From: Candidatus Nitrosotenuis sp.
GTDB taxonomy: Archaea > Thermoproteota > Nitrososphaeria > Nitrososphaerales > Nitrosopumilaceae
Direction: 5' to 3'
Assembly: GCA_004322465.1 (NCBI GenBank)
Contig: SCVO01000121.1
Coordinates: 1 to 48,957 of the forward strand
DNA: 48,957 nucleotides
Under the pieces are notes generated by a model. The model saw nothing but the letters and a program-made list of their open reading frames with translations, was not told the DNA's origin and did not search any database. This document shows positions 1 through 48,957 of the stretch, in pieces; the first letter of the stretch is position 1; each line of letters starts with the position of its first letter. The translations under genes were made by a program, and so were the position numbers.

Positions 1-16
1 TCGATGAGGAAACAAT

Positions 17-949
17 ATGCAAAAAGCTCAGACTAGCTCAAGGATCAAGACGTATTACGAGCTTACAAAGCCAAAGATTTGGTATTTGCTAGTGTTTACC
101 GCGTTTGGGGCAGCACTTACCGCATCAAACTTGTACCACATTCCAATATCGCCTGCTACTTGGGGTTTAATGATATTTGGAGTAGCTGCAGGCTCTGCAG
201 CTGCAAACACTTTGACTAATTATCACGACAGGGACATAGACGCAATAATGGAAAGGACAAAAAACCGCCCCATTCCGAGTGGAAGAATTTCTCCCCCCGA
301 AAAGGCGCGTGACTTTGGTCTTGTCCTAGCTGGAATTTCTCTGGTGTGTGCGTTTGCTCTGTCATATACGGTAGGATTTTGGAATGGCATCTGGGCTGGA
401 ATTTTCATGGCGTTTGGTTTAGGAAATAACGTTTTGGTGTATTCCCATGCGCTGAAAAGAAGAAGCAGGACCAATATCATACTTGGCGGATTTTGCGGTG
501 GTTCTCCGGCAATGATCGGATATGCCGCGGTCACACTTACTGGGATTTGGGACTTGGGACTAGTCATGGCAGGATTGGTATTCATTTGGATTCCAATGCA
601 CATTTGGGCCCTGACTTTGCATTTTAAGGACGATTACAACAAGGTAAATGTCCCAATGCTAACTGCGGTACAATCTGAAAAGACATCCGCCAGAGTCATC
701 GCCATCAGCACATTAGTCATGGTTTTGTTTAGCGTGGTTCCATTCTTTTTGCACACTGAGTCAGGACAGCCGGTCATGAAAGAGATTTACCTGTACACAG
801 CAGTTGCGTCCGGCGCGCTTATGTTGCTCTTGTCGTTTTGGGTCATTGCAAAACCGTCTGAGAAGGCATCGTGGATGCTCTTCAAGTTCTCAAGCCCGTA
901 TCTTTCTGTACTGTTTATTGCGCTAATGGTAGACTCTGGCTTTAGGTAA
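17..949 (+). CDS. ctaB: Protoheme IX farnesyltransferase (heme O synthase)
   Basis: This is a 310-residue UbiA-superfamily membrane prenyltransferase that adds a farnesyl group to heme B to make heme O for terminal oxidases. The first Asp-rich motif lies at residues 68-85 (N68, D71, D73, D75, then MERTKNRP) and is characteristic of CtaB. The second region, residues 191-214, has WIPMHIWAL followed by KDDY. About eight to nine hydrophobic segments span the protein. The ATG follows a GAGGAA ribosome-binding sequence six bases upstream, so the gene may sit inside an operon that begins outside the window. Length is normal for the family. Confidence 0.93.
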   Translation: MQKAQTSSRIKTYYELTKPKIWYLLVFTAFGAALTASNLYHIPISPATWGLMIFGVAAGSAAANTLTNYHDRDIDAIMERTKNRPIPSGRISPPEKARDFGLVLAGISLVCAFALSYTVGFWNGIWAGIFMAFGLGNNVLVYSHALKRRSRTNIILGGFCGGSPAMIGYAAVTLTGIWDLGLVMAGLVFIWIPMHIWALTLHFKDDYNKVNVPMLTAVQSEKTSARVIAISTLVMVLFSVVPFFLHTESGQPVMKEIYLYTAVASGALMLLLSFWVIAKPSEKASWMLFKFSSPYLSVLFIALMVDSGFR

Positions 950-1082
950 CCGTCGAATAGCTAATTTGCCTTGTTCTTTCCAATTTGGGAAGACGATGAC
1001 CATAGTTATGTTAGAATATTGACATCTAACAGCAAAGTAATCTTGACAATGAGCAAGATAACCTAATCATAAAATTCGTTTT

Positions 1083-2261
1083 TTGGTATCGGATTTGAAC
1101 ATAGGAATTGAGCTTTTGGGAGATTTGGCTTATCTTTTGATTACATGTGCGGCAGTAGGCGCACTTGCCTACATCCTCAGGCAACCCCTGATTTTGGGGT
1201 TTTTGGTGGCAGGGATTCTGATTGGCCCATTTGGACCGTTCAGTCTTATCAAAAACATAGACATGCTGAACAATTTTTCAGATATTGCGATTGTCTTGCT
1301 GTTGTTTGGCGTAGGGCTATCATTTCCACTCTCACACCTCAAGGGAGTGGGAAAAATAGGGATCGCAGTTGCAGTAATTGAGGTTTTAGCAATGCTTGGA
1401 ATTGGATTTGCAATAGGCGCTGCGTTTGGATGGAACTTTTACGATTCAATGTTTTTGGCAGCTGCACTATCAATCAGCTCCACTGCAATAATTGTCAAGG
1501 TGTTGGAGGACACAGGTAGAATGGAAACGACGTCTGCACTTTTGCTCACAGGAGTGCTTGTAATTGAGGACATAATTGCAATCGTCATGTTAAGCGCTAT
1601 GCACTCTACGGTAATGAGTGGCTCAGTCGAATTTTCAGTGATAGTGTGGACAATGGCAAAAATCGGTATGTTTTTTGCCGGAACCCTGACGCTCGGCATA
1701 TTCATTGTTCCAAAAATATTTGATTTAATCGCAAGACTGGAGCGATACGAAATCACAATTACTTTTGCCTTAGGCCTTGCCTTTGGACTGTCGTTTCTGA
1801 CGTACAATCTTGGATTTTCGGCAGCTACTGGGGCATTTTTGGCAGGGGTGATTATCGCAGGATCAAAATTCTCAGAAGACATTTCCCTTCTAATTACACC
1901 GACGAAGGAGATCTTTACTGCGATATTTTTTGTCACCATTGGCGCACTAATGGATCTTACCCAAATTGGGACGTTTTGGATTCCAGTTGTTGTAATTACA
2001 GCGGCGGTAATATTTGGAAAGATATTTGCAGTGTACGCAGGGGTGAGATTGTTCACTGCATCAAAACAGTATGCTTTTGCAATAGGAATGAGCATGGCAC
2101 AGTTAGGGGAATTTTCGTTTATTGTACTAAAGACTGGAAAGGATCTCAATGTGATTAGCGATATGCTGTTCCCCATAGTAGGAATGGTCGTAGCAATAAC
2201 CACGTTCTTTGGAGTCATTCTAGTAAAGACCGGAACGAGAATGGTCGAAGTATACGAATAA
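1083..2261 (+). CDS. CPA2-family cation/proton antiporter (KefB/NapA-like membrane domain)
   Basis: A 392-residue polytopic membrane protein of the monovalent cation:proton antiporter-2 family, predicted to exchange Na+ or K+ for protons. It has the family's LLLFGVGLSF segment (residues 72-81), an SSTAIIVKVLED stretch (132-143), and an acidic pair E162-D163 in the transport helix where NapA has Asp-Asp and KefC has Gln-Asp. A GFSAATGAFLAG segment follows near residue 245. There is no C-terminal RCK/TrkA domain, so it is the membrane unit alone. The start is TTG; a second in-frame TTG lies four codons downstream. It has no copy of the dyad promoter seen elsewhere in the window. Confidence 0.88.
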   Translation: MVSDLNIGIELLGDLAYLLITCAAVGALAYILRQPLILGFLVAGILIGPFGPFSLIKNIDMLNNFSDIAIVLLLFGVGLSFPLSHLKGVGKIGIAVAVIEVLAMLGIGFAIGAAFGWNFYDSMFLAAALSISSTAIIVKVLEDTGRMETTSALLLTGVLVIEDIIAIVMLSAMHSTVMSGSVEFSVIVWTMAKIGMFFAGTLTLGIFIVPKIFDLIARLERYEITITFALGLAFGLSFLTYNLGFSAATGAFLAGVIIAGSKFSEDISLLITPTKEIFTAIFFVTIGALMDLTQIGTFWIPVVVITAAVIFGKIFAVYAGVRLFTASKQYAFAIGMSMAQLGEFSFIVLKTGKDLNVISDMLFPIVGMVVAITTFFGVILVKTGTRMVEVYE

Positions 2262-2335
2262 AACAATCACAGATCTTAGCGGTTCTACAATACGCTCACA
2301 AAATTTGAATTCAAAATATGATTAGAATTAAGCGT

Positions 2336-3883
2336 TTATTCTATGGTAAAAGAAGCTGTACCGATTTCCACATTGTTGTATTTAGCAGTAACGACATACT
2401 GCCCAGACAGTGAATTTGCATCAAGCATAAGCGGGACTGAAAAATCACCACTCTTTGTGATAATTCCCTTTAGATCAAACGAGATATGATCTGGTTTTGT
2501 TATTGTAAGAATCACATTTGTGCCAGTTTTGGGATCATCAACCATTCCGGATACCTCTACGTGAATTGTCTCATACGGCGACTTTTCAAATCGATAGTTG
2601 TTTAGCTGAATGGCCCCACTGCTTACTTGGACTGCACTGTTTGCGGAATCTGGTTGTACGGCAGAGGTCAATTCTGCATTTCCAGTAAGCCCAATCTGCA
2701 TTACTCCATTTCTTGTCAGATATTGGATGCCGGAAACAAAATCAGAATCGGTGATTGCCCCCTCCGACCACCATTTTGCGTTGTTTTTGATCCAAGACGG
2801 GATTTCCTTAGACTCGGATTGTTCTTGTGTGGTTTCTGGGATTATAATTATACCATGTTCTATTAGAAACTTGATTCCCAAAACAAAGTCCGAGTCACCG
2901 ATTGTGCCGTCTGCCCACCATTTTGCGTTATTTTTGATCCAAGGTGGGATTTCTATTGAGGTTTCTGGGATTTCATTGATAGTCTGTATTTTTGTTTGTG
3001 ATTTTTCATCAGTGTTTCCAAAGATGTAGAGCCAGACAATTCCAGATTGAGTCACATTTGACAAAGTGCCAGAAAGCATAATGTCGGTTTTTTGTGAAGT
3101 GATTTGCATGTTCATAATATTATATGCTCTTGCAGAAACATTTACGCCGTTTTTTACATAACCGGGATAGTCATATAGGCTACCAATCTTTTTTGTAAAC
3201 GCGCCAGAGTTGGTTTCCTCCGGAATGACTTCTTCAACCTTCATTTCGCCCCCTGCACTCTTGATGAGTTGTGCGGCAAACTCGGTCTGAAGTGGAGTTA
3301 TCACCTTGTGGTTTGCATCAGTATACGAGTAGTCAAGGTCATCTTGCGGTGTTTTGTTGCATACATTGTTGTGCCATGCGTCGGAGGAGCTCATCGCGTT
3401 AATCATGAGCTGCCCATGAAGCAGTTCATGATACAATATAACGAGATCCTCAACTTGTTTTATTTTCGGATTTCGCTCCGCGCTTGCCAGTATGGCATCG
3501 GAGTTTAGCATCAGCTCGTTTTCACAGTTGATTGCTATCTTACTATCAGATGATGTAATGCTACATTGCCAGGTATAGATACCACCGGTAGTCGTTCCTT
3601 CATGATGTCCCAGGTTGTTGTCAAATTTTGCAAGCTTTGTTCTGATGTTGGCAGTAACATTGCTGTTAAGATCACCGATATTACATGGAAATGATATTGT
3701 GATCGGTGCTGAAAATGACTCTAGCACTTTGCTTACATCTGTTTTTTGCACATTTAGTTTTGTAAAATCTGCAAGCAACCTGTTGTACAACTGCTGTTCC
3801 TGCGGGGTTGGCTCCACATAATCAGCGAATGCAGGATAGATACTTGCTGCCAACAAAAACACTACAAGAATTACAACTTTCAA
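2336..3883 (-). CDS. Secreted HEXXH protein with two WIKNxAKWW repeats
   Basis: A 515-residue exported protein of unknown function. A signal peptide (residues 1-20, ending AFA) is followed by a domain containing H152-E-L-L-H156, the zinc-binding motif of gluzincin-type metallopeptidases; E201 could be a third ligand but this is not certain. Two repeats of the form PxWIKNNAKWWxxGxIxDSDFVxGIxxL follow at residues 313-348 and 361-396, then a C-terminal beta-rich domain (about 428-515) of the kind seen in thaumarchaeal surface proteins. The start codon is TTG. It could be an envelope protease or a surface protein with a dead protease fold; the motif alone does not decide. Confidence 0.75.
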   Translation of the reverse strand: MKVVILVVFLLAASIYPAFADYVEPTPQEQQLYNRLLADFTKLNVQKTDVSKVLESFSAPITISFPCNIGDLNSNVTANIRTKLAKFDNNLGHHEGTTTGGIYTWQCSITSSDSKIAINCENELMLNSDAILASAERNPKIKQVEDLVILYHELLHGQLMINAMSSSDAWHNNVCNKTPQDDLDYSYTDANHKVITPLQTEFAAQLIKSAGGEMKVEEVIPEETNSGAFTKKIGSLYDYPGYVKNGVNVSARAYNIMNMQITSQKTDIMLSGTLSNVTQSGIVWLYIFGNTDEKSQTKIQTINEIPETSIEIPPWIKNNAKWWADGTIGDSDFVLGIKFLIEHGIIIIPETTQEQSESKEIPSWIKNNAKWWSEGAITDSDFVSGIQYLTRNGVMQIGLTGNAELTSAVQPDSANSAVQVSSGAIQLNNYRFEKSPYETIHVEVSGMVDDPKTGTNVILTITKPDHISFDLKGIITKSGDFSVPLMLDANSLSGQYVVTAKYNNVEIGTASFTIE

Positions 3884-4076
3884 TTTAACAAACGATTTCG
3901 TATATGGTACTTAAGAATTAGGATTAAGTTTGATTATGCTAGATTAAGGGTCTGGCGTTTTGGTTCCAAAAACTCGCTTTAATGTCTTAGGCCCAACCCT
4001 TGATGCCATTTGTGCCACATTTTATTGAAAATTCTTTGTCTTAATTATGCCGAATTCTCCTGCCAAGAAGATTTAC

Positions 4077-4098
4077 TGTTTATCATGCTTGATAATCA
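4077..4098 (+). promoter_or_regulatory. Dyad promoter element for CBS gene at 4138
   Basis: TGTTTATCA-N4-TGATAATCA. The proximal end is 39 bp before the ATG, and a TATA-like gaattaaaa follows near 4105-4113. Confidence 0.6.
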
Positions 4099-4137
4099 AA
4101 AAATGAATTAAAACGTATGATTCTGACAATGATTTGA

Positions 4138-4950
4138 ATGAAAATTTCCGAATTTGCACTCAGAGATCTTTTACCCCTATCGTTAACAACCATACCGTGC
4201 GTAAGCGTACAAAAACAAAGTAAAGTTCAGGAGGCCATCGCATTGCTCGTACCATACTTGGAGTCCATGACAGATTCCCTTATTGTCACAAATGGCGACA
4301 ACAAACCACTTGGAATTATAGGCGGTAGGGAAATTATTGAGTGTGTTTTATCAAATCCAACATCCAATCTTTTTGAAAGCAAGGTAGAAAGTGTAATGTC
4401 AGCTCAAATAACCAAGGTTTCAGGCACAACAAAGCTCAAAGATGTCATCGAGGAATGGAAAAAGACGGGGCGAGCGTTCTCCATAATACCAAACTTGATT
4501 GGAGGTTATTCTGCGATATCAGCTCGCAAGTTACTTGAGGTTGGAAAAAGCTCCATGACGGATATGACGATATCGGAGATGCCGAAAAAGAAATCAATTA
4601 CCTTCAAAGTTGGCGCAACTGTAAACGATATCATAAACATGATGCTAAAGCACAAAACCAGAAAATTGCTTTTGGAAAACTCAAATCAGTTCATAAGTGA
4701 TCGTATAATTATTGAAAAAATTGTAACCGACTTTGATTATCTAAAAAACACCAGCAACTTTCTTGATTTACCGGTGATTGATTTTGGCTTGGAATATGCT
4801 AAAATAATTACAAAAGATTTGAACATAAACGAGCTTTCTAGCATTATGTTCGGCATGATGCACCCATATGTGGTGTTTAAGGATCAAGCAATTAGTCCAT
4901 GGGACATTTGCCTGACCTTGCTATCAGATAGGATGCAAGAATATGCCTAG
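4138..4950 (+). CDS. Divergent CBS-domain protein
   Basis: A 270-residue soluble protein with weakly conserved CBS-like repeats. The clearest lies at about residues 15-70, with the typical pattern VQEAIALLVPYL...DSLIVTNGDNKPLGIIGGREII. A second begins near residue 85 (VMSAQITKVSGTTKLKDVIEEW), and poorer repeats follow to the C-terminus. CBS pairs usually bind adenosyl ligands as energy or SAM sensors. The repeats here are degenerate, so ligand binding is uncertain. Its stop codon overlaps the stop of the convergent gene at 4947. The ATG is preceded by a dyad element and TATA-like box at the spacing expected for a leaderless transcript. Confidence 0.7.
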   Translation: MKISEFALRDLLPLSLTTIPCVSVQKQSKVQEAIALLVPYLESMTDSLIVTNGDNKPLGIIGGREIIECVLSNPTSNLFESKVESVMSAQITKVSGTTKLKDVIEEWKKTGRAFSIIPNLIGGYSAISARKLLEVGKSSMTDMTISEMPKKKSITFKVGATVNDIINMMLKHKTRKLLLENSNQFISDRIIIEKIVTDFDYLKNTSNFLDLPVIDFGLEYAKIITKDLNINELSSIMFGMMHPYVVFKDQAISPWDICLTLLSDRMQEYA

Positions 4951-5669
4951 AGTCGAGTCCTTGGTTTATTCTTAAAACAATATTTTATGAAAAATGAGCT
5001 CGTTGCAGCAGCCAAGACAAGCAAACCACCAGTGAATTCCGGTATCACCCTCGTTCCAACAATTTCAACTTCAGTTGTTTGTTTGGTAACGATAAAAATC
5101 AGATTCGTGTATTTGCCAGATACGGAAAACTCGTATCCTTTTTCTTGTCCATTTACCAAAAGTGTGAATTTTCCCTTGTCTGCAGACAACAATTCTTGTG
5201 GAAACCGAACAGACATCACATCGGAATGAAGTATGTTGTCAAGATTGACTACTAGTGAGGATCGCTCAGAATTAATGCTCATAGATACAACTTTGGCATC
5301 ATAATCCTCGCTGCTATCTTCAGCAGTGGTTTCAAGCGTGCTTAGTCGGTATAATATTTCAAAACTTTTTTCGTCTACTTGCAATTGATATTTTTTCATC
5401 ATTAGTTGGGCCAGATCTGGATACTGGATTTGTTGAATTGATGTGTCACTGTTTGCGTCAATTCCGTTGGCTGATGTTGGCAGATAGGCAAATAATAAGA
5501 CTGTAAAAATTAGTCCGGTTGTGCGAGTATTCACCAATCTATGTAACCTAAAACTTCCCAATGTTGCCTCCAAACCCATACCATTATGAATTATGTCAGT
5601 GTGTTTTGAAGGATCATCCCTGTTTAGAAATTTGGACTCATGATATGAGCATGAAATCTGTTTTACCAT
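4947..5669 (-). CDS. PEFG-CTERM-like exported protein
   Basis: A 240-residue protein ending in IPEFTGG (residues 209-215), a hydrophobic helix and a basic tail (KNKPRTRL). This is the arrangement of archaeal PEF/PEFG-CTERM sorting signals, which mark proteins for processing by an archaeosortase. A hydrophobic segment at about residues 50-68 would be the signal peptide if translation starts at the internal ATG (position 5579, residue 31). However, the TATA-like box near 5695 and the dyad at 5707 place a leaderless 5' end at 5669. The central region is beta-rich and of unknown function. No archaeosortase is seen in the window. Confidence 0.7.
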   Translation of the reverse strand: MVKQISCSYHESKFLNRDDPSKHTDIIHNGMGLEATLGSFRLHRLVNTRTTGLIFTVLLFAYLPTSANGIDANSDTSIQQIQYPDLAQLMMKKYQLQVDEKSFEILYRLSTLETTAEDSSEDYDAKVVSMSINSERSSLVVNLDNILHSDVMSVRFPQELLSADKGKFTLLVNGQEKGYEFSVSGKYTNLIFIVTKQTTEVEIVGTRVIPEFTGGLLVLAAATSSFFIKYCFKNKPRTRL

Positions 5670-5706
5670 GACAGCTATAACTAATTATTTTATATGAATA
5701 AATTGC

Positions 5707-5728
5707 TGATTTTCACATCAGGAAAATG
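5707..5728 (-). promoter_or_regulatory. Dyad promoter element for PEFG-type gene
   Basis: The proximal site TGATTTTCA is exact and lies 37 bp before the start at 5669. The distal site is weak. A TATA-like run lies at 5691-5699. Confidence 0.4.
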
Positions 5729-5736
5729 CGAAGATT

Positions 5737-7014
5737 TTATGGCTTGCGCAGTTTTTTTAGTTCGTCTTCATCTAGTTTGAATTCTTCCTCTTCCGCATAT
5801 GCCTGTTCTGCGTGCTCGCCAATGTCCAGTCCCACTTCCTCGACTTCTTTTGATACCCGTATTCCAACCAAGAACTTGAGCGCCTTTAGTATTACAAAGG
5901 TTCCACCAAAGCCCAGTGTGCCTGCAACTGCAACGCCGATTGCCTGAGTTAGAAGCTGTGCAGGATTACCAAATAGGAGGCCATCCGGTCCGTGTGGATT
6001 TATTGCAGAGGATGCAAAGATTCCAATTGCCAGAGAACCTATGATGCCGGCAATTCCATGGACGGAGCTTACATCTAATGCATCGTCTATTTTCAGTCTG
6101 TCTTTGATTAGTAATACGCCACAGTATGATGCAAGACCTATTGCAATTCCTATGACAAATGAGTGCTCGACGCTCACATAACCAGACGCAGGTGTAATTC
6201 CCGCAAGTCCCGCAATTGCCCCATTTATTGCTGCGACGACGCTTGGTTTTCCAGTTCTCATCCATGAGAGGCCAACCCAGATCAGTGCAGAAATGGATGA
6301 AGCCATGTGAGTTACAATTACTGTATTTCCTGCGACTCCACCTGAGGCAAGGGCACTTCCTGCGTTGAATCCAAACCAGCCAAGCCAGAGTAATGACGAG
6401 CCCAAGACTGCAATTGGGATGCTGTGAGGAACCATTATTGCAGGACCATAATGTTTTCTTTTTCCAAGTACCAGCGCTGCTGCAAGTGCTCCCATTCCTA
6501 CACTTGTGTGAATTACTATTCCTCCTGCAAAGTCGTATACTCCAAGTGCACCAAGCCATCCCCCTCCCCAAATCCAGTGTGTTAGTGGATAGTAAATCAA
6601 AACAGACCAAGCTGCAATAAACAATATGAATGAGCTGAATTTCATTCTCTCAGCAATTACACCAGTAAGTAACAGTGGCGTGATTGCGGCAAACATTAGC
6701 TGAAATTTTGCAAAAAGAACTCCTGGAATGGTCGGAGCAAAGTGTAATGAGTCATTGAATGGGACATTCTTTAGAAAAACATAATCAAGATTGCCGGTAA
6801 TACCTCCAGTGTCAGGTCCAAACACCAAGCTAAACCCAAAGATAAACCACATCACACTCAAAAGTGCCAGCCCAGTGAATATTTGCATGAAAATTGAAAC
6901 TGTGTTTTTTTTCCTTAGCAATCCTGCTTCAAAAAGTCCAAGAGCTGGAATCATCAATAGTACCAGACTGCCAGCTATGAGTATCCATGCTGTGTCACCA
7001 CTGTCGATTGGCAC
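5737..7014 (-). CDS. amt: Ammonium transporter (Amt/Rh family)
   Basis: A 425-residue, eleven-helix ammonium channel that would supply ammonia to an ammonia oxidiser. The twin pore histidines are H169 (GGIVIHTSVG) and H319 (SSVHGIAG). The conserved DFAGG sequence (D161) and the aromatic gate region around FQLMF (104-108) are present. The C-terminal tail from about residue 390 is long and acidic (AEEEEFKLDEDELKKL) and could contact a PII protein. It is divergent from a PII gene across a 133-bp region that carries dyad elements facing both genes, so the two are likely co-regulated. Confidence 0.95.
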   Translation of the reverse strand: MPIDSGDTAWILIAGSLVLLMIPALGLFEAGLLRKKNTVSIFMQIFTGLALLSVMWFIFGFSLVFGPDTGGITGNLDYVFLKNVPFNDSLHFAPTIPGVLFAKFQLMFAAITPLLLTGVIAERMKFSSFILFIAAWSVLIYYPLTHWIWGGGWLGALGVYDFAGGIVIHTSVGMGALAAALVLGKRKHYGPAIMVPHSIPIAVLGSSLLWLGWFGFNAGSALASGGVAGNTVIVTHMASSISALIWVGLSWMRTGKPSVVAAINGAIAGLAGITPASGYVSVEHSFVIGIAIGLASYCGVLLIKDRLKIDDALDVSSVHGIAGIIGSLAIGIFASSAINPHGPDGLLFGNPAQLLTQAIGVAVAGTLGFGGTFVILKALKFLVGIRVSKEVEEVGLDIGEHAEQAYAEEEEFKLDEDELKKLRKP

Positions 7015-7052
7015 ATTCGTTTCGAATTATTTTTAATATATAATTGTGAGGT

Positions 7053-7074
7053 AGATTCCTAGAGATGACTATCA
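7053..7074 (-). promoter_or_regulatory. Dyad promoter element for amt
   Basis: In gene orientation TGATAGTCA-N4-TAGGAATCT, with the proximal end 38 bp before the amt ATG. A TATA-like AT-rich run lies at 7028-7043. Confidence 0.45.
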
Positions 7075-7086
7075 AACGATAATCAC

Positions 7087-7108
7087 TTGTTATCAAATGT
7101 AGAATTCA
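7087..7108 (+). promoter_or_regulatory. Dyad promoter element for the PII gene at 7148
   Basis: TTGTTATCA-N4-TAGAATTCA, proximal end 39 bp before the TTG start. Near-matches at 7066 and 7077 make this a multi-site region between divergent amt and glnK. Confidence 0.4.
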
Positions 7109-7147
7109 AAAAAAGATATTTTACTATGAACGATATCAGAAAAATTC

Positions 7148-7477
7148 TTGATAAGGCTGGAGATAATCCTTCCAAAAAATGAAGTAATGTCAATCAGTGA
7201 GGCCCTAAAACAAATCAATGTAGGCGGACTGACAGTTTCAAAAAAAAGAGGGCGCGGTAAGAACCCGCCCCCAGAAATTCACGCCTCCAAAGGAACCGAG
7301 GTTTTTGTACCTCAGTTTGGTGACAAATATGTGCTAGAAGTGCTCATTCCAGAGAGCATGGAGGAGCAGGCAATCAAGATAATTCGGGAAAATGCGACCC
7401 AAGGTAAAATCTTTGTTCATCCAGTACTACGTACGGTTGACATCAAGACAGGATCAGAAGGGGAAAAAGCAATCTAG
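7148..7477 (+). CDS. glnK: PII-family nitrogen regulatory protein with altered B-loop
   Basis: A 109-residue PII-like trimeric signalling protein, expected to sense adenylates and 2-oxoglutarate and to control the divergent Amt channel. It shares the PII fold pattern (MIRLEIILPKNEVMSISEAL, GKIFVHPVLRTVDIKTG). The T-loop region (about 37-55) has no tyrosine at the usual uridylylation site. The B-loop, normally TGxxGDGKIFV, reads ENATQGKIFV (81-90), so the GDG nucleotide-binding turn is missing. Nucleotide binding may be weakened or changed. Translation starts at TTG. A second PII at 19778 keeps the normal B-loop. Confidence 0.85.
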   Translation: MIRLEIILPKNEVMSISEALKQINVGGLTVSKKRGRGKNPPPEIHASKGTEVFVPQFGDKYVLEVLIPESMEEQAIKIIRENATQGKIFVHPVLRTVDIKTGSEGEKAI

Positions 7478-7519
7478 GTCACAGGATGAATATTTTCCGA
7501 CAAATCTAATATTTCAGAA

Positions 7520-9142
7520 TTAGACTCTGACTATTCCTTTGCTAACTAGGAATTGGATTCCTTTTATGAAATCGTCATCCGATATTGTGCCGTCTGCCCA
7601 CCATTTTGCGTTGTTTTTTATCCAAGACGGGATTTGATTTGCACTAGAAGCCGGGCCAGATGATGTCGGTGGAATCTTTAGAATTTCCTGCTTTATCAAA
7701 TATTGAATCCCAGATACAAAATCAGAATCACCGATTGTGCCGTCTGCCCACCATTTTGCGTTGCTTCGAATCCAGTTCGGGATGGCAGTTTTCGTTGTAA
7801 GTGCGGAGGAAGATACAGTTTCTGACTTTGTATCGCTTATGTCAAATTGCATACTTGCAGGCACAAATGGATCAAAGTCAAGAAATCCACTACCTGTCAA
7901 GACCAGCTGTAAAGTGTATGTTCCCTTTGATGGAATTGTGACGAGCCTTGAGTCCACGCCGCTTGGGACAATAAGCCCAAGCAGATCAGGATTGCCCCCA
8001 GCGTTAACTACAAACTCTTTTCCTGAAGAATCTTTTACGCTGTACGCGTACCGGATATCTTTTGCAAGATTTCCGGAGGGATCAAAAAATGCAAACGTAA
8101 ATGAAATGTCCTTGCTTGTTCCATATCGAGTGTCATATGATACGGTTGCTTTGTATCCGTTTGAGAATTTTATGTTGGATGATTTTATTACATTTGTAGA
8201 TTCTGGGATGATTTCGACAAGCATTGAATGCTGGTCAACATTTTGTTTGTTGATTATCTGTAATTCTTCTCCAGTCACTAGGAAGTGAATTATGTTTGTA
8301 TCCTTGCTTGAATATGGATCAAATTGTATATCCTTTGAAAAGAGCGGGATTCCATTCACGGTTCCCTTAAAGCCATTCACATTTTGATAGGGAGTAAAAC
8401 TTTTTGGGATTTCAATTTGGTTTCTTACAAGCTGCACATGCTCTGCGTGCTCCCAATGGAACGGCATCACAAATGATAACGAATTTGTTGGCTCACTAAA
8501 TTGCAAGCTGGATAATTGGTCTTGAAATGCCTTTACCGTTACAGGGGTCTCGCCATTTGCTGTTTTGAGTGAGAATTTTTGCGCTTGGGCTATGTTGATG
8601 TTCGTTTCAAAATTAATGTCTTGTGCAGTCTGGGTTTTCGGGTTTGTTGCACCAATAATGGCAACTTTGAGCACATATGTTCCACTTTTGTCAAAGACAG
8701 GTCCCGTAATTATCGGAGGATTATTTCCTGACGAAGTCAATGCACTTGGAACAATCAGATCCTTCTCTCCCTCGTATTTTGTGCATCTCCAAAGTTCTTG
8801 CTCTTCACAACCAGATACTGGTTGAACTTTCAGGTCAAGTTCGCCGTCTTTGTCAAAAAACATCTGGTTTGCAACTAGTTGATCGTTGAAATAGATTCCA
8901 ACCCTATATGTCACTCTCTCAATGTTTGTGTTACTATCACTGTCAAAGAATCTGATTTTTAGATTTGCAGTACCTATTCCCGGAGTGTAGTCAGCAGGCT
9001 CAAGTGCCGCACTTACTGTAACCTGCTTATCACCAAAGCTTACCGGTGGAGCCTGTTGACCACCATGATGCTGGGCATGTGCAAATTGAAACGAAAATGC
9101 AAATATCAACAATAATGAGAACAGCAAGATTTTTGGCAACAT
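7520..9142 (-). CDS. Secreted beta-domain protein with two C-terminal WIKNxAKWW repeats
   Basis: A 540-residue exported protein of unknown function. Residues 1-23 form a signal peptide ending AHA, followed by a His/Gln-rich mature N-terminus (QHHGGQQ). The body is made of beta-rich, probably Ig-like domains. Two repeats of the WIxxNAKWWADGTIxDxDFxxGIQxL type close the protein (about residues 457-493 and 504-540), matching those in the products at 2336 and 29473. A single Cys pair (C112 and C120 region) could form a disulphide. It is probably a surface or pseudoperiplasmic protein; no enzymatic motif is visible. Confidence 0.7.
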   Translation of the reverse strand: MLPKILLFSLLLIFAFSFQFAHAQHHGGQQAPPVSFGDKQVTVSAALEPADYTPGIGTANLKIRFFDSDSNTNIERVTYRVGIYFNDQLVANQMFFDKDGELDLKVQPVSGCEEQELWRCTKYEGEKDLIVPSALTSSGNNPPIITGPVFDKSGTYVLKVAIIGATNPKTQTAQDINFETNINIAQAQKFSLKTANGETPVTVKAFQDQLSSLQFSEPTNSLSFVMPFHWEHAEHVQLVRNQIEIPKSFTPYQNVNGFKGTVNGIPLFSKDIQFDPYSSKDTNIIHFLVTGEELQIINKQNVDQHSMLVEIIPESTNVIKSSNIKFSNGYKATVSYDTRYGTSKDISFTFAFFDPSGNLAKDIRYAYSVKDSSGKEFVVNAGGNPDLLGLIVPSGVDSRLVTIPSKGTYTLQLVLTGSGFLDFDPFVPASMQFDISDTKSETVSSSALTTKTAIPNWIRSNAKWWADGTIGDSDFVSGIQYLIKQEILKIPPTSSGPASSANQIPSWIKNNAKWWADGTISDDDFIKGIQFLVSKGIVRV

Positions 9143-9226
9143 GGTTTGATCCAGTTTTGAGCCATATTAAAAATTATTTTTTTAATTATTCAGCAGAGTA
9201 AACAATTTGGATGAAATTTACGCATC

Positions 9227-9248
9227 TGAGTATCAGTAATGATAATGT
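9227..9248 (+). promoter_or_regulatory. Dyad promoter element for usp at 9287
   Basis: TGAGTATCA-N4-TGATAATGT, ending 38 bp before the ATG. A TATA-like agtttaattac lies at 9255-9265. Confidence 0.6.
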
Positions 9249-9286
9249 AGCATCTAGTTTAATTACAATTTGGAGAGTAATCATGC

Positions 9287-9715
9287 ATGCTAAAGTCCGA
9301 AATCAGGAGAATACTAGTTCCATTAGACGGCTCAAAGAACTCCATCAGAGGCCTCGATAATGCAATTTATCTTGCAAGACAGTGTCAGGCCATAATTGTC
9401 GGGATCTATGTATTGCCAAGAGTGCCAGTTTCTACATATCGTAAAATACAGTATCCGGAAAAAGAGTTACTAAAGGATGCAGATACTAACATGGAATTTG
9501 CAAAAAAACACTGCGCACAAAATGGGATTATATTTGAGAAAAAAATATCGTTTGGCGATCCAGGATATACGATTGTCAAGTACGCAAAGGACAAAAAGTT
9601 CGACATCATAGTAATTGGTGCGAGAGGAAGAGGTGCGGTAAAAGAGATCTTCTTTGGCAGCGTATCAAACTATGTCTTGCACAAGGCAAACATGCCAGTC
9701 TTAGTTGTCAAGTAA
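9287..9715 (+). CDS. Universal stress protein (UspA family)
   Basis: A 142-residue single-domain UspA protein. The N-terminal strand ends in ILVPLDGSKNS, and the ATP-binding signature G-x2-G-x9-G-S is intact near the C-terminus (GARGRG...FFGS, then VSNYVLHKANMPVLVVK). It is therefore predicted to bind ATP and dimerise. The ATG at 9287 has both a GGAG motif 11 bp upstream and a correctly spaced dyad promoter. It belongs to the same subgroup as the products at 30946 and 34426 (FLGS-xSNYVLHK). The client process is unknown. Confidence 0.9.
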   Translation: MLKSEIRRILVPLDGSKNSIRGLDNAIYLARQCQAIIVGIYVLPRVPVSTYRKIQYPEKELLKDADTNMEFAKKHCAQNGIIFEKKISFGDPGYTIVKYAKDKKFDIIVIGARGRGAVKEIFFGSVSNYVLHKANMPVLVVK

Positions 9716-9868
9716 GGAATCATTTGGATCATCCCAAGCAATAGTATAGGCAATTATTTTTCTGGTTTTTGGCTTTTGTTCTTTTGTTCCCCATTCGGCT
9801 TTGGTATGCCCAGAATTTTGCTCGGAGATCATTCCCCATTTAAACTTCGGAAATTGGGTCTCAATCAT
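9701..9868 (-). CDS. Possible small hypothetical protein
   Basis: A 55-residue frame from an internal ATG (a TTG start at 9916 would give 71 residues). It is rich in Lys, Trp and charged residues (KFKWGMISEQNSGHTKAEWG, IAYTIAWDDPNDS) and looks more protein-like than a random frame. It overlaps the convergent usp gene by 15 bp. No promoter dyad or recognised domain was seen. It fills an otherwise empty gap of about 250 bp. Existence is uncertain. Confidence 0.3.
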   Translation of the reverse strand: MIETQFPKFKWGMISEQNSGHTKAEWGTKEQKPKTRKIIAYTIAWDDPNDSLLDN

Positions 9869-9963
9869 ATCAATAGGCACGAAAGTTTGAAGATAAGCAG
9901 TTAGAGTGCACTGCAATGCAAAGCAGTCCTACTAGTTATATCAAAAAGTGATCAACCCATGTC

Positions 9964-10296
9964 ATGCAAATACAATTTGTGGGAAGAAAAATTGAGGACG
10001 AAAAAAAGGATACAATCCTTGAAATAATGTCAGATAAGTATTGTCGGGCAATAATCGAATCGACCATGAATGTTCCAAGATCGGCAATTGAGATAAGTGC
10101 AGAGTGCAAGATTCCGATCAGTACCGTTTACAGAAGATTACAGAATCTTCATGATTCAAAGCTTCTTGGAATCTCAGGTTCGATTACCTCAGAAGGAAAA
10201 AAACACTTCCTATACAAAAGCAAGGTAAAGGCGATGACATCGGTGTTTAATGGAGGTAACGTCGAAGTCGAAATAGTTCCTAATACATCAAATTAG
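9964..10296 (+). CDS. Winged-helix transcriptional regulator
   Basis: A 110-residue DNA-binding protein with an ArsR/MarR-like winged-helix core. The segment at residues 40-75 (SAIEISAECKIPISTVYRRLQNLHDSKLL) is a clear helix-turn-helix, followed by a wing (GSITSEGKKHFLYKSKVKAM). The C-terminus is a short beta-strand tail (VEVEIVPN). Target and ligand are unknown. It precedes a CBS-domain gene on the same strand, but that gene has its own promoter. This regulator lacks the dyad element present on most neighbours, so it is a possible but unproven candidate to bind it. Confidence 0.8.
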   Translation: MQIQFVGRKIEDEKKDTILEIMSDKYCRAIIESTMNVPRSAIEISAECKIPISTVYRRLQNLHDSKLLGISGSITSEGKKHFLYKSKVKAMTSVFNGGNVEVEIVPNTSN

Positions 10297-10313
10297 GAAC
10301 ATTTTTGATTTTT

Positions 10314-10335
10314 TTAAAATCAACCTTGAGAATCA
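10314..10335 (+). promoter_or_regulatory. Dyad promoter element for CBS gene at 10374
   Basis: TTAAAATCA-N4-TGAGAATCA, ending 38 bp before the ATG at 10374. A TATA-like gcttaaatc lies at 10343-10351. This decides between the ATG and the upstream TTG. Confidence 0.55.
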
Positions 10336-10373
10336 AAACTCGGCTTAAATCAACAATAAAAGATTACAACACC

Positions 10374-11231
10374 ATGGAAAACAAGCTATATTCTTCACCA
10401 GTATTTACGTTAACTGAACATAGCTTTATTCACGATGCGCTGGTACTGATGCAGACCAATTTTATCAAAAGAGTAGTAATAGTCAAAGACAGAAAGCCGA
10501 TAGGAATAGTAACGGAACGTGACATTAACAGATTTCTTGAGAACGACAACACGAAGCGGGTACTAGATGAGGTTCCATTAAAAGAGATAATGAGAAAGAA
10601 TTTGATCACGGTAATAGCTAATCAGCAAGATCACCTAGAACAGTGTGCTACCAGAATGGAGACGTTTAAGATAGGATCAATCATCGTGACGGATGACGAT
10701 GGTAATCTTGTTGGGATAACGACACAGACAGATATTGCAAGATTTTATGCAAAGATGTATCCGGGAAAATACAAAGTAAAGGACTACATGACTGACAAAG
10801 TCTTTACTTGCCGTCATTCGGATTCATTGAAATTTGCTTTGGAGATGATTAACAAAAACAACACTTCGCGACTGGTAATTACGGATAATGAAGGAAATGT
10901 GAAAGGCGTCATTACAACAAATACATTTCTAAAACACAGCTCCTATTTCAAAAAGCCCATCAAGACAAGAGAATACCTACTTCCAAACGAATCCGCCAGT
11001 AACTTGGCAGTAAGTGATCTTGTTAAAAACGAAGTATTAATGATAGAGCCAGATGACGACTTGGCAACTGCCGCACACCTCATGGTGAGAAACAATATTG
11101 GCGGAGTCCCAGTAATTGTGATGCAAAAAAATAAGATGGTTGGCATTGTCACAAAATTTGACATAGTGAGGGCATTTGCAGAGGTCTTGCCACATAGAAA
11201 ACTACTAGAAAAATACAGGACATTTCATTAA
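10374..11231 (+). CDS. Four-CBS-domain protein
   Basis: A 285-residue soluble protein made of two CBS pairs. Well-formed repeats are visible: FIHDALVLMQTNFIKRVVIVKDRKPIGIVTERD and a second copy ending GSIIVTDDDGNLVGITTQTDIARF, then a third ending RLVITDNEGNVKGVITTNTF and a fourth ending GGVPVIVMQKNKMVGIVTKFDIV. CBS modules of this type commonly bind AMP, ADP, ATP or SAM. I chose the ATG at 10374 instead of an upstream TTG at 10305, because a TATA-like box and dyad sit at the usual distance from it. No effector domain is attached, so it probably acts on a partner. Confidence 0.85.
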   Translation: MENKLYSSPVFTLTEHSFIHDALVLMQTNFIKRVVIVKDRKPIGIVTERDINRFLENDNTKRVLDEVPLKEIMRKNLITVIANQQDHLEQCATRMETFKIGSIIVTDDDGNLVGITTQTDIARFYAKMYPGKYKVKDYMTDKVFTCRHSDSLKFALEMINKNNTSRLVITDNEGNVKGVITTNTFLKHSSYFKKPIKTREYLLPNESASNLAVSDLVKNEVLMIEPDDDLATAAHLMVRNNIGGVPVIVMQKNKMVGIVTKFDIVRAFAEVLPHRKLLEKYRTFH

Positions 11232-11256
11232 ATAGTTCAACATTACAGTAATAGTA

Positions 11257-11844
11257 TTGGATACATCAATTCCACAAAGAAAGCCCCATCCTCCAAAAAA
11301 AGAGGCAACTAGAAGCATAACGTATAGACTTCCTGCAAAGCTTGTAGACGAATTAGAAACAGAAGCAATGCAGAAGAACATCTCACAAAATGTTTTGATA
11401 AGACAAATTTTGGAAAAATACGTCAAATGGGACAGATTTGCAAACAAAATAGGAATGATTCCAATACCAAGAGGGATTCTAGAAGCACTTGGAGAGGAAA
11501 TGACAGGCGAAGACATCGATGGAGTGATTCAGGTCATGGCTCCCCTCATAAAAGAATCAGTCATGTTTATGAAAGGAAAGTACGACCTAAAACGATGCAT
11601 TGAGACACTTGAGGATTATATGCGTGCCTCAGGAATGAATTCGGATCATAGGATTGAAGGTGCTTTGCATCATTTTATCATACAGCACGAGCTTGGAATG
11701 AAATGGTCATTTTTTGCAGAACAATTACTCAAAGAGATATTCCATGAATTTTTACCAAATAAGAATCTAAAATGCCAGACAAGTGAAAAGACGGTTATTG
11801 CCACAATAGAGCTTGGTTCTGACTTTAGCGAACATGATTATTAA
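11257..11844 (+). CDS. Ribbon-helix-helix protein with conserved C-terminal domain
   Basis: A 195-residue protein. Residues 18-55 fit a ribbon-helix-helix DNA-binding motif (TRSITYRLPAKLVDELETEA followed by ISQNVLIRQILEKYV). The C-terminal 140 residues are helical with one short beta tail (TVIATIELGSDF) and have no domain I recognise. The start is TTG, about 25 bp after a TATA-like attaaata (11227-11234), consistent with a leaderless transcript. It has no dyad element of its own. It is likely a transcription regulator; its target is unknown. Confidence 0.7.
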   Translation: MDTSIPQRKPHPPKKEATRSITYRLPAKLVDELETEAMQKNISQNVLIRQILEKYVKWDRFANKIGMIPIPRGILEALGEEMTGEDIDGVIQVMAPLIKESVMFMKGKYDLKRCIETLEDYMRASGMNSDHRIEGALHHFIIQHELGMKWSFFAEQLLKEIFHEFLPNKNLKCQTSEKTVIATIELGSDFSEHDY

Positions 11845-11856
11845 AAAATAAAAAAG

Positions 11857-12339
11857 TTATTGAACTTGTACTGAGGTCTTTTTTGGCTTTGGAGTTGGCA
11901 CAGCTTTTGGTATTGTGACAGTCAAAATACCGTCAACAAGCTTTGCTTGCGTCTTGTCAGATAGAACTTTTTCTGGCAATGGAAGCGTTCTATAATATGA
12001 CACTTCACTTCTTTCCTTTCTAAGGTAGTTCTTTTTCTTTTCCTCTTCCTCTTCTTTATGTTGTGCGGATATTTCGATAGAGTTATTAGACACATTCAGA
12101 TTGATTTCATCCTTTTTCACTCCTGGCATTTCAGACTTTATCAGGTATTTGTCACCCTCATCTACAATATCACACGATATTGATTTTAGGCCTGATAACG
12201 ATGATGATAATGCCGGAAAAGACGAGAATGATTTTTCAAATTCTCTTCTGAAATTATCGAATGCCCTATCCACACTTGACCAATTAAGTGGCCAAAATGG
12301 TACAAGTTCGGTTTTTTGTTTTTCGTCAGGTTTAGTCAT
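11857..12339 (-). CDS. hsp20: Small heat shock protein (Hsp20/alpha-crystallin)
   Basis: A 160-residue ATP-independent holdase chaperone. The alpha-crystallin domain spans about residues 52-147. It has the features SEMPGVKKDEINLNVSNNSIEISAQ, a charged linker (EEEEEKKK), the RSEVSYYRTLPLPEKV strand and the GILTVTIPK motif. The C-terminal tail is Lys/Pro-rich. The promoter region carries a dyad with two near-perfect sites 38 and 51 bp before the ATG. A second Hsp20 gene lies 0.4 kb away. Confidence 0.92.
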   Translation of the reverse strand: MTKPDEKQKTELVPFWPLNWSSVDRAFDNFRREFEKSFSSFPALSSSLSGLKSISCDIVDEGDKYLIKSEMPGVKKDEINLNVSNNSIEISAQHKEEEEEKKKNYLRKERSEVSYYRTLPLPEKVLSDKTQAKLVDGILTVTIPKAVPTPKPKKTSVQVQ

Positions 12340-12377
12340 TGGAACATTTTACTTCCAATTGCTTAAGTATCTGATGA

Positions 12378-12399
12378 AGATTTTCAAGTATGATTTTCA
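12378..12399 (-). promoter_or_regulatory. Dyad promoter element for hsp20 at 12339
   Basis: In gene orientation TGAAAATCA-N4-TGAAAATCT, ending 38 bp before the ATG. A TATA-like cttaag lies at 12362-12367. Confidence 0.6.
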
Positions 12400-12404
12400 A
12401 AAAG

Positions 12405-12426
12405 TTATAATCAGGCTTGATAATTT
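12405..12426 (+). promoter_or_regulatory. Dyad promoter element for gene at 12471
   Basis: TTATAATCA-N4-TGATAATTT, ending 44 bp before the ATG, which suggests a leader of about six bases. It lies back to back with the hsp20 dyad. Confidence 0.45.
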
Positions 12427-12470
12427 ACTTGCAGATTTTATAAGACCAATAACACTTTTGCCAGTAACAA

Positions 12471-12743
12471 ATGGCAATACAAAAAGAGATCCGAGAATAC
12501 ATGGATAAACATCTAGACTTACTTTTAGCGCAGACAAAATCATATGTTCCTTTCCTAAAAACAGCATTTCCAGGCACAGATCTTACGGATGCATGCTTTA
12601 ATTTGATTGTTGGAAACGCGTTTTCAGTCTTTCTTGGCCAGTATGCAATGCGCATAAAAGCTCCGACTGAGGAGGACATGATAGAATTCGGCAAAACGGC
12701 AAGTCAGTATAGAGAAAAGATATCAGAAATTTTCTCAAAATAA
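12471..12743 (+). CDS. Small helical conserved hypothetical protein
   Basis: A 90-residue, mostly alpha-helical, soluble protein (EYMDKHLDLLLAQTKSYVPFLKTAF; TEEDMIEFGKTASQYREKISEIF). I do not recognise a family. It sits between two Hsp20 genes and is convergent with the second, with one base between the stop codons. The ATG is preceded by a dyad element at slightly longer spacing than usual. Confidence 0.65.
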   Translation: MAIQKEIREYMDKHLDLLLAQTKSYVPFLKTAFPGTDLTDACFNLIVGNAFSVFLGQYAMRIKAPTEEDMIEFGKTASQYREKISEIFSK

Positions 12744-12744
12744 T

Positions 12745-13131
12745 TTAATCTTCAATTTTTATTTTTGTTCCCTGAAATATCTTTGGAATCGTGACTACGA
12801 GTCTTCCGTTTGTAAAGCGTGCTGAAATTTTTTTAATGTCAGCATTTTTGGGAATCGATATGCTTTTTTTGAAATGTTCGTATTGGTGTCTTGTAAACTT
12901 GGAATCACGGTATACTTCGCGTAGTTTTGCTTCCACGACAACCATTTCGTCATCATTAAGATAGACGTTGATGTCTTTTTTTTCAACAAGTGGTAAGTCA
13001 AACTCCAAAACCCACTTTGATTCATGTTCCCTTACACATGATAGTGGACGAAGAACTTTTTGTTCTAAATCATCACCAAATTGGAAGATTGGGAGATCAA
13101 AACTATCAACATTAAACCAGTCTCTTGTCAT
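12745..13131 (-). CDS. Second small heat shock protein (Hsp20)
   Basis: A 128-residue Hsp20-like protein. Its alpha-crystallin core contains WVLEFDLPLVEKKDINVYLNDDEMVVVEAK, a charged strand with HFKKSISIPKNADIKKI, and the GRLVVTIPKIFQGTKIKIED end. The N-terminal arm is short (MTRDWFNVDSFDLPIF). The ATG at 13131 is favoured over an upstream in-frame start at 13242: it has a GGTGA sequence just before it and begins four bases after the stop of the PAC2 gene. That makes a tight PAC2-Hsp20 operon. Sequence identity to the first Hsp20 is low. Confidence 0.85.
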   Translation of the reverse strand: MTRDWFNVDSFDLPIFQFGDDLEQKVLRPLSCVREHESKWVLEFDLPLVEKKDINVYLNDDEMVVVEAKLREVYRDSKFTRHQYEHFKKSISIPKNADIKKISARFTNGRLVVTIPKIFQGTKIKIED

Positions 13132-13135
13132 TTCA

Positions 13136-13894
13136 TCACCGATAAATTGGGGGGGCTTTTGATGGTAGTTGCGGTTCCTGCTGGTATAGTGTATCGAGTG
13201 TTTCCTGCATGAGGTTTCTGTGCTGTATTCTAAGATAGTCAACCCGTTTTTGGATTTCGCTTGTGTCCACAGATATTTTTAATATTTTTGCCAGTGTGGT
13301 TACCGCATGAATTGATGCTTGTGGATCGGGAAAGAATGGGTGACATGAGGTATACAGAACAAGAAGTGGTATGTGCTTATTCCTAAATGAAATAATGATA
13401 GCCGCATCGGTTCCAATTATTGTTCCAGCAATGAATTTTGGGATGTCGTTTTCATACATTAATTTCTCAAGCGATGGATCAGTTGCAAGACCATAGGTTT
13501 TGATGTCTTTTTTATCTACGTATTGAGCATCCACTCCGCTTGGGACGATGATCTTGTTTATTTTGTTCTTGATGCAAAAGGCAAGCACTGCTTCTGTAAA
13601 GTCATAAGAAAGTTCGGAATAAATTGGAATCTCTGAGATTATAGCATAGATATTGTCCTTTCTGTGTATCCGAATTGGGCCAATTACATCCCCATTCTCT
13701 ACAAAAACTGTAGGCGGCAGATCGGGATGATTAATCTCCCCAACTATTTTCATCTTCAGGTGTTGTATGATGTAGGATAGGGTAAAAGTCCCAATCAGAC
13801 CGTTTCCTGGAAACCCAAGTATTAGAATTCTTTCAGCCTGTAATTTTTTTGCTGCCGTTTTTGTTTCCAAGCAATATAGAGTGATTTCAATCAC
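13136..13894 (-). CDS. PAC2 family protein (proteasome assembly chaperone-like)
   Basis: A 252-residue protein of the archaeal PAC2 family, related to eukaryotic proteasome assembly chaperone 2. Signature stretches are ILGFPGNGLIGTFTLSYIIQHL (residues 25-46), EINHPDLPPTVFVENGDVIGPIRIH, IISEIPI and IIVPSGVD. The C-terminal half has the family's TDAAIIISFRNKHIPLLVLYTSCHPFFPDPQASIHAVTTL region, then a helical tail. The downstream Hsp20 gene starts four bases after its stop, so the two are likely translated together and act in protein quality control. No clear dyad precedes it. Confidence 0.87.
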   Translation of the reverse strand: MIEITLYCLETKTAAKKLQAERILILGFPGNGLIGTFTLSYIIQHLKMKIVGEINHPDLPPTVFVENGDVIGPIRIHRKDNIYAIISEIPIYSELSYDFTEAVLAFCIKNKINKIIVPSGVDAQYVDKKDIKTYGLATDPSLEKLMYENDIPKFIAGTIIGTDAAIIISFRNKHIPLLVLYTSCHPFFPDPQASIHAVTTLAKILKISVDTSEIQKRVDYLRIQHRNLMQETLDTLYQQEPQLPSKAPPIYR

Positions 13895-13933
13895 ATAAAA
13901 GCGAGTTTACTTTTTTCAATGGTGATAATTAGA

Positions 13934-15091
13934 TTATCTTTCCATCTTTCTAATACTGAATTTGTAACGGTTTTTTGAATTTTTTGTATGCTTTGCGAGG
14001 CTTTCGATTAATAGGTGTACTATCTCATCAGTCACTTTGCTCAGCTCAAATCCAGTTCTTGTAAAGATGTGCCTCTTATGTGGCGTCAGTATTGTAGTAG
14101 ATACCTCATAGTTGTACCGACTGTTTACACCATGAAGTTTTTTTATGTAAACTCTGGCCTCCTGTATGTCGGGATATACTTTTTGAAGTCGATCCAGAGC
14201 TTTTACGAATTTTTGTTTTATGATATCAGCGTTGTCGTCAAGCGGCATGCCAACAATGAAAAGCGGAACCGTGCTTTTCAGTTTTGTAGTAAGTAGATTA
14301 AGAATATCACGATATGTGATGATTCCGTGAAGGTTATTCCGTAATGACACAAGACAGAATGTTGTGTCTGCATGAAGCATTGAATCCACCACACTGTTAA
14401 GATCATCAAGCGGGGCACACATTGCCATACGATTTGTGCCGAGGCTACCTACTCGGGATTCAAGTGTTCGTATCTTGCTTGAGCCAAGATCCCTCCTCCC
14501 AACGCGTTCAGGTGTGGATATTATGCTCAAGAGATGGTTTGATGTCAGAACTTGAGACACATTGTCCTTTTTTATGACTGGCAAGTGATCAAATTTTTTA
14601 TCAACCAGTATCCTTCTTGCTGTACTTAACGGAGTATCCATGTCGATAATTACTGGATCTGGTGTAAAGATTTGAGTTGCTGTTATCCACCTATTGTCTT
14701 TATTTGAAATTAGTTTAAGAATGCTTTTTGCTTCCACCACTCCAATTATTTTGTTGTCTTTGACAACAGGCACGGCGCGAACTCCATTATGAGTTATTAT
14801 GTCGGCTGCTTTTCCCACAGTGTCATTTTCTGAAAGGCTCGGAATCGGATTCAGTAGTGCGGTAACGCTCATTGGAACTGAATACTTGTGTTGAATTAGC
14901 TTTCGTACGTTTACGGTGAGAGTGTGATTTTTCTCTTGACAGAAAACGTCAAAAGTGTTGTTATTTAGGATCTTGTTTATTACTTGTGACAACGTATCTG
15001 ACGGTTCAATCAATGTGGCTTTACTAATTATTGAACGAACTTTTGTGTTAACAACATCACTCATGTGTTCATGGATTACATCTAAACTCAT
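13934..15091 (-). CDS. CBS-domain protein with C-terminal HPF/S30AE-like domain
   Basis: A 385-residue protein. Residues 1-270 contain about four CBS repeats, with clear ones at 85-130 (AADIITHNGVRAVPVVKDNKIIGVVEAKSI) and 145-195. Residues 276-372 match the pattern of ribosome hibernation factors. They begin with a strand LFIVGMPL, then a helix ending RLQKVYPD, the strand IQEARVYIKK, and strands RYNYEVSTTIL and KRHIFTRTG, and close with a helix DEIVHLLIESLAKHTK. This lines up with bacterial HPF from LNITGNNVEIT to QLTKHK. It may be an adenylate-controlled ribosome-binding protein. The HPF assignment is mine, by eye. Confidence 0.75.
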   Translation of the reverse strand: MSLDVIHEHMSDVVNTKVRSIISKATLIEPSDTLSQVINKILNNNTFDVFCQEKNHTLTVNVRKLIQHKYSVPMSVTALLNPIPSLSENDTVGKAADIITHNGVRAVPVVKDNKIIGVVEAKSILKLISNKDNRWITATQIFTPDPVIIDMDTPLSTARRILVDKKFDHLPVIKKDNVSQVLTSNHLLSIISTPERVGRRDLGSSKIRTLESRVGSLGTNRMAMCAPLDDLNSVVDSMLHADTTFCLVSLRNNLHGIITYRDILNLLTTKLKSTVPLFIVGMPLDDNADIIKQKFVKALDRLQKVYPDIQEARVYIKKLHGVNSRYNYEVSTTILTPHKRHIFTRTGFELSKVTDEIVHLLIESLAKHTKNSKNRYKFSIRKMER

Positions 15092-15140
15092 ATCGTATAC
15101 CTAAATCAGACCAATTTAAATCAGTAATATAACTTGATGT

Positions 15141-15175
15141 CAATATTCAGATTTGATATTCAAATATGATATTCT
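15141..15175. promoter_or_regulatory. Three tandem 13-bp dyad sites between divergent CBS genes
   Basis: CAATATTCA, TGATATTCA and TGATATTCT start at 15141, 15154 and 15167, each 13 bp apart. The array ends 37 bp before the ATG at 15213 and begins 49 bp before the ATG at 15091. Confidence 0.55.
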
Positions 15176-15212
15176 TGTTGATATATTTAACAATCGTTGA
15201 TAAATAACAATC

Positions 15213-16073
15213 ATGAAGCTAAAGAATCCAAATCTTGATCAGGTGATCAGGAATTCGGTTACGATAACAAACGATACGAGCTTGCTTGAGGCAAGGGAAT
15301 TTCTACTTAGACACAAAGTTGGAAGGCTTCCAATTCTCGATAATAACAAAAAACCGGTCGGAATAATCACGGAAAAGGACTTTGTAAGGGCGATCTACAA
15401 AATTGGAGGAAAATCAATTGAAAAAGTTCTAGTCAGGGATGTCATGTCAAAAAATTTGATTACCGTAACAAGGAACGATACAATTTACAAATGTGCAAAA
15501 CTGATGCAAAATCACAAGATTAGCTCCATTCTGGTACTAGAAGAAAACGGCATCTTGGCCGGAATAGTCACAAAAACAGACATTGCGTCGGTGTTTTTGA
15601 CCCAGTCTGTTGGACCACTAAAGGTTTCCCAGATAATGACTCCGAATGTAATCACAGTCATGCCTGCAGACTCGCTTCTTTTGGTGGAGAGTCTTCTTGT
15701 AAAATATAGAATATCGAGAATAGTAGTAGAGAGAAACAAGAAACCGGTTGGAATAATCACAAACAGAGATTTTATTCCTGCAAAGATGCCAAGATGGATA
15801 CGACAATTTGCAGACCCAAAAGAAGTTGAAGATTTTAGGTTAAACCCACGTCCGGATGAATTTAAGGTGAATCAGCTTTCATACATTTTGTCATTCAGGG
15901 CAGAAGACATCATGACACCAAACCCAATCACTGTCGGTGTGAACGAGGATGTCTCTACAGTAGTTCTTCTTATGATCAGAAATGGAATCAGTGGATTGCC
16001 TGTTGTCAGAAAATCGCTACTAGCCGGAATCGTCACAAAATCAGACATCGTGAAGACTGTTGCAGAAGAGTAA
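15213..16073 (+). CDS. Four-CBS-domain protein, paralogue of 36007
   Basis: A 286-residue protein with two CBS pairs: GRLPILDNNKKPVGIITEKDF, SSILVLEENGILAGIVTKTDI, SRIVVERNKKPVGIITNRDF and SGLPVVRKSLLAGIVTKSDI. A linker with PRWIRQFADPKEVEDFRLNPRPDEF separates repeats three and four. The product at 36007 has the same length and the same linker position, so the two are paralogues. Probable role: adenosyl-ligand sensing. A TATA-like gatatatttaac precedes the ATG and a dyad array lies 37 bp upstream. Confidence 0.87.
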   Translation: MKLKNPNLDQVIRNSVTITNDTSLLEAREFLLRHKVGRLPILDNNKKPVGIITEKDFVRAIYKIGGKSIEKVLVRDVMSKNLITVTRNDTIYKCAKLMQNHKISSILVLEENGILAGIVTKTDIASVFLTQSVGPLKVSQIMTPNVITVMPADSLLLVESLLVKYRISRIVVERNKKPVGIITNRDFIPAKMPRWIRQFADPKEVEDFRLNPRPDEFKVNQLSYILSFRAEDIMTPNPITVGVNEDVSTVVLLMIRNGISGLPVVRKSLLAGIVTKSDIVKTVAEE

Positions 16074-16139
16074 TTTGTTTTAAAAATAGTCACAGTATGA
16101 TGAATTAGATTTCAACAGAAGAAATTATACACTCAGATA

Positions 16140-18638
16140 TCAGGTTCCAATCATTGAGTAAAATTTTCTTTTAATTATTTCTGCACTTATAACGTATAGC
16201 GTTATGATTATTGCTATAGAAATATAGAATGATGTAGATATTACTGCAAAACCGAATATTTCTGCAAGAGGCGTAAACGGAAAGATCACTGTAGCCCCTA
16301 CTATGAATAAAGTTACAAGCAGCAGATAACTACTCGGTTTGCTTTTGAAAAACGGTTTCTGTGTACGAATTATGAGTACAATTATGGAAGCAGATATTAT
16401 GGATTCAGTGAACCAGCCAGTTCTAAATTCCTGTTCAGTGGCATGTAGCAATATGAATACACCAAATGCAAGAAAATCAAATACGACACTCAAAAAACCA
16501 AACGTAACCATAAACTTACGGATGAATTTGATGTCCCAGCGTCTTGGTTGCTGGATCAATTTTTGATCCACTTTGTCCGTAGATATTGTTAATTCGGGAA
16601 AATCAGTCATGAGGTTCTCGAGTAGGATTTGTTTTGGCAATAAAGGAAGAAATGACAAAAAGAGAGACGCTCCAGCCATACTAAACATGTTGCCAAAATT
16701 TGCGCTAGTTGCCATGAATACATACTTTAACGTGTTTACAAACGTGGTTCTGCCCAATACCACACCATCTGCAAGAATCGCAAGGTCTTTTTCCAAAAGA
16801 ACAATGTCAGCACTTTCTTTTGCTACATCTACTGCGCCCTCAACCGAAATACCGACATCTGCTGCATGCAAGGCTATCGCGTCATTGACTCCATCACCTA
16901 GAAACCCAACTACATTACTTGATTTTCTGAGTGCTAGAATGATTCTTTCTTTTTGACTTGGTTCAATTTCAGCAAAGACGTTCACCGCATTTACTTGATT
17001 AAGTAGAGCTTCATCGCTAATGTTACGAAGTTCTCCGCCCATCAGCATTTTATGTTCAGATAATCCAATTTGTTCACTGACATATTTAACAACAAATCTA
17101 TTATCTCCGCTGATTACTTTTGTCGATATGCCAAGATGTTTTAGATCATTAATTACATCTTTTATGTCAGGCTTTATTGGATCAAAGAAGACAAGGAATC
17201 CTAAGAAGATCATCCCAGTTTCATCTTCTTTGCTTATTTGTGATTTTGTAATTTTTTTATAAGAAAGTCCGATAATGCGAAATCCACTGTTACTTAATTC
17301 CTCAAATTGTCTTTCTATTGTTTCTTTTATTGTTGATATTGGAACAATGCTATCACTTGTAAGCTCTGCTCGATCACATACTGTAAGTGTGTTATTGAAT
17401 GCTCCTTTTGTTATTAGAAGATTTTCATCACGATGTGATACTAGAATACTCAATCGTTTTCGAATAAAGTCATACGGTATTTCATCAAGTTTCAGAAAAT
17501 CCATAACATCAAATTTACATTGAGTGCGAATAGCCTCATCAATTGGATTTGTAAATCCTGTTTCAAAAAACGCATTTACGTATGCAAAGATACGAATTTT
17601 TTGATTTTCTTTACCTTCAGCATCAAGTGCGGATTTTATTTGTATCTCGCCTTTTGTCAGCGTTCCAGTTTTATCACAGCACAGTATATTCATGCTTCCA
17701 AGGTTCTCAATTGATGCTAGTCTCTTGACAATTACTTTTTTTGAAGCCATTTTCTTGGCTCCCTTTGAAAGATTGATGCTAATTACCGCTGGAAGTAGTT
17801 GTGGTGTAAGTCCAACAGCTAGTGCTGTTGAAAACAAAAACGCATCCATAATTGGTCGTCCAAAATACGAATTTATTGCAAAAATCGCAATCACAAGAAT
17901 CAGGGTTATTTCCATGAGAAAGTAGCCAAATTTTCGTGCACCATGCTCAAATTCTGTTTCAGGTGGTCTGAACCTTAATCGCTCAGAGATTTTTCCTATC
18001 TCTGTATTGATTGAAGTTTTTATTATGAGCGCTTTTGCTGTTCCGCTGACTACATGACTGCTCATAAAGAGCAGGTTTTTTCGTTCCTTAGCGACGGTCT
18101 GCAGAATGTTTTGTTCCGCGTGTTTTTCCACAGGATACGTTTCGCCTGTTAGTGTAGCCTCGTTTACAAAGAGATCTCTAGATTCAAGAATTATCCCGTC
18201 TCCTGGAATCATATCTCCTGCAGTAAGAATAACTACGTCTCCGGGTACAACTTGTTCAACAAAAATTGATTCTTGTTTACCATCACGAAGAACATTTGTT
18301 TTTACCTGAACTACAGACAATAGTTTTTTGATTGCGTTTGTAGCTCCTCTTTCTTGCCAAAACCCGAGTAAACTACTTACAAAAACGATGACCAGTATTA
18401 TTATTGCGTCTGTGGAATTTTTAAGAATTAATGATAACGCCGATGCAGAGATCAGGATCAGAATTATAGGGCTCTTGAATTGAATGAAAAATAGTGTTAA
18501 TAGATCTGTTTTCTTTTTTGGCTTTAGGACGTTTGAACCGTATTGTATCAGGTTTGTTCTTGCAGCACCATTAGTTAAGCCATTTTCTGATGTTTGAAAT
18601 TGTGTAAAAAGATCCTTTACTGCATGTTCAGCATTCAT
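16140..18638 (-). CDS. mgtA: Mg2+-importing P-type ATPase (MgtA/MgtB, P3B type)
   Basis: An 832-residue P-type ATPase. The actuator motif TGET is at 164-167 and the phosphorylation site D322-KTGTLT at 322-328. A GDGVND hinge motif lies in the C-terminal third. The fourth helix carries GLTPQLLPAV, and the stretch LPLLPKQILLENLMTDFPELTISTDKVD is characteristic of Mg2+ transporters of the MgtA/MgtB group. Ten membrane helices are expected. The gene stands alone; a dyad lies 97 bp upstream with a TATA-like box near 18720, which predicts a leader of about 60 nucleotides, unlike its leaderless neighbours. Confidence 0.92.
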   Translation of the reverse strand: MNAEHAVKDLFTQFQTSENGLTNGAARTNLIQYGSNVLKPKKKTDLLTLFFIQFKSPIILILISASALSLILKNSTDAIIILVIVFVSSLLGFWQERGATNAIKKLLSVVQVKTNVLRDGKQESIFVEQVVPGDVVILTAGDMIPGDGIILESRDLFVNEATLTGETYPVEKHAEQNILQTVAKERKNLLFMSSHVVSGTAKALIIKTSINTEIGKISERLRFRPPETEFEHGARKFGYFLMEITLILVIAIFAINSYFGRPIMDAFLFSTALAVGLTPQLLPAVISINLSKGAKKMASKKVIVKRLASIENLGSMNILCCDKTGTLTKGEIQIKSALDAEGKENQKIRIFAYVNAFFETGFTNPIDEAIRTQCKFDVMDFLKLDEIPYDFIRKRLSILVSHRDENLLITKGAFNNTLTVCDRAELTSDSIVPISTIKETIERQFEELSNSGFRIIGLSYKKITKSQISKEDETGMIFLGFLVFFDPIKPDIKDVINDLKHLGISTKVISGDNRFVVKYVSEQIGLSEHKMLMGGELRNISDEALLNQVNAVNVFAEIEPSQKERIILALRKSSNVVGFLGDGVNDAIALHAADVGISVEGAVDVAKESADIVLLEKDLAILADGVVLGRTTFVNTLKYVFMATSANFGNMFSMAGASLFLSFLPLLPKQILLENLMTDFPELTISTDKVDQKLIQQPRRWDIKFIRKFMVTFGFLSVVFDFLAFGVFILLHATEQEFRTGWFTESIISASIIVLIIRTQKPFFKSKPSSYLLLVTLFIVGATVIFPFTPLAEIFGFAVISTSFYISIAIIITLYVISAEIIKRKFYSMIGT

Positions 18639-18735
18639 GATTAATTCTTGTGCGCAGTTTTCTTCATTATTTCGATCTCTTTAGAATTATCTAGCACGCA
18701 AAGTCATCTCAGATCGCATAATATTAGTAAGATCC

Positions 18736-18757
18736 ATAATATCAAAATTGAAAATCA
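18736..18757 (-). promoter_or_regulatory. Dyad promoter element, probably for mgtA
   Basis: In gene orientation TGATTTTCA-N4-TGATATTAT. The element predicts a transcript start near 18697 and so a leader of about 60 nt before the mgtA ATG. A TATA-like taatatta lies at 18719-18726. Confidence 0.45.
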
Positions 18758-18794
18758 AATGTTCTTTTTGCATGGATTTGTAGTGAAATATGCC

Positions 18795-18816
18795 TGAATT
18801 TCAATATTGATAATTG
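18795..18816 (+). promoter_or_regulatory. Dyad promoter element for CBS-zinc-finger gene
   Basis: TGAATTTCA-N4-TGATAATTG. It ends 39 bp before the ATG at 18856 and 27 bp before the ATG at 18844. A TATA-like gatttaaaa at 18823-18831 agrees with the later start. Confidence 0.5.
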
Positions 18817-18855
18817 TTCGTAGATTTAAAACAAGACATGTGAATGGATATGCGT

Positions 18856-19440
18856 ATGATAGATGTCCTTGATAGACCAGTTTCTGAATTTATGGAGACC
18901 CGATTGTTAGCACAAGTGAGTGAACTAACAGTAACTGATGCAGTGAATACAATGATTGAAAATGGAATAGATAGCGTAATCGTTCTTGAAGATAATGAGA
19001 TATCAGGCATTGTGACTTACAAAGATATACTTTATGATGTTGTTGCAAAAGGAAGAGATCCTCTCAAAACTACAATAAAAGAAATCATGCATAAACCGCT
19101 CATTGTCATTCATAGAGATGCAAAGGTAAGGGAAGCCATATCATTAATGAGTAAAAACGATATTCGTAGACTAATCGTAACTGATGATAATAGGCCCATA
19201 GGAATAATCTCTCAGAAAACAATGGTAGGAAATATGACCGACTATTCTATTGCTCTGCCTGAACTTGAAATTCCAAATAAGATCAGATGCCCATACTGTT
19301 CCTCAATATTTGATGATAAGAAAATATTATCCTCTCACATAGATAGCATACACATAGGAAAAGGTCTTTTTGAAGGAAATCTGGCAAGAAGAGACGATCT
19401 AGGCTCCATCAGCAGCCCAAACTATTCAAAAACAGTTTAG
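18856..19440 (+). CDS. CBS pair fused to a C2H2-type zinc finger
   Basis: A 194-residue protein. Two CBS repeats occupy residues 5-125 (GIDSVIVLEDNEISGIVTYKDI and IRRLIVTDDNRPIGIISQKTM). A linker leads to a C2H2 zinc finger: C145-x2-C148-x12-H161-x4-H166. The remaining tail is polar. The architecture suggests an adenosyl-ligand switch controlling a nucleic-acid- or protein-binding finger. In-frame ATGs also exist at 18844 and 18850. I prefer 18856 because the TATA-like box and dyad then have the spacing seen at other promoters. Confidence 0.8.
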   Translation: MIDVLDRPVSEFMETRLLAQVSELTVTDAVNTMIENGIDSVIVLEDNEISGIVTYKDILYDVVAKGRDPLKTTIKEIMHKPLIVIHRDAKVREAISLMSKNDIRRLIVTDDNRPIGIISQKTMVGNMTDYSIALPELEIPNKIRCPYCSSIFDDKKILSSHIDSIHIGKGLFEGNLARRDDLGSISSPNYSKTV

Positions 19441-19519
19441 TTTTTCAAGTCATGGGCAGATCTAAACATTTCATTTTTTAATTATGTACCATACAATCTT
19501 GCTAGGTTTTTGGAATTCA

Positions 19520-19541
19520 TCATAATCAACACTAGTAATCA
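19520..19541 (+). promoter_or_regulatory. Dyad promoter element for Cys-rich microprotein
   Basis: TCATAATCA-N4-TAGTAATCA, ending 38 bp before the ATG at 19580. A TATA-like cattttaatag lies at 19548-19558. Confidence 0.45.
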
Positions 19542-19579
19542 GTAATTCATTTTAATAGAAAGGCATCTTCTTTAGAAGA

Positions 19580-19702
19580 ATGAGAGAAGACAAAACGTGC
19601 AATTGTGGATCATGTGGACACGAATCAGTACAAGAATGTTACAAAAAAGAATGCCAATGTTGCCTTAGCGATCATCAAGGATCATTTGCAAAAAACAGAT
19701 AG
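19580..19702 (+). CDS. 40-residue Cys-rich microprotein
   Basis: A very short protein with seven cysteines and two histidines in 40 residues. The first cluster is C7-x-C9-x2-C12 with H14; the second is C20-x4-C25-x-C27-C28, with H32 following. This spacing suits a structural zinc site or a small metallothionein-like fold, possibly a degenerate zinc ribbon. No signal peptide is present. The ATG is backed by a TATA-like box 26 bp upstream and a correctly spaced dyad. It lies between the CBS-zinc-finger gene and a PII gene. Function unknown; it could be a metal buffer or a regulatory partner. Confidence 0.65.
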   Translation: MREDKTCNCGSCGHESVQECYKKECQCCLSDHQGSFAKNR

Positions 19703-19718
19703 TCAGTCAACAAACACA

Positions 19719-19740
19719 TCAAAACCTTGTATGATAATCG
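19719..19740 (+). promoter_or_regulatory. Dyad promoter element for PII gene at 19778
   Basis: The proximal site TGATAATCG ends 37 bp before the ATG at 19778; the distal site is weak. A TATA-like gtttaagtt lies at 19748-19756. Confidence 0.4.
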
Positions 19741-19777
19741 TCGATTGATGTTTAAGTTAGAATCGTGCCCTTTAGGC

Positions 19778-20122
19778 ATGAAAAGAATTGAGGCAATCAT
19801 TCAGGCAGATAAGATCAGCAATGTTGTGAGCACATTAAAGGCCGTCGGCGTTGGCGGAATCACATCTACCCAATCACGTGGAGTCGGAGCCGGCCAGAGG
19901 CCAGTAATACAAGGCTCCAGAGGAACGGCCAGACATGAGGCAGAATTCAGTGCACTGAACACGGTGATAATAGTGGTGGATGACTCAAAAGTTGGAGCTG
20001 TTGTTTCTGCAATTATTGATGCGGCACACACAGGCAACAGGGGAGATGGAAAGATCTTCGTAACTAATGTGGAAGAAGCCTTTGATATTGCAACAAAGGA
20101 AAGTGGAAGAAACATAATCTGA
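19778..20122 (+). CDS. PII-family signalling protein
   Basis: A 114-residue PII protein starting MKRIEAIIQADKISNVVSTL, the usual family N-terminus. The B-loop is intact (TGNRGDGKIFV, residues 85-95), so ATP/ADP binding is expected. The T-loop (37-55; GVGAGQRPVIQGSRGTARHE) lacks the modifiable Tyr51. An upstream TTG would add 17 residues, but a TATA-like box at 19748 and a dyad indicate a leaderless start at 19778. Unlike the PII at 7148 it is not next to amt; neighbours are a Cys-rich microprotein and a usp gene. Its target is unknown. Confidence 0.9.
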   Translation: MKRIEAIIQADKISNVVSTLKAVGVGGITSTQSRGVGAGQRPVIQGSRGTARHEAEFSALNTVIIVVDDSKVGAVVSAIIDAAHTGNRGDGKIFVTNVEEAFDIATKESGRNII

Positions 20123-20155
20123 GATCATTTACATTTTTACTGTCAAGCCCAGACA

Positions 20156-20177
20156 TGATTATCAAGCGTGATATTTC
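20156..20177 (+). promoter_or_regulatory. Dyad promoter element for usp at 20216
   Basis: TGATTATCA-N4-TGATATTTC, ending 38 bp before the ATG. An AT-rich TATA-like run lies at 20180-20193. Confidence 0.6.
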
Positions 20178-20215
20178 CCTATAATGTATTATACGAAAGC
20201 AGTTAACTCATTTTT

Positions 20216-20677
20216 ATGAGTGGTAAATACGAACGGATTCTCGTGCCATATGATGGCTCGAAACATTACAAAAAATCTCTTGAGGAGGCAATTGAGATTG
20301 CAAAAAAATTTGGCTCTAAAATATACTTGCTTCATGTAATAGATGCCTTAACGGCAATACCACCAATTCATGATGATCCAGATTACCATATGGAAATGAA
20401 AAAGTTTCAGCAAGTTTTGAAAAACGCATCTTCCAAAAGCGACCTCGCACTTCGTAACGAAGTATTGTATTGTAAGGAAAAAGACATTGACGCCGATTAC
20501 AAAGTAGTCATAGGATCAGCTGCAGATGTAATACTCAAATTTGCTAAAAAAACTGAGATAGATCTGATAGTCATGGGTAGTCAGGGACTTTCAGGAATTC
20601 GTAAGATAATGGCACTTGGAAGTGTCAGTAGAAAAGTTTCCGAGTTGGCACAATGTCCTGTGTTATTAGTAAGGTAA
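20216..20677 (+). CDS. Universal stress protein (UspA), long-spacing subgroup
   Basis: A 153-residue UspA protein starting YERILVPYDGSKHYKKSLEEA. The nucleotide-binding signature is GSQG followed by ten residues and GSVSRKVSEL, one residue longer than the classical G-x2-G-x9-G. The product at 34864 shares the ten-residue spacing and the GSVSRKxSELAxC ending, so these two form a subgroup. A PNPOx-like flavoprotein gene follows 27 bp downstream and is probably co-transcribed. Confidence 0.9.
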   Translation: MSGKYERILVPYDGSKHYKKSLEEAIEIAKKFGSKIYLLHVIDALTAIPPIHDDPDYHMEMKKFQQVLKNASSKSDLALRNEVLYCKEKDIDADYKVVIGSAADVILKFAKKTEIDLIVMGSQGLSGIRKIMALGSVSRKVSELAQCPVLLVR

Positions 20678-20704
20678 CAAGATGAATTTGTGGGGATGTA
20701 GTTT

Positions 20705-21121
20705 TTGAATCAGATTAGCGATGAAATAATCCATCTTATTGCAAAAGAAGGCAATGTTGTGATAGTTGCAACCATAGATGCCTTTGGGATACCAAATATT
20801 TCACCAAGATATGCCATGGCAATACTTGCTGACAAGATTGTATTTGCAGATGCATACAAAAACAAGACATTCGCGAACATCAAACGATGGCCAAAAGTGA
20901 CAGCGGCAATTGTTGACAAAACAAACAGAGGCGGATTCCAATTGAAGGGAGATGCGGAGGAAATAACAGATCCGGAATTAATTGCGGAATGTGCAAAAAA
21001 GCTAAAAGAGCTCAAATTTGATTCGGGGCCAGTCTCAGTTTGGGCATTAAAAATAAAAGAAATTTACTCTATAAAACCAAGCGAGTCTTCAAAACTTCCC
21101 TTGTTTTCAGCTTATGGTTGA
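20705..21121 (+). CDS. Pyridoxamine 5'-phosphate oxidase-like flavoprotein
   Basis: A 138-residue single-domain protein of the split-barrel FMN-binding superfamily. It has the pattern GNVVIVATIDAFGIPNISPRYAMAILADKIVFADAYKNKTFANI, KVTAAIVDKTNRGGFQLKGDAEEI and a C-terminal strand VWALKIKEIYSI. Small members of this family act as flavin-dependent reductases or bind FMN, heme or F420; the substrate cannot be told here. The start is TTG, shortly after the usp stop codon, with no separate promoter dyad. A distant paralogue lies at 33184. Confidence 0.8.
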   Translation: MNQISDEIIHLIAKEGNVVIVATIDAFGIPNISPRYAMAILADKIVFADAYKNKTFANIKRWPKVTAAIVDKTNRGGFQLKGDAEEITDPELIAECAKKLKELKFDSGPVSVWALKIKEIYSIKPSESSKLPLFSAYG

Positions 21122-21221
21122 TTTGATTCGTACAACGTTTGAATTATTTTTAAGATGTTCTGAAATTTAGAGTAGTAGGGAAAACAAACATTTCAATAGA
21201 TAGTAAATCAAATTTTTGTAT

Positions 21222-21243
21222 GGATTATCATTATTGATAATCG
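21222..21243 (+). promoter_or_regulatory. Near-perfect dyad promoter element
   Basis: GGATTATCA-N4-TGATAATCG. The inner arms gattatca and tgataatc are an exact inverted repeat around ttat. It ends 37 bp before the ATG at 21281, with a TATA-like gattaaattt at 21251-21260. Confidence 0.6.
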
Positions 21244-21280
21244 TGGTGGTGATTAAATTTGTCTTGTGAGAAATCCATCC

Positions 21281-21493
21281 ATGACAAAACCTTGTTTAGA
21301 TGACAACTGCTATAATATGACAAAACAGCTTGCAAAAAAACTTCAGTTCTTATCACATGCAAAAGGCTACGTGGAAGATGCAAACAAGTGTGATAGTGAA
21401 GGCTCTGAAAGGGTTTGGAAAGCCATCATAGCAGATGAAGAAAAACATGCTAAATTATTGCGAAATCAGCTCGCACTTGAGCTAAAAAAATAG
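21281..21493 (+). CDS. Small helical protein with conserved acidic/His pattern
   Basis: A 70-residue, almost entirely helical protein. Two helices are visible: MTKQLAKKLQFLSHAKGYVEDA and SERVWKAIIADEEKHAKLLRNQLAL. The DEEKHAKLL sequence resembles a half-site of ferritin-like or rubrerythrin folds (ExxH), but only one copy is present. Two cysteines sit near the N-terminus (C5 and C10). An upstream GTG would add five residues; the ATG at 21281 fits the TATA-like box and dyad. Function unknown. Confidence 0.6.
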   Translation: MTKPCLDDNCYNMTKQLAKKLQFLSHAKGYVEDANKCDSEGSERVWKAIIADEEKHAKLLRNQLALELKK

Positions 21494-21532
21494 CTCTTTT
21501 TTATTTTTACAGATACAGATCAGACGATAAGA

Positions 21533-21979
21533 TCATTTTACTGGCATTGAATTGCTGTTGGATTCTTTCGATTCTTCTTTTAAGAGATTTTTTCTGACTA
21601 GAATTGGAACATTGTAAAATGTTGCAAGTGCAATTGCGTCGGAAGATCTGTAGCTTCGTAGGATCACTTCTTTTTTACCCGTAAAGTAGAGGTTTGCGCG
21701 AAAAATACCCCCACTTTCATAGATTTTTACTCTAACCAAAAACAATTCATTTTCTTCACACATTTGCTCAAACATGCCATAAATTGTGGGTAGAATTTCG
21801 CGCTTTCCATCCAAAAAATTAGCAATAAACCCTGCAATCTCTGCAGAAAAAGCAGTTATTTGAAGCTGTTTTCCAGTTGATGATCGAAGAGTCATCACAC
21901 CTGTCATTGAGTCCAATAAACCGAGCTGTCCTATTTTGACTTCTTCGTAGTCTTCGTCTGGTTTTTCATTAATTTTCAT
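21533..21979 (-). CDS. Bifunctional nuclease domain protein (DUF151/BFN)
   Basis: A 148-residue protein of the DUF151 family. The core has GQLGLLDSMTGVMTLRSSTGKQLQITAFSAEIAGFIA and the family hallmark SYRSSDAIALATFYNVPILV near residues 110-130. Family members have been described as nucleases or stress-linked proteins; the activity here is not proven. It is followed by a polar Ser/Asn/Glu tail. A dyad element lies 39 bp upstream. Confidence 0.8.
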   Translation of the reverse strand: MKINEKPDEDYEEVKIGQLGLLDSMTGVMTLRSSTGKQLQITAFSAEIAGFIANFLDGKREILPTIYGMFEQMCEENELFLVRVKIYESGGIFRANLYFTGKKEVILRSYRSSDAIALATFYNVPILVRKNLLKEESKESNSNSMPVK

Positions 21980-22018
21980 GATTACAAATGGAAGTTAATA
22001 GGATAAAATGGCATTTTA

Positions 22019-22040
22019 CGATTTTCAACACTGAAAATAA
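22019..22040 (-). promoter_or_regulatory. Dyad promoter element for DUF151 gene
   Basis: In gene orientation TTATTTTCA-N4-TGAAAATCG, ending 39 bp before the ATG at 21979. It lies directly after the stop codon of the upstream usp gene. Confidence 0.5.
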
Positions 22041-22457
22041 TTATTTCACAAGTAAAACTGGCATCTTTGCCTTGTTAATCACATAATTTGCAACGCTTCC
22101 AAGAAACATTTCTGCTATCGGGTGGGGTCCCCGTGACCCAATGATTATTAAATTAAACTTGTTATCATGCGCAAATTTTACAATCATGTTTCCTATGTAT
22201 CCGTCATGTTGTATTTTATCTACAAATCTAACACCGTGCTGTTTTGTGTGTTTTAAAGCAGCTCTCATTATGCTTTGAGCATTTTTTATGTATTGTTTTC
22301 GTATTTCTTTGCTGAATTCAACTGGAAGACGAATCACATGTAGTCCAGTAATGACAGCATCCTGATTCTTAAAAAGCACTATTGCAGTGTCCAAGGCCCT
22401 TAGTGAATTCTTTGATCCATCCAACGGTACAAGAATTTTAAGTTGTTTTTTCACCAT
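22041..22457 (-). CDS. Universal stress protein (UspA family)
   Basis: A 138-residue UspA protein with N-terminal LKILVPLDGSKNSLRALDTA and a C-terminal ATP-binding signature GSRG-x9-GS (GSRGPHPIAEMFLGSVANYV). The ending MPVLLVK is typical. It diverges from AMP phosphorylase, and one dyad between them (22493-22514) could serve both. It is likely an ATP-binding dimer. Confidence 0.9.
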   Translation of the reverse strand: MVKKQLKILVPLDGSKNSLRALDTAIVLFKNQDAVITGLHVIRLPVEFSKEIRKQYIKNAQSIMRAALKHTKQHGVRFVDKIQHDGYIGNMIVKFAHDNKFNLIIIGSRGPHPIAEMFLGSVANYVINKAKMPVLLVK

Positions 22458-22492
22458 TCAGAGTTTATAAAAGATGATTAAATATGACTTGC

Positions 22493-22514
22493 CAAAAATC
22501 ACTCTTGATAATTA
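22493..22514. promoter_or_regulatory. Shared dyad between usp and AMP phosphorylase
   Basis: CAAAAATCA-N4-TGATAATTA on the plus strand. It lies 35 bp from the usp ATG (22457) and 32 bp before the AMP phosphorylase ATG at 22547, with a TATA-like aatatgtaaaa at 22519-22529. Confidence 0.4.
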
Positions 22515-22546
22515 CTGAATATGTAAAATGCCATCGTTCATTCAGC

Positions 22547-24091
22547 ATGTCATTGCAGTTAAAAATTGACATATTGGGCATTGAGTCCGGCGGAAAACCA
22601 GTAGTTTTTCTAAACAAGGTAGATGCCGATGAGATCGGAGTAACTGCTTCTGGAAGAGTGATATTAAAGTCAAAAAAAAGAATCACAGCTATAGTAAACG
22701 TAGCCACGAAATCAGTCAAAAAAGGTCATATCGGGATAACTGAAGAGATCAGATCGCTACTTGGATCCGTTCCAAATGTCGTCGATGTTGAAATTTCTAC
22801 ATTCCCAAAATCGTTGCAATTTATTCGAGCCAAGTTAGATGGGAAAAAGCTCTTACGTGATGAAATTTTTGAAATTGTTAGAGGAGTGGTTACCGGAAAC
22901 CTCAATGAAAGTGAGATTGCGTCATTTGTTACTGCGTTGCATATTCATGGAATAGATCTTGATGAGGCCACTAGTCTCTCCTTGGCAATGGTTGAAACTG
23001 GAAAACAGCTGAAACTTGGAAACCGAGTCGTAGTGGACAAGCACAGTATTGGAGGTGTGCCAGGAGACAAGACAACACTTTTGGTTGTGCCAATTGTTGC
23101 AGCTGCAGGCTTGGTGATTCCAAAAACTTCGTCAAGGGCAATAACATCTGCTGCAGGAACTGCAGATAGAGCCGAAGTTTTGATGCCAGTGAGTATGACT
23201 CATGACGAAATGAAAAAAGTAGTTAGAAAGTGTAACGGTTGTTTGGTATGGGGTGGCGCGTTGGATCTTGCACCAGCAGACGATATTTTTGTCAAAACAG
23301 AATATCCACTATACATAGATCCATTGCTGTTGCCATCCATAATGAGTAAAAAAAAAGCAGTTGGTGCAACACATCTGGTAATTGACATACCGACGGGAAG
23401 GGGCTCTAAAGTAAAAACAATAAGCGAGGCGGACTATCTTGCAAAGGATCTAATTGAGATTGGAAAGAGGTTGAACATACACACGCATTGTGTCATTACA
23501 TATGGGGAACAACCTGTCGGATATGCAATTGGCCCTGCACTTGAAGCAAGAGAGGCATTAGAGGTTTTGATGAACGAATCCAACGTACCTGACTTGATAG
23601 ACAAGGCATGCAGTATTGCCGGCGCTATCTTTGAGATTACTGGAAAAAAGAACGGTTATGCCTTGGCAAAAGACATCATAAAGACAGGAAAGGCAGAGAC
23701 AAAGCTCAGAGACATAATCAGTGCACAGGGTGGCAATTCTTCCATAAAACCTGATGACATTCCAATAGGAAGGGAGACGCTCAAAGTCAAGGCAAAGAGT
23801 GAGGGGCAGGTGTTATGGATCAGCAACAGTGCAATTGTCGAAATAGCTCGAAGTGCGGGAGCACCAAAAGACAAGGGAGCCGGAATAATTTTTAACAAAA
23901 AAATTGGCGATCCCGTATCAAAGGATGATATTCTGTTCACAGTTTATGCTGAAAAATCTCGCAAGTTAAGCAGGGCACAAGATCTACTAAAAGAGCTAGA
24001 GCCAATAGGAATTGGAAAAAGAGCGGACATGATGATAAGAACAATAAAAGAAACGCCTACATTGAAACGAAGTTTTGTCTTGGAAAGATAA
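22547..24091 (+). CDS. deoA: AMP phosphorylase
   Basis: A 514-residue enzyme of the thymidine phosphorylase superfamily, archaeal AMP phosphorylase type. It splits AMP with phosphate into adenine and ribose 1,5-bisphosphate. Motifs include KHSIGGVPGDKTTLLVVPIVAAAGLVIPKTSSRAITSAAGTADRAEVL, an N-terminal extra domain of about 85 residues typical of the archaeal group, and the C-terminal barrel domain. The ATG at 22547 gives the usual length; an ATG at 22484 would add 21 residues and would lie upstream of the dyad. It converges on PRPP synthetase. No RuBisCO or ribose-bisphosphate isomerase is in the window. Confidence 0.92.
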   Translation: MSLQLKIDILGIESGGKPVVFLNKVDADEIGVTASGRVILKSKKRITAIVNVATKSVKKGHIGITEEIRSLLGSVPNVVDVEISTFPKSLQFIRAKLDGKKLLRDEIFEIVRGVVTGNLNESEIASFVTALHIHGIDLDEATSLSLAMVETGKQLKLGNRVVVDKHSIGGVPGDKTTLLVVPIVAAAGLVIPKTSSRAITSAAGTADRAEVLMPVSMTHDEMKKVVRKCNGCLVWGGALDLAPADDIFVKTEYPLYIDPLLLPSIMSKKKAVGATHLVIDIPTGRGSKVKTISEADYLAKDLIEIGKRLNIHTHCVITYGEQPVGYAIGPALEAREALEVLMNESNVPDLIDKACSIAGAIFEITGKKNGYALAKDIIKTGKAETKLRDIISAQGGNSSIKPDDIPIGRETLKVKAKSEGQVLWISNSAIVEIARSAGAPKDKGAGIIFNKKIGDPVSKDDILFTVYAEKSRKLSRAQDLLKELEPIGIGKRADMMIRTIKETPTLKRSFVLER

Positions 24092-24106
24092 ACGATCAAA
24101 TTTTGA

Positions 24107-24979
24107 TCATAGAGATTCTGCCAATATATCAGAAACATCTATCGCGTTAGTTTTTCCAGGAATTGTATTTGTACTGATTATTCGCAAGACTCCTGCGTTT
24201 TTGATCTTTTTTTCTGCATCTCCAACCAACAAAGCATGTGTACATGCCACATAGATATTCCTGCAGTTTTGTTTTTTAAGATATTCTGCTGCCTTTACAA
24301 TGCTACCTCCAGTACTTATCATATCATCAACCAAAATCACATCTCTGCCCACAAGATTCATCTTTTGTGATTTTTTGATTTCCAGATTCCCAGTCTTTCT
24401 GTTTCTCTGTTTGTTTAGGGCAGATGATTCAGTACCTAGGATTTTCGCAAATTGCCTAGCCTGAGGTGCCCAAAAAAGATCAGCGGCAATTACAAATGGA
24501 TTTTTGAGTTTCATTTTTTTGAAAAACATGGCTAATTTAGGTACGGCGCTTACGTTTCTTACTGGCATATCAAAATACTTGATTGCCGATTTGCTGTGTA
24601 TGTCCACAATCACTATCTTGCTTGCTCCGACAGCCCTAAGCATTTTTGCGATTACGGCACTTGTTATGACCTCTCCTGGAAGAAACTCTTTGTCTTGCCT
24701 CATGTAACATAGATACGGCATGACGGCAATGACTTGTGACGATGTTTCTCTTGCTTTTGATATCAGTGAAAGCGTTTGGATGAAATTAGAATCTACAGGA
24801 GGATGGGTGGATTGCACGACAATTGTTTTTCCTGCCGGTTTATTTCCAATAGTAACCTTGCTTTCTCCATCTGGAAAGATTCGTACGCTAGCTTTTATGT
24901 AATTTGCATCCAGCTTATTTGCCAAGTTTTTTGCCAAAGTTTGCGATGCCGATCCACCTATTACTGTAAGATTTGCCAT
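24107..24979 (-). CDS. prs: Ribose-phosphate pyrophosphokinase (PRPP synthetase)
   Basis: A 290-residue enzyme making PRPP from ribose 5-phosphate and ATP. It shows the class features FPDGESKV (about residue 36), YLCYMRQDKEFLPGE (94-108), DIHS (129-132) and the PRPP loop DVILVDDMISTGGSI. The ATG at 24979 is preferred to one two codons earlier (24985), because its distance to the dyad is then 38 bp. It is convergent with AMP phosphorylase and divergent from a nitroreductase. Confidence 0.93.
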   Translation of the reverse strand: MANLTVIGGSASQTLAKNLANKLDANYIKASVRIFPDGESKVTIGNKPAGKTIVVQSTHPPVDSNFIQTLSLISKARETSSQVIAVMPYLCYMRQDKEFLPGEVITSAVIAKMLRAVGASKIVIVDIHSKSAIKYFDMPVRNVSAVPKLAMFFKKMKLKNPFVIAADLFWAPQARQFAKILGTESSALNKQRNRKTGNLEIKKSQKMNLVGRDVILVDDMISTGGSIVKAAEYLKKQNCRNIYVACTHALLVGDAEKKIKNAGVLRIISTNTIPGKTNAIDVSDILAESL

Positions 24980-25017
24980 TATCATAACTATTCAACGAGA
25001 TTTGAAAAGATCCATGC

Positions 25018-25039
25018 TTATTTTCAGTTATGATAATCA
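25018..25039. promoter_or_regulatory. Shared dyad between prs and nitroreductase
   Basis: TTATTTTCA-N4-TGATAATCA on the plus strand. It ends 37 bp before the nitroreductase ATG (25077) and starts 38 bp before the prs ATG at 24979. A TATA-like agttaaatt lies at 25047-25055. Confidence 0.55.
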
Positions 25040-25076
25040 CTAAGTCAGTTAAATTGATTACATTCCAATACGGATC

Positions 25077-25595
25077 ATGTCATTTTTTGATTTAATTTCT
25101 TCGCGACACTCGGTACGCGCATTCAAGGAACAAAAAATGTCAAACGATGCAATTGAAAAAATTCTTGCTGCTGGAACGGGGGCACCCTCTGCAGGAAACT
25201 TACAATCGTATCAGATTTTTGTCGTATCTAAAAAAGAGGACAAGAAGAGACTTGCAGTAGCTGCACACGGGCAAGATTTTATAGAAAGATCATCAACGGT
25301 TTTCGTCTTTTGTGCTGATCCAAATACTTCCGCAAGGGAATATGGGAAGCGAGGAGAGGATCTTTATTGCATTCAAGACGCTACGATTGCCTGTTCATAC
25401 GCACAGCTTGCTGCCCATTCCTTGGGTTTTTCTTCTGTTTGGGTCGGCTCTTTTATTGAGGGTGAAGTTGCCAATACTCTAGGTTTACCTTCTGGCTTAA
25501 AGGCAATCGCCATGCTAGTTGTCGGCATACCTGCTGAAAAACCAGAGATTACCACGAGAAGACCGCTAAGTGAGATCACACACATTATGATGTGA
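25077..25595 (+). CDS. Nitroreductase-family flavoprotein
   Basis: A 172-residue FMN-dependent oxidoreductase of the nitroreductase superfamily. The N-terminal FMN-contact motif SSRHSVRAF (8-16) is followed by AAGTGAPSAGNLQSYQIFVV, and a second FMN segment GFSSVWVGSF lies near residue 118. The natural substrate is not predictable. RtcB begins 22 bp after its stop and is probably in the same transcript. Confidence 0.88.
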   Translation: MSFFDLISSRHSVRAFKEQKMSNDAIEKILAAGTGAPSAGNLQSYQIFVVSKKEDKKRLAVAAHGQDFIERSSTVFVFCADPNTSAREYGKRGEDLYCIQDATIACSYAQLAAHSLGFSSVWVGSFIEGEVANTLGLPSGLKAIAMLVVGIPAEKPEITTRRPLSEITHIMM

Positions 25596-25617
25596 TTCAA
25601 GGTTCTGATTTTAGAAT

Positions 25618-27063
25618 ATGGAAATTACCAAGATAAGAGATCTGGAATACAGGGTTGAGGTAGATCGTTCTATTGGAATGAAGGTTCCTGTCAGAATATT
25701 TGCTAATGAAGAATTGTTGGGAAAGATGATGTCTGACAGAACTATTCAGCAAGCAATCAACGCGACAACGTTGCCGGGAGTGCAGAAAAATGTCGTAGTG
25801 TTGCCGGACGGCCATCAAGGATATGGTTTTCCAGTGGGCGGAGTAGCGATAATGGATGCAGTGAAGGGAGTGATCAGTCCCGGGAGTGTAGGTTATGACA
25901 TTAACTGCGGAGTACGCCTAATCAGAACCAATCTAACTGAAAGCGATGTGAGGCCAAAACTACAGGAATTGATAACTGATCTTTTTGAGTCGATCCCCGT
26001 TGGGATGAGCAAGCGTGAGGGCTGTATACATTTGAGCCGATCAGAGATTGACGAAGTTTTAGTGCATGGAGTTGAATGGCTGATCAATCGCGGTTACGCA
26101 ACCAAAGAAGATGCCGAAATGTGTGAGGAGGGCGGATGCATGATAGGTGCAGATCCCAGTAAAGTTTCAGAGGAGGCTCACAGGAGAGGAATGCCACAGC
26201 TTGGAAGCCTTGGATCTGGAAACCATTTTCTTGAGGTGCAAAAGGTGGATAAAATATTTGATAAAGAAGCTGCAAACACAATGGGAATACTAAATGAGGG
26301 AGACGTTACCATTCTAATTCATTGTGGCTCAAGAGGTCTTGGACATCAAATATGTACAGATTACTTGAAGGTGTGCGAACAAAGCTATCAAAAATACGGA
26401 ATTGAGTTGCCCGACAGGCAGCTTGCATGTGTTCCTAATGCTTCTGAGGAGGGGGAATCCTACAAAATGGCAATGAAATGTGCGTTTAATTATGCATGGA
26501 GCAACAGGCAGGCAATCACTCATTGGACAAGAAAGTCATTTGAGCGTGTCTTTAATCAGTCAGAATCTGATCTTGACATGAAATTGGTGTACGACATTGC
26601 CCACAACAGTGCAAAAATAGAAGACCACGTGGTGGACGGAAAAGAAAAATCGGTTGTAGTACATAGAAAAGGAGCAACCAGGGCATTTCCAGCTGGCAGT
26701 ACCGAAATTCCTCAAAAATACAGACAGATTGGACAGCCTACGTTCATTCCAGGTTCGATGGGCTCTTCAAGTTGGATACTCATAGGAAAGCCGAATTCGC
26801 TCGAACTCACCTTTGGCTCAACGGTACACGGTGCGGGACGGCTCATGTCAAGAACAGCGGCTCATAAAAACTACAATTACAAACAAGTGATAGAACAACT
26901 ACAGCAGAAGGGAATCGTCATAAAATCAATGACCAGATATGACGTAGTTGAAGAAACTCCTCAGGTTTACAAAGACGTAGATGTCATTGCAACCATTTCG
27001 CACGATCTTGGGATTGCAACTAAAGTGGCAAAACTAGTTCCATTGGGAGTCATAAAAGGATGA
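25618..27063 (+). CDS. rtcB: tRNA-splicing ligase RtcB
   Basis: A 481-residue GTP-dependent RNA ligase that joins tRNA exon halves after intron removal. Conserved elements are VVLPDGHQGYGFPVGGVAI (60-78), YDINCGVR with catalytic-metal residues D94 and C97, the GSLGSGNHFLEVQ segment, HCGSRGLGHQ, and the late GSTVHGAGRLMSRTAA segment carrying the histidine that is guanylylated. Length matches the family and no intein interrupts it, although inteins are common in archaeal RtcB. It follows a nitroreductase gene. Confidence 0.96.
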   Translation: MEITKIRDLEYRVEVDRSIGMKVPVRIFANEELLGKMMSDRTIQQAINATTLPGVQKNVVVLPDGHQGYGFPVGGVAIMDAVKGVISPGSVGYDINCGVRLIRTNLTESDVRPKLQELITDLFESIPVGMSKREGCIHLSRSEIDEVLVHGVEWLINRGYATKEDAEMCEEGGCMIGADPSKVSEEAHRRGMPQLGSLGSGNHFLEVQKVDKIFDKEAANTMGILNEGDVTILIHCGSRGLGHQICTDYLKVCEQSYQKYGIELPDRQLACVPNASEEGESYKMAMKCAFNYAWSNRQAITHWTRKSFERVFNQSESDLDMKLVYDIAHNSAKIEDHVVDGKEKSVVVHRKGATRAFPAGSTEIPQKYRQIGQPTFIPGSMGSSSWILIGKPNSLELTFGSTVHGAGRLMSRTAAHKNYNYKQVIEQLQQKGIVIKSMTRYDVVEETPQVYKDVDVIATISHDLGIATKVAKLVPLGVIKG

Positions 27064-27064
27064 A

Positions 27065-28270
27065 TCACGCAACTTCTATTTCTTCTGACAATAACTTCTT
27101 GCAGAATTCGTTCATTTTTTCAAGATTAGCACTGACTATCTCATTTATCTGATTTATCTGCGATTGGTCGATTTTCGAATTGTTCTTTGGGATTGGTTGG
27201 ACAACAACAGCTTTTGGATCGTTTACAGGCATACCGATTATGTTATACATCCAAACAAAGACCTCGTCGAATCCTGAAACATTTTTGTGTATTTCGTCTG
27301 CAATTTTAAAGGATAGTGCGTTGTAGATTTTCCCAATGTGGCTCACTGGATTTTTTCCAGCAATCGCTTCTGCCCCGGCTGGCCTGCTCGGAGAGATAAC
27401 ACGGTTTGCTTTGTTTCCTCGCCCGACTTCGCCAGAATCAGCGTTGTCAGCTGACGTTCCAAGCACTGTCAGGTACACTCCATCAATCCCCTTGTTTTCA
27501 TCATCTAGGCAGTTAATTGCAGCATGAATTTTGAGTGTGGTTTTGTTTCTGGCAAATTCTGTTATTGCCTCAAGCATTTGGTGTTTTTTCTTAAAATAAT
27601 CCTTTTGTGAATCCACAAACGAGTCAACAAAGGCAATAGCCACTGTAAGATCAAGCCAATTTCCATTTCTGAATCCCATCACTTTGACATCTTCGCCAGA
27701 GGCAGGAAATTCCTCCTTGAATTTTTTTGAGTTTATGTACTGCTCTATGTCAAGAACCGCCAATTCTGTCTCAGTATACGGTGCATATCCAACTAGTACG
27801 GAAGTGTCATTTGCCGGAAATGATTTTGGGTTTTTGAAAATTGAGCGGAGTTCTCCAGATGATGTTCCAATTTCCAACTGATATTCTATGTGTTCTTCTT
27901 TTACATATCTAAGATTTTTTTCAAACCAAGACTTTGCGGTGGTAATTGCAAGATCTCCAACTGGCAGATGACGGCCATCGATGCTAGTTGTTGCCCTGTC
28001 ACCCATGACCAGTTTCATCGGCTTTAGGACTTTGCCGCCCCCAAACTTATTTTCAGTTTGGCCTGCAACTAACATCGTTTTGTCCATGTTATGGTGTTGG
28101 ATCATGCCAGTTTCTTTTAGATATAATTTTGATAATTCTATTGAAACTTTGTTCATCACTAGGTCGCAAATTGTGTCCGGATGGCCGATTCCTTTTCTTT
28201 CTACAAACTCAAATCTCTTTTTAAAAGTAGGAGTTGCCGATACGGTTTCAACAAAGATTTTATCAGACAT
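27065..28270 (-). CDS. mat: S-adenosylmethionine synthetase, archaeal type
   Basis: A 401-residue archaeal methionine adenosyltransferase making SAM from methionine and ATP. Hallmarks are the N-terminal [14 protein letters not shown] (23-36), [21 protein letters not shown], and [45 protein letters not shown] near the middle. Length is standard. It is convergent with rtcB, with a one-base gap, and divergent from the radical SAM enzyme AmrS. The dyad between them lies 40 bp from its ATG. Confidence 0.96.
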
Positions 28271-28310
28271 TTGAAAAACGAATCATTTTGTCATAGATTA
28301 GCCCAGAACA

Positions 28311-28332
28311 TAATTTCCAAAGTTGATAATTG
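28311..28332. promoter_or_regulatory. Shared dyad between SAM synthetase and amrS
   Basis: TAATTTCCA-N4-TGATAATTG on the plus strand. It ends 39 bp before the ATG at 28372 and begins 40 bp before the ATG at 28270. Half-sites are imperfect. Confidence 0.4.
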
Positions 28333-28371
28333 CTTTCCGAATTAATATCGTACAAAAGATAAAACATTTCG

Positions 28372-29430
28372 ATGCAAAAAGAAGCCGTTCTTTATGAAAG
28401 ACTCCCAAATCACAAGGTCAGATGTCTTGCGTGTGCAAGATATTGTGAAATTGGTGAAGGTCAGATCGGCCTGTGTGGAATTAGAGGCAACAAGGATGGA
28501 AAGCTTGTCCTGTATGTGCACGGAAAGGTTGCCGCAGTACACATAGATCCGATTGAGAAAAAACCTGTAACTCATTACAGACCTGGAACAAACATTTTCT
28601 CCATAGGGACGACCGGTTGCAATTGGCTTTGCAAATATTGCATCAATTTTGATCTTAGCCAACGAAGAAAAATAGAGGGTGCGGATCATACGCCGGAAGA
28701 GCTTGTCAACATGGCACTAAATTATGGATGTCACGGTATGGCCTACACTTACAATGAGCCAAGTATTTTCATCGAATTTGCAAGGGATTGCGGAATATTG
28801 GCAAGGGAGAGGGGGCTCTTCAACATTTTTGTCTCAAATGGATATTCTACACCAGAGGCAATCGGAATGATGAAGGAATTTCTTGACTGCATAACTATCG
28901 ATTTTAAGGGAAATGGTGAGAAAAACTTTGTAAGAAAATACGTAGGAATTCCAGATTCGCAACCAGTGTTTGACACTGTGATGCACTTGCAAAGCCTGAC
29001 TAACATACATGTAGAGATCACCGACTTGGTTGTGCCGGGAGTTGGCGACGATTTGGAACACGCGAAAAAACTTTGCAAGTTTGTATACGACACATGCGGA
29101 CCAGAGATGCCGATTCATTTTTTGCAGTTTCACCCATCATACAAAATGATGGAATTTGAGCCGACTCCGATTAAAACACTGGAGAATCACTATGATGTCG
29201 CAAAGAAGGAGGGTCTGAAATATGTGTATGTTGGAAATGTTCCAGGCCATAAATACGAACACACCTATTGTTCAGAATGCAACAAGATTGTTATCAGAAG
29301 ATATAATTTTGAAATTCTAAAGTGGGATCTAGATGATGATAATAGATGCAAGTTTTGTGGGAATAAAATTCCCATTGTCGGAAAATTAGATAAAAACTAT
29401 AAAGAAAGAAAATTTGAATTTGTGTTATAG
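28372..29430 (+). CDS. amrS: AmmeMemoRadiSam-system radical SAM enzyme
   Basis: A 352-residue radical SAM protein of the AmrS family. The [4Fe-4S] cluster motif is C83-x3-C87-x2-C90. An N-terminal Cys set (C18, C21, C25, C35) precedes it, as is usual for this family. A C-terminal zinc-ribbon-like region has CSEC and CKFC pairs. The substrate is unknown. The companion AMMECR1 and Memo genes are not in the window. Its position divergent from SAM synthetase is consistent with SAM use. Confidence 0.9.
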   Translation: MQKEAVLYERLPNHKVRCLACARYCEIGEGQIGLCGIRGNKDGKLVLYVHGKVAAVHIDPIEKKPVTHYRPGTNIFSIGTTGCNWLCKYCINFDLSQRRKIEGADHTPEELVNMALNYGCHGMAYTYNEPSIFIEFARDCGILARERGLFNIFVSNGYSTPEAIGMMKEFLDCITIDFKGNGEKNFVRKYVGIPDSQPVFDTVMHLQSLTNIHVEITDLVVPGVGDDLEHAKKLCKFVYDTCGPEMPIHFLQFHPSYKMMEFEPTPIKTLENHYDVAKKEGLKYVYVGNVPGHKYEHTYCSECNKIVIRRYNFEILKWDLDDDNRCKFCGNKIPIVGKLDKNYKERKFEFVL

Positions 29431-29472
29431 GAAACCGCTCATTATGAAGTGTGGTTTGACCAAAGTTTGTAT

Positions 29473-30003
29473 CTAGCTTGCAGTTACCACGCCTATTCGC
29501 CAAGGATGAATGGTGCAAAAGTAGTGGTATACGCCAGCATCATTGAATTTGTGTGCAAATCTTTCTCCAGTCTTCAGCAATCCACTGTGAAATAAAGAGA
29601 TCGGATTGCCCTTTTCATCTTGGCTTTGTATTGTATGTTCTATGTTGTCGTCGTTTATCCAAACAACGGTTGTTCCCTTATTAATTTCCAAATTTAGTGG
29701 GAGGTAGAATCCAATATTGCCTACCTTAGAGTTGCCATTTGGAATTATAATGGTTTCAAACGAAGGACCTGTCTTGCTTACTGTCTTTTTCTGGCCAGAT
29801 TCTAGAACTATGATGTTGTTGTCAATCAGATATTTTATCGCATTTACAAATTCTGCTTCCGAAATCTTTCCTTCACCATACCATTTTGCAGTATTTTTGA
29901 TCCATTCCGGCACAGATTCTGCCACTGCGTGTTGCAAAGTTGCCCCTAAAAGCGAAAATGTAACAAGTGCTACTAAGCAATACAAAATTCTGCTACGAGC
30001 CAT
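29473..30003 (-). CDS. Exported cupredoxin with N-terminal WIKNxAKW repeat and altered copper site
   Basis: A 176-residue blue-copper-like protein. A signal peptide (1-29) is followed by one WIKNTAKWYGEGKISEAEFVNAIKYL repeat (34-59), then a plastocyanin-type domain. Ligands H123, C163 and H166 are present (IEHTIQ; YFCTIHPW). The position where thaumarchaeal relatives usually have the axial methionine (HPWM) is arginine, R169. Copper binding or redox potential may therefore be changed. Such proteins are proposed electron carriers in ammonia oxidisers. A dyad lies 38 bp upstream. Confidence 0.87.
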   Translation of the reverse strand: MARSRILYCLVALVTFSLLGATLQHAVAESVPEWIKNTAKWYGEGKISEAEFVNAIKYLIDNNIIVLESGQKKTVSKTGPSFETIIIPNGNSKVGNIGFYLPLNLEINKGTTVVWINDDNIEHTIQSQDEKGNPISLFHSGLLKTGERFAHKFNDAGVYHYFCTIHPWRIGVVTAS

Positions 30004-30041
30004 CTTTTATGATGTGTATATAGAAGTTATAACATCAAAGC

Positions 30042-30063
30042 AAAAATTCAATATTGAAAATTA
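30042..30063 (-). promoter_or_regulatory. Dyad promoter element for cupredoxin gene
   Basis: In gene orientation TAATTTTCA-N4-TGAATTTTT, ending 38 bp before the ATG at 30003. A TATA-like ttataac lies at 30027-30033 on the plus strand. Confidence 0.45.
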
Positions 30064-30115
30064 CAGACATACTATTAAGTTAAAACAGATTTTTTGCAAA
30101 AGTAAAGTGAATGCG

Positions 30116-30877
30116 TTACCCTTCAGATGCAGATTTACCGCCATCTATATTCAGGATGGTTCCAGTTATCCATCTGGCTTCGTCGGATGCCAAAAATACG
30201 GTAGCGTTTGACACATCTCTAGGATCACCAATTCTATTGAGTGGTTGTCTTTCCTCCAAGACCTTTCTTGCTTGTGGATCTTCAAGATATGGCTTTATCA
30301 TTCCAGCGTTGATTATTCCGAGGTTTAGGCAGTTACATCTGATGTTTTTTCTTGCATACTCAACTGCGATAGATTTTGTAAACATGCTAAGTGCTGCCTT
30401 TGTTGCAGAATAAACAGCCAGATGGACTTTTGGGATTGCGCGCTCGCTAGATATTGAGCCGATGTTTATGATACAGCCTTCTCTAACATCTAGCATTTTT
30501 GCGATTACGGCTTTAGTTATTTTGAATGTGCCCAAAATATTTGTGTTAACCAAATCCACAATATCTGAATCTTTCATTTCATGAAAGTGAATTGCATCGT
30601 TGATCTTCGCTGCATTGTTTACAAGAATGTCAATTTTGCCGTACTTGTCCATAATCTGCTCTACTACACTTAACACTTGAGACTCGTCAGTAATATCGCA
30701 GGATATTGAAACTGCGGAATCTTTGTTTTTTATTGCCGAGTGCGCCTTTTCAAGGGATTTAATGTTTCTTCCAAGCATGATTACGGTAGCACCTTCATCT
30801 ACGAATTTTGTGGACATATCCATTCCAATATCGCTTGATGCGCCAGTTATTATTGCAACCTTGTTTTGTAACCGCAT
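30116..30877 (-). CDS. Short-chain dehydrogenase/reductase (FabG-like)
   Basis: A 253-residue classical SDR. The cofactor motif is TGASSDIG (11-18), where Asp replaces the usual Gly of TGxxxGIG. Other motifs are NNAA (87-90) and the catalytic S143, Y156 and K160 (YSATK). The C-terminal strand WITGTILNIDGGKS is typical. It may reduce a 3-oxoacyl or other keto substrate with NAD(P)H; the substrate is unknown. Only a weak, poorly formed dyad lies upstream. Confidence 0.9.
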   Translation of the reverse strand: MRLQNKVAIITGASSDIGMDMSTKFVDEGATVIMLGRNIKSLEKAHSAIKNKDSAVSISCDITDESQVLSVVEQIMDKYGKIDILVNNAAKINDAIHFHEMKDSDIVDLVNTNILGTFKITKAVIAKMLDVREGCIINIGSISSERAIPKVHLAVYSATKAALSMFTKSIAVEYARKNIRCNCLNLGIINAGMIKPYLEDPQARKVLEERQPLNRIGDPRDVSNATVFLASDEARWITGTILNIDGGKSASEG

Positions 30878-30945
30878 ATTTTACCTAGTAAAGAATGTCT
30901 TAAATCAATTGCGTTTTTATTGTTAATCTGTATTTTCACGTGCGG

Positions 30946-31380
30946 TTATTTTACTATGGTAACAGGAATATGAGACTTGTGTAAGACATAGTTTGATGTG
31001 CTTCCAAGGAAAATTTCTTTTATTGCTCCTCTTCCTCGCGAGCCTATAACAATCAAATCAATTTTGTTAGCTTTGTTCTTGACATACCTGACTATATTAT
31101 AACCAGCATTTCCAAAATTGATTACTTGTGAGAACCCAATGTTGTTTTGCTTTGCCAGATTCTTTGCTTTTTCTAAAACATTTCTTGCGTATTTTTCCTC
31201 TTCAATTTGAAATTGAACTGGTGCAACCATTTGAGCCTCGGTTATAGGAATAATTACAACTGAATAAAGACAGACTATTTTTGCATCACATTTTTTTGCA
31301 AAAAAAATCGCAGCATCCAATGCTCTAAAGGAATTATCCGAACCATCCAACGGGACTAAAATTTTGTTAACCTTATACAA
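30946..31380 (-). CDS. Universal stress protein (UspA family)
   Basis: A 144-residue UspA protein. It begins VNKILVPLDGSDNSFRALDAA and has the intact ATP signature GSRG-x9-GS (GSRGRGAIKEIFLGSTSNYVLHK). It is most like the products at 9287 and 34426. The start is TTG. Its dyad overlaps that of the divergent phosphoribosyltransferase, sharing the central site. Confidence 0.9.
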   Translation of the reverse strand: MYKVNKILVPLDGSDNSFRALDAAIFFAKKCDAKIVCLYSVVIIPITEAQMVAPVQFQIEEEKYARNVLEKAKNLAKQNNIGFSQVINFGNAGYNIVRYVKNKANKIDLIVIGSRGRGAIKEIFLGSTSNYVLHKSHIPVTIVK

Positions 31381-31418
31381 TAACGAAATTTAACAGTTGG
31401 ACTAGATAAATAAAGGTA

Positions 31419-31453
31419 AAATTATCACATTTGGGTTTCAGTTATGAAGGTTA
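31419..31453. promoter_or_regulatory. Three tandem dyad sites between usp and phosphoribosyltransferase
   Basis: Sites start at 31419 (AAATTATCA), 31432 (TGGGTTTCA) and 31445 (TGAAGGTTA), spaced 13 bp. The array begins 38 bp before the usp start (31380) and ends 39 bp before the ATG at 31493. Confidence 0.45.
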
Positions 31454-31492
31454 ACCGATAAGCCCATAATGTGATGCTTTGTTATGGAATCT

Positions 31493-31918
31493 ATGAGAAA
31501 AGAAACCGTATATGATTGCAAAAGCTGGGAAAACATTGAGTCGTGCACCGCCGTATTGGTCAAGAAGGTTTTAGACAAAGGGTTTTCATTTAGTAGCATT
31601 TCAACAGTAAGCAGAGGAGGTTTAGTGCCTGCACGTTTAGTAGCAGACAGATTAGGAATAAAACAAATTTTAATAGATGAGGACGTAATACCTGCGGATT
31701 CCTTGTTTGTAGACGATATTTATGATACAGGTGAAACATTTAGGAGAATTATTGAAAAGGCCGACAGCCAAGACAGTTTAGTCTATGCCACTCTTTTTGC
31801 AAGAAAAAAAGAACATTATCCAAAGCAATTAGTGTATGCAGAATTAACAAAGGGTGACGAGTATATTATTTATCCGTGGGACAGATTTGAGCACGGCACA
31901 TCAAAATCCCAAATATGA
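31493..31918 (+). CDS. Phosphoribosyltransferase-family protein
   Basis: A 141-residue type I PRTase fold. It has the segment ISTVSRGGLVPARLVADRLG and the PRPP-binding loop LFVDDIYDTGET. The C-terminal stretch has EYIIYPWDRFE, as in xanthine/guanine-type enzymes of the Gpt group; the base specificity is not certain. An ATG three codons upstream (31484) exists, but 31493 puts the dyad at 39 bp. It may act in purine salvage with AMP phosphorylase and PRPP synthetase. Confidence 0.82.
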   Translation: MRKETVYDCKSWENIESCTAVLVKKVLDKGFSFSSISTVSRGGLVPARLVADRLGIKQILIDEDVIPADSLFVDDIYDTGETFRRIIEKADSQDSLVYATLFARKKEHYPKQLVYAELTKGDEYIIYPWDRFEHGTSKSQI

Positions 31919-31955
31919 AATTTGGGTAATTATTTTCTTTTAACTATCAAAACCA

Positions 31956-32396
31956 TTATTCCTTTGGTTTCATTCGCAAAAGAATCTGCTCCGTAATTTT
32001 GCTCATCTCATCGCCTGAACCTATACTACACAGTCTGACAACATCGGACGTGGTTACCATCCCAACAAGTCTGCTGTCTTTGACAGCAGGAATTCTGTGG
32101 ATTTTACGCGTTTTCATTAATTGCGCAAGATCCCATACAGAGTCATCAGGATTAATTACGATTAGCGGAGAGGACATTGCCACTTTAACATTTGTTGACA
32201 GAGGCTTTCCTTTGGCAATTATTCGTCTAACTAGATCACGCTCGGTGATTATACCAACTGCGATACCATTTTCTAGCACAATAATTGCACCGATTGAGGC
32301 ATCATCCATCATTTTTGCAGCATCGCTAACGGTCATGGATGAGTCAATCGATATGACGTTTTTTTTCATTATATCACGAACGAGTGCCGCGCACAT
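31956..32396 (-). CDS. CBS-pair protein
   Basis: A 146-residue protein consisting of one CBS pair (Bateman module): AAKMMDDASIGAIIVLENGIAVGIITERDLVRRII and VWDLAQLMKTRKIHRIPAVKDSRLVGMVTTSDVVRL. The closest relative in the window is the product at 37167. It is expected to dimerise and bind an adenosyl ligand. It is divergent from the gene at 32525, with separate dyads facing each gene. Confidence 0.88.
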   Translation of the reverse strand: MCAALVRDIMKKNVISIDSSMTVSDAAKMMDDASIGAIIVLENGIAVGIITERDLVRRIIAKGKPLSTNVKVAMSSPLIVINPDDSVWDLAQLMKTRKIHRIPAVKDSRLVGMVTTSDVVRLCSIGSGDEMSKITEQILLRMKPKE

Positions 32397-32434
32397 AACA
32401 AAACAATTGTGTTGTAGTTTAAAAGGTTAAAACA

Positions 32435-32456
32435 TGATTATCATAGATAATACCAT
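32435..32456 (-). promoter_or_regulatory. Dyad promoter element for CBS gene at 32396
   Basis: The exact proximal site TGATTATCA begins 38 bp before the ATG; the distal site is weak. Confidence 0.45.
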
Positions 32457-32463
32457 GCTTTAC

Positions 32464-32485
32464 TGATAATCAAGGCTGAATTTTG
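32464..32485 (+). promoter_or_regulatory. Dyad promoter element for gene at 32525
   Basis: TGATAATCA-N4-TGAATTTTG, ending 39 bp before the ATG. A TATA-like attaaatatta lies at 32487-32499. Confidence 0.55.
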
Positions 32486-32524
32486 CATTAAATATTAAAT
32501 ATCATAATTATTTTTTGCATCTAT

Positions 32525-32896
32525 ATGGTAATACTAGAAAAACTAAAAGGATTCGAAGCAAAAAAGGCAAAAGAATCGCTTGATCTATTGCTTGAAACAA
32601 GACAAAATGAATTTAAGGAATTGGCAAAGGGTATGGGGATTCCCATTACTACAAAAAACTGGGAGCACATAATTTTGCAATTTTGTTTAGAGTTTAACGA
32701 ATGCTTCCATATGTTGACAATAGTTGACGGAAGAAATGATTCAACTGAGGACAGTCACAATAAGATACACCAGTGTATGACATTACTGAGACAAATAGCT
32801 AGGGGCAAAACAAGCATGATTGAAATAACGCATTTGCAGAATTTGGCCTATACTATTGCAGAGGAGTTTAAGACAATTTACAAGCGGTTACACTGA
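32525..32896 (+). CDS. Helical conserved hypothetical protein
   Basis: A 123-residue all-helical, soluble protein. I recognise no domain. Notable stretches are KKAKESLDLLLETRQNEFKELAKGMG and FCLEFNECFHMLTIVDGRNDSTEDSHNKIHQCMTLLRQIA. Cys and His residues are scattered through the middle. It is convergent with the zinc-finger gene at 32897, with no gap between stops, and has a good dyad and TATA-like promoter. Confidence 0.65.
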   Translation: MVILEKLKGFEAKKAKESLDLLLETRQNEFKELAKGMGIPITTKNWEHIILQFCLEFNECFHMLTIVDGRNDSTEDSHNKIHQCMTLLRQIARGKTSMIEITHLQNLAYTIAEEFKTIYKRLH

Positions 32897-33175
32897 TCAC
32901 GGATAGACTGCAATCTGAGACTCTACTAGGTTGTGGTATGCCCAAAAATACAATTCTTTTTTTGTGTGAGTCCAACGTATGTGTGACGCGTATTCGCTTT
33001 TATCTTTGATTAGTTTTGGGTATGCGCCCAAGGGACATTTCTCAAAGTGATCCACAATGTGCTGAATGATTGCCTCTCTGTGCGTAGAAAGATGAATAAG
33101 CCATTGTTTCTTATCAGCATAAATTGATTTTGGATGTTCGCAAAACATACAAAGTGCTCTATTATGCATGCTCAT
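32897..33175 (-). CDS. Small C2H2-type zinc-finger protein
   Basis: A 92-residue protein. The first finger is C9-x2-C12-x15-H28-x3-H32; a second region keeps C47, H65 and H70 and may be a degenerate finger. The C-terminus is aromatic (YFWAYHNLV). It follows the PNPOx-like gene; a GTG start at 33190 would overlap that gene's stop, while the ATG at 33175 lies 8 bp after it. Co-transcription with the flavoprotein is likely. It could bind nucleic acid or protein; function unknown. Confidence 0.68.
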   Translation of the reverse strand: MSMHNRALCMFCEHPKSIYADKKQWLIHLSTHREAIIQHIVDHFEKCPLGAYPKLIKDKSEYASHIRWTHTKKELYFWAYHNLVESQIAVYP

Positions 33176-33183
33176 GTTAGCTT

Positions 33184-33666
33184 TTACCACTGCATGTTTG
33201 AAGATTTCATTGATTCATTGTCTGCATCCAATTCCAAGGGAGAATCGGCAAGCTCATTTGGATTAAGCGAATAGACAATTTTAGTAGTAAACTTGATTAC
33301 ATTAGGAATCTTGTCATTTGTGTATTTTAGAACCCGTTGTCTGTGAAGTCTCGTAAGTTTGTCTATAATTTTGATTGTAATTTCTTGTTTTGTTTTTTTG
33401 TCAGATATAATTTTTATTTTTCCTTTCAGCTGATAACCAGATAGCTTTTTTTTGTCAAATATAGCTATACTACACCAGGAATTTTTTTGAAAATTTCTAA
33501 ATGTTTTGTGTTTGAAAAGCTCAAGCCAGTAAATCGAACCATCTTGATCGACGTAGAAGCTAGTTCTTGGAGATACATTTGATAGTCCAGATTTATCTGC
33601 TGATCCAACAATAATTATTTGCTGTCTTTGAATCATCTGTTTTACTTTACTTGAAATCATTACCAC
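33184..33666 (-). CDS. Pyridoxamine 5'-phosphate oxidase-like flavoprotein
   Basis: A 160-residue split-barrel protein related to the product at 20705. The pattern QQIIIVGSADKSGLSNVSPRTSFYVDQDGSIYWLELFKHKTFRNF is followed by WCSIAIFDKKKLSGYQLKGKIKII and the C-terminal strand FTTKIVYSLNP. It probably binds FMN or a related cofactor; the reaction is unknown. The GTG at 33666 is preferred over the ATG two codons later because the dyad lies 37 bp upstream of it. The zinc-finger gene follows directly. Confidence 0.78.
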   Translation of the reverse strand: MVMISSKVKQMIQRQQIIIVGSADKSGLSNVSPRTSFYVDQDGSIYWLELFKHKTFRNFQKNSWCSIAIFDKKKLSGYQLKGKIKIISDKKTKQEITIKIIDKLTRLHRQRVLKYTNDKIPNVIKFTTKIVYSLNPNELADSPLELDADNESMKSSNMQW

Positions 33667-33703
33667 AAAACCACATACTCTTTATTTTTAATAAAGCAAG
33701 ATA

Positions 33704-33725
33704 TGATTATCAAGTTTGATACATC
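33704..33725 (-). promoter_or_regulatory. Dyad promoter element for PNPOx-like gene
   Basis: In gene orientation GATGTATCA-N4-TGATAATCA, ending 37 bp before the GTG at 33666. A TATA-like tattaaaaataaa lies at 33681-33693. It overlaps the stop codon of the adjacent usp gene. Confidence 0.5.
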
Positions 33726-34149
33726 ATTTTACAATCAAGACTGAACACAGAGCGTGATTTGCAATTTTCGATGAAACACTGCCAAGGAAAAATTGCAATA
33801 TTGCTCCAAGCCCCTTGCTTCCAACAACTATGAGATCTGTTTTTGCTTCTTTTGAAAACTTTATTATTTCATTTGCCACGTTGCCCTCCTTTGTGACTAT
33901 TTTTGGCTCAAAACCCTCCTCGTTTGCTATTTTTTTGGCTTTTTCAAGTGTGGACTTTGCGTATCTTCTCAGAATTTGCGTGTATTCGTTTCCTGCAAAG
34001 ACGTCAGATTTTCGGGTCCTATCAATCACATGAATCAATATCAACTCAGAATGGTATTTTCTTGACAAGTCACATGCTTTCAGGATTGCATTTTCGGAGT
34101 ACTTCGATCCATCACAGCAAACAAGTATTTTTGAGAAATCGTTTTTCAT
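33724..34149 (-). CDS. Universal stress protein (UspA family)
   Basis: A 141-residue UspA protein with FSKILVCCDGSKYSENAILKA at the N-terminus and the ATP signature GSKG-x9-GS (GSKGLGAILQFFLGSVSSKI). The CCDGS turn is unusual; the other copies read VPLDGS, VPMDGS, VPYDGS or VPFDGS. A weak dyad lies 40 bp upstream (34190-34211), which overlaps the 3' side of a candidate RNA. Confidence 0.88.
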   Translation of the reverse strand: MKNDFSKILVCCDGSKYSENAILKACDLSRKYHSELILIHVIDRTRKSDVFAGNEYTQILRRYAKSTLEKAKKIANEEGFEPKIVTKEGNVANEIIKFSKEAKTDLIVVGSKGLGAILQFFLGSVSSKIANHALCSVLIVK

Positions 34150-34189
34150 TTAAATTTGAATATTAAAGTACGACATTTAACAGTAATGA

Positions 34190-34211
34190 AGATTTCGAAA
34201 ATTGAAAAGAC
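34190..34211 (-). promoter_or_regulatory. Weak dyad element for usp at 34149
   Basis: In gene orientation GTCTTTTCA-N4-TCGAAATCT, ending 40 bp before the ATG. Only one half-site of each type is conserved, so this is a low-confidence copy. Confidence 0.25.
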
Positions 34212-34302
34212 GAGAATGCTAAGACGCACAATACCGCAGTACTTCGCGTTGGGTAATTACACCCTACATTCCCGTCTATGCGTACGAGATCGCTCTCGTA
34301 CA
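34196..34302 (-). ncRNA. Candidate structured RNA in usp-usp intergenic region
   Basis: This gap is more GC-rich than its surroundings and lacks a convincing protein. It folds strongly. An interrupted 15-bp hairpin spans 34273-34310, including gtacgaga (34282-34289) pairing exactly with tctcgtac (34294-34301). A second helix pairs 34222-34226 with 34273-34277 as an alternative. A small gggt/accc hairpin lies at 34251-34264. On the minus strand a TATA-like cctttaac (34325-34333) and a dyad (34341-34362) predict a 5' end near 34302. A T-rich stretch near 34195-34207 could end the RNA. The strand and ends are inferred. Confidence 0.45.
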
Positions 34303-34340
34303 GCATGACGTACGTATTGATCACAGTTAAAGGCACGAGA

Positions 34341-34362
34341 CGATTCTCAGATATGATAATTT
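34341..34362 (-). promoter_or_regulatory. Dyad promoter element for the candidate RNA
   Basis: In minus orientation AAATTATCA-N4-TGAGAATCG. It lies 38 bp before the inferred RNA 5' end near 34302 and fits no protein-coding start at that distance. Confidence 0.4.
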
Positions 34363-34363
34363 T

Positions 34364-34385
34364 CAATTATTAGATGTGATAATCT
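34364..34385 (+). promoter_or_regulatory. Dyad promoter element for usp at 34426
   Basis: The proximal site TGATAATCT ends 40 bp before the ATG; the distal site CAATTATTA is weak. A TATA-like gtttaaatt lies at 34395-34403. Confidence 0.4.
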
Positions 34386-34425
34386 TAACAAGACGTTTAA
34401 ATTAAAATAAGAAAAATTACACACC

Positions 34426-34854
34426 ATGATTCAGAATAAAATTAAGAAAATTCTTGTCCCAATGGACGGTTCCAAAACTTCCTTTGATGCTTTAGATATT
34501 GCAATTGAGATAGCTCGCGCATGCCATGCCACTATTTTGGGAATTCACGCGATTTCATTTCTTCCCACTGGTTTTATGCCATCTGTTGTACCATATGAGA
34601 TCTATCAGAAAAAAGAAGCCGGGAAATTTATGGAAAGTGCAAAGATTCGTGCAGCAAAAAAGGGAATCTTGTTCAAGTATACGATAACTTTTGGAAGCCC
34701 AGTAGAACATATCATAAATACTGCAAAATCCAAAAAGTTTGATTTGATAGTAATTGGTGCACGAGGAAAGGGAAGAGTAAAGGAGCTATTCTTAGGAAGT
34801 GTATCAAATGCAGTCCTTCACAAGGCACGTATCCCTGTAATGATAGTAAAATAG
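34426..34854 (+). CDS. Universal stress protein (UspA family), first of a pair
   Basis: A 142-residue UspA protein with IKKILVPMDGSKTSFDALDIA and the ATP signature GARG-x9-GS (GARGKGRVKELFLGSVSNAVLHK). It is in the same subgroup as the products at 9287 and 30946. A second usp gene begins 9 bp after its stop, so the two form an operon that could make hetero-oligomers. Confidence 0.9.
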   Translation: MIQNKIKKILVPMDGSKTSFDALDIAIEIARACHATILGIHAISFLPTGFMPSVVPYEIYQKKEAGKFMESAKIRAAKKGILFKYTITFGSPVEHIINTAKSKKFDLIVIGARGKGRVKELFLGSVSNAVLHKARIPVMIVK

Positions 34855-34863
34855 GTACGAATC

Positions 34864-35331
34864 ATGTTGTATGAAAGAATACTTGTTCCATTTGACGGTT
34901 CAAAATTTGCAAAAAGAGCGCTAGATGAGGCAATAAAAATAGCTCAGAACACAGACAGTGTACTCTATTTGTGCACGGTGGTAACTGTCAGTAATGTGAT
35001 TCCCCCAGGATCGTTGTTAGGATTCACCAAGAATACATCGGCAAGCAGCTTACGATCCAGATTAATCAAATCGGCAAAAGCAGAGGCAGAAAAGACATTA
35101 AACTACCAAGCTTCTGTTTATTGCAGATCAAAAGGAGTGAAAGCCAACTACAAGATAATAGTTAATGGGAATGTAGCTGAAGAAATACTCAAAACTGCAA
35201 AACAAAAATTGGCAGATCTCATAGTAATTGGAAGTCAAGGTTTACAAGGAATAAGTCGGATCAAAACACTTGGAAGTGTTAGTAGAAAGATTTCAGAGCT
35301 AGCAGACTGTGCAGTTTTGATTGTAAGATAA
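34864..35331 (+). CDS. Universal stress protein (UspA), long-spacing subgroup
   Basis: A 155-residue UspA protein with YERILVPFDGSKFAKRALDEA. Its nucleotide motif is GSQG plus ten residues then GSVSRKISELADCAVLIVR, as in the product at 20216. It lies in an operon behind a classical-spacing usp, so the two subgroups are co-expressed. Confidence 0.9.
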   Translation: MLYERILVPFDGSKFAKRALDEAIKIAQNTDSVLYLCTVVTVSNVIPPGSLLGFTKNTSASSLRSRLIKSAKAEAEKTLNYQASVYCRSKGVKANYKIIVNGNVAEEILKTAKQKLADLIVIGSQGLQGISRIKTLGSVSRKISELADCAVLIVR

Positions 35332-35339
35332 TATTAAAA

Positions 35340-35969
35340 TCATTTTGGCTTGTATTTTTCCAGTATGCTTACAACTATTTGATCAGGCACCTGATCAAAC
35401 CTTCTGTAAAATTGACCAACTGAAGAAAACTCCATTGGAGTTTTCAATGCAATTATTTGGATCCCAAATTGTTTGATGATTTCCTTGGTGACAAACGGGA
35501 TTACTGGTGTTGCTAAAATTATTTCTTTGACTTGTTTTTTCAATAGCCATTGAAGTATAGCACAGACAGTAGCGCCAGTCGCTATTCCATCATCTACTAA
35601 AATTATCGTCTTGTCATCAAAATTGTAATTGGTGTTTCCGCGATATGCCTCAATTTGTCTCGTGACTTCCATTTTCTTTTTATTTATTTCGGCTGCAAAT
35701 CTAGGATCGTTGGAATATCGTTCCCATTCATGTCCATAATATAGTACGCCATCATATGTTATTGCGCCCACCGCATATTCAGGATAATCGGGCGGAGTAA
35801 TTTTTTTAGAAATTATTACGTCTAATGATAAGCTTAGTCTTCTGGCAATCTCATCGCCCACAATTACGCCTCCTCGAGGTATGGCAAGAACAAGACAGTC
35901 TTTATTTTTTACAAGATCAACTAGTTTTTCTGTAAGAAGCTTTCCTGCGTGCAATCTATCGTGCATCAT
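35340..35969 (-). CDS. Predicted phosphoribosyltransferase (COG1926-like)
   Basis: A 209-residue type I PRTase-fold protein. The N-terminal half has LVLAIPRGGVIVGDEIARRLSLSLDVIISKKITPP and the PRPP loop IILVDDGIATGATVCAILQWL follows. This matches the family of predicted phosphoribosyltransferases often found near stress genes; the substrate is unknown. It lies 37 bp downstream of the CBS gene at 36007 on the same strand and has no promoter dyad of its own, so the two are probably co-transcribed. Confidence 0.85.
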   Translation of the reverse strand: MMHDRLHAGKLLTEKLVDLVKNKDCLVLAIPRGGVIVGDEIARRLSLSLDVIISKKITPPDYPEYAVGAITYDGVLYYGHEWERYSNDPRFAAEINKKKMEVTRQIEAYRGNTNYNFDDKTIILVDDGIATGATVCAILQWLLKKQVKEIILATPVIPFVTKEIIKQFGIQIIALKTPMEFSSVGQFYRRFDQVPDQIVVSILEKYKPK

Positions 35970-36006
35970 TTTAGATGATCAGTTATTTTATAGACTGACT
36001 GAAATA

Positions 36007-36873
36007 TCAAGCCTCTTCTGCCAATGCAAATACAATGTCAGATTTGGTGATTATTCCTACAAGCTTGGATTGTTTTACCACAGGGATTCCGCTTATGCCA
36101 TACCTATACATGACAAGTGCCGCCATAGAGACATCATCAGCGTATTCTATCGTTACTGGGTTTTTGGTCATGATATCTTCTGCCCTGAATGTCAGGACAT
36201 AGCCTAGTTGATTTATGTTGAATTGGCTTGGGTGTGGGCTATACCACACATCTCTTAATTCATTTGGATCAGTGTACATACCAAGCCTATTTGGTATTCT
36301 TATTGGAATGAAATCTCGATGAGTGACAATACCTACAGGTTTTTGGTTTTGTGTAACTACGACTCTGGAAATTTTGTTGTTGATCAGCATACTTTCAACT
36401 AAGAATAAAGAGTCTTTTGGAGATGCAGTAACAACCTTGGTCGTCATAATTTTTGATACTTTGAGCTGAGTAGACTCGTGACTTAAAAAATTAAAAACAA
36501 GATCAGTCTTTGTTAAAATTCCATCAAAATTCCCATCATCACGTAACACGATTACAGAGCTTATGTTGTTGTCTTTCATTATCTTTGCACATCTATACAC
36601 AGAATCTTTTTTTGTGACAGTAATCAAATTTTTTGACATCAAATCCGCCACTTGAATTGAGCCGAGTGGTTTTCTATCCAGTGGATAAAGCGCCTTAAGC
36701 ATGTCTTTTTCCGTTATGATTCCAACTGGTTTTCTGGATCTGTCTATGACCACAAGCCTTCCAATTTTGTATTTCTGGATTACTTCGATTGCGTCAAGTA
36801 TGCCTGTCTGAGGTGTGATCGTTATCGCTTTTTTTACTAGCGCACTATGCAAACTTGGGTTTTTTATCAGCAT
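36007..36873 (-). CDS. Four-CBS-domain protein, paralogue of 15213
   Basis: A 288-residue protein with two CBS pairs, closely parallel to the product at 15213: the same repeat positions, the same linker region (IPNRLGMYTDPNELRDVWYSP) before the last repeat, and the same C-terminal SGIPVVKQSKLVGIITKSDIV. It probably senses an adenosyl ligand. It is followed by a phosphoribosyltransferase gene on the same strand, which suggests a ligand-sensor/enzyme pairing. A dyad lies 40 bp upstream. Confidence 0.87.
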   Translation of the reverse strand: MLIKNPSLHSALVKKAITITPQTGILDAIEVIQKYKIGRLVVIDRSRKPVGIITEKDMLKALYPLDRKPLGSIQVADLMSKNLITVTKKDSVYRCAKIMKDNNISSVIVLRDDGNFDGILTKTDLVFNFLSHESTQLKVSKIMTTKVVTASPKDSLFLVESMLINNKISRVVVTQNQKPVGIVTHRDFIPIRIPNRLGMYTDPNELRDVWYSPHPSQFNINQLGYVLTFRAEDIMTKNPVTIEYADDVSMAALVMYRYGISGIPVVKQSKLVGIITKSDIVFALAEEA

Positions 36874-36913
36874 ATCATCGGTGTTAATTTTTGATGATTA
36901 AATACGTCAGACA

Positions 36914-36935
36914 AGAATATCATGCTTGAGAATCA
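36914..36935 (-). promoter_or_regulatory. Dyad promoter element for CBS gene at 36873
   Basis: In gene orientation TGATTCTCA-N4-TGATATTCT, ending 40 bp before the ATG. A TATA-like taatcatc lies at 36894-36901 in gene orientation. Confidence 0.5.
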
Positions 36936-36944
36936 TTCCGTTTG

Positions 36945-37046
36945 CTATTTCATAACAAAAACTGGGATGGAGGATTTGTGAACTACGTAGGGGGAGACAC
37001 TACCAAGAAAAAGTTCTTTGATGTCGCTTTTTCTACGAGATCTCCC
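36945..37046 (-). pseudogene. UspA C-terminal remnant
   Basis: About 33 residues match the end of a UspA protein: an eroded ATP motif (GRSRRKSD) followed by IKELFLGSVSPYVVHKSSIPVFVMK, parallel to the ending of the products at 9287 and 34426. The preceding 100 or so residues of a UspA protein are missing. The DNA just upstream is instead promoter-like sequence for the divergent gene at 37167. I read it as a deletion remnant of an eighth usp copy. Confidence 0.72.
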
Positions 37047-37105
37047 GCCAAATCTGACTAATGATGATTTTTCTATAATTAAAGGCACGTAATGCTTATC
37101 TGGAC

Positions 37106-37127
37106 TGATTTTCAGTGCTGATAATTC
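37106..37127 (+). promoter_or_regulatory. Dyad promoter element for CBS gene at 37167
   Basis: TGATTTTCA-N4-TGATAATTC, ending 39 bp before the ATG. A TATA-like catatatca lies at 37138-37146. Confidence 0.6.
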
Positions 37128-37166
37128 GCATACGATCTCATATATCAAACATATGTCGATACAATA

Positions 37167-37643
37167 ATGGCACAGACTCCATCTAAGGTTCTTGTAAAAG
37201 ACATAATGACTAGATCAATAATTTCTGTCGATTCTGCAGCTACTGTCAATGAGGCTGCAAAGACGATGGAAAAGGCGAAAGTCGGTGCAGTGCTAATAAT
37301 GGAAAAAAATGTCCCTCTTGGAATAATGACGGATAGGGATTTTGCAATAAAGATTGCCGCTCATGCGTATCCAATACACACAAAGGTAAAGCAGGTGATG
37401 TCATCTCCTCTGATTTACATCAGTCCAGATGATGAAGTCTGGGTTGCGGCAGACTTGATGTATTCCAGGAAGATACGGAAGCTACCAGTTATAGATGAAG
37501 ACCGATTACTTGGAGTTGTAACTGCAACTGATCTTATCAAGTTGTTTACTGTTTGCAATAAAGAAGATGTACGAAAGATGTACTATAGTGCGCTTTCCAA
37601 AATATTTGATGATCATAACGAAGAAACAGTGGCAAATTACTAA
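37167..37643 (+). CDS. CBS-pair protein
   Basis: A 158-residue single CBS pair: AAKTMEKAKVGAVLIMEKNVPLGIMTDRDFAIKIAA and VAADLMYSRKIRKLPVIDEDRLLGVVTATDLIKL. It is similar to the product at 31956. A probable homodimer binding AMP, ATP or SAM. It is convergent with the VIT-type transporter, the stops being adjacent. It has a well-formed dyad and TATA-like promoter. Confidence 0.88.
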   Translation: MAQTPSKVLVKDIMTRSIISVDSAATVNEAAKTMEKAKVGAVLIMEKNVPLGIMTDRDFAIKIAAHAYPIHTKVKQVMSSPLIYISPDDEVWVAADLMYSRKIRKLPVIDEDRLLGVVTATDLIKLFTVCNKEDVRKMYYSALSKIFDDHNEETVANY

Positions 37644-38330
37644 CTATTTAATAAGATAGCTTAACAGATAGCCAACTACATAAGCTACGGTTGCAGCTAT
37701 CCCACCAACGATTAGTGTGGTGAAGCCAGAACGAAAGAGGGATCTCTTGACGATTTGCCCCTTGATAACTCCAGTCAGAAAAAATGCGCCGCATGTAGAA
37801 ATAACAGAATACAAAAAGATATCAGAAACAGAAATTGGCCAGCCGGTAGCATAAAGGAAGACGAATGGGATTAGAGGTATTAGTCCAATCACATTAAATC
37901 CAAAAAAGGTACTTAGTGCAGTGTCAGTTGGCTTTCTACCATCCTCAATGAGGCCAAGCTCTTCTTTCATCATAGTATCTATCCAAACTTTTTTTCTTGC
38001 AGTGATCACCCGAACAATTTCGTCCAGAAGATCACTTGTGAATCCTTTTTTTGCATAAATATCACGAATTTCTTGCTTTTCAGATTCTTCCATATTATCA
38101 ATTTCCCATTCTTCTCTTTTTCTTTCCTTTTGGATGAACTCTATTCTAGCTTTCGATGCCTGATAGTTTCCAACTGCCATTGAGAATCCATCTGCAAACA
38201 AGTTGGCAAAGCCAAGAATCAGTATAACCATAGGTGATAATGATGCACCAATCGCGCCTGCAACCACGGCAAAAGTTGTCACAGAGCCATCAATGGAACC
38301 ATAAACAAAGTCCTCAAAATGCCACTTCAT
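37644..38330 (-). CDS. VIT1/CCC1-family Fe2+/Mn2+ transporter
   Basis: A 228-residue membrane protein of the vacuolar iron transporter family. The N-terminal helices contain FEDFVYGSIDGSVTTFAVVAGAIGAS and GFANLFADGFSMAVGNYQA; the cytoplasmic metal-binding region is charged (EEWEIDNMEESEKQEIRDIYAKKG), and three C-terminal helices follow. It would move Fe2+ or Mn2+ out of the cytoplasm. The Met-rich protein gene lies just upstream, also on the minus strand. A dyad lies 38 bp before its ATG. Confidence 0.9.
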   Translation of the reverse strand: MKWHFEDFVYGSIDGSVTTFAVVAGAIGASLSPMVILILGFANLFADGFSMAVGNYQASKARIEFIQKERKREEWEIDNMEESEKQEIRDIYAKKGFTSDLLDEIVRVITARKKVWIDTMMKEELGLIEDGRKPTDTALSTFFGFNVIGLIPLIPFVFLYATGWPISVSDIFLYSVISTCGAFFLTGVIKGQIVKRSLFRSGFTTLIVGGIAATVAYVVGYLLSYLIK

Positions 38331-38368
38331 TATTTATTCAAATACATCACGAGATTAAAAACAAACGA

Positions 38369-38390
38369 GAAAAATCAGGTTTGATAATAA
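38369..38390 (-). promoter_or_regulatory. Dyad promoter element for VIT transporter
   Basis: In gene orientation TTATTATCA-N4-TGATTTTTC, ending 38 bp before the ATG. A TATA-like tttttaatc lies at 38353-38361. Confidence 0.5.
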
Positions 38391-38400
38391 AAGAGAAAGG

Positions 38401-39291
38401 TTACTTGAATAATGACTTTGCCTTTTCCAAATCATCTTTAATTAAATCAATCTTGGAATCGACATCCACTTGCGGGGATCCATTTTTAATCAAATTCCTC
38501 AAGTCGACTCTTAGCGTTAATTCAATTTTTTCCATTAGTTGTCTATCTTTGGATGCGATTGTTCCTTCAATATACTCATAATTCTCCAAGTATGCAGTAC
38601 TAGCAAGTGAAAACGCTGTGTTCCTATCTCCACCCTTGTACTTTGAAGATATCTGATCAAGCAGGCTTTCAATGTTTTCTATAGTGTTTACAACGTCATT
38701 GTTTTTAGTAATTGGTTTTCCCATCATCATATTATGACTCATCGCGTCTGAACTCATCATTCCTTGATTCATCATGTTTGAATTCATTGTGTTGCGCCAG
38801 TTAGTGTTGTTACTTATCCAGGGTCCCAACCAGTTTTGTTGGAATTGTGAATTCGTCATCATACTTTGCATGAATTGAGGGTTTTGCATCATAGTATTCA
38901 TCATTTGTTGCTGCATTTGTGGATCGTTCATCATCATGCCCATCATATTTGGACTCATCATTTGCATCATGGTTTGCATGTGTTCTGGGTTGTCCGTCAT
39001 CATCTGATGCATTTGTCGCATGTGAGCAGGATCATTCATCATCATATCATGCATTTGTTGCATTGTTTGTTGATTTGACATCATTGTAATCATCCAGTCA
39101 TTCATCAACTGTGGGTTTCGTGCCCATTGGCTCATCAATTGCTGTCTTTGGGTTTGATCTTGCATCATATGTTGCATGTTCTGTGCCATCATGTTAGGAG
39201 TTACAGTATACTGATTTATCGCATAGCCTATCCCCAAGCCTGCAACGAATATACCAATCGTGATACCCATCCAAACATATTGATTTACCAT
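38401..39291 (-). CDS. Membrane-anchored Met-rich protein
   Basis: A 296-residue protein with one N-terminal membrane helix (about 6-25) and an external region (31-190) of extreme Met, Gln and Asn content, with many MMxxxxM and HMMM clusters. Such methionine clusters can bind Cu(I). The C-terminal domain (about 200-296) resembles the extracytoplasmic helical domain found with FTR1-type permeases (ASTAYLENYEYIEGTIASKDRQLMEKIELTLRVDLRNLIK). Together with the adjacent VIT transporter this suggests copper or iron handling at the cell surface. The repeats are imperfect at DNA level. Confidence 0.78.
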   Translation of the reverse strand: MVNQYVWMGITIGIFVAGLGIGYAINQYTVTPNMMAQNMQHMMQDQTQRQQLMSQWARNPQLMNDWMITMMSNQQTMQQMHDMMMNDPAHMRQMHQMMTDNPEHMQTMMQMMSPNMMGMMMNDPQMQQQMMNTMMQNPQFMQSMMTNSQFQQNWLGPWISNNTNWRNTMNSNMMNQGMMSSDAMSHNMMMGKPITKNNDVVNTIENIESLLDQISSKYKGGDRNTAFSLASTAYLENYEYIEGTIASKDRQLMEKIELTLRVDLRNLIKNGSPQVDVDSKIDLIKDDLEKAKSLFK

Positions 39292-39331
39292 TATAGTGGA
39301 TTATTGATTTTCAGTATATACAAGACTGGGA

Positions 39332-39379
39332 CGATTTTCAGAGATGAAAGTAAGATAAGATTCTCAGAGATGAAATTTG
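39332..39379. promoter_or_regulatory. Four tandem dyad sites upstream of the thermosome
   Basis: Sites start at 39332, 39345, 39358 and 39371 (CGATTTTCA, TGAAAGTAA, AGATTCTCA, TGAAATTTG), each 13 bp apart. Two of the segments form a 17-bp direct repeat with one mismatch (39333-39349 and 39359-39375). The array ends 39 bp before the thermosome GTG and begins 40 bp before the Met-rich gene ATG. A further exact TGATTTTCA is at 39305. Confidence 0.6.
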
Positions 39380-39418
39380 TCATGACTCCATAAATACAAA
39401 TTATTTTGCTTTGTATTC

Positions 39419-41062
39419 GTGTCAACATTACAAACAACCTCGGAAGGAGTTCCAGTTATAGTTCTAAGAGAAGGATCAAAGCAGTCAAGAGGAAGAGATG
39501 CCCTGAAAAACAATATTAATGCTGCAAAATTGATTGCTGAGATTATCGGTTCTAGCCTCGGTCCTAGGGGGATGGATAAGATGCTAGTCGATTCTTTAGG
39601 CGACATTACCATAACAAATGATGGTGCAACCATTCTAAAGGAGATAGATGTTCAACATCCTGCAGCAAAAATGATGGTTGAGGTTGCAAAGGCAACAGAT
39701 AGTGAAGTGGGCGATGGAACTACCTCGGCAGTTGTAATTGCGGGTGCTCTATTAGAAAAAGCCGAATCGCTGATTGAGAACGAGATTCATCCAGTTATAA
39801 TAGCGGATGGTTACAAGAAAGCAGCAAACAAGGCAATTTCATTACTCACTGAAATCGCAAAAAAAATTGATGCCAATGACAAAGACACGCTAGAGAAAAT
39901 AGCAAGAACTTCAATGCTTACAAAATTAGTTGCAGTGGAAGCAGCTGACCTTGCAAAGATGGTAGTTGGTGGAGTCTTGTCAATAATGGAAAAAAAAGAT
40001 GAGGGTTTCAAAGTATCAATAAATAATATCAAGGTTGAAAAAAAGACTGGCGGTTCCATATCGGATAGCCAGATAATTAACGGAATTGTTCTTGATAAAG
40101 AAGTCGTAAATAACAACATGCCAAAAAAAATTCAAAACGCAAGAATCGCATTAATTAGTGTGCCGCTTGAGATAGAAAAAACAGAGTTTGATGCAAAAAT
40201 AAACATCTCGGCACCAAACCAAATCAAGTCATTTATGGATGAAGAAAATCAAATTCTAAAAGAAATGGTCGATAAGATCAAATCAACTGGCGCAAACGTT
40301 GTGTTATGTCAGAAAGGAATCGATGATATCGTACAGCATTATCTTGCGAAGGTTGGGATTTTGGCAGTAAGAAGAATCAAGGAAAGTGACATGGACAAAC
40401 TTTCAAAAGCTACCGGCGGAAGAGTGGTTGGAAGCATAACTGATCTTACGGAAAAAGATTTGGGTTTAGCTCAGAACGTTGAAGAAAAACAAATCGAAGA
40501 CGATAATTGGACATATGTTGAAGGATGTAAAAATCCAAAGGCTGTCACTTTTCTCATTCGCGGAGGCTCACAAAGGGTAGTAGATGAGGTAGAAAGAGCA
40601 ATCCACGATGCAATAATGGTGGTAAAGGATGTAATTGAAAAGCCTTATTTTGTGCCAGGAGGCGGCGCGCCAGAGGAGTACATTGCCACGAAGCTGCGAA
40701 TTTGGGCGCCAACATTGTCAGGAAGAGAGCAATTGGTAGTTGAAAAATTTGCAGAAGCCTTAGAATCTATTCCAATTTTGCTTGCACGTAACGCTGGGAT
40801 GAATGCGATCGATTCGATAACTCAGCTTAGATCAAAACAGAGTGCCGGCGACAAATATACTGGAGTCGATGTGATAAATAGCACAATTGGAGATATTGAA
40901 AAAATTAATGTTTTAGAACCAGTCAAAGTAAAAGAACAGATAATAAAATCAGCTACAGAGACTGCAAATATGATACTAAGAATCGACAATGTGGTAGCAA
41001 TATCGAGGACTCCATCATCCTCGCCCAGTCACATGCCAGAGCCATCTCCTGGAATGTATTAA
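39419..41062 (+). CDS. thsB: Thermosome subunit (group II chaperonin)
   Basis: A 547-residue ATP-dependent chaperonin subunit. Signatures are [32 protein letters not shown] (44-75), [15 protein letters not shown] and, in the C-terminal equatorial domain, [16 protein letters not shown]. It ends in a Ser/Pro-rich tail closing GMY. The start is GTG with a TATA-like cataaatac at 39389-39397. The promoter has an extended four-site array shared with the divergent Met-rich gene. A nuclease-like gene follows five bases after the stop. Whether it is the alpha, beta or gamma type cannot be told from the sequence alone. Confidence 0.95.
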
Positions 41063-41067
41063 GATTT

Positions 41068-41886
41068 TTGAAAAAAATAATCATAGTAAAAGCAAGTGGT
41101 GAAAGGGCTAGATTTGATATCAAAAAGGTAGAATCCACTTGCATCAGAGCTGGCGCAAGTCCAAGATCAGCTCGAAAAATATCAAGACAAGTCTATCACC
41201 AAATACGTCATGGTATGACTACAAAACAAATCTACAGCATAGTACTAAAACTCCTCATGCAAACTGAAAGCCCAGCCATAAAGCAAAGATACCGATTGAA
41301 AGAATCTATAATGATGATGGGTCCCGCAGGATTTTCATTTGAAACTTTTGTGGGGCAAATTCTTGAAAAGTACGGATACAGAACAAGATCAATAAATTCA
41401 GAGGTTTCTGGAAGATGCATCACGCATGAGGTAGATCTTGTAGTGGAATCTGACCAAGACAAAAGAAAATGGCTTGTAGAATGCAAATATCACAACTTAC
41501 CTGGAAAATATACTGGTCTCAAAGAATCATTATATACTCACGCACGGTTTTTGGACCTTGCTGACAAATTTGACAATGAAATGCTTGTGTGTAATACCAA
41601 GGTATCGTCAGATGTGATAAGATATGCAAATTGTGTTTCCCAAAAAGTATTGTCGTGGAGATATCCCCAGGATGCAGGATTAGAAAGGATGATTGAAGAC
41701 AAGAAATTATATCCGATTACAATACTAAGCCCGACCAGAAAGGAGTTGGAATCGTTTTTTCAAAACAGGATAATGATTGCAAAGGATCTACTAGATATAG
41801 ATATTGAGGAATTTTCACATAGAACAAAGATTCCAATTAGGAGAGTCTTATCTTTGCAAAAACTGGTAAATCAAATCATCATCTAA
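41068..41886 (+). CDS. ATP-cone protein fused to a PD-(D/E)XK nuclease-like domain
   Basis: A 272-residue fusion. Residues 1-85 look like an ATP-cone (IVKASGERARFDIKKVESTCIRAGAS, then IRHGMTTKQIYSIVLKLL), the nucleotide-sensing module of NrdR and ribonucleotide reductases. The rest resembles an Mrr-type restriction endonuclease fold: FETFVGQILEKYGY, H120-E-V-D123 and E138-C-K140 form a PD-(D/E)XK-like core. The C-terminus is helical (SHRTKIPIRRVLSLQKLV). The start is TTG, five bases after the thermosome stop, so it is probably co-transcribed with it. It may be an ATP-controlled DNase; activity is inferred. Confidence 0.78.
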   Translation: MKKIIIVKASGERARFDIKKVESTCIRAGASPRSARKISRQVYHQIRHGMTTKQIYSIVLKLLMQTESPAIKQRYRLKESIMMMGPAGFSFETFVGQILEKYGYRTRSINSEVSGRCITHEVDLVVESDQDKRKWLVECKYHNLPGKYTGLKESLYTHARFLDLADKFDNEMLVCNTKVSSDVIRYANCVSQKVLSWRYPQDAGLERMIEDKKLYPITILSPTRKELESFFQNRIMIAKDLLDIDIEEFSHRTKIPIRRVLSLQKLVNQIII

Positions 41887-42803
41887 TTTTTCAGAAACTT
41901 CAATACTTTTGTAATATTACTTTTTACGGTATCAGATGACTTGGATAACGATTCTTTTTCATTTTGTGTAATTTCGATCTGATTGATTTTAGCTACACCG
42001 TTCTTGTTGATTGTAAGCGGAATCCCAACGCAAACATCGGACAACCCATACTGCCCATCCAATAGAACTGATGCAGGAACATTCAGTGTTTCGTCTTTGA
42101 CAATAGCTTTGATTATATCAAATGTGCTCTTTGCAATACCAAACGCCGAATGCCCCTTGTAGTCTCGCAAATACTTCCAATAGTTCCGAACATCTAGGGT
42201 AATTTTTGATATTTGTGCGTCATCTAAAAGATCAGTTACATGCCGTCCATTGTATTTTGCTCGTGAAAATATTGGAACCATTGTATCATCGTGTTCACCC
42301 AGCACTATGGCATCTTTGATTTCAGATTGGTTAACCCCAAGTTCTTGGGCTAAAAGATATCTAAATCTGCTAGAATCAAGGCTGGAAGCAACGCCGATTA
42401 CACTTTTTGGTAAAAATGTGGCTTCTTTTTGTATCACATAGGTAAGAACATCAACTGGGTTTGTAATCATTAGAATTTTAGAGTCTGGCGCGTATTTTGT
42501 AATGTTTGCGGCTATTTTTTGGACCATTTTTGCTTGATCGAACATTATTTCACTTCTGCTTTGCAGATGCACCCTACTACTTGCGGTAATTACTACTACC
42601 TTCGAGTCTTTTATTTTGGAATAGTCGCTTGTTCCTGTAATGGATATAGATGAAGAGACAGGAATTGCGTTTGTAATATCCAGCGCTTCACCGATTGCCT
42701 TTTTTTCATTCCTATTAATCATAACAGCGTCATCAAGTGAAAAAGATCCGCAGAGAAATCCAACTGCAGATCCCACCTTTCCACTGCCGATTATTGAGAT
42801 CAT
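41883..42803 (-). CDS. mdh: Malate/lactate dehydrogenase-family enzyme
   Basis: A 306-residue NAD(P)-dependent 2-hydroxyacid dehydrogenase. The Rossmann motif is MISIIGSGKVGSAVGFL, and other conserved parts are ITNPVDVLTYVIQK and the catalytic-histidine segment LGEHDDTMVP. The substrate loop region reads SSRVHLQSRSEIMFDQA instead of the usual GxPRKPGMSRxDL. Malate use is most likely, but the loop is atypical. Its stop overlaps the stop of the convergent nuclease gene. No dyad is seen upstream. Confidence 0.88.
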   Translation of the reverse strand: MISIIGSGKVGSAVGFLCGSFSLDDAVMINRNEKKAIGEALDITNAIPVSSSISITGTSDYSKIKDSKVVVITASSRVHLQSRSEIMFDQAKMVQKIAANITKYAPDSKILMITNPVDVLTYVIQKEATFLPKSVIGVASSLDSSRFRYLLAQELGVNQSEIKDAIVLGEHDDTMVPIFSRAKYNGRHVTDLLDDAQISKITLDVRNYWKYLRDYKGHSAFGIAKSTFDIIKAIVKDETLNVPASVLLDGQYGLSDVCVGIPLTINKNGVAKINQIEITQNEKESLSKSSDTVKSNITKVLKFLKN

Positions 42804-42823
42804 GTATCTCTTGAATGTGTCAT

Positions 42824-43294
42824 CTACTTCTTATTTGCTTCTAGTTTGTCAAGAGGAATTACATGAACTACCTGAATTGTTCCAAGAAGCTTTGTTCCAT
42901 CTGCAACATCATAATAGTTGAATTTTGTATCATGTCTGCTGCGAATGATAATTACATCATCTTCATCAGGTTGTAATAACTTTGTACTTGCGTTTACTCC
43001 GTCTACATACAACCGATGTGGAATTGTATCCTTGTTTATTATGGTGATGATATAGGAGTAATCTCCAGTTCTCATTATTAATGATGGATTGGTACCGGCA
43101 TTACCGACTGTGCCCACCACAACTGTTTTTCCATCCACATTTCGAAACTCTAGTGTTTGTCTTACTTCCTCTGGCCAAAAGATGTTAAATGGTCTTACAT
43201 ATCCCATGCTTGCATATCCAAAAATTGCTACAAGCGCAACAAAACCGCCGACTATTCCAAAAATTAGAAATCGCTTATCACTGTCCACAGACAA
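42824..43294 (-). CDS. Membrane-anchored cupredoxin-fold-like protein without copper ligands
   Basis: A 156-residue protein with an N-terminal membrane anchor (about 8-30) and an extracytoplasmic beta domain. The stretch YSYIITIINKDTIPHRLYVDGVNAST has the pattern of CoxII or nitrous-oxide-reductase-type cupredoxin strands. The later strands contain no cysteine and no typical Cys/His copper loop, so it probably does not bind copper in the classical way. The start is TTG. It lies upstream of the malate dehydrogenase gene on the same strand, 20 bp away, and may be co-transcribed. Confidence 0.65.
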   Translation of the reverse strand: MSVDSDKRFLIFGIVGGFVALVAIFGYASMGYVRPFNIFWPEEVRQTLEFRNVDGKTVVVGTVGNAGTNPSLIMRTGDYSYIITIINKDTIPHRLYVDGVNASTKLLQPDEDDVIIIRSRHDTKFNYYDVADGTKLLGTIQVVHVIPLDKLEANKK

Positions 43295-43337
43295 AATTTC
43301 ATTTTATTCTATATGTATATGGAATACAATTTTCATA

Positions 43338-43415
43338 ATTGGAGTTATGTCAGCAAAACTGGAAAGGAGTGTGGAAGATTAGTTGGGGAAACAGAATCAG
43401 CCACTCCCTCCAATG
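43338..43415 (-). ncRNA. Candidate structured RNA of about 78 nt
   Basis: On the minus strand, ATTGGAG (43414-43408) pairs exactly with CTCCAAT (43344-43338) to close the molecule. The helix GGAGTG/CACTCC (43407-43402 with 43371-43366) stacks directly on it, and GATT/AATC (43398-43395 with 43380-43377) forms an inner stem. A further flanking pair gaatacaa/ttgtattc (43322-43329 with 43426-43433) exists in the DNA. A TATA-like attaaata (43439-43446) and a dyad (43454-43475) place a 5' end near 43415. The 7-bp closing stem recalls tRNA, but no T-arm motif is present. No protein fits here. Confidence 0.5.
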
Positions 43416-43453
43416 TGATACACAGTTGTATTCTCAGTATTTAATGGAAATCA

Positions 43454-43475
43454 TGATTATCAATCCTGAAAATTA
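43454..43475 (-). promoter_or_regulatory. Dyad promoter element for the candidate RNA at 43415
   Basis: In minus orientation TAATTTTCA-N4-TGATAATCA, 38 bp before the inferred RNA 5' end. The permease on the plus strand has its own dyad, so this copy needs another transcript. Confidence 0.5.
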
Positions 43476-43485
43476 GGCATGAACC

Positions 43486-43507
43486 TAGTTATCATCTTTG
43501 AACTCCA
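43486..43507 (+). promoter_or_regulatory. Dyad promoter element for APC permease
   Basis: TAGTTATCA-N4-TGAACTCCA, ending 38 bp before the ATG at 43546. A TATA-like gataaaata lies at 43515-43523. Confidence 0.45.
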
Positions 43508-43545
43508 GTTAAAGAGATAAAATAATTATCAAACGGAATCATACT

Positions 43546-44844
43546 ATGGCAGAGCTTAAGCAACATCTTGGTCTTTTTCAGACCACGATGTATGGGGTAG
43601 GTCTCATACTTGGTGCCGGAATTTATGCACTAATCGGAGATGCGGCTGGAACAGCTGGAAATTCGTTGTGGATTTCGTTTGTTTTGGCCGCAGTAGCTTC
43701 AGTGTTTACTGGATTAAGTTATGCGGAGCTTTCCTCAATGTATCCAAAAGCTGCTGCAGAGTATTCCTTTGTCAAAAATGCATTCAAAAATAATTTTGTT
43801 GCATTTATTGTAGGCTGGCTTACATTATTTGTTGCAATAATTTCAGCGTCGACTATTGCGTTGGGTTTTGGCGGATATTTTGCAGATTTGTTCGGTGTGC
43901 CAATTTTGATTGCTGCAATATTGGTAATTGTTGGGTTGTCATTTGTTAATTTTTTTGGAATAAGAGAATCATCTTCGATGAATGTAATTTTTACCATAAT
44001 AGAAGCAGCTGGCCTTGCACTTGTAATTTGGATTGGGTTTGCGTTATTTGGAAATACAGAGATTGATTATTTGAGTGCGCCTCATGGTCTAAGCGGCATA
44101 TTTTCCGCATTCACATTAGTATTTTTTGCATACGTTGGATTTGAAAACATTGCAAACATTGCAGAAGAAATACGTAATCCAAAAAAAGTGCTCCCAAGGG
44201 CAATTATTCTTTCAATATCAATCACTGCAATGATCTACATTTTGGTTTCAGTGTCTGCAATTCGAGTTCTTAGCTGGGAAGAGCTAGATTCTTCAATTGC
44301 TCCGCTTGCAGATGTTGTAAAAAAAGCGCTTGGCCCACAAGCACAGATTGTTCTTTCATTTATTGCATTGTTTGCAACTACAAACACTGTCCTTATCATG
44401 CTGATATCAGGATCAAGGATTCTTTACGGAATATCAAAAGACAGTGCGCTTCCTGCAATTTTTGGTATTGTACACCAGAAAAGAAAGACACCGTGGATTG
44501 CAGTAATCATCATCGGATTTTTGTCCATTGTGTTTGTGTTTGCGGGTGACATTACAACAATCGCAAACATTTCGGTATTTACAATAATTATGGTTTTCAT
44601 TTTGGTGAATCTATCATTGATTTGGTTACGTTACAAGGAGCCAAATTATGAGAGACCCTTCAAATCGCCGTTAAACGTAAAAAAATTCCCAATTCTTGCA
44701 GCGCTTGGAATCATTACGCCGATTTTTGGAATAATTCAGTTGAATCCGTATGTCATATCCATGGGAATTGGTGTTGTTGGGTCAGGAATGTTGTTTTATT
44801 TTTTGTATAATCGCTTATCAAAAAAATCTAACTTGAAAAGCTAA
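43546..44844 (+). CDS. APC-family amino acid permease
   Basis: A 432-residue, twelve-helix transporter of the amino acid-polyamine-organocation family. The first helix contains the unwound substrate-binding motif GVGLILGAGIYALIG (residues 18-32). Later segments include FFAYVGFENIANIAEEIRNPKKVLPRAI, the usual helix-6/loop signature, and SGSRILYGISKDSALP. The substrate is not predictable. It is probably leaderless, with a TATA-like box 26 bp upstream. Its end overlaps the convergent gene at 44828 by 17 bp. Confidence 0.92.
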   Translation: MAELKQHLGLFQTTMYGVGLILGAGIYALIGDAAGTAGNSLWISFVLAAVASVFTGLSYAELSSMYPKAAAEYSFVKNAFKNNFVAFIVGWLTLFVAIISASTIALGFGGYFADLFGVPILIAAILVIVGLSFVNFFGIRESSSMNVIFTIIEAAGLALVIWIGFALFGNTEIDYLSAPHGLSGIFSAFTLVFFAYVGFENIANIAEEIRNPKKVLPRAIILSISITAMIYILVSVSAIRVLSWEELDSSIAPLADVVKKALGPQAQIVLSFIALFATTNTVLIMLISGSRILYGISKDSALPAIFGIVHQKRKTPWIAVIIIGFLSIVFVFAGDITTIANISVFTIIMVFILVNLSLIWLRYKEPNYERPFKSPLNVKKFPILAALGIITPIFGIIQLNPYVISMGIGVVGSGMLFYFLYNRLSKKSNLKS

Positions 44845-45217
44845 TCAAACCGATTGTTTTAATTATTTTATTTGCGGTTTTGTCAATATCTATATTTGGT
44901 TCTGCAGAAATCAACAGTACGAAAGAATTAATTGGAAAGCTCATCATGACCGCTTTTTCTCTTCGGGATGCGGAATACCTAACTTGGCCAAGGCAATAGT
45001 CAAAGTCTTTTCTCATTGAAACTCTCAATACAAGTTCCATGTACATTTTCTGTCGTTCTGCTTCGTCTTCTGGAGAATCTATGTAAGACTTGAATCCACC
45101 TGCCACGAGTCTACCCATGGAATTGATTAAGCCTACAAAACGAATTTCGTTTTCTTTGAGCAATATGTCGCATTTTTGCTCAAGTGTCGACTGTTCTAAT
45201 GCGTATTTTGCTTTCAT
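44828..45217 (-). CDS. Small roadblock-like conserved hypothetical protein
   Basis: A 129-residue protein related to the product at 46865. Shared pattern: ENEIRFVGLINSMGRLVAGGFKSYID, a central helical segment with MELVLRVSMRKDFDYCLGQVRYSASRREKAVMMSFPI, and the ending LISAEPNIDIDKTANKIIKTI. The strand-helix pattern resembles roadblock/profilin-like folds, but function is unknown. An upstream GTG at 45283 is possible; the ATG at 45217 is preferred for its spacing from the dyad and TATA-like aatttactaa (45233-45242). Confidence 0.65.
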   Translation of the reverse strand: MKAKYALEQSTLEQKCDILLKENEIRFVGLINSMGRLVAGGFKSYIDSPEDEAERQKMYMELVLRVSMRKDFDYCLGQVRYSASRREKAVMMSFPINSFVLLISAEPNIDIDKTANKIIKTIGLISFSS

Positions 45218-45257
45218 TGAACTAGTTTTTGTGAATTTACTAATAAGAGACGCGTAG

Positions 45258-45283
45258 CAATTATCAGTGACAAAATATGTCAC
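45258..45283 (-). promoter_or_regulatory. Dyad element plus GTGACA-N5-TGTCAC inverted repeat
   Basis: The dyad proximal site (in gene orientation TGATAATTG) ends 40 bp before the ATG at 45217. An exact inverted repeat, gtgaca-N5-tgtcac at 45267-45283, overlaps the distal position and could be a separate operator. Confidence 0.4.
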
Positions 45284-45412
45284 AGATACTTTCTCATACT
45301 GAAAAAATTCAATTTCTTACGGTTTGAGTTACATATACATCATAAATGATAGTTTAAGACAAAATTTTAGTAATCGATTAAAAACGGAACTAAACCAAAT
45401 ATCATAGAGTAA

Positions 45413-46702
45413 TTATTTGAAAAAAAGAAACATTGCAAACATTGCAATTACTGAAACACTCATCAACGCAAAAGTAAACCATCCCAAAATGTTGGATAAC
45501 TTTCCATTTATTTTTCCGTTAAGGATTTTTTTGTTGTTTGCTACTTTCATTATAACAAAAAGCATTGGTACTGCCACAACTCCATTGATTACGGCAGTGT
45601 AAATTAGCGCTGTAATCGGATTGATATTAATAAAATTAATCCACAGTCCAATTGCGGTTGAAACTATAATTGTAAGATAAAATGCCTTTGCTTGCCTGAA
45701 TTTTTTACTCAAGCCTTGCTTCCAGCCAAATCCATCTGACAACGCATATGCAGAAGAGCCTGCAAGTACAGGTATTGCAAGCAATCCCACACCAACTATA
45801 CCTAATGCAAAGATAATTTTTGAGATTTGTCCAGAATATGGGAATGTTTTTACTAACGGTTCAAGCGCTTTCGCTGCATCATCTGCAGTTGCAATATTTG
45901 TTATTCCTCCGGCATGAAGTGTTCCAGCTGCAGTCAATATGATAAACCACATTATCAATTGGGAAAATCCCATGCCAATTATCACATCAAGTCGCATTGT
46001 TTTGATCTCTCGTTTTGAGATTTTTGGAGTACCGGTGCCTACGTCAGAGATTTTGTTGTTCGCGACGTCTTCTTCTGCTTCCTCTGATGTCTGCCAGAAG
46101 AAGAGGTATGGTGAGATTGTAGTTCCAAATATTGCAACAAACATCATTACATATGTAGAGCTAAATTCCACGTGTGGGATTACGCTTGCCAAAATTATTT
46201 CAGGTACATTTCCACCAACAATTATTGCAGTAAGAACATACGCAAACAAAGAAAATGTAAGATATTTGAGTATTTTGACATACTTTTTGTAAGGAACAAA
46301 GATTTCAGCGCCTATAATCAATCCAGTAAAACACAATGCAATTACAAAGGATGGAATTTGAGGAAAAATCAAATTCGTTGATAATGCCATTGCACCGATA
46401 TCCACTCCAATGTTTATTGTGTTTGCAATCAAGAGAAGTGTTGTAATCGGAAAAACTACTTTTCTTGAGAATTGCCTTCTTACCGCCTTTCCAAGACCTG
46501 CGCCGGTAACAAGTCCAATTCGTGCGCACATTTCCTGAATTGCAGTCATCATCGGATACTGGAATAACGCAAGCCAGAGAAATCCAAATCCAAATTGAGC
46601 ACCTGCCTGAGAATACGTCGCTATACCAGACGGATCATCATCTGATGCGCCTGTTACAATACCAGGTCCTAAATTTCTGAAGAAATTTTTTATTGACACC
46701 AA
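45413..46702 (-). CDS. NRAMP-family divalent metal transporter, atypical metal site
   Basis: A 429-residue, eleven-helix transporter of the NRAMP/SLC11 superfamily. The first helix motif is DDDPSGIATYSQAGA (21-35), keeping Asp-Pro-(Ser)-Gly where classical NRAMP has DPGN. In helix 6, classical members have a methionine-proline metal site; here the sequence is TTISPYLFFWQTSEE. The methionine that selects Mn2+/Fe2+ is therefore absent, which recalls the Mg2+-transporting NRAMP-related group. Mg2+ or Mn2+ uptake is the likely role. Start is TTG or GTG; no dyad upstream. Confidence 0.82.
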   Translation of the reverse strand: MVSIKNFFRNLGPGIVTGASDDDPSGIATYSQAGAQFGFGFLWLALFQYPMMTAIQEMCARIGLVTGAGLGKAVRRQFSRKVVFPITTLLLIANTINIGVDIGAMALSTNLIFPQIPSFVIALCFTGLIIGAEIFVPYKKYVKILKYLTFSLFAYVLTAIIVGGNVPEIILASVIPHVEFSSTYVMMFVAIFGTTISPYLFFWQTSEEAEEDVANNKISDVGTGTPKISKREIKTMRLDVIIGMGFSQLIMWFIILTAAGTLHAGGITNIATADDAAKALEPLVKTFPYSGQISKIIFALGIVGVGLLAIPVLAGSSAYALSDGFGWKQGLSKKFRQAKAFYLTIIVSTAIGLWINFININPITALIYTAVINGVVAVPMLFVIMKVANNKKILNGKINGKLSNILGWFTFALMSVSVIAMFAMFLFFK

Positions 46703-46864
46703 GCAGATCAGAGCGCTTGATTTAGCAATTAATTACATAAGTAGATTGTCAACCTAGGAATGACCATGTTCTTCGTGTCAAAAGGCTTTTAAAAAGTAGA
46801 CAAAAAACTCAGTTTGAAAATTGGCAATAATATCAAATGAAGGTATTTGCTGGAGTAATCCATC

Positions 46865-47227
46865 ATGAGTAGACAGATTACTCCGCTTGACGCCTGCAAT
46901 GAGGTCTTGGCAATAGACGATTCAATACGATTTGTTGGAAGGATCAAAAATAGAAAGCTGATCGCGTTTGCAAGGCATCAGGGTAAGACGCCACTTCTTG
47001 ATGCTGAGCTTGGAAATTTGGCACATTATTACGCATCAGTCAAGGCAAGCATGGAGGAAATGTTTGATGGACCTCTTGGCAAGACAAATTGGATGATAAC
47101 TGCCAAAGAATATGTAAAATTGGTAACGCTTTTCCTAGATGACGGACTGCTTATTTTTTCAACTGATGTGGAGGCAAACCATGACGAAATCATTAAAAAA
47201 ATTCAGAGCCTAAACATTCAGCTTTAA
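46865..47227 (+). CDS. Small roadblock-like conserved hypothetical protein
   Basis: A 120-residue protein of the same family as the product at 44828: ACNEVLAIDDSIRFVGRIKNRKLIAFARHQGKTPLLD, a central amphipathic region, and the ending LVTLFLDDGLLIFSTDVEANHDEIIKKIQSL. I do not know a function; the fold looks sensor- or roadblock-like. A poor dyad-like TGAAAATTG lies 41 bp upstream. It converges on the ubiD gene. Confidence 0.65.
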   Translation: MSRQITPLDACNEVLAIDDSIRFVGRIKNRKLIAFARHQGKTPLLDAELGNLAHYYASVKASMEEMFDGPLGKTNWMITAKEYVKLVTLFLDDGLLIFSTDVEANHDEIIKKIQSLNIQL

Positions 47228-47243
47228 AATTTATCTAAAAACA

Positions 47244-48572
47244 TCACAAATAGTCTTTGAGCGAGATTTTATTTTCTCTTGGAATCTTTGCTATTTCGAA
47301 TCCCTCCGGTCGTTTTGACATTGATCTAGTTGCATCAATCCCAAGCTTTGCAGTAAGCAAATTCTTTTGATCACTGGATGGATCAAGGCTGGAACCTCTG
47401 ACCTTTTCAATTACGGTAAGATCCTTGTCGGCTTGAAATCTTGTTGCCATCGCATATTCCACCTGAATTGGATCAGATGGGTCAATGTCTTCATCCACTA
47501 TTGTCACCATTTTTAGTGAGCGATGAGCCGCAAATGTCTGCTCAATTGCTTTTTTTGCATCAGCGTCTTTCTTTTTTGAAATTTGTACCACTGCGTGAAG
47601 CCAGTTGCACCCACCATTTGTCATGACCACTTGTTTTGTTTGTGGCATTGTCTTTTTGACATCTCGGTTAAGCTTTGCCTCAATTGGCATTCCCATCAAT
47701 AACCTGTGCTCAGAATAGCCTGCCAGAACATCGTGGAAAATTGCATTATTTCTATAGTATAGCTTTTCAAGCTCAAAGACAGGTTGTTTTCTTGCAAAAT
47801 CATAGGTTCGAAGCATCTCGACCATCCATTCTTTGTGTGTCTTGTCTTGGAGTATTTTTCCTTCCAGTACAATTTCTGCGCCCGATGGCACATTCATGCC
47901 AGAGTATGGCAGTTTTGTGAGTGTAAGTTTTCCTGCCAAAAGTGAGTTTGCTATCTCTAATTCGTCTTCACCCCACTCTGCTTGATATGCTCCTGCGATA
48001 GACACTGCGGGATGAACGCCTACCGTTATTGCCACTTTGAGATCCTCCCCGTGTTCCTTCGCATGCATGAATGTCCTATGAAGATGCCTTCCTTCCACCA
48101 TTCGTATGGAAAAATGAGTCTTGTCTAACGGCATTAATCTATGAAATGACGAATTTTGCGCCTTTTTTTCTTTATTTAGCGTGTAAATTATTGATGACGT
48201 GATAAACGGTCCAGATTCCTTTTCAAAGTGAGTTACTATTGGGAGAATTGACAGGTCCTTTGAAGAGTTTTCTAGGAATTTCCCATTTGGGATAACTTTT
48301 GGTTTCTTTGCATTTTCTATTGCAGATATTACTTTGGTATGAATTTCCGATTCAGCTGCAGACACAGCAGTTGCAAATCTTGCCCTCGTGCCAACCAAGT
48401 TTGCGACAAGACGTAGTTTGCTCTCTTTGATATTTTCAAAGAGAACTGCGTTTGACCCATCTACCTTTGCCGTAACTGCGGCAATCTCATATTTTGTAGA
48501 AACTGTCTTTTTTATTACTGATAGTTGTCCCGATTTTTTTATTTGCTCAATGAAAGTACGGATGTCAGTCAT
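47244..48572 (-). CDS. ubiD: UbiD-family decarboxylase (candidate anhydromevalonate phosphate decarboxylase)
   Basis: A 442-residue prenyl-FMN-dependent decarboxylase-family enzyme. Recognisable parts are SSFHRLMPLDKTHFSIRMVEGRHLHR, VGVHPAVSIAGAYQAEWGEDELEIANSLL, VPSGAEIVLEGKI and VDEDIDPSDPIQVEYAMATRFQADKDL. In archaea a UbiD homologue of this size performs the decarboxylation step of the modified mevalonate pathway (trans-anhydromevalonate 5-phosphate to isopentenyl phosphate). That assignment is inference from lineage and length. Its ATG overlaps the TGA of the upstream gene at 48569, so the two are an operon. Confidence 0.85.
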   Translation of the reverse strand: MTDIRTFIEQIKKSGQLSVIKKTVSTKYEIAAVTAKVDGSNAVLFENIKESKLRLVANLVGTRARFATAVSAAESEIHTKVISAIENAKKPKVIPNGKFLENSSKDLSILPIVTHFEKESGPFITSSIIYTLNKEKKAQNSSFHRLMPLDKTHFSIRMVEGRHLHRTFMHAKEHGEDLKVAITVGVHPAVSIAGAYQAEWGEDELEIANSLLAGKLTLTKLPYSGMNVPSGAEIVLEGKILQDKTHKEWMVEMLRTYDFARKQPVFELEKLYYRNNAIFHDVLAGYSEHRLLMGMPIEAKLNRDVKKTMPQTKQVVMTNGGCNWLHAVVQISKKKDADAKKAIEQTFAAHRSLKMVTIVDEDIDPSDPIQVEYAMATRFQADKDLTVIEKVRGSSLDPSSDQKNLLTAKLGIDATRSMSKRPEGFEIAKIPRENKISLKDYL

Positions 48573-48904
48573 TCTCGAATTGCCTCGGTGATTTTCTCAA
48601 TTAGAACTTTACCCGCGTTTGACCCGAGCTCCTTTTGAGTAAACAATGAAACAATGCAGATTCCTTTTACATATGCTGCTAGTTTTTGGGAAATAAGCTT
48701 TAGAAAAATGGCGTCTGTTCTTGTAGGAATTATTGTTGATGTGCTAGGCGACAGATTTGTTCCTACAGATATCATCATTGCGCCGAGCTTATTAGCGCCT
48801 TCAGAAATAGAAATAAAAAAACCGTTGTCGTACTTTTCAATTTTGACATCGAATTTCCGATTTTCTGTTTCCACAGTTATTTTACTGTAGTCAGAACTCG
48901 ACAT
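48569..48904 (-). CDS. Small conserved hypothetical protein, operon partner of ubiD
   Basis: A 111-residue protein with a beta-rich start (ITVETENRKFDVKIEKYDNGFFISISEGANKLGAMMISVG) and an alpha/beta end (LISQKLAAYVKGICIVSLFTQKELGSNAGKVLIEKITEAI). The arrangement loosely recalls small proteasome-assembly-chaperone (PAC3/PAC4) folds, but this is weak. Its stop overlaps the ubiD start by four bases (ATGA), implying translational coupling. The sequence after its ATG to the window edge (48905-48957) holds no visible gene. Confidence 0.6.
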   Translation of the reverse strand: MSSSDYSKITVETENRKFDVKIEKYDNGFFISISEGANKLGAMMISVGTNLSPSTSTIIPTRTDAIFLKLISQKLAAYVKGICIVSLFTQKELGSNAGKVLIEKITEAIRE

Positions 48905-48957
48905 TACTTGCTTGAATAGAGATCTATGCCTTTATTGCTATCGCTTCTTGAGCATTA

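Follow-up and report, generated by a model that had tools for sequence, protein, structure and literature searches.

A HibA-type protein in Candidatus Nitrosotenuis: a four-CBS module fused to an HPF/RaiA-like domain, with a divergent four-CBS neighbour and a candidate stress operator

What kind of protein is encoded on the minus strand at positions 13934..15091 of the window (the whole stretch of DNA analysed, 48,957 nucleotides of a Candidatus Nitrosotenuis contig), and what would it do? A sequence-only reading had proposed a CBS module fused to an HPF/S30AE-like domain, acting as a ribosome hibernation factor controlled by AMP or ATP. The open reading frame is real. It starts with ATG, encodes 385 amino acids, and is kept as a full-length gene in relatives, whose identities to the window protein are 82%, 79%, and 74% in assemblies named Nitrosotenuis and Thaumarchaeota and 39–83% across genera of Nitrosopumilaceae. 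Pfam finds only CBS domains in the protein (E 1.5e-24, three stretches); weak matches, to eIF-1a at E 0.11 and to Catalase-rel at 0.19 and 0.024, were treated as chance. Directly 3' of the gene in most loci of the genus lies a PAC2-family gene of the proteasome assembly chaperone type (13136..13894, minus strand; Pfam PAC2, E 3.9e-31), a probable co-transcript judging from neighbour conservation. The gap between the two genes ranges from −1 to 67 bp in these loci, often as a one-base overlap.

An alignment of 43 relatives (A1) served both as a profile, searched against every PDB chain, and as the input for an AlphaFold2 model of the full protein (pLDDT 84.7). The top match of the profile is HibA from P. 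abyssi (chain 9sr9_H, E 1.7e-35, 17–378 on 5–382). HibA was defined by Madru et al. (Nat Commun, 27 April 2026; PMC13324472) as the fusion of a four-CBS module with an HPF/RaiA domain. The entry 9SR9 is not among the Foldseek matches listed, for which the structure library extends to 8 April 2026. Judged by sequence and predicted fold, the window protein is firmly assigned as a member of the HibA family. This kind of protein is already known, and the HPF reading was right but not new.

The C-terminal HPF/RaiA-like domain covers residues 274–385 (13937..14272, minus strand) and carries a basic SIRK tail. In the AlphaFold2 model of the full protein, a strand (277–280) and a helix (288–305) are followed by three strands (311–319, 327–335, and 340–347) and a second helix (350–375), confirming the strand-helix-strand-strand-strand-helix order of HPF that had been read from the letters. 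A model of the C-domain by itself (pLDDT 78.3) gives an HPF/RaiA/pY fold, not an unrelated one: its Foldseek ranks 1–30 are all HPF, RaiA, YfiA, or plastid pY proteins, with TM-scores by target up to 0.78. With a profile of the C-domain only (A2, 36 sequences), the three best PDB matches are the bacterial HPFs 6qbz (E 6.3e-4), 6s0x, and 5nd8, and 20 of the 36 members match Pfam S30AE (PF02482) at E values up to 10, the best being 9.8e-6. The window protein's own sequence does not match Pfam S30AE, and PF02482 searched against its own genome gives nothing over the cut-off (best E 0.2). A PDB search with the window C-domain alone yielded chance matches of the PabI type (E about 0.8), and the family profile was needed. 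Similarity to S30AE/HPF profiles, which the sequence-only reading had expected, is thus seen in the family but not in the window protein's sequence alone, and it is the family profile and the fold that carry the domain assignment. The fold order, the HPF profile matches, and the Foldseek ranks together place the likeness to HPF far beyond chance and, with the match to 9sr9_H, bear out the proposed fusion. Gly281, Lys294, Lys317, and Arg381 vary little or not at all across the family. Among the small motifs pointed out earlier, IxG (Gly281, invariant) and VxxK (Lys317, in 42 of 43) stand, whereas the final LxKH is coincidental and local, the family consensus there being LSKR. As for the two archaeal insertions in the HPF domain of HibA, the profile alignment shows the P. 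abyssi strand–strand loop to be about three residues longer.

The N-terminal CBS module spans residues 1–268 (14288..15091, minus strand). Four CBS-like repeats are seen in the AlphaFold2 model. The folds nearest to it are four-CBS modules, MJ1225 and AMPK gamma among them, and the Foldseek matches of this part include ribosome-bound archaeal CBS proteins. The loop between CBS3 and CBS4 (residues 192–213; 14453..14518, minus strand) is the counterpart of the PTC loop of HibA, with which it is colinear in the profile alignment, free of gaps against P. abyssi HibA around residues 190–207. Residues 191–210 have a pLDDT of 61–62 in the model, as a flexible segment. The GIxTxxD ligand motif of CBS4 (residues 256–262; 14306..14326, minus strand) corresponds to the P. 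abyssi nucleotide site; Gly256, Ile257, Thr259, and Asp262 are invariant in 43 of 43 relatives, among which the TS pair of CBS3 is also conserved.

In the structure solved on the P. abyssi ribosome, the C-domain of HibA occupies the mRNA/tRNA channel of the 30S subunit, the CBS module fills vacant tRNA sites, and the CBS3–CBS4 loop lies at the peptidyl transferase centre (PMC13324472). T. barophilus lacking hibA recovers late and contains less 70S (PMC13324472). Having a CBS module fused to an HPF/S30AE-like domain, the window protein is very probably a ribosome hibernation factor, as its sequence and model suggest. With high confidence we regard the gene as the Nitrosopumilaceae orthologue of hibA, whose product would block translation reversibly and shield the ribosome. 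By analogy with P. abyssi HibA, the protein would bind the idle ribosome and plug it under stress. The analysis documents how the protein is built and folded, its homology and conservation, the pairing of its gene, and the operator that the pair shares; from P. abyssi HibA one would further expect ribosome binding at the corresponding sites, binding of AMP, and the recovery phenotype.

The lineage itself is of note, since Nitrosopumilaceae are named among those without identifiable hibernation factors in the main text of the HibA paper, the supplementary figures of which may show partial presence (PMC13324472). The C-domain profile matches 90 of 136 near-complete Nitrosopumilaceae genomes, in 11 of 20 genera, and gives no match in the other 46. 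Classified by open-frame length, fused HibA is present in 55 genomes (51 with the fused form only and four with both forms), 34 have a stand-alone HPF-like protein only, and one has a fragment. The presence of HibA in Nitrosopumilaceae is new relative to the main text of that paper. The stand-alone forms are found in 32 of 39 matching genomes of one genus (g12) and in two of five of another (g18). The C-domain tree, of 123 columns, does not fix from which fused proteins the g12 stand-alone clade arose; in it, the stand-alone forms of families f1 and f3 make up one clade each, in line with the repeated loss of the CBS module in HibA evolution that has been published (PMC13324472). One g12 genome (G223) has a naturally split HibA, with a CBS-only gene (L088:3674-4486) and a stand-alone HPF gene (L089:1426-1767). 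The CBS-only gene is HibA-derived, intact, encodes 271 amino acids, and ends at the domain border; no C-domain remnant is found in the 7.5 kb around it. Broken hibA copies with internal stops or a frame break occur at L093, L094, and L095 (genomes G104, G233, and G231) and at L096 (G081), and these genomes also hold a stand-alone or an intact copy.

Would a nucleotide control this protein? The nucleotide site of P. abyssi HibA lies between CBS3 and CBS4, where its isolated module (HibA-CM) binds one AMP per module with a Kd of 12 μM (PMC13324472). The TxxD of CBS4 is kept in the window protein, so that adenylate binding at CBS3/CBS4 is plausible from the sequence. A step further, AMP or ATP at the CBS module could switch ribosome binding on or off directly, as the sequence-only reading had it, and the conserved TxxD and TS pair together with AMP binding by the P. 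abyssi module speak for such a switch. However, AMP left the ribosome-bound classes of P. abyssi and their distribution unchanged in reconstitutions, ATP added just one weakly populated state, and the authors report no clear effect of either on ribosome binding by HibA (PMC13324472). Gating of ribosome silencing by AMP or ATP is therefore unsupported and unproven as a mechanism, and we consider a direct ligand switch unlikely.

Two further explanations concern the HPF domain. The protein might bind RNA or act as a regulator under CBS control, with the HPF fold put to a use other than ribosome hibernation, for example in transcription or RNA protection, given that CBS modules can be transcription regulators, as for HhpR in work cited by the HibA paper, and that pull-downs in Thermococcales recovered HibA together with DNA-replication proteins (PMC13324472). 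Full-length colinearity with ribosome-bound HibA and a set of C-domain fold neighbours at ranks 1–30 composed entirely of ribosome factors make such a role quite improbable. The failure of S30AE to recognise the window C-domain alone, taken with the CBS-only or broken HibA-derived copies of some g12 genomes, could instead point to a degenerate HibA kept mainly for its CBS module, with a non-functional HPF domain. The near-invariance of the four C-domain residues across the family and an intact frame in the great majority of fused copies leave very little room for this.

On the opposite strand, 121 bp separate the start codon of hibA from that of a four-CBS gene (15213..16073, plus strand), so the suggestion that the promoter is shared with another CBS gene holds. 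Searched against the PDB as a single protein, this partner has its best match in 9zni_6 (E 3.1e-21), and with the profile of its family the same chain is found at E 4.4e-34 versus 7.1e-25 for the next chain. The title of entry 9zni describes a 70S complex of M. acetivorans with SriC and SriD. The likeness to 9zni_6 is a lead to a SriC-like protein, and a ribosome role of the partner is putative. The partner is the divergent neighbour, 65–125 bp away, in most fused loci of genera g1, g4, g15, g18, and g22, and it also adjoins stand-alone HPF genes, mostly at 52–109 bp. It is missing beside some fused copies located elsewhere and is not adjacent in g9. In a tree whose long branches call for caution, the neighbours of stand-alone genes branch among those of fused genes (support 93/94) and not with the paralogue at 36007–36873, with which they could have been confused. 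From the conserved pairing and the 9zni_6 match, it is a reasonable inference that the partner gene may work in the same process as hibA.

The promoter common to hibA and the partner contains the palindrome GATWWTCA-N4-TGAWWATC. Two overlapping copies of a candidate operator are present with a 13-bp period, at 15142..15161 (pattern GATWWTCANNNNTGAWWATC, two mismatches) and 15155..15174 (one mismatch). The core TCA-N4-TGA occurs 26 times in the 4,856 intergenic bases of the window, commonly about 45 bp 5' of a start codon, versus 0–6 times for each other spacing from 0 to 11. Genome-wide counts were made by pattern searches with reversed-pattern controls. At up to two mismatches, GATWWTCANNNNTGAWWATC has 42 sites in the genome versus one for the reversed control, and 20 of the 42 fall in this 49-kb contig (span 4078–45969), a stretch that makes up 2.9% of the assembly. 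In an evenly drawn sample of ten further genomes of the genus, there are 12–51 sites per genome versus 0–4 for the control. TCA-N4-TGA lies upstream of 29 of 30 fused genes linked to the partner (1.3 expected by shuffling), eight of 10 stand-alone linked loci, six of 14 unlinked fused genes, and one of 14 in other families, all counts being from related loci and hence not independent. The other palindrome sites precede genes for Hsp20, Usp, CBS proteins, a P-type ATPase, PRPP-synthetase/nitroreductase, and the thermosome. This shared palindrome, concentrated in a stress-gene island, makes hibA look like a member of an undescribed and unnamed thaumarchaeal stress regulon with the palindrome as its candidate operator. 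As the genomic context suggests, hibA would share the control of its expression with the genes for Hsp20, Usp, the thermosome, and further CBS proteins, and its divergent four-CBS neighbour would act in the same process. A scan for sigma-70 promoters was set aside, since archaea lie outside the scope of that model.

About 20 of the 34 CBS matches of the genome are in these 49 kb. CBS genes are clustered at 10305–11231, 15213–16073, 18844–19440, 31956–32396, 36007–36873, and 37167–37643, in the company of two genes for Hsp20, several for Usp, and one each for P-II and the thermosome. Directly upstream of the four-CBS gene at the start of this series, a small HTH protein (9964–10296; HTH_20 below the cut-off, E 6e-5) is possibly the regulator of the island.

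These observations can be joined into a broader, tentative proposal, to which we give somewhat less than even credence. Ribosome hibernation in Nitrosopumilaceae may be run by a conserved divergent pair. One member would be HibA or, in g12, a stand-alone HPF from which the CBS module has been lost; the other would be a four-CBS protein resembling SriC. A single palindromic operator would switch on both and would mark out a general-stress regulon, undescribed so far in archaea, with this island at its centre. The partner could be a second ribosome plug, or could supply the CBS function in trans where HibA is split. The presence in this lineage, the conserved CBS partner, and the shared stress operator add to published knowledge of HibA, the gene pairing and the operator being the new and most useful parts. 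A hibernation factor is hereby placed in ammonia-oxidising archaea that the founding paper's main text described as lacking identifiable ones (PMC13324472). With a partner protein open to test and an operator candidate, the coordination of ribosome dormancy with general stress in archaea becomes directly approachable, and the natural splits of HibA into HPF and CBS genes are a built-in test of the role of each half.

Compared with known systems, the window protein is closest in plan to P. abyssi HibA (Q9UYR4/Pab0961, PDB 9SR9), in which a four-CBS module is likewise followed by an HPF/RaiA-like domain (392 versus 385 amino acids). Both have the CBS3–CBS4 loop, the CBS4 ligand motif, and stress-linked gene control; the candidate stress regulon of hibA here parallels Thermococcales, where hibA is controlled by the heat-shock regulator Phr (PMC13324472). 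The two differ in that the sequences are remote, a full-length match at E 1.7e-35 having taken a family profile, and in that the window gene has a divergent four-CBS gene as its partner and shares a palindromic operator with it. Bacterial HPF/RaiA/pY proteins (PF02482) have the fold and order of the C-domain, with profile similarity extending to S. aureus HPF, whereas the window protein bears a CBS module in front and the Pfam model does not pick up its sequence alone. The stand-alone HPF/RaiA-like proteins of Nitrosopumilaceae (g12 and some g18) share the C-domain, the divergent four-CBS neighbour, and the operator, but have no CBS module and form a separate, well-supported clade in the C-domain tree. 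Dri of Pyrobaculum calidifontis (PDB 9e6q) and Sri of Methanosarcina acetivorans (9znf, 9zng, and 9zni) are, like HibA, ribosome-bound CBS modules. Sri chains are standalone CBS proteins, and Dri consists of two CBS modules with no HPF domain; an identity with Dri was rejected because two fused CBS modules are absent from the AlphaFold2 model of the window protein, which has one module followed by the HPF-like domain.
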